A DNA stretch of 41,092 bases, taken from a virus. Shown here one piece after another: positions 1-41,092 of this stretch. A program made the translations under genes and the position numbers. How positions within the stretch are numbered: the stretch's first letter is position 1; the number at the start of each line of letters is the position of its first letter. The DNA is taken from positions 714-41,805 of IMG/VR virus record IMGVR_UViG_3300000116_000048. The stretch is one strand, 5' to 3'. The notes beneath the pieces are model-generated. The model ran no database searches, was not told where the DNA came from, and saw nothing but the letters and a program-made list of their open reading frames with translations.

Positions 1-62
1 TGGTTGTCAGTCTTGAAGAGAAGATCCGCACGGTGAACGGCAAATATGACGAGACCTCCTGA
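1..62 (+). CDS. 3' end of a gene cut by the window edge
   Basis: From base 3 one frame stays open to a TGA at 60-62 and gives about 19 residues of ordinary charged sequence (ending in KYDETS). The next gene starts inside it, at 46, a 17-base overlap of the kind seen throughout this window. The start lies outside the window, so nothing can be said about function. The call rests only on the open frame and the overlap. It implies that the + strand operon begins upstream of this window, or that a circular genome was opened inside a gene. Confidence 0.4.
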   Translation, partial: VVSLEEKIRTVNGKYDETS

Positions 63-636
63 TCACGAATACCGGCGTAGGTTGGCAAAAGCGGACATGC
101 GTCGTGAGCTGGTATCTGCTGGGAAGTGGAAAGAGTTTGTTGATCTCCGTGAGCAGATGAAGGCCAAGGGGATTGAGCCTGATGTGGCGTGGCAGGGTGC
201 CTATGACTCGATCATGGACAACCCCATAGAAGCACCTGATGCTTCACCTGATCCTCCCAGGCCAGTCAAGAAGGTTGCGTCTACGTCCAGGCCGTCTAGG
301 ACCAAGAATGAGATGGATGTCGCAAGCACCATCTTCCATGAGAAGACTTGCAGTACACCTCGCACTGTTGAGTGGGTCGCTGCAAACATCAGGGTCAGTG
401 ACGCGGCAGCAGCAGACGCTCCAAGCAGTGAAGCCTGGTCTATGTTGTGTTGGGTCAAAAGCAGCCCACAAGCAGAGGCGCAGTTCTGGGGTCAAATCTA
501 CACCAAACTTCTACCCACCCGCCAGCAACTCGATCAAGACAATAGAATGGAAGACGACGGACGACAAGTTCTTACCCTGATCGATCGGATCAGAATGCTC
601 AAAGGGGATGGTCAAACTAATGTGGATGCAGATTGA
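46..636 (+). CDS. Hypothetical protein of the packaging module
   Basis: The 196-residue product has a basic N-terminal part (residues 1-45), a Pro/Ser-rich linker (about 62-88) and a helical C-terminal half. The C-terminal half has a Trp-rich stretch (SEAWSMLCWVKSSP) followed by a charged helix ending near residue 185. I do not recognise a named family. Its place two genes before the large terminase makes it one of two candidates for the small terminase or a packaging accessory protein; the other is the next gene. It overlaps that gene by 29 bases. The ribosome binding site before the ATG is weak, which fits translational coupling to the truncated upstream gene. Confidence 0.7.
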   Translation: MTRPPDHEYRRRLAKADMRRELVSAGKWKEFVDLREQMKAKGIEPDVAWQGAYDSIMDNPIEAPDASPDPPRPVKKVASTSRPSRTKNEMDVASTIFHEKTCSTPRTVEWVAANIRVSDAAAADAPSSEAWSMLCWVKSSPQAEAQFWGQIYTKLLPTRQQLDQDNRMEDDGRQVLTLIDRIRMLKGDGQTNVDAD

Positions 637-946
637 TAATATCGGACATTTGTCCGCCCCAGCGGAGCAGCCATTTTCGAGTGGAGTCAGAGGTCAGGGC
701 GCATTGGAATATGTCTCTAGGGTTTCTAGGGAAATATGCGAAGACCTCGATGTTACCTACGAAGAGTTCACCAGCGGCAGGCGTGGTAATAATGCCATGA
801 AGGCAAGACACAGGTGTTGTATTATTGCCCTTGAAGTTCTTAGGCCAGAGTTTGGAATTCTAGAAATTGCCAAGTTCATGGGAATAAGACACACAACGAT
901 GCTCAGTTGTAAAGAGGCTTGGAGACGATACGAAGGTGCAGAATGA
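608..946 (+). CDS. DnaA domain IV-like HTH protein, possible small terminase
   Basis: The 112-residue product carries, at about residues 36-108, a pattern that closely follows the DNA-binding domain IV of DnaA. It has a helix like 'VSREICEDLDVTYEEF', then SGRR, an AR-rich helix (MKARHRC), a long hydrophobic helix, and the signature GIRHTTML at 92-99, matching the G-R-D-H-T-T-V-L of DnaA. In DnaA this element reads the DnaA box. There is no AAA+ ATPase part. The gene sits directly before TerL and overlaps it by 11 bases, where phages usually keep the DNA-recognising small terminase, so a packaging role is as likely as replication initiation. The ATG at 608 abuts a GGGG run that suits a start at 620 (MWMQ) better, so the true N-terminus is uncertain. 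Confidence 0.65.
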   Translation: MVKLMWMQIDNIGHLSAPAEQPFSSGVRGQGALEYVSRVSREICEDLDVTYEEFTSGRRGNNAMKARHRCCIIALEVLRPEFGILEIAKFMGIRHTTMLSCKEAWRRYEGAE

Positions 947-2651
947 GTTCTACGATCTAGTCCCCAAAGACCCCAAGGCCAACCTTGCATTTCGCAAAGA
1001 GTTGATCCAGATGGGCAGCACGGACAAGAAGGCCGCAGAAGAACTCTACATCATGTGTAGCAGGGACATCCTGTTCTACATCAACGCATTCTGCTGGACC
1101 TACGACCCCCGTGTAGGAGACGGCACACTCCCCTTTCTAACCTACGACTTCCAGAACACGGCACTCTTGGAGATGGAAGATGCCATCGGCCACAGGGATA
1201 TTGTCATCAAGAAGAGCCGTGACATGGGTGCATCGTGGATGCTCCTTACGGTCTTTGAGTGGCGATGGCATTTCAGGAACAGTCAATCGTTTCTTTTGGT
1301 CAGCCGAAACGAGGATTATGTCGATAAACCAGGCAACCCCAAAAGCCTGTTTTGGAAGATTGACTTCATCCACAAGTACCTACCTGGTTGGATGAAGCCG
1401 CGCATTACCAGAACCAAACTGAGATTGACGAACGAAGACAATGGCAGCACTATTGACGGCGAATCTACAACTGGTGATGTTGCTCGTGGTGACCGCCGTA
1501 CTGCTATTGGTCTTGATGAGTTTGCTGCTTTCGATGTCGATGCGGGCTATCGAGCATTGGCATCAACGAGAGACGCGACAAAATGCCGAGTCTTCAACTC
1601 CACCCCCAGCGGTACAAATAATGCGTTCTTCGACCTTGCGACCAGCGAAACGATGCAAAGGGTCACGCTACACTGGACGCAGCATCCAATCAAGTCCGCA
1701 GGTAGCTATAAAGATAGCCAAGGCAAAACGAGAAGCCCTTGGTATGACGAGGAATGCAAGCGTTGCGCAAACCCACAAGAGATTGCCCAAGAACTCGACA
1801 TCGACTTCGCGGGGTCAGACTACCAATTCTTCGACGTGAGGATGCTGGACAGGTTGATGGAAGAGACGGCCTCACCTCCACTTGCCATTGGCGAGCTATT
1901 GCACAATCAAGTGAACGCCTCAATAGAGTCATTCGACCCAGCACCGAAGGGCAAACTACGCCTTTGGGTGAACCCTGACGCTCATGGTAATCTTCCAACT
2001 GACCGAAAATACGTCATAGGAGCAGACATTGCTGCCGGTACTGGTAGTAGTAACAGTGTTCTGTCAATCGGTGATTGCAGAACAGGAGAAAAAGTGGGTG
2101 AGCTAGTCACCCCACATCTCCGCCCTGATCAGCTTGCTACCTATGCGGTAGCACTTGGACGTTGGTTCTGTGGGCCAGGCAAAGAAGCACTGCTCATTTG
2201 GGAAGCCCCAGGGCCAGGGCGAAACTATGGTGATCGCATCTTAGAACTTGGATACAAGAACATCTGGTACAAAAAAGACCAGACCGGGAAGCAAGCTAAA
2301 ATTCCTGGCTGGTGGCCTACCAAAGATGAGAAACGATCTCTGTACAGTGATTACAGAACCGCTCTTTCGACTAGCCATTTCATCAACAGAAGTATGGATG
2401 CGTTGAGAGAGTGCAAGGAAATTGTGTTTGCAGCTACTGGGTGGATCACGCATTCTCGTTCTCTTAGAACGATCGATCCATCTGGAGCGCGAGAAAATCA
2501 CGGAGACAGGCCAACGGCAGATGCACTGCTTTGGCGAGGAATGCAAAAACCATCCCCGGTGCGATTGCCTAACGTCGGCACCCCGGAAGGATCAATGCTT
2601 TGGAGAAGGCAGTTGGTCGAAGACAAAAAGCGCAAAGCATTGGAATGGTAA
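936..2651 (+). CDS. terL: Terminase large subunit (TerL)
   Basis: This is the ATP-driven DNA packaging motor and headful/site nuclease. In the 571-residue product the N-terminal ATPase shows an atypical Walker A (KKSRDMGASW, 92-101), a Walker B with catalytic pair D194-E195 (AIGLDEFAAF) and a coupling motif NSTPSG (221-226). The C-terminal RNase H-like nuclease begins at VIGADIAAGTG with D364, continues with E423 in IWEAPGPG, and has the last acidic cluster at D524/D529 (GDRPTADALL). The length is typical for the family. Translation starts at GTG 936 inside the previous gene, with GGAG at 921-924 as a ribosome binding site. The portal follows after 3 bases, as in most tailed phages. Confidence 0.95.
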   Translation: MQNEFYDLVPKDPKANLAFRKELIQMGSTDKKAAEELYIMCSRDILFYINAFCWTYDPRVGDGTLPFLTYDFQNTALLEMEDAIGHRDIVIKKSRDMGASWMLLTVFEWRWHFRNSQSFLLVSRNEDYVDKPGNPKSLFWKIDFIHKYLPGWMKPRITRTKLRLTNEDNGSTIDGESTTGDVARGDRRTAIGLDEFAAFDVDAGYRALASTRDATKCRVFNSTPSGTNNAFFDLATSETMQRVTLHWTQHPIKSAGSYKDSQGKTRSPWYDEECKRCANPQEIAQELDIDFAGSDYQFFDVRMLDRLMEETASPPLAIGELLHNQVNASIESFDPAPKGKLRLWVNPDAHGNLPTDRKYVIGADIAAGTGSSNSVLSIGDCRTGEKVGELVTPHLRPDQLATYAVALGRWFCGPGKEALLIWEAPGPGRNYGDRILELGYKNIWYKKDQTGKQAKIPGWWPTKDEKRSLYSDYRTALSTSHFINRSMDALRECKEIVFAATGWITHSRSLRTIDPSGARENHGDRPTADALLWRGMQKPSPVRLPNVGTPEGSMLWRRQLVEDKKRKALEW

Positions 2652-2654
2652 CGC

Positions 2655-4454
2655 ATGTACAAGTATGACAAGAACAAAACATCTAGGCTCCAAAATGCCA
2701 TCGAGTATTCACGACGGCAACTACTTCCGTACAGAGAAAAACGACTACACGCCATTCGGCAATTTGTCGGTACACATTATACCGATACCGGCGCACAAGA
2801 AAGAGTGCCTCTCAACCTGTTGGAAATGGCGGTTTCTATCTACCGTCGCCAAATTGCTGCGCGTCGTCCTAATGTTTTGGTCACGTCAAAAAACCCAGAA
2901 CACAAACCAGTAGCTGGTCAGTTCGAGTTTGCAATGAACTCACTACTTAAAGACATTGACTTTGAAGAAACAATTCAGAAGTGGGTGTTGGACGCAATGT
3001 TTGGCATCGGCATTGTCAAGACTGGGTTGACTGCTAGTGGCATTGATATGAATGGTTACGAACACGATCCTGGTCAACCATTTGTTGACAACGTGGACTT
3101 TGACGATTTTGTCTTCGACATGTCAGCAAAGAGATGGGATCAAATTCAGTACTGTGGAAACAGATACTCTTTGCCTCTTGAAGCAATAAAGCAGTCAAAG
3201 ATGTTTGGGAAAAAGACAGAAGACCTAACTCCCAGCGAGTTTAGGCAAAACAACGAGTTTGGCGAAGAGCGAGTGCAAAGAATTGGCTCAAGTGAAGGCC
3301 ATTACGGTGATCAATACTATTCACCAGTTGTTGAGCTTTGGGATATATGGCTCCCACTTGAAGGTGTTGTTGTAACCATGCAGGCCGACGACCGGGGGGG
3401 AGTGTCACAGACCGAGCCTCTGAGAGTTGTAGAATGGGAAGGACCAGAAGAGGGACCGTACTACACCCTTGGCTTCGGCAGTGTTCCGGGCAACCTCATG
3501 CCCCTCCCCCCGGTGTCATTGCTTCTCGATCTGCACGAAATGGCGAACAGAGTGTTTCGTAAACTTGGCCGACAGGCTGATCGACAGAAGACTGTTACGC
3601 TTGTTCAGTCCGGGCAGGAAGATGATGGCCGCCGAATCGCAGAGTCTAGTGACGGAGATATGATCCGCACCGACCGACCGGAAGCAACAAGAGAAGCTCG
3701 CTATGGCGGAGTCGATCAGCCGACTCTGGCATACATGGTTCAGCTCAAAGACCTGTTCGTCTACATGGGCGGCAACCTTGATGCCCTCGGCGGCCTTGGC
3801 AAACTGAGTGAGACAGTCGGTCAGGAGCAGCTCATTGCCAAGTCGGCTTCTGCTAGAATTGCCGACATGCAAGAGTCAGCAACAAAAGCCGTTAAAAAGG
3901 TAGTGAATACCTTGGGTAAGTACCTTTGGTATGACCCCGTTGCGTCTCCTACGGTTCTAACTAAGATCCCTGACACAAACTTTGAGGCTTCTGTAGAATT
4001 CACCCCAGAAATTCGAGAGGGTGAAATCATTGAGTACGAGATTGACATCGCTCCTTACTCTATGGTTGACCGAAGTCCGTCCGAGAAAGCTAAAACTCTC
4101 GGTGAACTGATGCAGGGGTTTATCATTCCACTTGCACCACTGCTACAGCAGCAGGGCATGAAGCCAGATATGAACAAGTTCCTCGAACTTATGGCTAAGT
4201 ACAGCAACACAGATGAGTTGATGGACATTGTGACTAAGTTTGATGAACAAGAAATGGCAAAGATGCAGCAAATGCAAGAGGTATCTGGTGGTGGGCAGGA
4301 GCGTCCGACTCAATCTCCCGTCACTACACGTAAGACAGTGAGAGAAAACATCCCTGGGTCCACTAGGCAGGGTAGAGATGAAGCCATGATGCAGCTTCTT
4401 GCTGGTGGCGGACAGCCAGCACAGGCTGGACAAATGGCTGAAGGAATGAGTTAA
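2655..4454 (+). CDS. Portal protein
   Basis: The portal forms the ring at the capsid vertex through which DNA enters and leaves. The 599-residue product begins with a basic region, followed by 'RVPLNLLEMAVSIYRRQIAA' and RRPNVLV (about 50-76), the pattern common near the N-terminus of portals. It then has a wing-like region with DNVDFDDFVFDM, and a clip/stem region with long helices (about residues 380-420, where LGGLGKLSETVGQEQLI occurs). The C-terminal 70 residues are Gln/Met-rich and probably disordered. Order (after TerL, before scaffold and capsid) and size (about 600) support the call. It starts 3 bases after TerL and shares the A of its TAA with the next ATG. Confidence 0.88.
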   Translation: MYKYDKNKTSRLQNAIEYSRRQLLPYREKRLHAIRQFVGTHYTDTGAQERVPLNLLEMAVSIYRRQIAARRPNVLVTSKNPEHKPVAGQFEFAMNSLLKDIDFEETIQKWVLDAMFGIGIVKTGLTASGIDMNGYEHDPGQPFVDNVDFDDFVFDMSAKRWDQIQYCGNRYSLPLEAIKQSKMFGKKTEDLTPSEFRQNNEFGEERVQRIGSSEGHYGDQYYSPVVELWDIWLPLEGVVVTMQADDRGGVSQTEPLRVVEWEGPEEGPYYTLGFGSVPGNLMPLPPVSLLLDLHEMANRVFRKLGRQADRQKTVTLVQSGQEDDGRRIAESSDGDMIRTDRPEATREARYGGVDQPTLAYMVQLKDLFVYMGGNLDALGGLGKLSETVGQEQLIAKSASARIADMQESATKAVKKVVNTLGKYLWYDPVASPTVLTKIPDTNFEASVEFTPEIREGEIIEYEIDIAPYSMVDRSPSEKAKTLGELMQGFIIPLAPLLQQQGMKPDMNKFLELMAKYSNTDELMDIVTKFDEQEMAKMQQMQEVSGGGQERPTQSPVTTRKTVRENIPGSTRQGRDEAMMQLLAGGGQPAQAGQMAEGMS

Positions 4455-4825
4455 TGCCTACATACTGCTTTGGCAACAAAGAAACGGGTGAAGTCTTGGA
4501 GGTTGTGTGGTCTATTAACCAAATGGAGGCTAAAACCAACGGCACAACTTACACAGACGATAATGGGGCGGTTTGGGAGAGAGATTTTGGATCTGAACAG
4601 GGGTCTGGCTCTTCTTATTCGCAAAATTGGCCGATGAAGAGCGATGCTTGTGGAGTACACCCCTCTGATGTTGACAAAGCGGGAAGAGCATCTGCTCAAA
4701 TGGGAGTTCCTACACGCTTCGACAGTAATACTGGACAAGCAATCTTTGAGAACAGGAATCACAGGGCAAAGTACATGAAAGCCCGTGGTTTCCACGACAG
4801 AAATGGTGGATATGGTGATGGCTGA
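4454..4825 (+). CDS. Conserved small phage protein between portal and scaffold
   Basis: The 123-residue product begins MPTYCFGNKETGEVLEVV, which resembles the N-terminal strand pair of FmdB-type small proteins but lacks their paired zinc cysteines. The C-terminal part holds RHR-like 'NHRAKYMKARGFHDRNGGYG', a tail I associate with small proteins lying beside portal and scaffold genes in podovirus-like genomes. The function is unknown; head assembly is a reasonable guess from position. Its ATG shares one base with the portal stop (TAATG), and its TGA overlaps the next gene, so it is translationally coupled on both sides. Confidence 0.72.
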   Translation: MPTYCFGNKETGEVLEVVWSINQMEAKTNGTTYTDDNGAVWERDFGSEQGSGSSYSQNWPMKSDACGVHPSDVDKAGRASAQMGVPTRFDSNTGQAIFENRNHRAKYMKARGFHDRNGGYGDG

Positions 4826-5687
4826 AGAAAAGACAGAGGAAGTAAAGAATGATTCACCTTGGGACTTCGACTTTGAAGACCCAGAGATGATTGATGCACC
4901 TGTAGAAATGCCTGAAAATGCTGAGTCTGACACGGAAGTAACAGATGAAGGGTTTTCAGATGAACTCGTACAGCGAGCAAAGGACGCAGGGCTGGACGAT
5001 GAAGACCTCTCGAACATGGGTTCGGCAGAACAGATGGAATTTGTTCTTGGTCTTCTTGAAAACAAGGTGCAACAAACTCAAGAAGAAGATCGAAATACCA
5101 CCAGTAGCCCTGGTGATGCGGATGATGAAGATCAGCCAAGCAACGACGTTAGTTGGATTGATGATATTGACCCTGATGAAGCTGTTGATACTGACACTGC
5201 CCGTGCTATGAAGGCCATGAAATCGAAGATCGATGAATTGACCGGCACACTAGAGTCAATGAACAAGAAGACAGAAGAAGTAAAAACGAATTCCTACTTC
5301 ACGGATCTAGAGCCTGAGTGGGATGAAGTGTTTGGTTCCAAGACTTCTGCAACAAGCGAGCAAACAACAAATCGTCAATCGGTCCTTGAGGAAGTTGAAA
5401 CCCTCAAGGATGGGTATCGCTCTCGTAAAAAGCGATTACCTTCAGATAAAGACCTATTCGACCGCGCCGTCAATGGCGTGTTCGGTGAAAAAGCGAAAGA
5501 CTTTGCACGACAAGAGTTGAATGAGAGACTTCAAAAGCGAGAGTCCCAGTTCCTTTCACGAGCTAGTAATAGCAACGCCACGGGTGACATGCTCAGTGGT
5601 CGTCAGCAGGCATTGAAGAATGTCTCTAGCAAGATGAGAGAACTTGGGCTTGATGTTGTTGACAGTCCCTCAGACATCTTCGAGTAA
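4818..5687 (+). CDS. Probable scaffolding protein
   Basis: The 289-residue product has a strongly acidic N-terminal half rich in Asp/Glu (residues about 1-145) and a helical, more basic C-terminal half with KKR and QKRESQF stretches. This is the usual layout of capsid scaffolds, whose basic C-terminal helix binds the coat protein. It lies immediately before the major capsid gene. No protease motif is seen. I prefer the ATG at 4818, which overlaps the previous stop by 8 bases and has GGTGG 8 bases upstream; an in-frame ATG at 4785 would add 11 residues. The call rests on composition and position, not on a recognised family signature. Confidence 0.75.
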   Translation: MAEEKTEEVKNDSPWDFDFEDPEMIDAPVEMPENAESDTEVTDEGFSDELVQRAKDAGLDDEDLSNMGSAEQMEFVLGLLENKVQQTQEEDRNTTSSPGDADDEDQPSNDVSWIDDIDPDEAVDTDTARAMKAMKSKIDELTGTLESMNKKTEEVKTNSYFTDLEPEWDEVFGSKTSATSEQTTNRQSVLEEVETLKDGYRSRKKRLPSDKDLFDRAVNGVFGEKAKDFARQELNERLQKRESQFLSRASNSNATGDMLSGRQQALKNVSSKMRELGLDVVDSPSDIFE

Positions 5688-5690
5688 TGC

Positions 5691-5696
5691 AGGAGG
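5691..5696 (+). promoter_or_regulatory. Strong Shine-Dalgarno of the capsid gene
   Basis: A full AGGAGG lies 8 bases before the ATG at 5705. It is the strongest ribosome binding site of the + strand operon and fits the need for the most abundant virion protein. Confidence 0.85.
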
Positions 5697-5704
5697 ATTA
5701 AACA

Positions 5705-6754
5705 ATGGCTACCCTACAGGCAGCAGATATTGCTGATCTGATCACGACTACACAGCGTGATCTGGGCCGACTTCGCTGGACTGACCTCTCTTACGACTTG
5801 CAGGAATATGTGGCTCTGCCCATGATCCTTCAGCGTGAGAAGGTCTCGTACCAGTCAGGTCAGGCTCTTCAATGGAACGTGATGACCGGAACCAGCGGCG
5901 CAACCCGCGACACCGGGCTTTACGAAGTTGACAGTGTCAACGTCTCAGATGTGATGACCACGGCGACTGTTCCGTGGCGGCACATGACGACTAACTACGC
6001 CATCGAGCGTCGTGAAATCGCCATGAACCGTAGTCCAGCTCAGATCGTTGACTTGGTTCGCATCCGTCGTCATGACGCGATGGTTGACCTTGCGAAGCAT
6101 ATGGAATCACGCTTCTGGAGCGCACCGACCTCTTCGTCGGACAACCTCCAGATGTTCGGTGTTCCGCATTGGGTTTCGTGGGTCACTTCGACCGGCGCTT
6201 TTGTCGGTGGCAACCCCACTGGGTTCTCTGCTGGCGCAGGTGGAATCGACTCTGCTACGACTCCTAACTGGCAGAACTGGTCGGCTACCTACACCAACAT
6301 CACCAGTGTTGACCTTGTTCGTAAGTGGCGTAAGGCCGCAACCTTCACCAACTTCCGACCCCCTGTTGCGGGTGCTGAATACGGTGGCGGACGTAACAAC
6401 TACGGTTACTACACCAACTACAATGTGATTGGTCCTCTCGAAGAGGTTCTGGAATCACAGAATGACAACCTCGGTAATGACATTGCCTCCAAGGACGGAA
6501 AGCTCCTGTTCCGTCAGACTCCGGTCACTTGGGTTCCTGAGCTTGAAGCTCGGGGCGGCGATCCGATTTACGGCATCAACTGGTCGGTTCTCAAGCCCGG
6601 CTTCCTCGCAGGCGAGTACCTTCGTGAAGAAGGCCCGAACGCTGCTGCTAACCAGCACACCGTGTTCACCACTCACCTCGACCTCACAATGAACCTCCTT
6701 TGCCACAACCGTCGTGCAAACTTCGTGCTGGCTAAGAGTAACCCGCTCGTCTGA
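5705..6754 (+). CDS. Major capsid protein
   Basis: The 349-residue product is taken to be the HK97-fold coat protein from position (after scaffold), length, ribosome binding site strength and residue pattern. A helical N-terminal arm with 'LSYDLQEYVALPMILQREKV' leads into a mixed alpha/beta body. An aromatic Gly/Asn-rich segment (about 225-245, with GGGRNNYGYY) may be the protruding loop. The C-terminal part has the strand-rich HTVFTTHLDLTMNLLCHNRRANF, typical of the P-domain end that binds viral DNA/RNA-side contacts. Codon use is very even and GC-rich relative to neighbours, as in highly expressed phage genes. No N-terminal protease delta domain is evident, consistent with a separate scaffold. 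Confidence 0.88.
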   Translation: MATLQAADIADLITTTQRDLGRLRWTDLSYDLQEYVALPMILQREKVSYQSGQALQWNVMTGTSGATRDTGLYEVDSVNVSDVMTTATVPWRHMTTNYAIERREIAMNRSPAQIVDLVRIRRHDAMVDLAKHMESRFWSAPTSSSDNLQMFGVPHWVSWVTSTGAFVGGNPTGFSAGAGGIDSATTPNWQNWSATYTNITSVDLVRKWRKAATFTNFRPPVAGAEYGGGRNNYGYYTNYNVIGPLEEVLESQNDNLGNDIASKDGKLLFRQTPVTWVPELEARGGDPIYGINWSVLKPGFLAGEYLREEGPNAAANQHTVFTTHLDLTMNLLCHNRRANFVLAKSNPLV

Positions 6755-6775
6755 GTGGAGAAAGGTTGATACACA

Positions 6776-7462
6776 ATGACTAATGTTTCATATTCAGGTT
6801 CTGGTCTCAGTGTCCACACTGCTACTAAGAATGTTGACCCATTCCACGCTGGGGCGAAGAAGTCAGTCGCACTTGACTTTGCTAGTTCGGGCGACATCAA
6901 TGCTTTCACAAGTGTTGGCACCTCTAGTTTCGTTGTCAACGCAAATGCTGGAGCAGGTGAAGCAACAATTACTGCTGGCACTTCCAAAGCAAAGCTCATT
7001 CACCCCAACATCAGTGGCACTTCGGCTGCAAGCAGATTGACTATTTCTGTGCGCGTCAAGGACGCTGATCCAGCCGAAACTGGACACGCAATGTTTGTTG
7101 GCTTTGCTGAAGACGTGACCACCATTGCCAACACGATGTCCGCTGCTGGGGCGCTTCGTGCAGCCGCTGATGACAAGGACATGGTTGGTTTCTACAAGGA
7201 CATTGCTGGTAATATCGATTACTACGCATCGTCCGGTTCCACTGAAGGCGTGAACGAAGTTGATTCCACCTTCGACATGGCTGCTGGCACTTACGTTGAT
7301 CTTGCTGTCGAACTCATCGGCAACGATGTAAAGTTCTATCGTGATGGCGCTCTGGTCAAGACTTACAGCGGAATGCATGATCAGGCTGCGACCCTTGTCC
7401 CAGTGATCATTCTTTCGGAAGATGAAGTAGTGACCGTTTCTGCGTTTACAGCAGGCGTGTAA
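6776..7462 (+). CDS. Head decoration or fibre candidate with lectin-like fold
   Basis: The 228-residue product is rich in Ala, Gly, Ser, Thr and Val. Its C-terminal half ends in the strand pattern 'TYVDLAVELIGNDVKFYRDG' then ALVKTYSG, which is characteristic of concanavalin A-like jelly rolls, where one strand with 'W/K-F-Y-x-D-G' crosses the sheet. It follows the capsid gene by 21 bases, with AAAGG about 10 bases before the ATG, and is the last gene before the terminator. A role decorating the head, perhaps binding polysaccharide, is inferred from fold and place. It could also be an unrelated head stabiliser. Confidence 0.68.
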   Translation: MTNVSYSGSGLSVHTATKNVDPFHAGAKKSVALDFASSGDINAFTSVGTSSFVVNANAGAGEATITAGTSKAKLIHPNISGTSAASRLTISVRVKDADPAETGHAMFVGFAEDVTTIANTMSAAGALRAAADDKDMVGFYKDIAGNIDYYASSGSTEGVNEVDSTFDMAAGTYVDLAVELIGNDVKFYRDGALVKTYSGMHDQAATLVPVIILSEDEVVTVSAFTAGV

Positions 7463-7483
7463 AAGACATCTCCCTCTCTTTTC

Positions 7484-7520
7484 GGCCCTCCTCCCCCTCG
7501 TGGGGTGGGGGGTCTTTTTA
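7484..7520 (+). terminator. Rho-independent terminator of the head operon
   Basis: Bases 7484-7496 pair with 7502-7514 in a GC-rich 13-position stem (one T-T mismatch and some G-T pairs) around a five-base loop, followed by TTTTTA. The uridine run reads in the + direction, so it ends the 1-7462 operon. It touches the stop codon of the - strand gene that converges on it. In the - direction there is no T run. Confidence 0.85.
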
Positions 7521-7766
7521 TTTGGGTTTGTATGTGACGTTGGCCTTCATCGGATCTACCGGAGGCGTTAGAGTTTCCATCTCTTCTGGACCAAAGAGAA
7601 TGTCATCTCTGTGTTCGTCAGATATTTCACACCAGGCAACTGCCATGGCATCAAGAACATCTACGTTTTTTACGTTGTATTCTTCAGCTACCTGAATCAC
7701 TAAGGCCATTGTGTTTTCACGAATTCTTACGCTGGCCGTTTCTGGTTTGCTTTGACCTTGGTTCAA
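7518..7766 (-). CDS. Small hypothetical protein, last gene of the late operon
   Basis: The 82-residue product is soluble, with a helical core (ENTMALVIQVAEEYNVKNVDVLDAMAVAW) split by charged residues, and an extended C-terminus rich in Pro. I do not recognise it. It begins at a TTG that overlaps the TGA of the giant gene upstream (TTGA), with GGAG about 9 bases before it. The first in-frame ATG would remove 19 residues. Its stop codon lies within the terminator of the opposing operon. Confidence 0.65.
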   Translation of the reverse strand: MNQGQSKPETASVRIRENTMALVIQVAEEYNVKNVDVLDAMAVAWCEISDEHRDDILFGPEEMETLTPPVDPMKANVTYKPK

Positions 7767-10700
7767 TTCATTCTCTCCGAAGCGAGTTGTGCTTTGACAC
7801 GCTTAGATGCGCCTTCGTATCGTCTGTCTCTAGCAGGCATGTTCTTGGCCTTCTGAATGTTCTTAGATCGCTTTTCAAGATCCTGCAACGTGTAAGACAT
7901 CAAGGGGTACGCGGCGTTGTGCTTGCGCGTTTCTTCCATTGCGCCCTTGAAGTTTCCTGATGTAAGCATGGCCGCTGCTTTCGACATCGAGCTATCGTTG
8001 ACTTCCTTCAGGGCCATGATTCTGTCAAATTCCATTGCCCACACGGTTTCATCAACCGTTCTGAAGCCACCAGCCAATTGCATCCAAGTGCCACGGCCTT
8101 TGTCTCTGTCGTATGCACGAACCCTACCCTGGTCATCGTAGTCAGTTCCTTCAAAACCAGACAGGTGTTCTACGTTCTTAGCCAGCCACTTGAACGCAGG
8201 ACCAGTGTCCTTCATAGCTCGATACGCTCTAGTTGCGTAACCAACGGGCTGGACTGTATCTGCCGTCATCGCGTTATACATGTCCTCAAAGAAGCCAAGT
8301 GACGGTCCTGTGAGCTGAGATTTAACTCTATCCGCCGCCGTTTTTCCGTATGGCTCTGCGAACAAAGACAGTGACCCAGAAACGTCTGCACCCATGATTG
8401 CAGGCAAACCAAACATCAATGCGTTTGCAGCCTCGTCTCCTAGGTTCTTCTGTAGTGTCTTCCTAGTCTTGTACAGCACGTTGTCTTTTCGTGATGACTC
8501 ATCACACAGTCCAACAAGCTCACATGCCCCTTGGAGCAAGAAGTATCCTGGCAAAACCGTGAACATCAGCCCCTTGAATCCGCCCACGATGGTGTTAATC
8601 AACAACCACTTTCCTGCACCTGTGTAGTTCTTCTGTTTCATTAGATTGATGCCAAAACCAATCATGTTGAATTGGAACCTTCGGTACTGAAGCAAGGAAC
8701 TAGCAATAGGGCCATTCAGAATTGGTGGCAGGTTTGACCTGGTGTACGCAAACTGGCTGCCGACGTACCCTTCAACTCTTGCATACTCTTGGGCTTCTGC
8801 CTTAGAAAGTCCCAGCTTGAGTCCGTGCATGTAGTAGGCCAGAGCTGAGAAGTTCATGTTTCTGACTTCAGATTGGGAGCTAATCTTGTTTCTCAAGATA
8901 TGCTTGTCCATCATCTGTTGTCCCTTGTTTACAAGGTCGATTGCCTTTGTTCCGAACTTACTCTCTGTGCCGTCCAAGTACATGCCACTTGTAACAGAGA
9001 TATGCCCGATTTCTTCTAGGATCTTCTTACCTTCCTCTGTGTTGTGCATAGCAGCAGCTTCACGGAAGGTCTTAAGTCCCACGACCGGCAATACAGTTTG
9101 CAATGGTTGGGTAGAGTTGACTACCCATTGTTTAGGTGTTTTGAGCTGACGCAAGTAGTTGAAACTACGAAGCGCGGCCAAAGTCCTTCTTGTAGGCATG
9201 TCTCCCATCATTCTTCCAACCACAGGCAGGCTAGTAAGAACGCCATCTACTACAACTTCAGATTTGGTAGGTCTATTGAAAAGAGTTCTATCTAGATGCT
9301 GTTCAAGATACTCTGCCCAGTAAGGGTCAGTTTTTCTCAACTGTTCAATAACAGGCTGCGCTTGCCTAATCATGAGTCCGCCAAACTTCCACCTATTGAA
9401 GTTCCTGCGTTGCATCTGCCAAACTCTTGGGAAGTCCATGCTGAAACCTTCAGCAGCTACATCGCCTCTTTGCATCATCGGCGCATAGAATGGCTTCGCG
9501 TTCTGCTTCAGCTTGACCACGCCACGGAGAGCGTCATTGATTTCTCTGCTTTCCATGTCAGAAGCCGACTTGATTTGTTTTCTAAGCTGGTTTCTTTGCC
9601 TTTGCGTCATGGTGGCCGACTCACCACTAGCATCAAAGTTGTTTGCTGGTTTAGCTTCGTAATTTGTAAACTCAGCACCTCGCTCTGAGTCCTTGAAGCT
9701 CTTCAGCTTTTCATATGCTTCAGCCTGGGTGTCTGCGTCACCAACAATGACATATGTGCCATCTTCTCTGAATGCCTTCAGCTTGTACTTCCCAAAGAAA
9801 GCGTGATGGAAGTGGCTGTATTGCCTGCCCCAATCAGACGGAACTCTTTGTGCAACCAGTTCTTCCACTAGCTCTTCTTTGCTAATGTATCGATTTTCAC
9901 TCGTGAAGATTTTTTTGCCGTCAATGGTGTCTACTTCGAGGTCTTCGTAAAGAGCTGGTCTTCCTTCTTCGCTTGTCAACGCAGCTTTCTTCAGCGAGTC
10001 AAACGAGTCTCTAGCCAGAACAGAGCGAACAAAACCGCGCTTCTCTTCAACGATTTCTTGCCTTTGTACCTCAGACTCTTGCCTGAAGTACAAGAGTGCG
10101 TCTTGGACTTCTTGTGGGAGGTCTTTGACTTTGGCAGACTTTCCGATTGTATCTGCTGGGTTTTCAAAGTATGTAACTTCTGTATCACCATCCAGCACTG
10201 TGTTTTCTTCTTTGAGTGGCACATATTGGTCTACCAACTGGGCAAACTTAAAGCCCTTGTTTCCTTTCCAATCGTCAGGCATTGCGTTGTACGCTTCAGA
10301 GTCCGCTGCGGCCTGGCGTTGAGTAAGGATTTCCATATCCATCGCTTTGGCAATAATGTTTCTTACAGCTTCTCTAACTGGGTTGCCGCTCTTTGTAGCC
10401 ATGACTGCGTAATGCAGAGGTGTAAGAAAAGGAGCAAGCAGCCTAGACACCCTTGGCCCCTTATCAGGGCCATCGTCTAAGAGGATGTCTTCATCCATGT
10501 CCTCATCAGCAGGCGGCAGAGCAAGAACTCTCCTACGCATGTCGTTCAACTTGCTCATCATGGAGAGCTGCTCTGGGTCAGCTTCTTCTTCAGATCTAGC
10601 CATGTCTGTATCTAGGCTAAACCTACCGCCTTCGTCAGTAACTGAGTTAAACACAGCTTGGGAAGTTGGGTCTAGTGCTTGGTCAATAGACGCACTGTTT

Positions 10701-13700
10701 GCGAGCAAGCCGTTCTCTTCAATTAGATCAACAAGCCTGTTCTTAGCATCTTCAGATGAAACAGCATCGTCTTCGTACCAAGGCGTGTTTTCTGCCCTAT
10801 TTGCAACTGCCCTGTCATTGACGTAGCCGTCAACAAAAACCATCTCACTGTTCTTGTCTGCGTGTTGAACCATACGACCAGGCAACATCATGCTTGGAAT
10901 CTGGCGACTTACTTGCCCCCATGTTCTCGCAGACATTTCGTAGACCTTGTTGTCGATCTCGTAAAAGATTTTGCCACCAGCCATGGTCATGCCGTAGGTG
11001 GGAGAGTCGAAATCCTTATCCTGCACCTTGCGCTGTGGGATTCTTGTGTCTTCATTAAGTTCAACACTTGCAATAATGTCACTTAGCCTGTTTTTGCTGA
11101 TTCCTCCATTATCCCTAATGGCCTGGGCAAACGCCTTGGCTTCTGTAAGGTTTAGGCCAAAGGCATCCGCAGCCATACCGGCAAACTTCTGTGGCGATCC
11201 ATGACCAGCCATAGACAACCCGGTAAACATCGACACCAGGTTATCTTTAGCCTTTTTGTATTCTTGCAACGTGTGCTTTGCTGTTCTGTTCATCAGTCCA
11301 GCAGGCTTAATCCCATTGCGAGTAACTGCGTTAGCTGCACCTGCCGTAAGCTGCCCAGCAAACTCGTTCGGGTCAAGGCTAAACCGACCCACATGACGAT
11401 AGTCACGAAGTTTTGCTGGGTTGCCTTCAGCAATGACGCGGTATGGCACTGATGTCCAATACTGTTGTGTAGCTGAGTCCTCTATATCAAAGATTTCAGA
11501 CTCAACTTGATCTGGGTCTTCAACAAGTTGTTGTTCAGAAATGGCATCAATGGCTTTTGTTAGCGTTGCCATTTTGCCGCGTGTCATGCCATGGAACTCT
11601 AGCCTATTACCTTCTATGCGAACATCGCCGTAAACTTCCATTGCGTATTGTTTAGGCAACTCTCGGCTGTTGTCTTGCAGAAGGTCAATTTCTCTCTGTC
11701 CGAACCCCTGTCTCTCTAACTCTGCGAGGAATGTTTCATCTAGTGTTGCACCCAGACTTACAACACCCATTAGCTCTGATGCGTTAATAACGCCTTCTTC
11801 AGAATCCTGTTCTAGTGCATACAGTCTATCTGACACTCGTGACATATCTATTGGTGAATTCTCAATCACCGTTTCAATGTCTTCCATTGCGTTTCGTGCA
11901 ATTTTGTCCAAGGCAAGCATGTCGTGGTTCATTGGCCCCACATCGCCATCTGCGTCAGTCACATTGCCATCACTGTCTGCGAAAAACTCACCACTCAAAC
12001 TCAACCTAGATGTGGGTTCGTTTGGTTTAGGAGTCCGTAGCTCTTCGTTTGTAGGAGCCTTTACGAATCCAAGCCCAGTTTCATCTGGCGCAGCGCGTCT
12101 ATTAGTACCGCTTTCGTCTAGGGCTTCCATGAACTCAGTCACGGACATATGTTCAGCACCACCTGGTCCTGACGAGGGATACTTAGTTTCGCGTTCAGCC
12201 TTGAGTGTGTCGAGAGCATCGCCAACAAGTGTTGCCAGTCTTTGTTTCTGCAACACATTCATATTGCCGTCTTCGGCTTTGATCATAAACGATTCTGGAA
12301 GTGCCAAAACTCCCTTGGAGAACTTCTTGCCATCCTTAGCTCGTTTGAATCCAAGGCGGCCCATAACTTTGGCAAATGCCCCAGCCATGCCTGTGAAGTC
12401 AGCATCTGACGAGTTTGTTTCGAGAACTTCAATCAGACCATCTTTCTCTGCAAGGACTTCAGCAACAATTTCAGCCATAAGTGATGGTGCTTCTTCCATC
12501 AGCTTCTTGTGGCTAATCTTGGCGTTTTTGTTCTTAGCGTATGCCTTGCTGTAGTTTGAGTTGTATTGCAGCAGTTTCTGGCGGATCAAAGAAGGGTCGT
12601 GTCTCACCAGATCCCGCACAAGCCTGTTCCACGCTCCAGGGTTTCTAATTTCGAGGTCATGAAGTGCCTCGTGGTAAAAAACCTTGATAAGAGCGTCATT
12701 CTCCGTCAGGGCGGAATTGATGGCAATTACACCGGGGATATTAGACTCGTGGAACCCACGGAACCCGCGTCGGACACCACGGTAATAGACCACCGTAATG
12801 CCATATTCCTTTGCCTTGTCTGAGACCTTCTTTTGAGCGTCTGTGAGGGGCTGTGAGCCGTCGTCTACGAAGACCTCCACATTACTGGTGTCTTCGCCTG
12901 CCTCCTCTAGCCGTTGCCTTAGAGACGATTCTAGGGCGTTTGACGAGACATTGGTTCTTTCAACGCTCTGGTTGGGGAAAGTAGCCGTTTCTTCAGCCAA
13001 TGTGGCTTCTTTGGCTGGCTGTGCCTGCGTAGACTCAGGAGTGCGGCGAACCTCCTGGTCTACCAGGTTATTCCATATTGCCTTGGCTTCGTCTATGTCT
13101 GACTTCGACGGCGGCGTGGGGCTTGCTTCAGCAAAGATTCCTGTGGCAAGCGGCCTGTCTTGGAGAAAGAACATCTGTGCCATGAGCTGGGCATCTCTGA
13201 TCTTACCGGATTGCATACCTCCGATAAGCACCGAGAGAATTCTTCTTGCCTCTTCTTCTCCGTAGATTTCGACAAGTCGGCTGACTGCTGCGTTGACGTT
13301 GGCTTGTTCATCTTGGGATTGCTCAAGTGCTTCACCTTCTCTAATTGTGTCTTCTTGAACCTGCTTGCGTGCTTCTGCGCGTTCAGTCTTGCCGTCATCA
13401 ACAATCTTGTCTTCTTTTGCTTCCTTTGCCTTCTTAGCTTCTTGCAGTTTGCCCCTGGTTTTAGCAACTTCATCTGGAGTTCCGCCTAGAAACGGCACTA
13501 CTGGCTTTCTTCCTACTTCGCCTCGCCTGCGAAGTTCAACAACTCTCTCTACAACTGCCTCTGCAACTACACCGTCAGGCAAAAGACCTTGTGATTGCAT
13601 ATAGGCTACTACGGCTTCTGGTGTAGTAGCCTCACTAGCCACTAGATCAGTACCAGCTATCCTATTTGCTTCAGAAATTGAATTGTCAATGTCTTGACGC

Positions 13701-15781
13701 TGTGATGTTCGTAGTTCGACTCCTTGTCTTTCTGGAGTACCACGCACCGTTTCAGGCGTGGCTTGCCTTGCGCGGTCGAGCTGCCCTTGCCTCTCAGACA
13801 ACGCCTTCTGCAACCTAGCCCTAGCCTGTTTTGAAGAACCAATCTTGCCTATGCCGTTTTCGCGCAAAATTTTGTTCAACTCACTTCTGCTAACACCTTC
13901 TCCAGTCGCGTCTAGCAGTGCAATTTCTGCTGCTAGTTCAGGGTGTTGGTTGATGAGTTCATCTATAGCTTGTTCAAACTGCTGATCTGTAGAGGACGAA
14001 GTAAGTGCGTTGGCAACCGCCTTTGCTCCTGACTTTCGCTTATTCGCAATTAGAGCCTCGCCGTTTTCTTTTCCTAGCATCAAAGCCACAAGCGTTGTGT
14101 TGTCGATGTTACCCGTGTCTCGACCTCGAATCTGAAGTTCAACAACTGCCATTAGTGGTGTAACACGGATTCTATCTCCGTCTTCACCGACGAAAACCTG
14201 CTCGTCGGCACCAAACTCTGATTCGATAGCTCTCCACAAATCCAAGTCTGACAATTTACCAAAGTCAGAGCGACGTTCTTCGACTGTAGCTCTTTGCTTA
14301 GATTCTTCTCTAGATTGCACTTCGGCTTCAAACAAAGACTTCTGAATGAAGTAAGCTCGTTTGTCGATAGCTTCCTGCTGCTCTGGCGACCTACTTTGTC
14401 CAGATGGTTGCATTCCCTTGATTACAACACCAGCGGGACCGCCTAGCAGCGCACCCGCAGCAGCAGCTCTGTACAGCTTGTACATGTAGCCTTCGTTGAG
14501 GAACCCAATCTGCTGAAGCCGTTCATCATCATCACGAATAGAAGCAATGCTTGCAATCGCTGCGTCAGTCAAAGCGGTTTCTGCCGCTTCTTGAAAACCT
14601 TCAGCTCCTGCACCCAGCATGAAGTTTCTCATTACTCTACCTGGCAAGGTAGTGGCAGCAAGGCCGCGAGCTGCTTTGCTGGTAAAGAAAAACCCACCAT
14701 CAATTTTAGATGTCAGAGCAGTTGATGCGCCAGCAGAAAGAGCTTCGCCGAGCATCACGGGGAACGCTTCAGTGGGGGACATTCCTCTGTTGACCACGTA
14801 CTCGTTGTAACTGTCTGAGTATTGCGTTCCGAATGTTTGTGCGCCAGAGAATCCAGCAAATGCTCTGCTCATTCTTTTGGCTGTTTGTTTTGCTGTGTAC
14901 TTAGCTGCTGAACCGGCTACGCCTCTAACAATAGCACTGCTGCCCCCTGTGGCAATTGCGAGGCCAATGTCCACGATAAATCTAGGGGAAGCCCTAAGTG
15001 CATCGATGACTGCGTTGTCAGGAAGTGGGCCATAGTCCATTCCTGTTTGTTGATCGATGTTGACTTGATAAGTTGCAATTTTTGCAGACTCAACCACCTG
15101 CATTCCGTAATCCATCATTGAAGAAGCAACAGAGTTTTCCCCGAAAACTTTTTCGCCAAATGTGCCTGCGGCTTGAATGTATCCGCCCACTTCTTCGCCT
15201 GTGCTATAAAAGCCCTGCAACAGTGCGCTGCCAACAATGTCCGCGTAACCGCGTTCAACTTCAGGTGCTTCTGGCGTTGGAGCCAGGCCCATAGCCTCTC
15301 TTTTCTTAGGGTCTGCAAAAGTTCCCATTCTCTTGTATGGGTCTCTGTTGTAATGCCTAGCAATTGCAGAAGTATATTCGCCATCAGTAAGAGTTCTGGG
15401 CTTAGGCTTCGACACACCCATGCGTTCTCTGAGCGCACTTCTCTGCACCATTTCTTGTGGCGCGATTGGCCGCATGGATTCTGTTTCAGCAGACAATCCA
15501 CGCGCAACCTGGTCTTCGTTTTCGTATAGACGGCCAAAGTCAGCAGACTTTTGTTCAAAATCTTGTTGTCTGAATTTAAACTCTGGGTCTAGAACCAAAT
15601 CGTCGTCAGGTGCATCCATGCCCTCGTTTGCAAGACGCATCGCAGCACTTCTAGCTTTGTCTTTTTCTGATTCGAGTTCTTGTGGCGTGGGCAATGTCCC
15701 GGCTACGATTCCTTTGTCCTCGTTTCCAAACTTTGTAGAAAGCATGTCGAGAATGTTGTCATCGTTATTGAAAGCGGTCAT
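7763..15781 (-). CDS. Giant internal virion (polyvalent-type) protein with metallopeptidase motif
   Basis: This 2672-residue protein is most likely packaged in the virion and injected with the DNA. Residues about 1-170 are charged. About 180-460 hold Gly/Ala-rich hydrophobic segments (such as DIGLAIATGGSSAIVRG and GALLGGPAGVV) that could insert in membranes. A zinc peptidase motif HEALH lies at 1037-1041 with AEIVAE at 1103-1108 as a candidate third ligand. RLSL/RFSL linkers occur at 1259, 1466 and 1720. The C-terminal third contains the aromatic-rich region I associate with large polyvalent phage proteins (FAYTRSNLPP, LLQYRRFQFN) and a hydrophobic stretch near 2385-2420. It ends the late operon with its upstream partner of 986 residues. 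The polyvalent label is from pattern memory; family domains should be checked by profile search. Confidence 0.85.
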   Translation of the reverse strand: MTAFNNDDNILDMLSTKFGNEDKGIVAGTLPTPQELESEKDKARSAAMRLANEGMDAPDDDLVLDPEFKFRQQDFEQKSADFGRLYENEDQVARGLSAETESMRPIAPQEMVQRSALRERMGVSKPKPRTLTDGEYTSAIARHYNRDPYKRMGTFADPKKREAMGLAPTPEAPEVERGYADIVGSALLQGFYSTGEEVGGYIQAAGTFGEKVFGENSVASSMMDYGMQVVESAKIATYQVNIDQQTGMDYGPLPDNAVIDALRASPRFIVDIGLAIATGGSSAIVRGVAGSAAKYTAKQTAKRMSRAFAGFSGAQTFGTQYSDSYNEYVVNRGMSPTEAFPVMLGEALSAGASTALTSKIDGGFFFTSKAARGLAATTLPGRVMRNFMLGAGAEGFQEAAETALTDAAIASIASIRDDDERLQQIGFLNEGYMYKLYRAAAAGALLGGPAGVVIKGMQPSGQSRSPEQQEAIDKRAYFIQKSLFEAEVQSREESKQRATVEERRSDFGKLSDLDLWRAIESEFGADEQVFVGEDGDRIRVTPLMAVVELQIRGRDTGNIDNTTLVALMLGKENGEALIANKRKSGAKAVANALTSSSTDQQFEQAIDELINQHPELAAEIALLDATGEGVSRSELNKILRENGIGKIGSSKQARARLQKALSERQGQLDRARQATPETVRGTPERQGVELRTSQRQDIDNSISEANRIAGTDLVASEATTPEAVVAYMQSQGLLPDGVVAEAVVERVVELRRRGEVGRKPVVPFLGGTPDEVAKTRGKLQEAKKAKEAKEDKIVDDGKTERAEARKQVQEDTIREGEALEQSQDEQANVNAAVSRLVEIYGEEEARRILSVLIGGMQSGKIRDAQLMAQMFFLQDRPLATGIFAEASPTPPSKSDIDEAKAIWNNLVDQEVRRTPESTQAQPAKEATLAEETATFPNQSVERTNVSSNALESSLRQRLEEAGEDTSNVEVFVDDGSQPLTDAQKKVSDKAKEYGITVVYYRGVRRGFRGFHESNIPGVIAINSALTENDALIKVFYHEALHDLEIRNPGAWNRLVRDLVRHDPSLIRQKLLQYNSNYSKAYAKNKNAKISHKKLMEEAPSLMAEIVAEVLAEKDGLIEVLETNSSDADFTGMAGAFAKVMGRLGFKRAKDGKKFSKGVLALPESFMIKAEDGNMNVLQKQRLATLVGDALDTLKAERETKYPSSGPGGAEHMSVTEFMEALDESGTNRRAAPDETGLGFVKAPTNEELRTPKPNEPTSRLSLSGEFFADSDGNVTDADGDVGPMNHDMLALDKIARNAMEDIETVIENSPIDMSRVSDRLYALEQDSEEGVINASELMGVVSLGATLDETFLAELERQGFGQREIDLLQDNSRELPKQYAMEVYGDVRIEGNRLEFHGMTRGKMATLTKAIDAISEQQLVEDPDQVESEIFDIEDSATQQYWTSVPYRVIAEGNPAKLRDYRHVGRFSLDPNEFAGQLTAGAANAVTRNGIKPAGLMNRTAKHTLQEYKKAKDNLVSMFTGLSMAGHGSPQKFAGMAADAFGLNLTEAKAFAQAIRDNGGISKNRLSDIIASVELNEDTRIPQRKVQDKDFDSPTYGMTMAGGKIFYEIDNKVYEMSARTWGQVSRQIPSMMLPGRMVQHADKNSEMVFVDGYVNDRAVANRAENTPWYEDDAVSSEDAKNRLVDLIEENGLLANSASIDQALDPTSQAVFNSVTDEGGRFSLDTDMARSEEEADPEQLSMMSKLNDMRRRVLALPPADEDMDEDILLDDGPDKGPRVSRLLAPFLTPLHYAVMATKSGNPVREAVRNIIAKAMDMEILTQRQAAADSEAYNAMPDDWKGNKGFKFAQLVDQYVPLKEENTVLDGDTEVTYFENPADTIGKSAKVKDLPQEVQDALLYFRQESEVQRQEIVEEKRGFVRSVLARDSFDSLKKAALTSEEGRPALYEDLEVDTIDGKKIFTSENRYISKEELVEELVAQRVPSDWGRQYSHFHHAFFGKYKLKAFREDGTYVIVGDADTQAEAYEKLKSFKDSERGAEFTNYEAKPANNFDASGESATMTQRQRNQLRKQIKSASDMESREINDALRGVVKLKQNAKPFYAPMMQRGDVAAEGFSMDFPRVWQMQRRNFNRWKFGGLMIRQAQPVIEQLRKTDPYWAEYLEQHLDRTLFNRPTKSEVVVDGVLTSLPVVGRMMGDMPTRRTLAALRSFNYLRQLKTPKQWVVNSTQPLQTVLPVVGLKTFREAAAMHNTEEGKKILEEIGHISVTSGMYLDGTESKFGTKAIDLVNKGQQMMDKHILRNKISSQSEVRNMNFSALAYYMHGLKLGLSKAEAQEYARVEGYVGSQFAYTRSNLPPILNGPIASSLLQYRRFQFNMIGFGINLMKQKNYTGAGKWLLINTIVGGFKGLMFTVLPGYFLLQGACELVGLCDESSRKDNVLYKTRKTLQKNLGDEAANALMFGLPAIMGADVSGSLSLFAEPYGKTAADRVKSQLTGPSLGFFEDMYNAMTADTVQPVGYATRAYRAMKDTGPAFKWLAKNVEHLSGFEGTDYDDQGRVRAYDRDKGRGTWMQLAGGFRTVDETVWAMEFDRIMALKEVNDSSMSKAAAMLTSGNFKGAMEETRKHNAAYPLMSYTLQDLEKRSKNIQKAKNMPARDRRYEGASKRVKAQLASERMN

Positions 15782-15798
15782 CGGTTGTCAATACCCTA

Positions 15799-18759
15799 TT
15801 ATTGGTTGTAAAGATCGGTTTCTGTCAAATATCCCAGTCGCCTGAGCATGTTCTTTGAGACTTCGGTCAATCGTGAAAGGCCAGCATTGTTGTTTGGGAA
15901 ATCATTAGGGAAAGCGTCTCTAATAACTTGGGCGACTTCAAACACAGCGGTATCGTATATCTTTCGGTTGCCTTGAGTTTCTTGCCCAGGCCTTCTAATA
16001 ATTTCCTCAGTAACGTCTTCAAGCCTCTGCTTATCAAGAACTACTTGCTTACCTTGGTAAAAGAAAGGCAATCCAAGAGCCGTGTTTACAACCTGTTCTA
16101 CTGAATCGATTTCTACGTTTCCATCAGGCCGCACTCGAACTGGTTGTGGGTTGAATACCCCAGGTGTTCGTTGCAAAGTGACCTCAGACCTGTTGCCAAA
16201 ATTACGAGGTTGCGTGTAGGCGTTTTTAACTGCTTCTTGTTGTGTTCGACCAGATACGTCGTTCAAAATACGCTGCTGCTCAGTCCTAGAAGCAATTGAT
16301 TCTCTATATATCTGATTCACACGGGGGCGTATGTATTCTTCTCTCAAAGAAGCAGCACTGGGTGGTGCGCCTGTACGGCGGTTTTTCCGGGTGTCTTGTC
16401 TGTCTAGTATTTCTCGTAGACGAGCTACCTGTGGGTCGTCAGATGGCTCTGCCATTTGCGGCAACTTGCCATCCTGAATATTAGACCTTTGCATGATTGC
16501 CAAAGAATCTTCATCTCCAACAATCTCTCTTTGCTCTAACCATGCAGCAAAACCTGGGTCTTTGTCCAGCACAGGAGAAACATTGGGGTCTACCTGTTCA
16601 CCTGTTTCTTCTAGGTAGCTCTTAGCAAGTCTTGTGTAATCTTCTCTTCTTTGGGAAAGACCAGATGCACCAGTTTGTTCAGACACAATAGTTTTGTATG
16701 CTGACTCAAAATCAGATTCTGCTTGCTCAATAGCTTGAATTTGCAAAGTTTCTTCATTTAGAGCGTCTGTGCCAAAATCTTTTCTGCCACCAGTCGCGGC
16801 GACGCGACGCTGATCTTCTTTAGGCTTCGGCTTAACAGGGTTTTGTACTTCTTCTAAGTTCCCAGAAGTCACATAAGGAACTCCAAGAGAACGAGCCAAT
16901 TCAACCTGTGACCTGTCATTCAACACGGCTACAGGTGTAACTGACCCTTTGTGTAGTATTGCAGGGAAAGCAACGCCCTGTGAAACAATTACAGGCATTC
17001 CTTCTGGTGTTTGTGTCAAAGAAAACGGTAACTCAAACTGTTCCATCCGGGAAATAATTTGCGGAATCTGTTGCGGTTGGATTTCTGCAATTGACTCTGG
17101 AAGTGTTCTTTGCCCTTGTGGTTGAGGGACTAGCTCGCCACTTCTAATTCGACCAGCTCTTTCGCGTGTGTTTTTTCGCGATTGAATTCCTTGCATGGCT
17201 CGTTGCATGTATTGATCATCAGAAAGAACGCGCGAAAAATCATTTCTTTCATCTTGCGCTCTGAGTTTTTGCGCCTCTGAAATAATTTGATCTAACTCTA
17301 ACTCATCTTCAGCACTACTCTTTCTAGACTTAGTAGCTTGTGCCTTAAAAACATCACCTTGGGTTTTAAGAACTCTTTTAGCAACGCCCCCATAATGACG
17401 ACGAGCTTGCTGCAAAGCTTTGTTGTATTGCGTGTCCCCACCAGGTCCAGAAGGGAAGTTGCTTCTGTCAAGATCGAGCGCAGCGTTGGCTTTATTAAGC
17501 TCTTCATACAGAGGGTTGTCCATGCCAGAACTAATTGCAATAGCCGCTAGACCGCTTACATCTTCCCTAAAACGCGGGCTTGCCATTGCAGCCTCGCCAT
17601 ACTCAGACCCACTCCTCTGTGCGTTATAAGCAGGCGTATAAGAACCAGGCGCGTTAGGATTTTCCGTTGCTCCAATTCGTGCGGTCTTACCGCTACCAGT
17701 TGGGTCTACTAAATTGTAAGAAGCACGACCTGTGTCACTGACTTGAACGTCCGGCGCAGCAGTTTCCGGTATGCCTTCTTGCCTTCTACGACGCGCTTCG
17801 TTGCGCTCGTTCATCCTACGGCGCGGTTCGCTAAGAAATTGTGTTTCTTGAACGGTGCCAGGCTCTAGCTCTTGCTGCGCATCAAGGTCTATTCCAGCAG
17901 CTCTAGCCTCAGTTCTTTGCCAGTGTTCCCAGTCATCTTCAGCAGCTCTACCATGAGTTCGCATGAAGTAATTATCATCTTCATAGTCAGCTCTGCTCTC
18001 AGTTCTGAGACGGTACTCCGCATCTTCAGCGTTTTCTGCTGGAGGACTGCCGGGTTGTATCCGGGCTTGTCCCTGATCTCTCAAACTTTGTTGCTGTAAT
18101 TCAACCTGTCGATCACGTTCTAGAAGTTCAGCTTCGAGTTGTTCAGGAGATTTTCTTACAGGAGTCTGTGTTGTTCCTTGCTCTTGACCGCCATCAAATA
18201 CGTTCTCCCCAAACTGCCCAGTAGAAAGTTGATCGTTGGCAATTATTGGGTCTACCCCGCCAGCACGATCTTGTTGCATCTGCCGAATAGAGTCCAGCCG
18301 TGTTTGAGACAAAGGCAGACCTGTATCAAGGTCTAGCCCTTGATCCAGTCTTCTGTGTTGTTCTGCTATTTGCTCGTCGCTTAAAGCGTATTGACCTGGC
18401 TGATATCCACTAATTGGTGTGGTTTGCTGCGCTCTTGCAAGTCTTTCTCTGTTACGTGCAAGGATAGGGTTGCCCATGTCCCCTGCTTCATTTAGAAAAT
18501 CAACAGCTTGTGCGCCAAGTCTTACACCAGGCATAAAATTAAACGTGTTAAATGCTTCTTGGCCTAGTTCGCCTGCGCTTTGTACAGACTGTGGGTCAAC
18601 ACCTACGTTTAAAATTCCACCTAACGGTGATTGAGCAGCAACTTCTGTGAGACCAGAACCAATATTGCTAAGGAGTTCCTTGCCACCTGGTGCTGCTCCA
18701 AGGCCGCGCATACTGCCGCGTTGGATTCTACGTTCTTCTTCTGGTGTGTACTGAGCCAT
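15799..18759 (-). CDS. Large internal virion protein candidate
   Basis: The 986-residue product is unusually rich in Gln, Arg and Glu and largely low-complexity. A Gly/Ala-containing N-terminal region (about 1-100) leads into Gln/Arg/Glu-rich helical sequence. A more globular island lies near 570-640 (PFSLTQTPEGMPVIVSQG, ILHKGSVTPVAVLNDRSQ), and a structured C-terminal part has LPFFYQGKQVVLD. I do not recognise a family. It lies 17 bases upstream of the 2672-residue giant, and the pair resembles the large internal proteins of podoviruses in size and order. No catalytic motif is apparent. An alternative is a tail-associated structural protein. Confidence 0.8.
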   Translation of the reverse strand: MAQYTPEEERRIQRGSMRGLGAAPGGKELLSNIGSGLTEVAAQSPLGGILNVGVDPQSVQSAGELGQEAFNTFNFMPGVRLGAQAVDFLNEAGDMGNPILARNRERLARAQQTTPISGYQPGQYALSDEQIAEQHRRLDQGLDLDTGLPLSQTRLDSIRQMQQDRAGGVDPIIANDQLSTGQFGENVFDGGQEQGTTQTPVRKSPEQLEAELLERDRQVELQQQSLRDQGQARIQPGSPPAENAEDAEYRLRTESRADYEDDNYFMRTHGRAAEDDWEHWQRTEARAAGIDLDAQQELEPGTVQETQFLSEPRRRMNERNEARRRRQEGIPETAAPDVQVSDTGRASYNLVDPTGSGKTARIGATENPNAPGSYTPAYNAQRSGSEYGEAAMASPRFREDVSGLAAIAISSGMDNPLYEELNKANAALDLDRSNFPSGPGGDTQYNKALQQARRHYGGVAKRVLKTQGDVFKAQATKSRKSSAEDELELDQIISEAQKLRAQDERNDFSRVLSDDQYMQRAMQGIQSRKNTRERAGRIRSGELVPQPQGQRTLPESIAEIQPQQIPQIISRMEQFELPFSLTQTPEGMPVIVSQGVAFPAILHKGSVTPVAVLNDRSQVELARSLGVPYVTSGNLEEVQNPVKPKPKEDQRRVAATGGRKDFGTDALNEETLQIQAIEQAESDFESAYKTIVSEQTGASGLSQRREDYTRLAKSYLEETGEQVDPNVSPVLDKDPGFAAWLEQREIVGDEDSLAIMQRSNIQDGKLPQMAEPSDDPQVARLREILDRQDTRKNRRTGAPPSAASLREEYIRPRVNQIYRESIASRTEQQRILNDVSGRTQQEAVKNAYTQPRNFGNRSEVTLQRTPGVFNPQPVRVRPDGNVEIDSVEQVVNTALGLPFFYQGKQVVLDKQRLEDVTEEIIRRPGQETQGNRKIYDTAVFEVAQVIRDAFPNDFPNNNAGLSRLTEVSKNMLRRLGYLTETDLYNQ

Positions 18760-18769
18760 CTTTACTCAA

Positions 18770-20260
18770 TCAGGTAATGTATGTGCCGTCTGCGAGGGTT
18801 GTTGAACCGCCAGTGGGTAACAATGCGTTAAATCCAGAGTTGCCAAAGTATTTATCAAAAAACAGGTTTAGCTTGCCTGTGTAATTGTTGGTAAATGACA
18901 AATCAAACCTATCGTCAATTCTGTAATCAGTGTCGCCTCTAACTATGCCAACACTGGGTCCGCCGGTGTAGAGCTGAACAGGCTTAAACAAAACAAGCTC
19001 ATCAATAATCAAGCTTCTATCTGCCTGCAAAGCTGTCGTAAACTCAATCGCAACCCTAGTGTCTGCAACCAAGGTGTTTGATCCTATGTTGATTTCACCA
19101 CTCAACAAAGTGTAAGTGCTGTTTTGGTTGCTAGAACTAAAGTCCTTAGTAATTGCAGTGCCTGAGATTGCAGAAGACGTGCCATTGAATAGAGATATCG
19201 ACAGCACGCCTGAAGTAATTGTCGTAGTGTGCGCCTTGATACGGCAAGCAAAAATGTAGGGGCAGTTGGCTTGCAGCTTCGCTTGGCTACCTGCAGAGTT
19301 GTTAAGCCTTTGTGTGACCCTATGCTTTCTGCTGTTGTTTCCATTGAATTGCAGTGTGTAATCACCTCGACTACCAAACGTAGTTGTGCTTCTTGTGTAA
19401 TCGACACCTAAAGCACCTCCCTCGCCACCTGCGTCAGAAGAAAGAGCTGTGCCTCCGTTGTTGCCCAAGGTCCACAAACTGCAAGCTGTAGTACTAGACC
19501 AATCGTTGAAGTTGCTGTTGACTAAGGCATTTGTACCTGGACCTTTGCCATAGCCAGCTCTGCCAGCAGAAGTCACGCGAACAGCCTTTTTGGTTCCACT
19601 TCCACCAGGCCATTTCTTGTCTTGCCTAGAGTAGCTTTTTTCGCCTACAACACTGAAATGCTCTGCCCCTCCAATAGTTCCAAGATGCAAGTCTTGCATA
19701 CAATTGAATCTAAGTGTTTCTGCTCTTATGGATTGGTGAGGCTGAGAGGCAGCGCCTGATTGATATGAGGGTCTTGTAGTAGAAACAAGAACAGTTCCGG
19801 TTCCAACGTTGTCTCGTGCAGTTGTTGAGCCTGCGCCTGAAACTACACTTCCAGCACTAACAGTGCTTGCGGCAAGTTTATATGCGCTCGCGTGGTTGAT
19901 CATGTCATCTCGTAGAAGACCAATTGCCTCTTCTGGCCTAGTAACTTCTTTGCCTAGTCCGTCTCTAACAGAGCCAATAACAATGTTTTGCGCTGTCTTT
20001 CTAACCAGGCCGTCAAGTGAACCAAAAATTGACGAATTGATCTGGTCCTTAGCAGACGAGATATCAGAGATTTGCCAAGCATCAAACGGCCCGGACGGGT
20101 GAGCATGTGCGTCTCCACCAGTAGTTGCCGTGTACTCGCCATACAAGTCTTCGATCTCTTCTTTTAGAGTGTCCTTGAATGTATCGGTAACTTCAGAAAT
20201 CTTGAACAGCTTGCCAATTCTGGTAAAAAGCCCATTAACGCCTGTGTATGTAATTGCCAT
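18770..20260 (-). CDS. Tail fibre or spike candidate
   Basis: The 496-residue product has a conserved-looking N-terminus (MAITYTGVNGLFTRIGKLFK) followed by a helical region to about 125. A beta-rich C-terminal part contains 'ALVNSNFNDW...CSLW' (about 235-260), the start of a galactose-binding, jelly-roll carbohydrate module, and ends in Gly/Thr-rich strands. Such an N-terminal anchor plus beta-sandwich layout suits a receptor-binding or tail structural protein. It is preceded by a small beta-rich protein and followed by the two large internal-protein candidates. No depolymerase catalytic motif was seen. Function is inferred from architecture and position. Confidence 0.75.
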   Translation of the reverse strand: MAITYTGVNGLFTRIGKLFKISEVTDTFKDTLKEEIEDLYGEYTATTGGDAHAHPSGPFDAWQISDISSAKDQINSSIFGSLDGLVRKTAQNIVIGSVRDGLGKEVTRPEEAIGLLRDDMINHASAYKLAASTVSAGSVVSGAGSTTARDNVGTGTVLVSTTRPSYQSGAASQPHQSIRAETLRFNCMQDLHLGTIGGAEHFSVVGEKSYSRQDKKWPGGSGTKKAVRVTSAGRAGYGKGPGTNALVNSNFNDWSSTTACSLWTLGNNGGTALSSDAGGEGGALGVDYTRSTTTFGSRGDYTLQFNGNNSRKHRVTQRLNNSAGSQAKLQANCPYIFACRIKAHTTTITSGVLSISLFNGTSSAISGTAITKDFSSSNQNSTYTLLSGEINIGSNTLVADTRVAIEFTTALQADRSLIIDELVLFKPVQLYTGGPSVGIVRGDTDYRIDDRFDLSFTNNYTGKLNLFFDKYFGNSGFNALLPTGGSTTLADGTYIT

Positions 20261-20261
20261 T

Positions 20262-20582
20262 TTAATCGTCCACGATTAGGAATATAGAGCAAGCTACGCC
20301 GCTGGCAATAGCAAGTATTTTTTGATCTGGGTTCAGTGTGATTGTGCTGTTGTTAAGCTCAAAAAGCGCAGACCCTTTTGCGGGAATTTCAACAGACCAA
20401 ATAGTATGAAGGTTTGATACTGCTTTGACTGTATTGACCTGGACTGAAACTTTTACAAACGATGCCGTCGAAGCATCAGTGTTCGAGAGACCTATAGCTC
20501 TTATAGAACCACCGTCGTAATACACTTCAGTGGGGTCTGCTGCTGTCGTGGAGACTGTTGATTGGCTAGTTATCCTTGCCAT
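20262..20582 (-). CDS. Small beta-rich virion protein
   Basis: The 106-residue product is Ser/Thr/Val-rich with alternating hydrophobic residues (SFVKVSVQVNTVKAV, HTIWSVEIPAKGS), which suggests a compact beta-sandwich. No family was recognised. I set the start at the ATG at 20582, which overlaps the preceding gene by 17 bases; a TTG two codons earlier is possible. It lies one base upstream of the tail-fibre candidate, so it may form a complex with it. Confidence 0.68.
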   Translation of the reverse strand: MARITSQSTVSTTAADPTEVYYDGGSIRAIGLSNTDASTASFVKVSVQVNTVKAVSNLHTIWSVEIPAKGSALFELNNSTITLNPDQKILAIASGVACSIFLIVDD

Positions 20583-21069
20583 AACCAAACTTTCTGTTGA
20601 GCTTTTCCTGTCTCTGTTTACATGACTTGCACTGCTTTATGCCTAGCTTGTGGGTGATTTTGGCAATAGTATCACCAAGACCCCTAGACTTCATCGGCTT
20701 TTTTGCTGCCTGGCATTTAGAGCATCCTGGATTTGTTTTGTTTTGAGATGCCTTCGCCTTTGCCTCGGCCTTAGCCTGTCTGTCGGCAAATTCTTGCCTG
20801 GCTTCTAGCTCTGACCTAATCATAAGCTGGGTGTAATCAGACTTGGGCCAAAAGTCTTCGGCAACCCCCTTGCGAAGTTCAATCTTTTCGCATTTGGAGC
20901 AATCCCTCCAAACAGGAGTCGATCCAAAAAGGCCAAGAGAGCAGGTGCGTGGCAAATCGTCTGTCTGCACAATATCGGAACTGTGTGCGCAGTTTGAATA
21001 GACAACTTCGTACTGGTAGCTGAGACTCAAAGATGCGCATGATTGGTGTGCTGTGGCTCTGTCTTGCAT
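20566..21069 (-). CDS. Cys-rich conserved phage protein
   Basis: The 167-residue product has nine cysteines, several in C-x2-C pairs (CSKC twice, CKSC). A C-terminal segment GLGDTIAKITHKLGIKQCKS followed by CKQRQEKLNRKFGYG matches a short zinc-finger-like motif I have seen at the end of tail-region proteins in several phages. The middle is a charged coiled-coil-like helix (LEARQEFADRQAKAEAKAKA). I place the start at the ATG at 21069, which has AGGTGA about 6 bases upstream; an upstream in-frame ATG (21129) would overlap the previous gene by 52 bases. A metal-binding structural role is inferred. Confidence 0.75.
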   Translation of the reverse strand: MQDRATAHQSCASLSLSYQYEVVYSNCAHSSDIVQTDDLPRTCSLGLFGSTPVWRDCSKCEKIELRKGVAEDFWPKSDYTQLMIRSELEARQEFADRQAKAEAKAKASQNKTNPGCSKCQAAKKPMKSRGLGDTIAKITHKLGIKQCKSCKQRQEKLNRKFGYGKDN

Positions 21070-21077
21070 GTGGTCAC

Positions 21078-22394
21078 CTATGCAGTTGGGCATTTGAAGG
21101 TAAAGACTTTGGGGCTTAGTTCCATACAAGAAGCTCCTTGTAGCTGAGGTGCGTCTTCCGTGAAGATGCCTCCACTCAAGTTTACAGCGTATCCACCTCT
21201 TGCGTTAATGTCGTAAAGTTCGGACTTCTCTTCGGCAGACAGCCCTTCATCTCGGCATTTAGGTATGGCCGTTGATTTTCCTATTTGGATAAACTTGATT
21301 TCATCATTGGTCCGAATTGTGTAATACAGAAATCTCCCGGTAGAACCGCATCCAGAAAAAAGTGCGCTACACGCACAAAACGAACCGCAGCCATCAGACC
21401 CTTCAGTTTTGCCGCAAGGGCAAGTAGCCTCTACTTCGTAAAATGCAGTGCCTGGGCAATTAATGATTGGTTGGTTATTTGCATCTAGTTCATAGGTAGT
21501 TGCTTCGTAACCTATGAATCTCATGTCTTCCCAAACGAATTCGCCGTTTTCATCTGCAACTCCCCTAGGAATAAGATTAGATATTCCGTATATACTGCAA
21601 TCACCAGCAGGAATATCTTGACAAGGCACACCATCATCTGTGCTTCCGATGATTACATCAGGGCCGTTGTCGTTTGGGTAGTCTTCAATAAGTTCTGGTT
21701 CACACGTACTTAGCGATCCGAATCCGCCTATGCTGTATTTTGTGCTTCTAGATACAACGTGGGTTGATTGCAGCGTTTGCCATGTTTCTTTGTAACTGGG
21801 ACCATTCCCTACCCCGAAAGCGCAACGGCAATCTTGTTCACATCCTGCTCCAGATAACGCGCTATTTAGGTAAACGCACTCAGTTTGATTGCAATCACTA
21901 CAACCTGCTCCGCATGGGCCATTGCACGGCATTTCCCATGAATATTCACATGGATCTATTTGTGATTGAGGGCAACATGGGTGTACAGATGGGGCAGGTT
22001 CCAATGCCTTTTGGAAGAACCCCTTGCGTGTGTTTCCAAGCGATGTAACTGTAGCTAATGGCCCTGGTATATCTTCGCACACATCTTCAACAAAATCCCA
22101 CTGCTCTCTAATGCATTGCCCAGACTGGCCAATTTTCCTGCAAGTGTATTGAGGAATATCTACTTTGCAGTTTGGTCGTATTTCATATTCACAAGCCCAA
22201 CCTGGCTGTGCAGTAGCAACCCAGAATATGTACTTCTCTGAATAGCCTTCTGAAAAACAACTTGGGCAATCACCACTACATTCAATGCACGCTTCACACA
22301 AATTGCAGTCACCGCACTCTGTGCAAACTTGCCACTCACCATTCGGCCCTTCGTACACAGAATTAAAAAAAAGCGTCCACCAGTTTTGAATCAT
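21078..22394 (-). CDS. Extremely cysteine-rich virion protein
   Basis: The 438-residue product has 37 cysteines by my count (over 8 percent). Near the N-terminus eight cysteines lie three or four residues apart (24, 27, 30, 33, 36, 39, 43, 46), beginning CTECGDCNLCEACIEC. Further clusters occur around CGAGCSDC, CEQDCRC and CGSFCAC. Between them are beta-like, Tyr/Gly/Asn-rich segments. There is no signal peptide and no known enzyme motif. It lies in the tail gene run and its ATG overlaps the previous stop (TGATG). The cysteines could bind metals or form disulfides once outside the cell; the sequence does not decide between them. Confidence 0.8.
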   Translation of the reverse strand: MIQNWWTLFFNSVYEGPNGEWQVCTECGDCNLCEACIECSGDCPSCFSEGYSEKYIFWVATAQPGWACEYEIRPNCKVDIPQYTCRKIGQSGQCIREQWDFVEDVCEDIPGPLATVTSLGNTRKGFFQKALEPAPSVHPCCPQSQIDPCEYSWEMPCNGPCGAGCSDCNQTECVYLNSALSGAGCEQDCRCAFGVGNGPSYKETWQTLQSTHVVSRSTKYSIGGFGSLSTCEPELIEDYPNDNGPDVIIGSTDDGVPCQDIPAGDCSIYGISNLIPRGVADENGEFVWEDMRFIGYEATTYELDANNQPIINCPGTAFYEVEATCPCGKTEGSDGCGSFCACSALFSGCGSTGRFLYYTIRTNDEIKFIQIGKSTAIPKCRDEGLSAEEKSELYDINARGGYAVNLSGGIFTEDAPQLQGASCMELSPKVFTFKCPTA

Positions 22395-23011
22395 CAATAG
22401 CCACCAGGTGTGTTTTTTCTTTGGAGCTGACTTGGCAGAATCTTAGAAAAAATCTTACTTGACATGGTTCTGTGTTTTTCAATCCGCTCTTCTTGTTGAG
22501 CAGCTTCGGAAGCAAAGCCTTGTGTGTCACAGGCTGCGCATATTGAGTTTGGTACACAGAAATAATACTCGTCACTACCAGTGTGCTTAGACATCATTAC
22601 AACTACACCTGCAGCAATTGGTTGGACAAATATTGCAATAGGTGCGCCCGCAGGAGTTGAGTTTTCAATACAACTCCTAGTTAATCCAGGTGGGAAAAAG
22701 TCGTTTGTAAGACCTACTTCCATTGTGTTGTACGCTTCTCCAGCAACGCCCCCGTTAAGTGCATCAGAAGAAGTTGGACCTTCAACTTCAGCAAACTGAT
22801 ACGGGCCGCCAATTGAACCGTCAGTTATTACGGCTGGAAAGACTGCCGATGGCGACGACCCTCCGCCTCCTGAAACATCCATGTACAACGAATCTAATAC
22901 TGGCTTGTATCTCATAAGAGACACAACATCTTTAGCCATGCCCGCTACGAAATCCCTGTACTCGCGGGACAGAGGGTTTTTCTGGGGAATGTTGTCAGAA
23001 GTAAACCCCAT
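22394..23011 (-). CDS. Hypothetical tail-region structural protein
   Basis: The 205-residue product starts with a helical segment (YRDFVAGMAKDVVSLMRYKP), then a Gly/Ser linker and a beta-rich core that includes the hydrophobic strand pair GAPIAIFVQPIAAGVVVMMS. Near the C-terminus is a Cys pair (CAAC) and a charged helix. I do not recognise a family. It is coupled by one-base overlaps to both neighbours (TAATG and TGATG), placing it in the same translational unit as the cysteine-rich protein. Confidence 0.72.
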   Translation of the reverse strand: MGFTSDNIPQKNPLSREYRDFVAGMAKDVVSLMRYKPVLDSLYMDVSGGGGSSPSAVFPAVITDGSIGGPYQFAEVEGPTSSDALNGGVAGEAYNTMEVGLTNDFFPPGLTRSCIENSTPAGAPIAIFVQPIAAGVVVMMSKHTGSDEYYFCVPNSICAACDTQGFASEAAQQEERIEKHRTMSSKIFSKILPSQLQRKNTPGGY

Positions 23012-23955
23012 TAAGACAGCCCCAAATCAGCTAGATTCCAAGTAGCACTGTTAGTTGGTTGAATGTTCTCCCATACTTCCTCTTCTTGATACTTTTGAGT
23101 TTCGTTATTTTCTTCATCAGTCACAGGCACAAAAACAGTTTCTTTAAAACCACCCCCGCCCCTAGCTGTGAATTCATAAAACCCCTTGAACTTAAAAGTT
23201 TGGCCGTTGCTCGATGTAGTTGTGCCAAATTCATCCATTTGTACACCATCGAACCTAACGGTATAGGGGTTGAACTCTTTGCCTCCAAGAGTCACATTTA
23301 CCTTATTCAAACCGCCAACTTTGAGAATTGTCGTGTTTGAAACTGGGCTTGCAGTTGTTGCAAATGGAATTTGAATTTTGACCTGGGGGACCATTTCTGT
23401 TCTTGCGTACTGCTCAACGCCACCTACAATCCCGCCGTTAAGCGCGGCATCCGGAACCAAAACAAGCTGTTCGACTCCATCGTCACTTATTTCTTTTGCT
23501 CTGTAGTAACTCTTCCTTGCAAACATCTCTGCGCGGAACTGAACTGCTACAGTTGTGCCAGCGCCCCCACCCTGAACACCTGGGATAACAAAATACTGCA
23601 AAGTAACTAGGTATCTTTGGTCACCCATAACTTGGACATCGATTGTTTGGAGAGGGAGAGAGTTGTTGTCTGGGTGCACAATCTCGTAAGTAGTTAGCTG
23701 AGTACCAGGAACCTCAGGATCCACCCATAGCGGCCCAATCAAAGTTGAATAGTTTCCTTCACTACTAACGCCATCTAACGCAGTTAGCTCTGCAATAACT
23801 GTGTTAGCTGTTGGGCCGTCGCTATTAACATCTTCAATGTAGGTTGCAGTGCTTTTAACAATCAACTTCCTCGTTGCTCGCATACGGGTAATATCCCACC
23901 GTGAATGTTGATACGAGGTTCCAATTACGTTGTTATGTATGATTGTTGTAGTCAT
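23011..23955 (-). CDS. Tail structural protein, long member of a tandem pair
   Basis: The 314-residue product is beta-rich. Its N-terminal half aligns by eye with the 106-residue protein encoded just upstream: SYQHSRWD...RATRKLIVKSTA and SLPLQTIDVQVMGDQRYLVT match SYTGFTA...RAVRRFLVDGVN and HLPLQEISIQKV...LWLVTATYYY. The C-terminal half (KVNVTLGGKEFNPYTVRF onward) is unique. I use the ATG at 23955, which overlaps the previous TGA as ATGA; an earlier start at 23988 would run 37 bases into that gene. No named family was recognised. Confidence 0.75.
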   Translation of the reverse strand: MTTTIIHNNVIGTSYQHSRWDITRMRATRKLIVKSTATYIEDVNSDGPTANTVIAELTALDGVSSEGNYSTLIGPLWVDPEVPGTQLTTYEIVHPDNNSLPLQTIDVQVMGDQRYLVTLQYFVIPGVQGGGAGTTVAVQFRAEMFARKSYYRAKEISDDGVEQLVLVPDAALNGGIVGGVEQYARTEMVPQVKIQIPFATTASPVSNTTILKVGGLNKVNVTLGGKEFNPYTVRFDGVQMDEFGTTTSSNGQTFKFKGFYEFTARGGGGFKETVFVPVTDEENNETQKYQEEEVWENIQPTNSATWNLADLGLS

Positions 23956-24272
23956 AGTGGGTAGTAATAAGTAGCAGTAACCAGCCAAAGTTGGGCAGCA
24001 TCATTTTGCGTTCGCTTACCAACCTTTTGAATAGAAATTTCCTGCAAGGGCAAATGCCCGTTTGCGTGTACTGTTTGTGGGTGCAAATCAAAAGAAGACG
24101 CGTCGTCTATTGCTGCTGTAACCGCAGATATAACGTTGGTTTTATCAGGCGTGTTGACACCATCTACAAGAAACCTGCGAACAGCACGCTCTCTTTTGTA
24201 ATTCCCAGAGCTTGCCGTAAACCCTGTGTAGCTAGACCCAGGAAGGTCGTATGCAAGAATAGAAATTGCCAT
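23952..24272 (-). CDS. Tail structural protein, short member of a tandem pair
   Basis: The 106-residue product consists of one beta-rich domain related by eye to the N-terminal half of the next gene's product, with shared order of a SSY motif, an R-A-x-R-[RK] strand, an N-V-I/T-V-I segment, a HP/H-x-N turn, L-P-L-Q and an L-V-T-x-Y end. It probably arose by tandem duplication, or the longer one by fusion. It starts two bases after a 41-residue gene and ends in an ATGA overlap. Function is unknown. Confidence 0.73.
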   Translation of the reverse strand: MAISILAYDLPGSSYTGFTASSGNYKRERAVRRFLVDGVNTPDKTNVISAVTAAIDDASSFDLHPQTVHANGHLPLQEISIQKVGKRTQNDAAQLWLVTATYYYPL

Positions 24273-24274
24273 GT

Positions 24275-24400
24275 CTACTCCAAGGTTCTAGAAAGCAAGG
24301 ACGAAATTGCACTAAGTTCAGCTAAGGTTTGCTTCATGGTCTGATCCAATTCAGCAAGTTTTGATTCAACACCTGTCATGTCAACTTTTTCTTCAGCCAT
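24275..24400 (-). CDS. 41-residue coiled-coil micro-protein
   Basis: A short frame from ATG 24398-24400 to TAG 24275-24277 encodes a helical peptide with heptad-like Leu/Met spacing (KLAELDQTMKQTLAELSAIS). It fills the gap between two structural genes exactly, leaving two bases on one side and eleven on the other, and a GGA lies about 8 bases before the ATG. It is probably a real small gene with a trimeric or dimeric coiled coil. No homologue is known to me. Confidence 0.6.
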   Translation of the reverse strand: MAEEKVDMTGVESKLAELDQTMKQTLAELSAISSLLSRTLE

Positions 24401-24411
24401 ATTCTATCCAT

Positions 24412-24948
24412 TCATAAAGCTTCATTGGCTTCTTCAACAGGGTTTGTTTTCCCAGTGTACTTTTCAGAAACTCTGCCAGACACTGTAATTCCCACTGTTG
24501 GTTTTTCAAGATTCCAGTCTATGACTAAGGATTCTGGAACAACTCGTATGAATAAACGGGTTGCCTTGGTAGTTGCTGTTGACAAATTCTCGTCCCCGCC
24601 AACACCAACAAGAAAACCGACATCGATATATTCAGTGGTCTCTAGGTTGGCAAGTCCTATTGCAAGTGAATTAGGAACTTCGCCTTGTAGAATCATTCTG
24701 CCTTTAACGTAAGACAGATTTTTCATTTTCGTTTCTACTTCTAGGTTGCCAGCAAGGTTTCCATCGTATTCACCAGTAATGTCCATAACATCCGTGTTGA
24801 ATTCAAAACGAACAGCCGTTGGTGCAATCTTAAAAACCGTACCGTTGTAGCCGAGTGTAGCATCAGAGAAAATATATTCCTCTTCGCTACTTACAGACCC
24901 AGCGTTGGGCCGTAACCCAATATGTGGAAACTTTGACCTGCCTGGCAT
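24412..24948 (-). CDS. Tail tube-like or other small tail protein
   Basis: The 178-residue product is beta-rich, with alternating strands (YNGTVFKIAPTAVRFEFNT, YVKGRMILQGEV, ATRLFIRVVPESLVIDWNLE) and few helices. It has no cysteine. The composition and length resemble small tail tube or collar proteins, but I see no decisive motif. It lies between an 81-residue Gly-rich protein and the 41-residue coiled-coil gene in a compact run. Confidence 0.7.
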   Translation of the reverse strand: MPGRSKFPHIGLRPNAGSVSSEEEYIFSDATLGYNGTVFKIAPTAVRFEFNTDVMDITGEYDGNLAGNLEVETKMKNLSYVKGRMILQGEVPNSLAIGLANLETTEYIDVGFLVGVGGDENLSTATTKATRLFIRVVPESLVIDWNLEKPTVGITVSGRVSEKYTGKTNPVEEANEAL

Positions 24949-24956
24949 AAATTAAC

Positions 24957-25202
24957 TCACAGGCCACCATCAAGGCATTGGACGTAGAACCAATTAGGAG
25001 CAGCAGCGGATGCGCCAATGTTGATGTAAAGGCGAGCTACCTGATCAGTTGCTGCGTCTGTTCGCAAATACAAACCACCGGGTCCAATTTGAAGGGAGCC
25101 GTCAGTAGCCGGGGTTCCATCTCCCGTAGTGATAAATGGTCCGCCAAATGACGTACCAAGCTGTGCATTTCCAAGTCCTGCAAGAGCGTTATGTCCTGAC
25201 AT
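24957..25202 (-). CDS. Small Gly-rich virion protein
   Basis: The 81-residue product is Gly/Ala-rich, with an extended N-terminus and a C-terminal strand pair (GGLYLRTDAATDQVARLYIN, NWFYVQCLDGGL). This pattern is common in small phage proteins that report 'no value' structural domains on spikes or tails. Function is unknown. It follows the head-tail adaptor by 10 bases and is likely virion-associated by position. Confidence 0.65.
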   Translation of the reverse strand: MSGHNALAGLGNAQLGTSFGGPFITTGDGTPATDGSLQIGPGGLYLRTDAATDQVARLYINIGASAAAPNWFYVQCLDGGL

Positions 25203-25212
25203 TTTTCAATCC

Positions 25213-26286
25213 TTAACTGGGGAATTTAGTCCCACTGCTGTTTGTGTAGTAGATACTACTTCTGTCGGTTTTGCGTCCATATGACATTACCCGATCCGAC
25301 CTATCGGTATTAACGCCAAAGTATTCTGTTCGGTGCATGGCACGGTCATCTAAAACCGCTGCCTTGAGCTGTGACTCATACATCTTCTGAAACCGACCTT
25401 GGTTAGGGCTATCTGCGTAGTTTTCTGCCAATGCAAGTGCGCCGTTGATTACGATCCCCTCGTACTTGTCGGGAATGCCATTCGTCGCAGTGTCTTTGTT
25501 GTATTTATACCGCATCGTGTAGTTTTTGTCTGGCAACGGGAAGAACAGAAACCTGTCCTTGGTATCGTCGTATGCGACGTACTCTGGCGTATCCAAAAGA
25601 ACAGGCTCGCCAGCGTACAAATCACGCAATGCGCCAAGGTTAATTACCTCAACGTGGTTGTATCCAGAGTTCACCTGATGCGTCATGAACCCATCAACGC
25701 CGCCAAACCCACTGCCAGCAGCGTGCATCACATGGTAGAAAGTGAACGACACGCCAGTGCCGGTCTCAGCAACCGTGATCGATGTGTCAGCCAGAGTCAC
25801 ACTGAATCCCGAAGACCCTGTTGCGTTGACACTGGTAGGTATGTGGTATCCATCAGCAGCACCAAGTCCGCTGATCTTTACCATCGTAGTTACTTGGTCA
25901 TCTGCTGTTCCATCTGTTGCAGAGCCATTCCCATTGTCATGGTTGTGAACCCACTGCGGAAAGTTAGCAGGTGTTGTCAAACCAAGTGTAACCACGCCAT
26001 TGGTGACTGATGGAGCAACTTCGCTGGTAGGGTCGTTGTCGAAAAGCGTCGATGCAGCGTGTGAGAATGTTTCAGGATCGTTCAACACAACCACACCAGT
26101 CTCACTGAGCCATGACCATCTATGCGAAGATGAATCACCTTGGAGTGGTGTAGGAATTAGAAAGTTGTCAATGGCTCGTTGTGCAAGGCTGAGTGTGAAA
26201 GCACCAGTTGAACCGCCGGGTGCAGCGTGACCGTAGCCAAGATAGTAAGCAATTTCTTTTTCGACATCATCTTTATCTACAGTCAT
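25213..26286 (-). CDS. Head-tail adaptor/connector protein
   Basis: The 357-residue product begins with EIAYYLGYG, then 'LAQRAIDNFLIPTP' and HRWSWL (about 57-62). This N-terminal arrangement is typical of the phage adaptor family in which an R/H-x-W-S-F/W-L motif follows a helical pair. The C-terminal part has TPEYVAYD, FLFFPLPDKNYTMRYKYN and a helix pair (GALALAENYADSPNQGRFQK), also typical. The middle (about 110-225) is a Gly/Thr-rich inserted domain. Adaptors dock on the portal and receive the tail. It begins in an ATGA overlap with the HNH gene. Confidence 0.78.
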   Translation of the reverse strand: MTVDKDDVEKEIAYYLGYGHAAPGGSTGAFTLSLAQRAIDNFLIPTPLQGDSSSHRWSWLSETGVVVLNDPETFSHAASTLFDNDPTSEVAPSVTNGVVTLGLTTPANFPQWVHNHDNGNGSATDGTADDQVTTMVKISGLGAADGYHIPTSVNATGSSGFSVTLADTSITVAETGTGVSFTFYHVMHAAGSGFGGVDGFMTHQVNSGYNHVEVINLGALRDLYAGEPVLLDTPEYVAYDDTKDRFLFFPLPDKNYTMRYKYNKDTATNGIPDKYEGIVINGALALAENYADSPNQGRFQKMYESQLKAAVLDDRAMHRTEYFGVNTDRSDRVMSYGRKTDRSSIYYTNSSGTKFPS

Positions 26287-26513
26287 TGCTTTTTCCTGTT
26301 TGTCCTTCTGCTAACAACGCGAAGGTTTTTCCTGCGATTGTCTTTGGGATTTCCATTTTTGTGATCCACTTCGCGTCCGTCACCCTTGCGCACTCTGCCA
26401 GCCTTTTCCATTTTCTTCCTGGCAGAGTTACGACTTGCCCTAGCTTTCTTTTGTGCTGGTGTTCCGCCATATTGCGCGTACTCGCGTTTGTAATTTCGTT
26501 TTCGTTTTGCCAT
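26283..26513 (-). CDS. Small HNH-type nuclease domain protein
   Basis: The 76-residue, very basic product ends in VDHKNGNPKDNRRKNLRVVS then RRTNRKK. This is the core of the HNH fold: D50-H51, then N53 and N59, and the N63-L pair. The usual upstream zinc or DNA-contact half is replaced by a Lys/Arg-rich tail, so it is a minimal form. Small HNH proteins assist terminase in packaging in many phages, yet here the gene sits with structural genes far from terL and on the other strand. Catalysis is likely but not proven from sequence. Confidence 0.8.
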   Translation of the reverse strand: MAKRKRNYKREYAQYGGTPAQKKARASRNSARKKMEKAGRVRKGDGREVDHKNGNPKDNRRKNLRVVSRRTNRKKQ

Positions 26514-26514
26514 G

Positions 26515-27198
26515 TTAGATCAAGTTGACAACGAAGTTTGGTTTCGATTTCGTCCAATTGAATTTGTTGTGAGTAATCAAAATCATTTGCCAACGTCCAA
26601 CTCCAGCAAGTTGGACAAAACCACCTTCGCCAGTATTAACGTCACCAGAATTAGACCCGCCACCAGACCCAGTTGTAGCAAGCCGTGGTTGTGAATCAAT
26701 ATCCTGCAAAGTCATTGCTGCAAGAGTTCCTGCTTGAAACATTCCAGCGGTGTCTGGGTCACTAAAATCTTGGTTGTTTTCTTGATCTGATCGCACTCCA
26801 GTAAGAAGAGTTCCATCTGGACGATTTATTTGCGTTAGCGCTGCAACAGTGTCTCTGTTACCTCTGACCAGTTGTTGGCCTCCAAGCCTCACGGTAAGAA
26901 GTTTGTTGTTTGCCCAGTGTGTGCTGTCAAGTTCACCAAAACCCATTACCCCCCAAAACCACACTATTGGTCCTTGGGCAGCGGTAGCACTTCCCCTGTC
27001 GAAAGCATCTGCTTGTAGGCACTTGAGCATCAAGTTATCTTTGCCACCGGGATAAACGCGAGCAGTCTTGTTTTCCGCTTCGCTTGCATCAATTTCTTCG
27101 TGAGTATACCAACCACCTGGATTTCCCCAAGTGTCAGAGCCATCACTGCTGACTAGATTTGTATCTAGTAGAAAACGTGCGCCTACACCATTAGCCAT
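26515..27198 (-). CDS. Virion protein, member A of a tandem paralogous pair
   Basis: The 227-residue product is beta-rich, with the motif GPIVWFWGVMGFGELDSTHW near residue 80 that recurs in the upstream neighbour (GVVGFGEQ). Both proteins share an extended N-terminal region, this G-V-x-G-F-G-E strand, a Gly/Thr-rich linker and a C-terminal strand pair. It likely forms part of the head or tail surface. A Gly/Ser-rich loop (GSGGGSNSG) is present. It lies eight bases downstream of its paralogue and one base before the HNH gene. No named family was recognised. Confidence 0.73.
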   Translation of the reverse strand: MANGVGARFLLDTNLVSSDGSDTWGNPGGWYTHEEIDASEAENKTARVYPGGKDNLMLKCLQADAFDRGSATAAQGPIVWFWGVMGFGELDSTHWANNKLLTVRLGGQQLVRGNRDTVAALTQINRPDGTLLTGVRSDQENNQDFSDPDTAGMFQAGTLAAMTLQDIDSQPRLATTGSGGGSNSGDVNTGEGGFVQLAGVGRWQMILITHNKFNWTKSKPNFVVNLI

Positions 27199-27206
27199 AG
27201 ATCACC

Positions 27207-27839
27207 TCAATAGAACAGTGCGTACAAAGCATTACCTGTGGTTTCAGTTTGGGTGTCACCCCTGTCGAAACTCAAAGCAATCTGTTGAAATACATCGATG
27301 CCGGGAGCAATTGCAAGCCCAATATTCGTATCAGGAATTTGAATGTTGGCAAGATCAGGTGGTGTTGTGTTCATCGCTGGAAGCATGGCAAAAACAGAGT
27401 TCTTCACATCTGCTCCTGTGCCACATCCCGTATGAGATGACATAACAGTGCCGCCCGGTGTAGTGAAAACACCCGTTGTCGATGCTGCGTCTGCTTCTCC
27501 GTCAGTCGTTGTCGAAGCGGTGACCGTGCCAAGTTTGTAGAAAAACTTTGGTTCTGTGCTGTAGCTTGTTTGAGATTGCTCCCCAAACCCAACGACTCCA
27601 TAGATTTCAATGAAAGCTGAGTCCGTGCCACTTCCAGAATCAGTGCTACCAGCGTTCATGAGCGGCTTAACCATAATTGCAGAAGCGTTGCCAGCATCGA
27701 TAATTACCAGTTTGTTTGCAGCGATATCAGCATCTTGCGTTGCCTGTGTTACCACACTACCTGTGCCGCCATAAGCATTAGTGCCACCACTAACCATGCC
27801 GGTTGTGTGTGCAAAATTAAGTCCAGTAATAAAACCCAT
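27207..27839 (-). CDS. Virion protein, member B of a tandem paralogous pair
   Basis: The 210-residue product is Thr/Ser/Gly-rich and beta-rich, with AFIEIYGVVGFGEQ (about 77-90) matching the sister protein encoded next. It has an N-terminal NFAHTTGMVSGGTN, a threonine-rich central region and a C-terminal DVFQQIALSFDRGDTQTETT. Its ATG shares a base with the stop of a 42-residue basic gene. Structural function is inferred from place and composition only. Confidence 0.73.
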   Translation of the reverse strand: MGFITGLNFAHTTGMVSGGTNAYGGTGSVVTQATQDADIAANKLVIIDAGNASAIMVKPLMNAGSTDSGSGTDSAFIEIYGVVGFGEQSQTSYSTEPKFFYKLGTVTASTTTDGEADAASTTGVFTTPGGTVMSSHTGCGTGADVKNSVFAMLPAMNTTPPDLANIQIPDTNIGLAIAPGIDVFQQIALSFDRGDTQTETTGNALYALFY

Positions 27840-27967
27840 TAGGGTCGCTTCCTTCCCTTAGCCCGCGAGACACCCTTGCGAACATTTTTGACACCACCAC
27901 GAATTGCAGCCTTTTTCTTCGCTTTTTTTGTAGCGCCAGACCTTTTAATCGCTTTTTCTCTACCCAT
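27839..27967 (-). CDS. 42-residue Lys/Arg-rich micro-protein
   Basis: A frame from ATG at 27967 to TAA at 27839 encodes a peptide of 42 residues, about 19 of them Lys or Arg, and no acidic residue except one Glu near the N-terminus (MGREKAIKRSGATKKAKKKA). Its stop overlaps the next ATG (TAATG), and it begins three bases after another basic gene. It may bind DNA or RNA, or be packaged with the genome. No family known. Confidence 0.6.
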   Translation of the reverse strand: MGREKAIKRSGATKKAKKKAAIRGGVKNVRKGVSRAKGRKRP

Positions 27968-27970
27968 GGC

Positions 27971-28069
27971 TTACTTCTTCTTTCTCATTCCAGCCTTCTT
28001 CTTTAGAAACGCTGGCATTTTCTTCTTAACAGGAGCCTTCTTCTTCATCGTCTTCTTCTTACCGCGCAT
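27971..28069 (-). CDS. 32-residue Lys-rich micro-protein
   Basis: The frame from ATG at 28069 to TAA at 27971 encodes 32 residues, more than half basic (MRGKKKTMKKKAPVKKKMPA). It overlaps the end of the previous gene by 11 bases and lies in a run of similar basic small genes. The short length makes it less certain than its neighbours. It could condense DNA or be virion-packaged. Confidence 0.5.
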   Translation of the reverse strand: MRGKKKTMKKKAPVKKKMPAFLKKKAGMRKKK

Positions 28070-28598
28070 TTTCGTTCCTTTCCGAAACGTACTTTTTGAA
28101 TTGAGAAGTACAGTTGTCGTAGTACCCTTTGTTATCGAGCATTTCGCTTGCTTCCTTTAGATCGGACAGACGCTGGATAAACACCATGGCGTATTCCTCG
28201 TCAATTAGATGAGGCCAGTCATGCAGCTCCCCGTCGGGCTGCCCAGATTCTATTCCATTACCCGGCACAAACTCCATGGCAACGAGGTCTTTTGTTTTGT
28301 ATCTGGCGTTTTCAATTTTGCAAACCCAGCTCAATGTGTTGAAATACACTTTTTCTTTGATGATATGGATATGAAGTTGATGGGATTCATTCCAAATAGC
28401 CATGTATTTGTTGATCTCACTTGGTTTTCCAAATGTTATCCTGACAGACTTATCTCTCAATGCTTTCTTCGCGAACGGGCAAGATGGCAAGCCATTGAAA
28501 AAAGAACTGGGCTTGCTAAGTACATGATCAGTCCAAAGTAAAAGCTCTTTTTTAACCCTGTGTTTCCACAGGATTTTTTTCAACAACTGCAATCCCAT
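28059..28598 (-). CDS. Hypothetical protein with a Cys-Pro-Phe-Ala motif
   Basis: The 179-residue product has LLLWTDHVLSKPSSFFNGLP then SCPFAKKALRDK (about residues 38-50). I recall a C-P-F/Y-A motif of this kind in uncharacterised proteins of aquatic bacteria and viruses, but I cannot name a family. The C-terminal part (GNGIESGQPDGELHDWPHLI onward) is acidic and probably all-helical. It overlaps the upstream gene by 19 bases. It is not obviously structural, which makes it odd in this position. Confidence 0.7.
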   Translation of the reverse strand: MGLQLLKKILWKHRVKKELLLWTDHVLSKPSSFFNGLPSCPFAKKALRDKSVRITFGKPSEINKYMAIWNESHQLHIHIIKEKVYFNTLSWVCKIENARYKTKDLVAMEFVPGNGIESGQPDGELHDWPHLIDEEYAMVFIQRLSDLKEASEMLDNKGYYDNCTSQFKKYVSERNENAR

Positions 28599-28855
28599 TT
28601 TCTGAGAGCCTTATTGATTCTGCTTTTGGGATCCCTAGCCGTCTTCGCGCTGGTCAGTTTTGACTTCATCCCGCACATCCTAGAGCAGAATGACTTCCGG
28701 CGACCTGCGGCTTTCTTACTGGTCTTGGCCTTCTTGGCGCTGACTGGAGCTTTCAGAGTTCCTTTTTTGTAGCTGCGTCGGCCCTTAGCGTTCAGGCCAC
28801 CACTGGGGTTTTTACCTGCTTTTCTCTGCCACGCTGGCGACTTTTTCTTTGCCAT
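28580..28855 (-). CDS. Basic conserved phage protein (DUF6321-like)
   Basis: The 91-residue, strongly basic product begins MAKKKSPAWQRKAGKNPSGG and continues through GLNAKGRRSYKKG. It ends with AAGRRKSFCSRMCGMK, LTSAKTARDPKSRINKALRK and WDC. This order of short motifs is, to my knowledge, the signature of a small family in aquatic phages (I believe DUF6321; the number should be checked). Function is unknown. Three cysteines near the C-terminus may bind metal. It follows the 47-residue gene by a single base. Confidence 0.8.
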   Translation of the reverse strand: MAKKKSPAWQRKAGKNPSGGLNAKGRRSYKKGTLKAPVSAKKAKTSKKAAGRRKSFCSRMCGMKSKLTSAKTARDPKSRINKALRKWDCSC

Positions 28856-28856
28856 G

Positions 28857-29000
28857 CTACTTCCTCTTTTTGCTCTGAGACCTTTTTAGTGCCTTGTTTG
28901 TCGGCGCACCTTTAGAACCCGGTTTCCGCATTTTTTCGCCAGAACCGGCAGCAATTCGTTTCTTTTTAGCTCTGATGTTATGCCAAAGACCTTTACTCAT
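28857..29000 (-). CDS. 47-residue conserved basic phage protein (SKGLWHNI type)
   Basis: The frame from ATG at 29000 to TAG at 28857 encodes MSKGLWHNIRAKKKRIAAGS and then GEKMRKPGSKGAP. I recognise this as a very common short protein in aquatic phages, always Lys/Arg-rich and of unknown function. It shares one base with the stop of the acidic 56-residue gene upstream (TAATG). The conservation across phages makes it real despite its length. Confidence 0.8.
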   Translation of the reverse strand: MSKGLWHNIRAKKKRIAAGSGEKMRKPGSKGAPTNKALKRSQSKKRK

Positions 29001-29170
29001 TATTCGTCCTCCTCATCATCATCGTCATCTACGTCAATGATCATTAGACGGTCCATGGCGATGTCGAACAACACCCCAGAGACCTGCCATTTGTCTAGTT
29101 CAAATTCAGTCATCCAGTAGTTTACATGCTTCTGGAGTTCCATTTTCATCTTTTCGGCGGGGCTAATCAC
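29000..29170 (-). CDS. 56-residue acidic small protein
   Basis: The frame starts at a GTG at 29170, which overlaps the TGA of the metallophosphoesterase gene (GTGA), and ends at TAA 29000. It encodes a helical segment (VNYWMTEFELDKWQVSGVLF) and a C-terminal tail of almost pure Asp/Glu (DVDDDDDEEDE). The acidic tail beside several very basic small proteins suggests charge pairing, but there is no direct evidence. An internal ATG (29149) is an alternative start. Confidence 0.6.
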   Translation of the reverse strand: MISPAEKMKMELQKHVNYWMTEFELDKWQVSGVLFDIAMDRLMIIDVDDDDDEEDE

Positions 29171-29946
29171 TGTGGCATCCTTATCAATTCAGCGTCCCAG
29201 CATTTACCGTTGAGCCTGGATGGCCTATCCCACACGCATTCTACAACGATAATCGAAGCGCCCCACATGCTTGTGTCTTTTCTTTTTGCGTAGTTTGGCT
29301 TCAGGGGGCCACATGTGCCTACATTCGCATACCAGAATGGGAGTGGGACTTTCTTTGTCCTCATGGCCTGGGTTGGAGGAACTGGCCTGTGAGTATGACC
29401 TCTGACTGTTAAGCCAAAAGGAATCCATCCAGCGCACTGCATCATCTGTAAACCCTCAAGCTCGTCACTAGCCAAACCAGCGTCAAAGCCGTGATAAAAC
29501 AAGCATTGTCCTACTTTGTAAATGCCTTTTCGTGATTTTTCATACGGAACCCAATGCCATTGCTCGAACTCATTGCCAAATTCAGGGTGATTGCGCCAAT
29601 CTACTAGGTTTCTTAAAGACCTGGGTATTCGGCGTGGGTCGGGAGCAAGGATGTTGTCATCGTGGTTGCCTGTGCAAATCCACCTGTTACAGCCGCTTGG
29701 CAAGACATCGCGTATAGATTTAAGTAGGTTCGCACCATGTTCATACTCATCATCAAGTGTGTGTGTGTCCTCGTTTGGGTGAACAGATGCCGCACTAGAC
29801 TCGAAAACATCCCCGAGATGACCAAAATGAGTCAAGTCAGGGATGTTGGCAAGTGTGTCAAGGAGCCACGAATGGGTCTCTGGTGGCGTGAACGGAGAAT
29901 GAGTGCAAGATATTGCAGCTATTTTTGCTGTCCTGCGGTCTTTCAT
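29167..29946 (-). CDS. Metallophosphoesterase (calcineurin-like)
   Basis: The 259-residue product has the ordered motifs of the calcineurin-like fold: SCTHSP at 13-18 in motif I place, GHLGDVFES with G45-D46, GNHDD (93-97), YHGF with H152, and GHTHRP with H184 and H186. In standard members motif I is D-x-H; here the aspartate is Cys (C14-T-H16), so one metal ligand is unusual. The substrate is unknown; candidates include nucleotides and cyclic nucleotides. Its stop overlaps the next small gene (GTGA). It follows two small membrane-protein genes. Confidence 0.88.
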   Translation of the reverse strand: MKDRRTAKIAAISCTHSPFTPPETHSWLLDTLANIPDLTHFGHLGDVFESSAASVHPNEDTHTLDDEYEHGANLLKSIRDVLPSGCNRWICTGNHDDNILAPDPRRIPRSLRNLVDWRNHPEFGNEFEQWHWVPYEKSRKGIYKVGQCLFYHGFDAGLASDELEGLQMMQCAGWIPFGLTVRGHTHRPVPPTQAMRTKKVPLPFWYANVGTCGPLKPNYAKRKDTSMWGASIIVVECVWDRPSRLNGKCWDAELIRMPQ

Positions 29947-29964
29947 CCAGTCTGCCGCCTCTGC

Positions 29965-30108
29965 TTACTTGCTACATCGTTCAGTACACTTGCAAACTCT
30001 TTCCATGTCTTTTCTCAAAGACCTGACAAGCGTGTAGTAAACCAAAACCCAAGCAACCAGCGGTGCCGCCGTTGTCTCGGCAAATTGAATGAGGGTAGAA
30101 GGTTCCAT
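29965..30108 (-). CDS. Holin candidate, 47 residues
   Basis: The frame from ATG at 30108 to TAA at 29965 encodes MEPSTLIQFAETTAAPLVAW and then VLVYYTLVRSLRKDMERV. It has a short acidic N-terminus, one hydrophobic segment (about 14-30) and a basic C-terminus with three cysteines. This resembles small single-span holin-like proteins of the BhlA type. Two other membrane-protein genes lie just upstream, which supports a lysis or envelope role. No endolysin gene was found beside it, so a lysis role is inferred only. Confidence 0.6.
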   Translation of the reverse strand: MEPSTLIQFAETTAAPLVAWVLVYYTLVRSLRKDMERVCKCTERCSK

Positions 30109-30111
30109 TTG

Positions 30112-30219
30112 TTAGCTCCCGAGTACTTTTCTAACCAGTGCCATGAATTGGTCTTTGAACACAACTCCACTGAGGAAGCTAAGTGTTGCCAGAGTGAGGA
30201 TAAGAATAATATCGGTCAT
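30112..30219 (-). CDS. 35-residue membrane peptide
   Basis: The frame starts at ATG 30219 (ATGA overlap with the upstream gene) and ends at TAA 30112. It encodes MTDIILILTLATLSFLSGVV followed by a short basic tail: a single transmembrane helix with almost no soluble part. It ends three bases before the holin candidate. It may be a holin partner or a small regulator of lysis. No family known. Confidence 0.6.
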   Translation of the reverse strand: MTDIILILTLATLSFLSGVVFKDQFMALVRKVLGS

Positions 30220-30587
30220 GTTGCTTTCCTTTCTTTAAGGATCTGTTTGATAACTTTGTAAGTCCAGGCTGCTGAGATGCAGCCTGTGAAAACCACTAAA
30301 GGGTAGAACAGGTAGTCATCATACTTTGCCACCATGTAGTTGAGTACGGTGAGAATCAGGCCGCCGATAACTGGATACCATCCACGCGCACCCCTAGTCA
30401 CAACAAGGAGAGCCATGCCAGCCAGGAGACATAAGCCACCGATAACACTTAAAACCGTGAGAGGCTGTGACTTTGCCACATCACTAGCTACTGACAAGGC
30501 AGTGTCACTGCCCGTCGGTGTGAGTGTGATGGTCCGGCATCCCGAGATCATGAGAAAGCTCAGAATTGTCATTGCAATTTTGATCAT
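30216..30587 (-). CDS. Membrane protein with lipoprotein-type N-terminus
   Basis: The 123-residue product begins MIKIAMTILSFLMISGCRT, which has the basic start, hydrophobic core and L-M-I-S-G-C box of a bacterial lipoprotein signal; cysteine 17 would be lipid-modified. Three further hydrophobic helices follow (about 42-63, 69-85, 94-112) and the end is basic. This mix suggests a lysis protein (holin or spanin-like) or an immunity/superinfection protein. The position in a run of small membrane genes supports the former. Confidence 0.72.
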   Translation of the reverse strand: MIKIAMTILSFLMISGCRTITLTPTGSDTALSVASDVAKSQPLTVLSVIGGLCLLAGMALLVVTRGARGWYPVIGGLILTVLNYMVAKYDDYLFYPLVVFTGCISAAWTYKVIKQILKERKAT

Positions 30588-30611
30588 GGTCAGATTCGCT
30601 TTCTTTGTCAG

Positions 30612-30878
30612 TTAGCGAGTTTGTGCTTCGAGTCGCTCTAGTCTGTCTTTGAGATCAGCAATGTTTTCATTGTGCTTGGAGTCGTTTGCCTCGGACAAGA
30701 CCTGTGACTTCACAAGGTCTTGGGATATCGAACTCAGTTGAGTGATCTGCATACCGTGGAAGGTAATCTCTTGATCACGCCTACCCATTGTCAGAAACAC
30801 TCCTGCGGCTGCGGCTGTAATGACTATTGTTTGAACTGCCGCCCACATGTTCTGGGAATTACTCTTGCCATGATCCAT
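30612..30878 (-). CDS. Single-span membrane protein with coiled coil
   Basis: The 88-residue product has a hydrophobic segment (MWAAVQTIVITAAAAGVF, about 11-29) and a C-terminal coiled-coil region (ENIADLKDRLERLEAQ). This layout resembles the small envelope proteins placed beside holins in many phages. I chose the ATG at 30878. The frame stays open upstream, giving possible starts at 30962 or 30971 (MFLMSFSDKE...), but neither has a good ribosome binding site. It is the first gene after the structured non-coding block. Confidence 0.62.
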   Translation of the reverse strand: MDHGKSNSQNMWAAVQTIVITAAAAGVFLTMGRRDQEITFHGMQITQLSSISQDLVKSQVLSEANDSKHNENIADLKDRLERLEAQTR

Positions 30879-31007
30879 TACTTTTTCGCCACTCTGATTG
30901 GTTACGGTTTCAGTGAAGACGCACCGACCCCTAGCACTATGTTCCTTATCGGAAAAACTCATAAGAAACATTACCCATTATGGACTAGCGGAGAAGGCAG
31001 TGTGTCG

Positions 31008-31134
31008 GTACGCCGACCTTCCCAATGGGTCACAATCGGCGTACAGAGCCAGCCGCTGGCTGCTTGAATGCCCCTAAAGACTAGCCCCATCAAGCAGGGG
31101 GTGGCAACCTGGCCTATGTCGCGTCTGACGCGAC
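31008..31134 (-). ncRNA. Candidate structured RNA between early and late operons
   Basis: Four hairpins occur in a row in the 125-base block. They are 31118-31124/31128-31134 (7 bp, 3-base loop), 31060-31067/31090-31097 (8 bp, CTGCTTGA against TCAAGCAG), 31047-31052/31056-31061 (6 bp, 3-base loop) and 31008-31016/31036-31044 (9 bp, 19-base loop). The GGGG runs in the loop of the second can pair with CCCC just 5' of it, which would form a pseudoknot. No good coding frame crosses the block. I tested it against hammerhead, twister and tRNA cores and found no match. The direction is inferred from the flanking - strand genes. It may be a leader of the late operon or an independent RNA. Confidence 0.5.
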
Positions 31135-31138
31135 TATG

Positions 31139-31172
31139 AAAACCACCGCTTACCCTCTCGGATAAGCGATGG
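31139..31172 (-). terminator. Terminator of the early operon
   Basis: On the - strand bases 31172-31160 pair with 31155-31143 in a 13-position stem (two G-T pairs) closed by a GAGA tetraloop, followed by TTTT. It lies 18 bases downstream of the stop codon of the RusA-like gene. The GNRA loop is unusual for a simple terminator and may be a tertiary contact of the adjoining structured block. Confidence 0.72.
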
Positions 31173-31190
31173 CCTGCAAACTGGAAAAAC

Positions 31191-31583
31191 TCATTGACTC
31201 GTTTCCACTGTCATGTGAACCCGTGTAATTTTATCTTCTGACTTCCTTTGTGTGACGCTCAAATTCTTGATGTGGGCCTCAGTGTCATCAGCGATCAGGC
31301 ACAGTGCTTCCTTCTTGGACCTAGGGCTTGGCTCTCTGATCACATCTAGCAGCAACTTGCAGCCTCCGTACAAGTTGTCAGGGTCCATGGCTCGTTTGCG
31401 GTAGCCGTACTCTCTGACAATCGTTATGTCTACAGGGCAAGTGAAGGGGACAACCGTTTCACCGTTAATACACATTAAATTGAACAGTTTATTGTGTTCC
31501 TTCATCCGAGTACGAAAGTGCATCCGCATCATCTTGTTTGGGCTAATCAAGTCATACTCTGGCAATGTGCATTTCCAAATCAT
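31191..31583 (-). CDS. rusA-like: RusA-family Holliday junction resolvase
   Basis: RusA-type enzymes cleave four-way DNA junctions and are common at the end of phage recombination operons. The 130-residue product carries the family pattern D67-P-D69-N (MDPDNLYGGCKLLLD, with D80) and a later acidic pair D99-D100 in LIADDTEAHI, followed by a beta-strand end. The length is near the usual 120-130. It overlaps the primase gene by four bases (ATGA) and is the last gene before the terminator. It likely resolves intermediates made by the RecT and Cas4-like proteins of the same operon. Confidence 0.85.
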   Translation of the reverse strand: MIWKCTLPEYDLISPNKMMRMHFRTRMKEHNKLFNLMCINGETVVPFTCPVDITIVREYGYRKRAMDPDNLYGGCKLLLDVIREPSPRSKKEALCLIADDTEAHIKNLSVTQRKSEDKITRVHMTVETSQ

Positions 31584-32374
31584 CCTTTGATCAGCTCCAA
31601 AAAGTCTTTTCTAGTCGCGCCTTGTTGCACAAACTCTCTTGCGTCTTTTGCAGGCGGGATAACAACTGTAACACTCTTGCAAACTTCTTTCAAACTGAAC
31701 TCTAGCCGCTCTGCACCGTCCATGCCTGGCCCATCGAAGTCTGCGACTATTGCAACATGTCTGCCCTTTGCATATTCCTTGATCAAGTCAGAGCCACTGT
31801 TGCAAGAGGGGCGACCTATCGCATCGAATTCTAAGTCAAGCAACACGCCAGTGTCAGTCGGACCCTCGCATATCATCAACCCAGCTTTCCCTTCCATTCC
31901 AGAAGGTATAAACAACCCTTGCTTCGACCCCTTTAATGCCCACTTCTTACCCTCAACATTTCTCATTCGTACACCAAGAAGCCTATTGCCTGTTCTTTGC
32001 ATCGGAAAAGAGTACGCTCCTTGTTGAGACGAATACCCAACATGCAATCTCTTTAGCGACTTCTCGCTTATGTCCAACATTTCAGAGAGATCAGTTAGTT
32101 TCCCTGGATTAATCGCCTTGCACATCTTCCTTGCAAGTATTGCCAAAACCTCGTTGTGTTCAGGAAGCTGCTTCTTTTCAGGCTTACTTAGCTCTTTCTT
32201 CCAATCATCAGTCTCTTTCAAGATATGAAGATATCCAGAGCCTTCAATGTACTTCTTGCTGCCCTGCTCAACTCTTGGGCAAATAGCAGCCGATCCATCT
32301 GTACTGATCGAACACCAGTCAGTCTTCTTGCAAATTTGACAAGGGTTCTGTTGGCTAACTCTTTTCCAGGTCAC
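31580..32374 (-). CDS. Primase with zinc finger and TOPRIM domain
   Basis: The 264-residue product has an N-terminal zinc ribbon (C12, C15, C21 and C32 in CQICKKTDWC and AICPR), and a TOPRIM core with EGPTD (E170) and DFDGPG (D212, D214). These bind DNA and catalytic metal in DnaG-type primases. It is shorter than DnaG and has no helicase part. I place the start at GTG 32374, which overlaps the helicase stop (GTGA) and has GGAGG five bases upstream; a TTG at 32386 is a weaker choice. It would prime replication together with the neighbouring SF2 helicase. Confidence 0.85.
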   Translation of the reverse strand: MTWKRVSQQNPCQICKKTDWCSISTDGSAAICPRVEQGSKKYIEGSGYLHILKETDDWKKELSKPEKKQLPEHNEVLAILARKMCKAINPGKLTDLSEMLDISEKSLKRLHVGYSSQQGAYSFPMQRTGNRLLGVRMRNVEGKKWALKGSKQGLFIPSGMEGKAGLMICEGPTDTGVLLDLEFDAIGRPSCNSGSDLIKEYAKGRHVAIVADFDGPGMDGAERLEFSLKEVCKSVTVVIPPAKDAREFVQQGATRKDFLELIKG

Positions 32375-34008
32375 ACGCGCCTCCAATTGTTTTTAGCCAA
32401 ACGATCAATCGTGTCTGATGCTTCTTTAAAACCCATGTCAGTCCTGTACCCAAACTTCTTAAGTAGCTTGGCTTGTTTAAAAGTACATTTATCTCTCCTC
32501 ATTCTGTTGATCAGCTCACCATGGAGAACGGTTTGCTGATGATCATTCAAAGACTTTGTATCTATACCGCTTCTATCTAACATGGATCTTTGCCTAGTCG
32601 AAAGAACCTTGTCAGTCTTTTTAAGTATGCGGTGCGCACCAATATTGAGAATATCAAACGGGTCGTTCTTCTTCTGAGAAAACTCCGCCTTCGCGGTGAC
32701 GTTGTATTTGTCACCCCTGCTCGTGATGGTATTGATTTGCTCTTCCTCTTCTTCTTTGCTCGCTTTTTCCATCAAAGCAATAAGATCAAGAGGTGTCTTG
32801 CTTTCTTGTGCCAACCTAGCAGCTCTGTCGGATACATTTTCCGGGTACTTACCACTCAAAATATCAGCAGAGGTAACAAGCCTATGCTTCGTGGCATTAC
32901 CTACAAAGTCTATAATCTCCACATTAGGCTTCGCACTGGCAGCAATTGCGCGTGTCCTGTCATGCGCGTTTGCCAAACCATCTACGGTATTGGGTAGAAC
33001 CCTAGTCCCTCTGCCAGCCATCTGTGTGTACAAGGCGCGTGACATTGTTGGCCTGGCTATTGCAACCACGCCTATTTCGGGATCATCAAACCCCTCTGTA
33101 GCTATGCCTACGTTGCACAAAAACTGGTAGTCGCCGTTCTTGTACCTTCGTATCAGCTCCCGTCTTTCATCCTTCGGTGTCTTCCCGTGGATGAAAGCGG
33201 CCCTCTTGCCATGACGGTTGATGATCGCGCAGAGATCGTGCGCTTGGCTAAGGGTGGTTGCAAATATGAGGGTCTTTCTGTCTCCTGCAATGTCGATCGT
33301 TGGCGAAGCAATGCCATGCAAGTTCGACTCAAGTTCCACAACCTTTGCAAGATCGCCTTGATTGAAATCGCCCGCTGTTTTTCTGACGTGGCTAAAGTCA
33401 AGTGACTCGACCACAACTTGGTTTGACACGATTGGCACAAGCCAGCCGTCACTGATTGCCTGGTATATTTCATAGTTGTACGCGACATCCTCGAAGACAG
33501 CTCCCAGTGCGAGCTTGTCTGCCCTATCTGGTGTTGCACTGACACCACACACCTTCAGGTTTTTGTTTTGCCTGAAGTGATTAATTGTTTCAATGTAAGA
33601 ACTGGCAACACTGTGGTGTGCTTCGTCAATAATGACGAGAGAGAAGTCGTGCGGAGAAAACTTATTTCTCCTTCGGCTGTTCCCCCACTTAGCGTTTAGT
33701 GTTTGCACACTAGCAACAACGCATTTATTTTGAAACAATCCGCCACCGATTGACTCATTAGACTTCAACTCAGCCATCTCAATGGCTGGTCTAAAGCCAC
33801 ACACATTTTCAATCTTGCTTGCAGCTTGGTAAATCAATTCCTCGCGGTGCGCGATAACAATTGATCGACCAGGATTATTCTTAACTAGCTGTGAGAATAC
33901 AACGGTTTTTCCAGTTCCCGTGGGCATGACTAGCAGAGTCGTGCCCACCTTTTCCAGAGAAGAGTTGCAGCCTTTGACTGCATCTTCCTGGTAGGGTCGC
34001 AGCTTCAT
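32371..34008 (-). CDS. SF2 DNA helicase (DEAH, UvsW/Res type)
   Basis: The 545-residue product has all core helicase motifs: Walker A PTGTGKT (29-35), DEAH (128-131), SAT (157-159), GIATEGFDDP (301-310) and QMAGRGTR (329-336). The N-terminal LRPYQEDAV is the usual Q-like start of the Res/UvsW group. The C-terminal 160 residues are less conserved and may bind DNA or partner proteins. Such helicases remodel replication forks and R-loops in phages without a DnaB. It lies directly before the primase. No nuclease motif is seen, so a type III restriction subunit is unlikely. Confidence 0.93.
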   Translation of the reverse strand: MKLRPYQEDAVKGCNSSLEKVGTTLLVMPTGTGKTVVFSQLVKNNPGRSIVIAHREELIYQAASKIENVCGFRPAIEMAELKSNESIGGGLFQNKCVVASVQTLNAKWGNSRRRNKFSPHDFSLVIIDEAHHSVASSYIETINHFRQNKNLKVCGVSATPDRADKLALGAVFEDVAYNYEIYQAISDGWLVPIVSNQVVVESLDFSHVRKTAGDFNQGDLAKVVELESNLHGIASPTIDIAGDRKTLIFATTLSQAHDLCAIINRHGKRAAFIHGKTPKDERRELIRRYKNGDYQFLCNVGIATEGFDDPEIGVVAIARPTMSRALYTQMAGRGTRVLPNTVDGLANAHDRTRAIAASAKPNVEIIDFVGNATKHRLVTSADILSGKYPENVSDRAARLAQESKTPLDLIALMEKASKEEEEEQINTITSRGDKYNVTAKAEFSQKKNDPFDILNIGAHRILKKTDKVLSTRQRSMLDRSGIDTKSLNDHQQTVLHGELINRMRRDKCTFKQAKLLKKFGYRTDMGFKEASDTIDRLAKNNWRRV

Positions 34009-34009
34009 C

Positions 34010-34360
34010 TTATTCCTCTTTCTTTTTAAACACCTCGTCTATTGCTTCTCGAATCAATCCCCTGTCGTCACTGTCCACCTCAAGAACAGACATTGAGTAG
34101 ATGTCTGAAATGAACTCAGAAACCACCTCTCGTCTTTCTGAAGTTGCAGCAATTTCATTGGCCCACGAGACAAGCATCTGCCACAGGATTTCACCAGTAA
34201 GCTCTCCTGCCTCTGTAGTTGTGAACTCTTTTTCATCCCTCTGCCACTTATGCCACAGAGCAAAACCACACATTACGGTAGTCATGGGAAATCGTTCAGT
34301 AATATCGCCATCAGAAGGGCGATCAATATCTTTGTCGGTCATAGATACGCTCACACTCAC
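34010..34360 (-). CDS. Hypothetical acidic protein of the replication operon
   Basis: The 116-residue product is acidic and helical (MTTVMCGFALWHKWQRDEKE; REVVSEFISDIYSMSVLEVD) with no recognisable motif. Translation begins at GTG 34360, overlapping the previous TGA (GTGA); ATG at 34342 is an alternative. It ends one base before the helicase start. Its tight coupling to helicase and to the upstream gene suggests an accessory role in replication. Confidence 0.72.
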   Translation of the reverse strand: MSVSVSMTDKDIDRPSDGDITERFPMTTVMCGFALWHKWQRDEKEFTTTEAGELTGEILWQMLVSWANEIAATSERREVVSEFISDIYSMSVLEVDSDDRGLIREAIDEVFKKKEE

Positions 34361-35091
34361 TCCCTCTCTTCGGAGTAAGCCTTGTAACGCTCTTCATTAA
34401 GAAAGCCTGTATTCAGGCACTTCTCACAGCCCACCCCTCCACAAAAGGGACAGACGGCAAACGGTTTTGAGAACTTCATACTGTTTTTTAAGTTCTGCAA
34501 ATCTGCGTTTACATGACTCATATCGATCCAAACCCCAGCAGGGGTAAGGCTCAATACTTTAATTTGGTTATACAAAGCAATCATTGTTTGAACGACATCA
34601 GTGAAACCTGCCTGAGCGTCAACCAGGGGGTCACCAGTTTCTTCTGGTACTGGGATGGCCTTCTTTTCTTCCACCCGCTGAATTTCTTGCTCAATACTTC
34701 TGCCATCCTTGATGGCCTTAACAGCCCTTCGGACGTGCCTGCTGCTCGGTTCGTTGGTAGCGGCAATCTGCTTTGCGCCATCCCACGCTTCTTCCCACTG
34801 CTCTTTAGGAAGAGCAATGATTTCAGACGCGACAGAAGGATTGGTCACTGGTATCACAGAGGCGACCTGCGGTGTCTTCATGAGCTTGTAAGCCCACTGC
34901 TTACCGTAGCCCAACTCATCCTCGACATACTGGATGAACCCTACGTGTCCCCCTTCTTCCCAAAGCTCTTCATCCCTAACCGTAATCAGGGTGTTTGCCA
35001 TCAATACCCAGTTATCCCTGACGTTCTGCTCGGCCTTCTGTATTGTTTCTGTCGCTTCGATGAGCGTCGAAACCTTTTGCATCGCTTCCAT
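34357..35091 (-). CDS. Hypothetical protein with C-terminal zinc finger
   Basis: The 244-residue product has a helical N-terminal half with VEDELGYGKQWAYKLMKTP, which looks like a helix-turn-helix of the ParB/DUF3102 kind, and a long charged helix (SSRHVRRAVKAIKDGRSIEQ). A C-terminal CPFCGGVGCEKC is a DnaJ-like zinc ribbon. I place the start at the ATG at 35091, which has AAAGGAA seven bases upstream; ATG 35136 would overlap RecT. Its neighbours suggest a role in recombination or regulation, but the family is uncertain. Confidence 0.73.
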   Translation of the reverse strand: MEAMQKVSTLIEATETIQKAEQNVRDNWVLMANTLITVRDEELWEEGGHVGFIQYVEDELGYGKQWAYKLMKTPQVASVIPVTNPSVASEIIALPKEQWEEAWDGAKQIAATNEPSSRHVRRAVKAIKDGRSIEQEIQRVEEKKAIPVPEETGDPLVDAQAGFTDVVQTMIALYNQIKVLSLTPAGVWIDMSHVNADLQNLKNSMKFSKPFAVCPFCGGVGCEKCLNTGFLNEERYKAYSEERE

Positions 35092-35111
35092 GCTTTTTCC
35101 TTTCGGTTGGG

Positions 35112-35969
35112 TCAACCCCAGGGATTTTCTTCCCAAGGGTCAGCTTCTTTCTCTGGTTTTTTCTGTACATCAACGACTTCCATACTTGGGTCAACTTCTA
35201 GGCCCGTAATGGCGTTGTCGAAAGAGACACCCTCCTTCATCCAATCGTCGATCATTTCGTTTACTTTCACAAATTCCTCATGTGAGGCACTGCCGTCCGT
35301 AGCAATGCCTTCACAAGTGAGGAGCATCTTCGCTTTGGCGTAAGCGTCTTTCCGCTCACACGCACACCAAAGCATGACCTTGTACACCATGGCCGCCTTT
35401 GGGTCTTCTTGGTCATCAGCCTGGATCTGCGGTGTTTCTCTCTGTGCGGCCACGGCGCGTGGCTTATCGTCAGGGATCTCTGATTCACCATGCTCGTGAA
35501 CGTACACAGGGGCGCTACCGAGAGCATCTGGACAGTGCTCTCGATAACCCGAGGAGATGGCTCTTGCGAACAACATGGCCTTAGGCCACTTTCGCCAATT
35601 ATCTCCTCGCAACCCTGCATCAGCGGCATCTTGCATCGTGAAGGTCGTGGACCCGATCTCCTCGCGCTTGCCGCCACCCACCGAATAAAACGTGATGGTA
35701 CATTCTTCTTTAGTTGTGACCGCACGGTAATCGTACTTACCACTAGCTTTGATCGCACTACTCATGGTGTTGCTCGCAAGAACGCACTTGCCCTTGATGA
35801 TGTGCAGGCCACTCATACTGTCGTAATCAGTCAGGCCAAGCCCTCGTCCGACGATCAACTTTGCAGCGGCAGTCGCTACACTCTTTGCATCAGGAAACAT
35901 ACCTGATTGTACGAAAACCTCTGCAACTTGCATCGGGTTCATGTCCTGGTTTGCAGGGACGATATTCAT
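35112..35969 (-). CDS. recT-like: RecT-family ssDNA annealing recombinase
   Basis: The 285-residue product shows the pattern of the RecT group: AAAKLIVGRGLGLTDYDSMS (about 34-53), HIIKGKCVLASNTMSSAIKA, and WRKWPKAMLFARAISSGYRE (about 125-144) ending in CPDAL. These residues form the annealing core that pairs complementary strands. The C-terminal 90 residues are acidic, ending in DPWEENPWG, as in SSB-interacting tails. It starts in an ATGA overlap with the nuclease gene. The two genes form a classic exonuclease-annealase pair. Confidence 0.85.
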   Translation of the reverse strand: MNIVPANQDMNPMQVAEVFVQSGMFPDAKSVATAAAKLIVGRGLGLTDYDSMSGLHIIKGKCVLASNTMSSAIKASGKYDYRAVTTKEECTITFYSVGGGKREEIGSTTFTMQDAADAGLRGDNWRKWPKAMLFARAISSGYREHCPDALGSAPVYVHEHGESEIPDDKPRAVAAQRETPQIQADDQEDPKAAMVYKVMLWCACERKDAYAKAKMLLTCEGIATDGSASHEEFVKVNEMIDDWMKEGVSFDNAITGLEVDPSMEVVDVQKKPEKEADPWEENPWG

Positions 35970-36934
35970 TCTTGGTTCTCCAGTAGTTCCACGGTGTCAC
36001 CGCGTGTGCAGAATTCTCTCGTATCACAGATTGTGCATCGTACAGGTTCAGGTGACTTTGGAAAGTAACCTGCCCTCATGACCTGCACCCTTTCGACAAT
36101 ATCACTCTTAATTGTTTTGATTGCTTCGACCTTGAGGTTCACATCTTTAAGAATGCTGCTTATAGGTCTTTCGTCGCCCTTCATGTAGACAACTGGGTCT
36201 CCATTCAAATCCTTCACTGTGGTTTTTCTTTTGAAAGGTGAAAGGTAGGGGAGATGGCACCAAAGCATCTGCGCAGGTTCTTTGAATTCTTCCCACACGT
36301 CGAACGCAGGTTCGGTCATGATTGAACCCTCTAGGGCGCACAGCCAGTACATTGCAAATTGGTAGTTGCGAGACAAGTAAGCCCTAGTCGGTACTTCTGC
36401 GCGGTACTTCCAATCAATTATTAGCAGCTTGCCTTTTCCATACCCGAACACATCATCGGTATCTCTCAGCATCAAATCTACGTGAGACGCGAATTTGATA
36501 TCGTCGATTTGTGTGCGGCAAGGAAGCTCCGTTCCAATTACCTCACACTTGCGAAAAAGAGGCATGAACCGCTCGACGTATTTCTCACAGACAAGAGAGA
36601 CATCAGCCTGTATCTGGTCCTTGTTCCGTTCCACAGATTCAGATGGCTGCCTGCCCTCAGACTCAAGCTCGGCTACCAGGTTGTTCCATATAAGTTCCTC
36701 ATGATCGACTGGAAGAGCATCATACTCATGAATGTATTCAAGCCACTTGCCGACCAGCAAACCCCTGAACAGTGCAGTTGGCGCAACTGGTTCAGCTTTC
36801 TGCTGGTGCCTTAGCAGAACCTTACGCAAGCATGGCTCGGTCAGATCGCTCGTATGAATGTCACCGAGCAGCGTCAAGGGCAATGATTCGTTTGCACCAC
36901 TTGACTCTGTGTTTGATTGCTTTTTCTGCGGCAT
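35966..36934 (-). CDS. Cas4-like PD-(D/E)XK exonuclease with Fe-S cysteines
   Basis: The 322-residue product has C35 in TEPCLRK and three cysteines at the end (CTICDTREFC; C300, C303, C309), the layout of 4Fe-4S exonucleases such as Cas4 and AddB. Catalytic residues are D153 in HVDLML and D174-W-K176 in LLIIDWKYR, with a QFAMYW (Q-x3-Y) motif next. It would produce 3' tails for RecT. The start at ATG 36934 has GGAG ten bases upstream and overlaps the regulator gene by 74 bases; a start at 37030 would overlap it more. No CRISPR context exists here. Confidence 0.85.
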   Translation of the reverse strand: MPQKKQSNTESSGANESLPLTLLGDIHTSDLTEPCLRKVLLRHQQKAEPVAPTALFRGLLVGKWLEYIHEYDALPVDHEELIWNNLVAELESEGRQPSESVERNKDQIQADVSLVCEKYVERFMPLFRKCEVIGTELPCRTQIDDIKFASHVDLMLRDTDDVFGYGKGKLLIIDWKYRAEVPTRAYLSRNYQFAMYWLCALEGSIMTEPAFDVWEEFKEPAQMLWCHLPYLSPFKRKTTVKDLNGDPVVYMKGDERPISSILKDVNLKVEAIKTIKSDIVERVQVMRAGYFPKSPEPVRCTICDTREFCTRGDTVELLENQE

Positions 36935-37112
36935 CACTGAGTAGCTCCATGGTTTCTTCGTGCGGATTGTCGTGCTTGCCCTTGAGATACCTGCAAATGT
37001 AGGACTTGTGCAAACCACTTCCCTTGGCAAGTTCGTCCAAACTGATCCCGTAAATTTCTCGATGGCTGTTGATCTGTTTCCTGTGACTGGAAACCTTTTT
37101 TCGTTCGCTCAT
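36861..37112 (-). CDS. XRE-type helix-turn-helix regulator
   Basis: The 83-residue product carries a helix-turn-helix of the lambda repressor type at about residues 14-60 (QINSHREIYGISLDELAKGS, GLHKSYICRYLKGKHDN). It is basic and has no other domain, so it resembles a Cro-like regulator. It could act on the palindromes found at the early promoters, though this cannot be seen from sequence. Its 3' end overlaps the nuclease start by 74 bases, an uncommonly large overlap. An alternative out-of-frame ATG lies just upstream. Confidence 0.8.
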   Translation of the reverse strand: MSERKKVSSHRKQINSHREIYGISLDELAKGSGLHKSYICRYLKGKHDNPHEETMELLSDAAEKAIKHRVKWCKRIIALDAAR

Positions 37113-37198
37113 TTTTCATTCCACTTCTCCAGTTGCGTTGAGGTTGAGGAAATCGCGTGATTGGCACCAGGTATGCGCGAACCCACCTGCTGAAAGGA

Positions 37199-37744
37199 TT
37201 ACTGAGTTGCTGCGGATCTCAAGACCAAGAGAAGCTCTTCAGGCGACTCAGCGTTCTTGATGTTTGTTTCAATCACAGCGTCATCATCATAGCAATCTGA
37301 ATTGATACCGATAGCGACATTCTTCATCTCCGCAAAAAATTCATCATGTGAGGTCGGCTCTTTCTTGCTGTCGTATGTCAGCTTGGTCAACCTCGCAAGG
37401 GGGTGTTCGTCACCGAAGAACTCAACCCACTCGGATGCGGCGGTTCGATCAATCTTATTCAAGAGCGTTCCAATATCTTGGATTGAACGCGCCCATGCCT
37501 CTGCGTTCATAAACGCACCTTGATGACCTTCGGCTGCTTTCACCAGCAACTCAGAAGAAGATTGGTCCTCTTCGATACCACAATCTCGCAACGCAAGCGC
37601 GAGCGTTGCTTCTTTGATCTTTTCCAGGCAATCAACCAGTACGGTAAGAATTGCAGGGTGACTCGGTACTCCCAAAGTGAACTCGATATGTTTAGCAACA
37701 TACTCGGGGTTGTTTGGGCCTATGTTTTTAGGGTATTCGCTCAT
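37199..37744 (-). CDS. Hypothetical acidic early protein
   Basis: The 181-residue product is acidic and all-helical by pattern (HPAILTVLVDCLEKIKEATL, SIQDIGTLLNKIDRTAASEW) with an acidic C-terminal region. No motif is recognised. It has a GGAGAA ribosome binding site six bases before the ATG, a leader shared with the next genes on either side. An 86-base gap separates it from the regulator gene. Small early proteins of this type often inhibit host functions, but there is no evidence here. Confidence 0.72.
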   Translation of the reverse strand: MSEYPKNIGPNNPEYVAKHIEFTLGVPSHPAILTVLVDCLEKIKEATLALALRDCGIEEDQSSSELLVKAAEGHQGAFMNAEAWARSIQDIGTLLNKIDRTAASEWVEFFGDEHPLARLTKLTYDSKKEPTSHDEFFAEMKNVAIGINSDCYDDDAVIETNIKNAESPEELLLVLRSAATQ

Positions 37745-37755
37745 TACTTCTCCAG

Positions 37756-38136
37756 TTAAATGTCAGGGTGATCGTCTTCAACGCGATCCATTTCATGATG
37801 ATCCAATCCATACTCCTCAACAGCAGCGAGGAGGTATGAAACATTGGTTGAATTTGCTTTGAAGTCTCGCTCCAGCCACTTCTGCAAACCAACGTGGGCG
37901 GTTTCTTCAATTTGATTATCGCAAATTGTTATGTCGTGAACCTTCAGAACCTGAATGTCATCGACATCCACATGGCTGTAGCACACGTAATTTCCATCAT
38001 GCTCAACGTGTACCTCAAGGGTTACTTCAACATCGAGGTCGAAAACAATCTGAACCTCACCGTCTTCGCACGATTCTCCGATGACGACATCCAGCCGATT
38101 GATCGTTTGACTGTAAAACTCTGAACCGTCTCTCAT
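37756..38136 (-). CDS. Hypothetical acidic early protein
   Basis: The 126-residue product is very acidic (DLDVEVTLEVHVEHDGNYVC) with alternating hydrophobic residues that suggest beta strands in the first half and a helix (NVSYLLAAVEEYGLDHHEMD) near the end. I do not recognise it. Its start lies in an ATGA overlap with the methyltransferase gene, with GGAGAA upstream. Its charge could mimic DNA, which is common in phage anti-defence proteins; that is speculation. Confidence 0.7.
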   Translation of the reverse strand: MRDGSEFYSQTINRLDVVIGESCEDGEVQIVFDLDVEVTLEVHVEHDGNYVCYSHVDVDDIQVLKVHDITICDNQIEETAHVGLQKWLERDFKANSTNVSYLLAAVEEYGLDHHEMDRVEDDHPDI

Positions 38137-38741
38137 GGTTTTTCTCCAGTCGTTAGGTTAATCGCAGTTGATTCCGGTGTCAAGGCCAGATGACCCCATT
38201 GATGAGACATTGCTTGTGCAATTCCAGGGAATGTCATGCTTCGCAGTTTCCACCTATCCTCGGTGGGGGGGAGCTTCCAGATGCGCCCCTCCCTGCCCTC
38301 GACGACATCGGTCGGTTCAAGCAGGGGTAGGTTCTTGAGCCAAAGGCAGGTCTTCTTCGTTTCCCCGTGCCCGAACATCCACGGTTGAATGATCTGATCG
38401 GGTTTCCTGATCGCACTTGATATCACTGATACAGGGTTCTCAAGTGCAATCCGTTCAATCGGTGCATCGAGGAGCATCTGCACAAAGTCGAGAGCGACCT
38501 GCTGCCGCCCGTCTGCACGTTTCTCAGGAAACCACCTCGCACCACTAACAGCGAGATCAGTACAGGGCGGATGAGCGATCATGAGATCCCACCTGTCATC
38601 GATCACATCGCGGATATCACCTTTATGGTGAGGTCCAGGGGATTCGGTGGGCAGTAGGTCGCAACTCATCGCATCGCATCCCTGTGCAATGAACGCATCG
38701 CGCACCGTGCCGCTGAACTCACAAGCAACTAAAACCCTCAT
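38133..38741 (-). CDS. Minimal DNA cytosine-C5 methyltransferase homologue
   Basis: The 202-residue product has an N-terminal Rossmann start (VLVACEFSGTVRDAF), HPPCTDLAVSGARWF with the catalytic cysteine C60 of motif IV, and ALENPVS with E101 of motif VI. It continues with FGHGETKKTCLWLKNLP, a phage-family signature. The usual target-recognition domain is missing, so it may need a partner or be sequence-poor. It likely modifies phage cytosines against host nucleases. It lies between two small early genes, linked by ATGA overlaps. Confidence 0.8.
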   Translation of the reverse strand: MRVLVACEFSGTVRDAFIAQGCDAMSCDLLPTESPGPHHKGDIRDVIDDRWDLMIAHPPCTDLAVSGARWFPEKRADGRQQVALDFVQMLLDAPIERIALENPVSVISSAIRKPDQIIQPWMFGHGETKKTCLWLKNLPLLEPTDVVEGREGRIWKLPPTEDRWKLRSMTFPGIAQAMSHQWGHLALTPESTAINLTTGEKP

Positions 38742-38860
38742 AATGCCACCTCCTCATTGATGACCTTCAGCATACAATCCAGGCAAAGGATCTTTCCGTC
38801 ATGCAAAGTTGCTTCTTCGTTTCGCCCCATTACGTGTTCGCATTCATCACATATGTGCAT
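38738..38860 (-). CDS. 40-residue zinc-finger micro-protein
   Basis: The product has two C-x2-C pairs (CDEC and CLDC) separated by 19 residues, a compact zinc ribbon, and an acidic end. The start at ATG 38860 has GGAGGA eight bases upstream, the strongest ribosome binding site in this region; longer in-frame starts overlap the previous gene. Its stop overlaps the methyltransferase ATG (ATGA), so the two are translated together, and it could help target that enzyme. Confidence 0.7.
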   Translation of the reverse strand: MHICDECEHVMGRNEEATLHDGKILCLDCMLKVINEEVAL

Positions 38861-39266
38861 TAGTTTTTCCTCCATCTGCTTTATCGAAACAGAAGTAGCG
38901 CGTTGTTCTTCGCTTGCCCTTGTAGTAATTGAATGCGTTCTTCCCCATATGCAGCATGAATCGCTCCATCGCAACCATCACCGCAAGCATCTCGAAGCAT
39001 CTTCCCGCGCTGAATTGCTCTGCTCCAGGGATTCCGCGCTGGATCAGTTCTTTGCGCAGGTCGGCATCATCGAAGTCTGGATTAATGTCATAGAGCAGGG
39101 TGCCGTACAGGTCTTGGAAAACGCACAACGGCAGATGTTGCCATTTCTCGTGGATATTGTCAGGGTATATCACCTGATGCAGGTAGCCATTACTGCTTCC
39201 CCACGCACTTTGAATTAGTGTTGGTTCGCTCTGATCTTTGGTCATTTCTTCGAGGATCGGGTTCAT
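38847..39266 (-). CDS. Hypothetical early protein
   Basis: The 139-residue product has an extended N-terminus, a segment with HQVIYPDNIHEKWQHLPLCV and a helical C-terminal part (FEMLAVMVAMERFMLHMGKN) followed by a basic patch (KGKRRTTRYF). I do not recognise it. I place the start at the ATG at 39266 (AAAGG eight bases upstream); the longer frame to 39425 overlaps a small gene and has a composition unlike coding sequence. It overlaps the zinc-ribbon gene by 14 bases. Confidence 0.68.
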   Translation of the reverse strand: MNPILEEMTKDQSEPTLIQSAWGSSNGYLHQVIYPDNIHEKWQHLPLCVFQDLYGTLLYDINPDFDDADLRKELIQRGIPGAEQFSAGRCFEMLAVMVAMERFMLHMGKNAFNYYKGKRRTTRYFCFDKADGGKTNAHM

Positions 39267-39277
39267 GGTTTGGCCTT

Positions 39278-39436
39278 TCAGTGCCTGATGTCGTCGAGAT
39301 CGACAACGTATTTGATTGCGGGTGAGTCTTCTTCGGACACGATTGCGGTGTGATTCACACGGTCCAGGCGATGGACGATCCATCCGAATTCCCACGATTG
39401 AGCTTCGTCGTTCCAGATTGCGCATTCATCGTGCAT
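39278..39436 (-). CDS. 52-residue hypothetical early protein
   Basis: The frame from ATG at 39436 to TGA at 39278 encodes a beta-like, acidic protein (MHDECAIWNDEAQSWEFGWI; SPAIKYVVDLDDIR). Its ATG lies 11 bases inside the previous gene with AGGGTGA about seven bases upstream, and it ends 11 bases before the next ATG. The tight fit supports a real gene. No family known. Confidence 0.65.
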   Translation of the reverse strand: MHDECAIWNDEAQSWEFGWIVHRLDRVNHTAIVSEEDSPAIKYVVDLDDIRH

Positions 39437-39629
39437 CGATGGTCACCCTTGCTACTTCACGGTGTGAAAAGTCAGATTCAGGAAACTTCTCGATTGTGAA
39501 AACCCTGTTCCACAATTCTTCGCACCAGTAACCGTGGCCCAGCACGACTTGCTTCGAGCCGTGGCCCTCGTCCTTCAGTTCTTTGAGTTGCTTAATCATC
39601 CGGTTCACGGTGAGTCGTTGGTTCGTCAT
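39426..39629 (-). CDS. 67-residue hypothetical early protein
   Basis: The product has a basic helical N-terminus (LTVNRMIKQLKELKDEGHGS) and a beta-like remainder (KQVVLGHGYWCEELWNRVFT). It is the first gene after the 39.66 kb promoter, with AAAGGAA seven bases before the ATG and a leader of about 25 bases. No family known. First position behind a strong early promoter is where phages often keep host-takeover genes. Confidence 0.68.
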   Translation of the reverse strand: MTNQRLTVNRMIKQLKELKDEGHGSKQVVLGHGYWCEELWNRVFTIEKFPESDFSHREVARVTIDAR

Positions 39630-39660
39630 GGTCAGTTCCTTTCAGAAAACTGTTCTAAGT

Positions 39661-39700
39661 ATGGTAGTCGCGTCGCCGCGACATGTCAACTCACATTGAC
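39661..39700 (-). promoter_or_regulatory. Sigma70-type early promoter with operators (39.66 kb)
   Basis: On the - strand TTGACA (39689-39684), a 17-base spacer and TACCAT (39666-39661) form a promoter reading towards the 67-residue gene. An inverted repeat GTCAA-N6-TTGAC (39685-39700) covers the -35 box. A T-rich tract (39701-39717) lies upstream like an UP element. The same arrangement recurs at 40.75 kb. Confidence 0.75.
39667..39682. promoter_or_regulatory. GTCGCG palindrome inside the promoter spacer
   Basis: GTCGCG and CGCGAC flank four bases (39667-39682) and occupy the -35/-10 spacer almost completely, which is a typical repressor site. A similar palindrome with five central bases lies at 31118-31134 in the non-coding block. 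The bound protein is unknown; the XRE regulator at 36861 is a candidate. Confidence 0.6.
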
Positions 39701-39858
39701 AATAAAAAGAAAAAAACTGCGGGCTTGAAGAGGTGGGTAGTTTTCCATGGTCGGCACGAGATCGATCTGCCTCCTACGCTCTCTTCATTAGCAGCTCCGT
39801 CGAGCCGCGCCCACAGCCTCATGAATGCCTGGTCCAGGTGGATGATAGGACGGCTCAT
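39691..39858 (-). CDS. 55-residue small protein, uncertain
   Basis: The frame begins at ATG 39858 in an ATGA overlap with the gene upstream and encodes MSRPIIHLDQAFMRLWARLD and then GAANEES. It ends in a run of Phe/Leu read from the T-rich promoter tract, with its stop inside the inverted repeat. The first half looks coding; the end is probably accidental. A related in-frame peptide (RPVIGLDQAKSFFLF) follows the stop of the gene at 40837, so this may be part of a duplicated cassette. Confidence 0.4.
   Translation of the reverse strand: MSRPIIHLDQAFMRLWARLDGAANEESVGGRSISCRPWKTTHLFKPAVFFFLLSM
39827..39853. repeat. 27-base repeat, copy 2
   Basis: It matches 40808-40834 at 24 of 27 bases. It begins with the odd palindrome CCTGGTCCAGG. 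It lies near the start of the 55-residue frame and about 110 bases upstream of the T-rich tract of the 39.66 kb promoter. Confidence 0.8.
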
Positions 39859-40133
39859 CGGCGTTCCTCATATGTTCCGAAGTCTAGAATCCGTCCTTCG
39901 TCGTCGCGCCATGTCACGCCGTCATCATCGCGGTAGAACTTGACAGCCACGTGCCCGCCGCGCCACAGTCCCGCGTACACGGTGACTTCTCCAGGCGAAT
40001 GCCAAGACGCGTCATCTACCCAAAGTTGCGCGTCTACTCCCTCGACTTCGAGGACTACGCCAGCCGCGCCTAAACGCGGGCCGGTCAAGGCCGCGCTGAT
40101 GTGATCGAATGGTTTTTCGGTGGTGGTCGTCAT
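39855..40133 (-). CDS. Hypothetical early protein
   Basis: The 92-residue product is beta-rich with many Trp, Asp and Gly residues (AGVVLEVEGVDAQLWVDDAS; HVAVKFYRDDDGVTWRDDEG). It probably folds as a small beta barrel. It lies between ATGA overlaps on both sides. Its GC content and codon use are higher than those of the late genes. No family known. Confidence 0.7.
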   Translation of the reverse strand: MTTTTEKPFDHISAALTGPRLGAAGVVLEVEGVDAQLWVDDASWHSPGEVTVYAGLWRGGHVAVKFYRDDDGVTWRDDEGRILDFGTYEERR

Positions 40134-40390
40134 GATGTCACCTCTGTTTTGAAAGTGTAAGGGCAGGAAATGAAGGGGGCGTGTTTCGGGTACTCATGCG
40201 AGAGCCTGCGAGTGAGCCAGAAATCTAAGGCGTTTCGCCATTTGATTTGAGATTCAGACTCGCCCTTGCGGTGTGCAATCCACATCCATGAACGGTTTTT
40301 CGCTCTGATTTGGGCGAGATTAGAACGGTCGATTGACTGAGCAAATTGAATTGCGGTGGTGGTGAATTTTTCAACGGTCATGATGCTCAT
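40130..40390 (-). CDS. Hypothetical early protein
   Basis: The 86-residue product is basic and helical (MTVEKFTTTAIQFAQSIDRS; KWRNALDFWLTRRLSHEYPK), rich in Trp and Arg. It may bind nucleic acid. It is coupled to the next gene by an ATGA overlap and follows the previous gene by 21 bases. No family known. Confidence 0.68.
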   Translation of the reverse strand: MSIMTVEKFTTTAIQFAQSIDRSNLAQIRAKNRSWMWIAHRKGESESQIKWRNALDFWLTRRLSHEYPKHAPFISCPYTFKTEVTS

Positions 40391-40411
40391 CCCTTCAGTG
40401 ATGGCGGTTGA

Positions 40412-40708
40412 TTACAGGTTCATTCCGGTTGGTTCGTCCGAATGCGCTACCAGGGCTTCCGCAAGGGCATCCTCGAATACTTCGCTCGGGACGCGCTCCG
40501 ATGCGGGTACGCCGATCGCGCTCATATGCTTGCCGGTCGTCGCGCCCCAGTCGTTTTCGCGGACTACGGTTTCGTCGTCGAACGTGAAACCGATCACCGT
40601 TTCATATGAATAGTAGAGAATCAGGCCGGTTCCCATTTCCAGGCGAATGGCGTTCTCATACTTGGTTCGGTTGCAGTAGCAGGAAATATGGGGGATTGAA
40701 GGTCGCAT
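40412..40708 (-). CDS. Small conserved protein (DUF8033-like)
   Basis: The 98-residue product has the order LILYYSYETVIGFTFDDETV, VRENDWGATTGKHMSAIG and ERVPSEVFEDALAEAL. I associate this order with a short family (I believe DUF8033) in which 'Y-x-S-Y-x-T-x-V-x-F' precedes 'V-x-E-N-x-W-x-x-T-T-G-K-H-L'. The family function is unknown. It is the first gene behind the 40.75 kb promoter, with AAAGGA about six bases before the ATG. Confidence 0.72.
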   Translation of the reverse strand: MRPSIPHISCYCNRTKYENAIRLEMGTGLILYYSYETVIGFTFDDETVVRENDWGATTGKHMSAIGVPASERVPSEVFEDALAEALVAHSDEPTGMNL

Positions 40709-40745
40709 GGTCTTCCTTTAAAAAAAGTTTAATTTGTGAACGTGT

Positions 40746-40784
40746 AGTCTAGCAGGTGCGGGGATGGTGTCAACCCCTATTGAC
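40746..40784 (-). promoter_or_regulatory. Sigma70-type early promoter with operator (40.75 kb)
   Basis: On the - strand TTGACA (40773-40768), a 16-base spacer and TAGACT (40751-40746) form a promoter for the DUF8033-like gene about 38 bases downstream. The inverted repeat GTCAA-N6-TTGAC (40769-40784) covers the -35 box, and 14 of 17 bases of this segment match the copy at 39.68-39.70 kb. A T-rich tract lies upstream. Confidence 0.72.
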
Positions 40785-40807
40785 GAGAAAAAAGAAAAAA
40801 AGATTTA

Positions 40808-40834
40808 GCCTGGTCCAGGCCGATGACAGGACGG
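40808..40834. repeat. 27-base repeat, copy 1
   Basis: It matches 39827-39853 at 24 of 27 bases. On the - strand the palindrome reads GCCTGGACCAGGC and could form a small hairpin, followed after six bases by a seven-T run, so it might serve as a weak terminator of the gene at 40837. In the other copy the T run is about 110 bases away. Confidence 0.78.
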
Positions 40835-40836
40835 GG

Positions 40837-41088
40837 TCAAGTCGCGCTTTTTAGATACACTTCCTTGATGATCGCCGTGTAAGCTTTATTGAGTCGGTCC
40901 TGTTCGCGCCAGCAGGCTGTTCTCGGGTTGTTCGGCCAGCAAGTACCATCATCGAATCGTGACACGATCCGGTTATCGTCGCGTGTGTCGATGATGACGT
41001 AATGCTTTTCAGGTATCACTTCGCCCGTGCTTGTTTTCCATCCTGAATCGCTGCCCGGTGTTTCGATTGTCAAACTTTGGTATCTCAT
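40837..41088 (-). CDS. Hypothetical early protein
   Basis: The 83-residue product is polar, with beta-like segments (EKHYVIIDTRDDNRIVSRFD) and a Trp/Pro/Asn turn (CWPNNPRTACW), ending in a helix. I do not recognise it. The ATG lies four bases from the window end, so its promoter is outside. It is the first - strand gene seen, and the in-frame sequence after its stop resembles the start of the 55-residue frame at 39.86 kb. Confidence 0.66.
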   Translation of the reverse strand: MRYQSLTIETPGSDSGWKTSTGEVIPEKHYVIIDTRDDNRIVSRFDDGTCWPNNPRTACWREQDRLNKAYTAIIKEVYLKSAT

Positions 41089-41092
41089 TTTT

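Follow-up and report, generated by a model that had tools for sequence, protein, structure and literature searches.

GOLLD and ROOL are classes of phage RNA that assemble into homo-oligomeric nanocages, the put RNA of HK022 binds RNA polymerase and suppresses termination, and the lambda 6S RNA with the pR' leader region is defined by a promoter, a pause and a Q-binding site. GOLLD combines one conserved with one variable region (PMC12286853), and many of its members exceed 800 nt; HK022 put RNA is ~70 nt long, with two stem-loops, and lies downstream of early promoters (PMC9378689), and RNA anti-CRISPRs (Racrs) are non-coding RNAs that occur in phages as solitary units (PMC10651486).

The putative RNA element considered here lies in the window, i.e. 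the whole 41.1-kb stretch of DNA analysed out of a 41.8-kb record of an uncultured phage. Like GOLLD and ROOL, it would be an elaborate phage-encoded RNA of complex secondary structure and function not known, and like GOLLD it places a conserved region beside a variable one; however, at ~240-300 nt it matches no Rfam family and does not lie near tRNA genes. Like HK022 put, it is a structured RNA of phages, lies close to where an operon starts and would act without encoding protein, but it is several-fold larger, with at least seven covarying helices across ~240 nt, and follows the early operon. Whereas put precedes the genes under its control, such a position is found here in most carriers, and one carrier (G018) has convergent genes after the RNA. 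The element resembles Racrs as a solitary phage-encoded non-coding RNA, yet Racrs mimic CRISPR repeats whereas the present RNA is long and multi-helix; the window has no above-threshold match to any CRISPR repeat family of Rfam. Lambda 6S and the pR' leader likewise occupy a non-coding stretch between early genes and lysis or late genes, a rule of position that fails for the present RNA in G018; on brief inspection none of the three signals that define the lambda leader was recognised here.

The Rfam search suggested by the initial annotation was carried out: none of the 4227 families of Rfam 15, the GOLLD, ROOL and self-cleaving ribozyme models included, matched the window at the gathering score, and nothing came near that score at E <= 10 for the element alone or two relatives, or at E <= 5 for six relatives. 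ARAGORN found 0 tRNA or tmRNA genes in the window; the annotation had not been able to match the block to hammerhead, twister, tRNA or tmRNA cores.

Genomic setting and adjoining signals

The replication and recombination block on the minus strand (RecT-like, helicase, primase-like and RusA-like genes) terminates at 31191, and ~310 bases separate the RusA-like gene from that of a small membrane protein; comparison with relatives gives no ORF common to them in this gap. The gene-free structured block that the initial annotation had placed at 30975-31190 is real beyond chance, but its constituent parts differ from those listed and its limits shift: the RNA reaches from ~31117 to 30879 on the minus strand, beyond 30975, and leaves a terminator and a palindrome outside (Table 1). 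For the membrane-protein gene, the start codon is placed at 30876-30878 because homologues begin at the same methionine, with MDHGKS or MDQKDQGK; the start at 30971 in the ORF list, which is unconserved and lies inside the RNA element, was rejected.

Table 1. Coordinates of the RNA element, its parts and its neighbours in the window
Feature	Position	Strand	Description
RusA-like gene	31191-31583	-	borders the gap on one side
Intrinsic terminator of the early (RusA/primase/helicase) operon	31143-31172	-	13-position GNRA stem, then TTTT
17-bp palindrome GTCGCGTCNGACGCGAC	31118-31134		arms invariant in 4 relatives
Type A form of the structured RNA	30879-31117 (approximate)	-	starts at ATAGG and reaches the start codon of the membrane-protein gene
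Helix H1	31103-31114	-	GGC/GCC, 6-nt loop; 100% paired; 2 of 3 pairs change on both sides
Pseudoknot helix S1	31085-31100	-	CCCN (31097-31100) with N'GGG (31085-31088)
Helix S2	31061-31096	-	UGCUUGA (31090-31096) with UCAAGCA (31061-31067); encloses S3
Hairpin S3	31070-31081	-	GUCU-UUAG-GGGC; one pair U-G, C-G or U-A; 100% paired
Hairpin S4	31047-31060	-	GCCAG-CGG-CUGGC; U-A in place of C-G and of A-U in relatives
Core	30973-31030	-	Pc and Pb helices, apical hairpin, two conserved 3' bulges
Core helix Pc	31024-31030 with 30973-30979	-	
Core helix Pb	31017-31023 with 30991-30997	-	
Apical hairpin of core	31005-31016	-	UCGG-CGUA-CCGA
Conserved 3' bulges of core	30998-31004; 30980-30990	-	CACACUG; CGCUAGUCCAU
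Helix Px	30940-30970	-	UGUUUCUUAU (30961-30970) with AUAAGGAACA (30940-30949)
Conserved motif m2	30918-30932	-	AGGGGUCGGURCGUC; 80-135 nt after core hairpin
Small membrane-protein gene	30612-30878	-	borders the gap on the other side; start codon corrected

All five stems that had been listed for the block are present in the sequence; covariation supports the 8-bp stem, the 6-bp stem and the pseudoknot. The 13-position stem with a GAGA (GNRA) loop exists, but it is the intrinsic terminator of the early operon, a GC-rich hairpin with T-runs at the operon end, and falls outside the conserved RNA. Terminator hairpins with a T-run occupy the equivalent place in L002, L004, L019, L023 and L050, and likewise in the siblings L026-L028, which are without the RNA. 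In these siblings a strong intrinsic terminator (L026:3306-3345, L027:745-785, L028:3733-3770) directly adjoins the membrane-protein start codon, and one may ask how expression of the gene is achieved. No promoter or 3' terminator belonging to the RNA itself was recognised.

The 7-bp stem, too, exists, as the palindrome GTCGCGTCNGACGCGAC, but outside the conserved RNA. The centre base of the palindrome is A, T, C or G among the four relatives with invariant arms, and in the elements of L019 and L023 it is absent, with unrelated hairpins in its place. Similar sequences stand elsewhere in these two records: a 19-bp version, TGTCGCGTCNGACGCGACA, at L023:140-158 and 6685-6703, and the similar TGTCGCGCCAGCGCGACA at L019:6662-6679. 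The palindrome probably represents a site on the DNA or a spacer hairpin and not a part of the core RNA, because it is replaced in L019 and L023 and has two further copies elsewhere in L023, and its recurrence at different sites of related phages suggests an operator or a mobile repeat. An N4-like hairpin promoter, considered in view of giant ORFs and of this hairpin of 7 bp and a 3-nt loop, was rejected: any of the four bases can occupy the loop centre, and no match was obtained for the giant proteins.

Architecture and covariation of the element

The best supported parts, namely the two core helices, helix Px and the motif m2, had been absent from the initial listing. In the core, Pc and Pb constitute a 14-bp helix with a continuous 5' side and a 3' side carrying two conserved bulges, the second with the consensus CGYYAGUCCRU; the core hairpin is closed by GUCG/CGAC, its loop starts with GCG, and its cap in L050 and L053 is the GNRA loop GCGA. 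Across 10 distinct core sequences and 18 tested pairs, every cell pairs (177/177) and 12 pairs are changed on both sides, giving a covariation score of 0.706 against 0.258 +/- 0.034 after shuffling, a level reached by 0/500 shuffles; slid versions of the core pair in only 43-51% of cells. The helices change while the unpaired motifs are near-invariant, and all carriers tested have both motifs, L050 and L053 included in the case of m2.

Two architectures surround this core. Type A, represented by the window, L002-L004, L006, L019 and L023, was aligned over seven relatives with the core included: 90.9% of the cells of 50 tested pairs are paired, 19 pairs are changed on both sides and 0/500 shuffles reach the observed covariation. 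Helix H1 occurs as GGC/GCC, GAC/GUC or GGU/ACC, and the variable pair of the pseudoknot helix S1 as C-G, U-A, U-G or A-U, with full pairing in all seven sequences. S2 is swapped wholesale, to GCUAAAC/GUUUAGU in L019 and to GUUCACC/GGUGAUC, with one U.U mismatch, in L004, and one of its pairs appears among the relatives as A-U, U-A and G-C. In L004, L019 and L023 the sequence of Px is replaced and its pairing retained, while UUUUUCCGAUA (30947-30957), which covers the Px loop and runs into the beginning of the 3' arm, is invariant in the seven sequences.

Type B (L020, L021, L022, L024, L025 and L051) has the core and m2 in common with type A but differs in its outer helices, the helix sequences being fully replaced between the two forms. 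Its outer domain, aligned over four sequences, has 99.1% of the cells of 53 pairs paired and 15 double-changed pairs, which 0/500 shuffles equal. It includes an H-type pseudoknot in which AGGCA/UGCCU is crossed by CGUGCG/CGCACG and the loop GGGUGAAA is invariant; m2, here AGGGGUCGGUCUGUC, is the 3' strand of a GNRA hairpin. No terminator separates the RusA-like gene from the RNA in this form. An origin from RNase P or tmRNA, considered on account of the type B sequences AGGGTGAAA and ATTCGACGGG, was rejected, as no covariance model gave a hit.

Thus the comparison with relatives that the initial annotation had named as its own test was run, and compensating changes are present. The 8-bp stem and its CCCC/GGGG pseudoknot both covary, as does the 6-bp stem (S4), whereas in the 9-bp stem (GTACGCCGA/TCGGCGTAC) no pair is changed on both sides and its formation clashes with the better supported core; this stem was rejected. 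Neither a shuffle (0/500) nor a slid control attains the observed covariation in the core, type A or type B alignments; shuffling leaves relatedness in place, and the slid controls, which retain kinship, still fall far below the real structure.

On the minus strand, single-strand folding is better than in 100/100 shuffles (z = -3.99), against z = -3.13 for the plus strand; the folding energy of one type B relative is not unusual (z = -1.41). G-U pairs make up 6 of the 177 core cells, with 0 non-pairs, and 13 of 182 cells in the other type A helices, with one mismatch. To judge from these pairs, the folded strand is the minus strand, in the sense of the operons, because on the plus strand each would be an A.C opposition. 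Taken as a whole, the comparative evidence makes it highly probable that the element is a conserved structured RNA.

Distribution among viral records

Scans of viral contigs for proteins and DNA patterns yielded 16 carrier records (the window, L002, L003, L004, L006, L007, L019-L025, L050, L051 and L053) with only 12 distinct cores, about half of them closely related. A model of the core made from 11 sequences detects a single copy in each carrier. In two of them, G018 (L050) and G020 (L053), the model matches weakly (E = 0.005 and 0.01), so that membership rests mainly on the two sequence motifs, which are correctly spaced. The patterns used found no carrier among isolate phages, plasmids or GTDB genomes; mycobacteriophage DNA matches, which comprised the core motif only and lay within a coding gene, were taken as chance.

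The element follows the RusA-like gene in many genomes, with a co-directional late operon downstream in most carriers. L026-L028 keep the RusA-like and membrane-protein genes with only a terminator in between, and both motifs are absent from the whole records G010 and G012; these nearest siblings lacking the RNA have the flanks seen in carriers but are fragments that do not include the terminase region. In G018 the RNA stands, after a RusA-like gene and a terminator, at the end of a plus-strand operon, and a convergent operon on the other strand, which includes a giant ORF, follows. In G020 both motifs occur on a short contig whose terminase and portal are different ones and on which no RusA-like gene was recognised. 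A packaging RNA tied to the terminase of the carrier phages is unsupported, since the motifs also occur beside this different terminase. The RNA thus behaves, by its distribution, as an accessory gene untied to the downstream late operon, because siblings with matching flanks lack it, convergent genes follow it in G018, and in G020 it accompanies a different terminase. The large terminase subunit on the G020 contig (L053:2206-4170, minus strand) carries an N-terminally fused Mrr-type restriction endonuclease domain (PF04471 + PF03237 + PF17289).

Possible roles of the RNA

The suggestion of the initial annotation that the block could be a new phage RNA agrees with the compensating changes in relatives and with the lack of an Rfam family match. 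With about an even chance of being right, we propose an unnamed class of structured non-coding RNA that constitutes an accessory gene of uncultured tailed phages and acts mainly as a free RNA. Such an RNA would be produced around the switch from early to late expression and work as a free molecule, alone or with protein. Its centre comprises the helix, the two conserved 3' bulges, the capped hairpin and m2, and its outer domains are exchangeable and include an H-type pseudoknot in both main forms. The invariant bulges, the apical loop and m2 may then together represent one binding or active centre on a scaffold of covarying helices. Action only in cis on late genes appears less likely. More speculatively, we consider a new class of small RNA machine (a ribozyme, the core of an RNP or a decoy of a host factor) that passes as an accessory gene from one phage to another, unrelated one, with a single conserved centre and pseudoknotted outer domains that can be exchanged; this extension is tentative.

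A cis-acting leader of the late operon, whether put-like and making RNA polymerase ignore terminators or controlling translation of the first late gene, is a somewhat unlikely but serious alternative. In the window and in most relatives the RNA stops where the first late gene has its start codon, the type A RNA comes after the early terminator, pseudoknots and strong conservation fit a contact with RNA polymerase, and type B, with its direct continuity from the RusA-like gene, suits a cis role equally. Nevertheless, such a leader, which had also been envisaged in the initial annotation, is weakened by siblings (L026-L028) that have an identical late operon start and keep the late genes with only the terminator there, and, as a general role, by G018, where no co-directional gene follows; its put-like variant must further accommodate 240 nt and many helices against ~70 nt and two stem-loops (PMC9378689). 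The constant position directly after the RusA-like gene, wherever carriers bear one, would accord with a 3'-end module of the early RusA/primase/helicase mRNA, i.e. a processing, stability or exonuclease-blocking structure (a processing site was among the possibilities named in the initial annotation), as would the missing terminator in type B and the operon end in G018. The intrinsic terminator between gene and RNA in type A and G018, and the short G020 contig without a recognised RusA-like gene, speak against this role, as does the rarity with which mRNA 3'-end modules keep so much unpaired sequence conserved, and we regard it as improbable.

Covariation alone cannot separate RNA from single-stranded DNA, and the site adjoins replication genes, so that a replication origin or packaging signal formed by single-stranded DNA was also weighed; the GC skew has one and the same sign on both sides of the site and instead turns near 7 kb, G-U pairs and GNRA caps suit RNA, and the siblings replicate without the element, which leaves this reading very improbable. 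Least credible of all is an ordinary terminator with chance hairpins kept merely by close kinship: the GNRA stem is indeed a terminator, and the folding energy of the type B relative mentioned above is unremarkable, but for the core this explanation is already refuted by the covariation test (0/500 shuffles), and in three alignments the shuffled and slid controls remain below the observed covariation.

A large structured RNA whose unpaired centre is conserved usually has a specific task, and to our knowledge few such RNAs are known from phages. The defined core of the present RNA, supported by covariation, its two architectures and the existence of natural genomes with and without it make its function approachable by synthesis, probing and deletion, and it would supply a new RNA family model for detection in other viromes.

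Several other genes of these phages merit mention. A metallophosphoesterase-like gene (PHROG 221; window 29167-29946) is conserved more widely than any other gene of the phage group and, at 54-98% identity across 32 viral loci, a good group marker. Two giant minus-strand ORFs of 2672 and 986 aa (window 7763-18759) have no Pfam or PHROG match, and the counterpart frame in L050, of 2643 aa, holds a possible metallopeptidase motif (HETMH). Finally, a small late gene (L028:4722-4952, L003:2247-2462, L006:3119-3334) has a start that resembles, by eye only, a Flp-type pilin.
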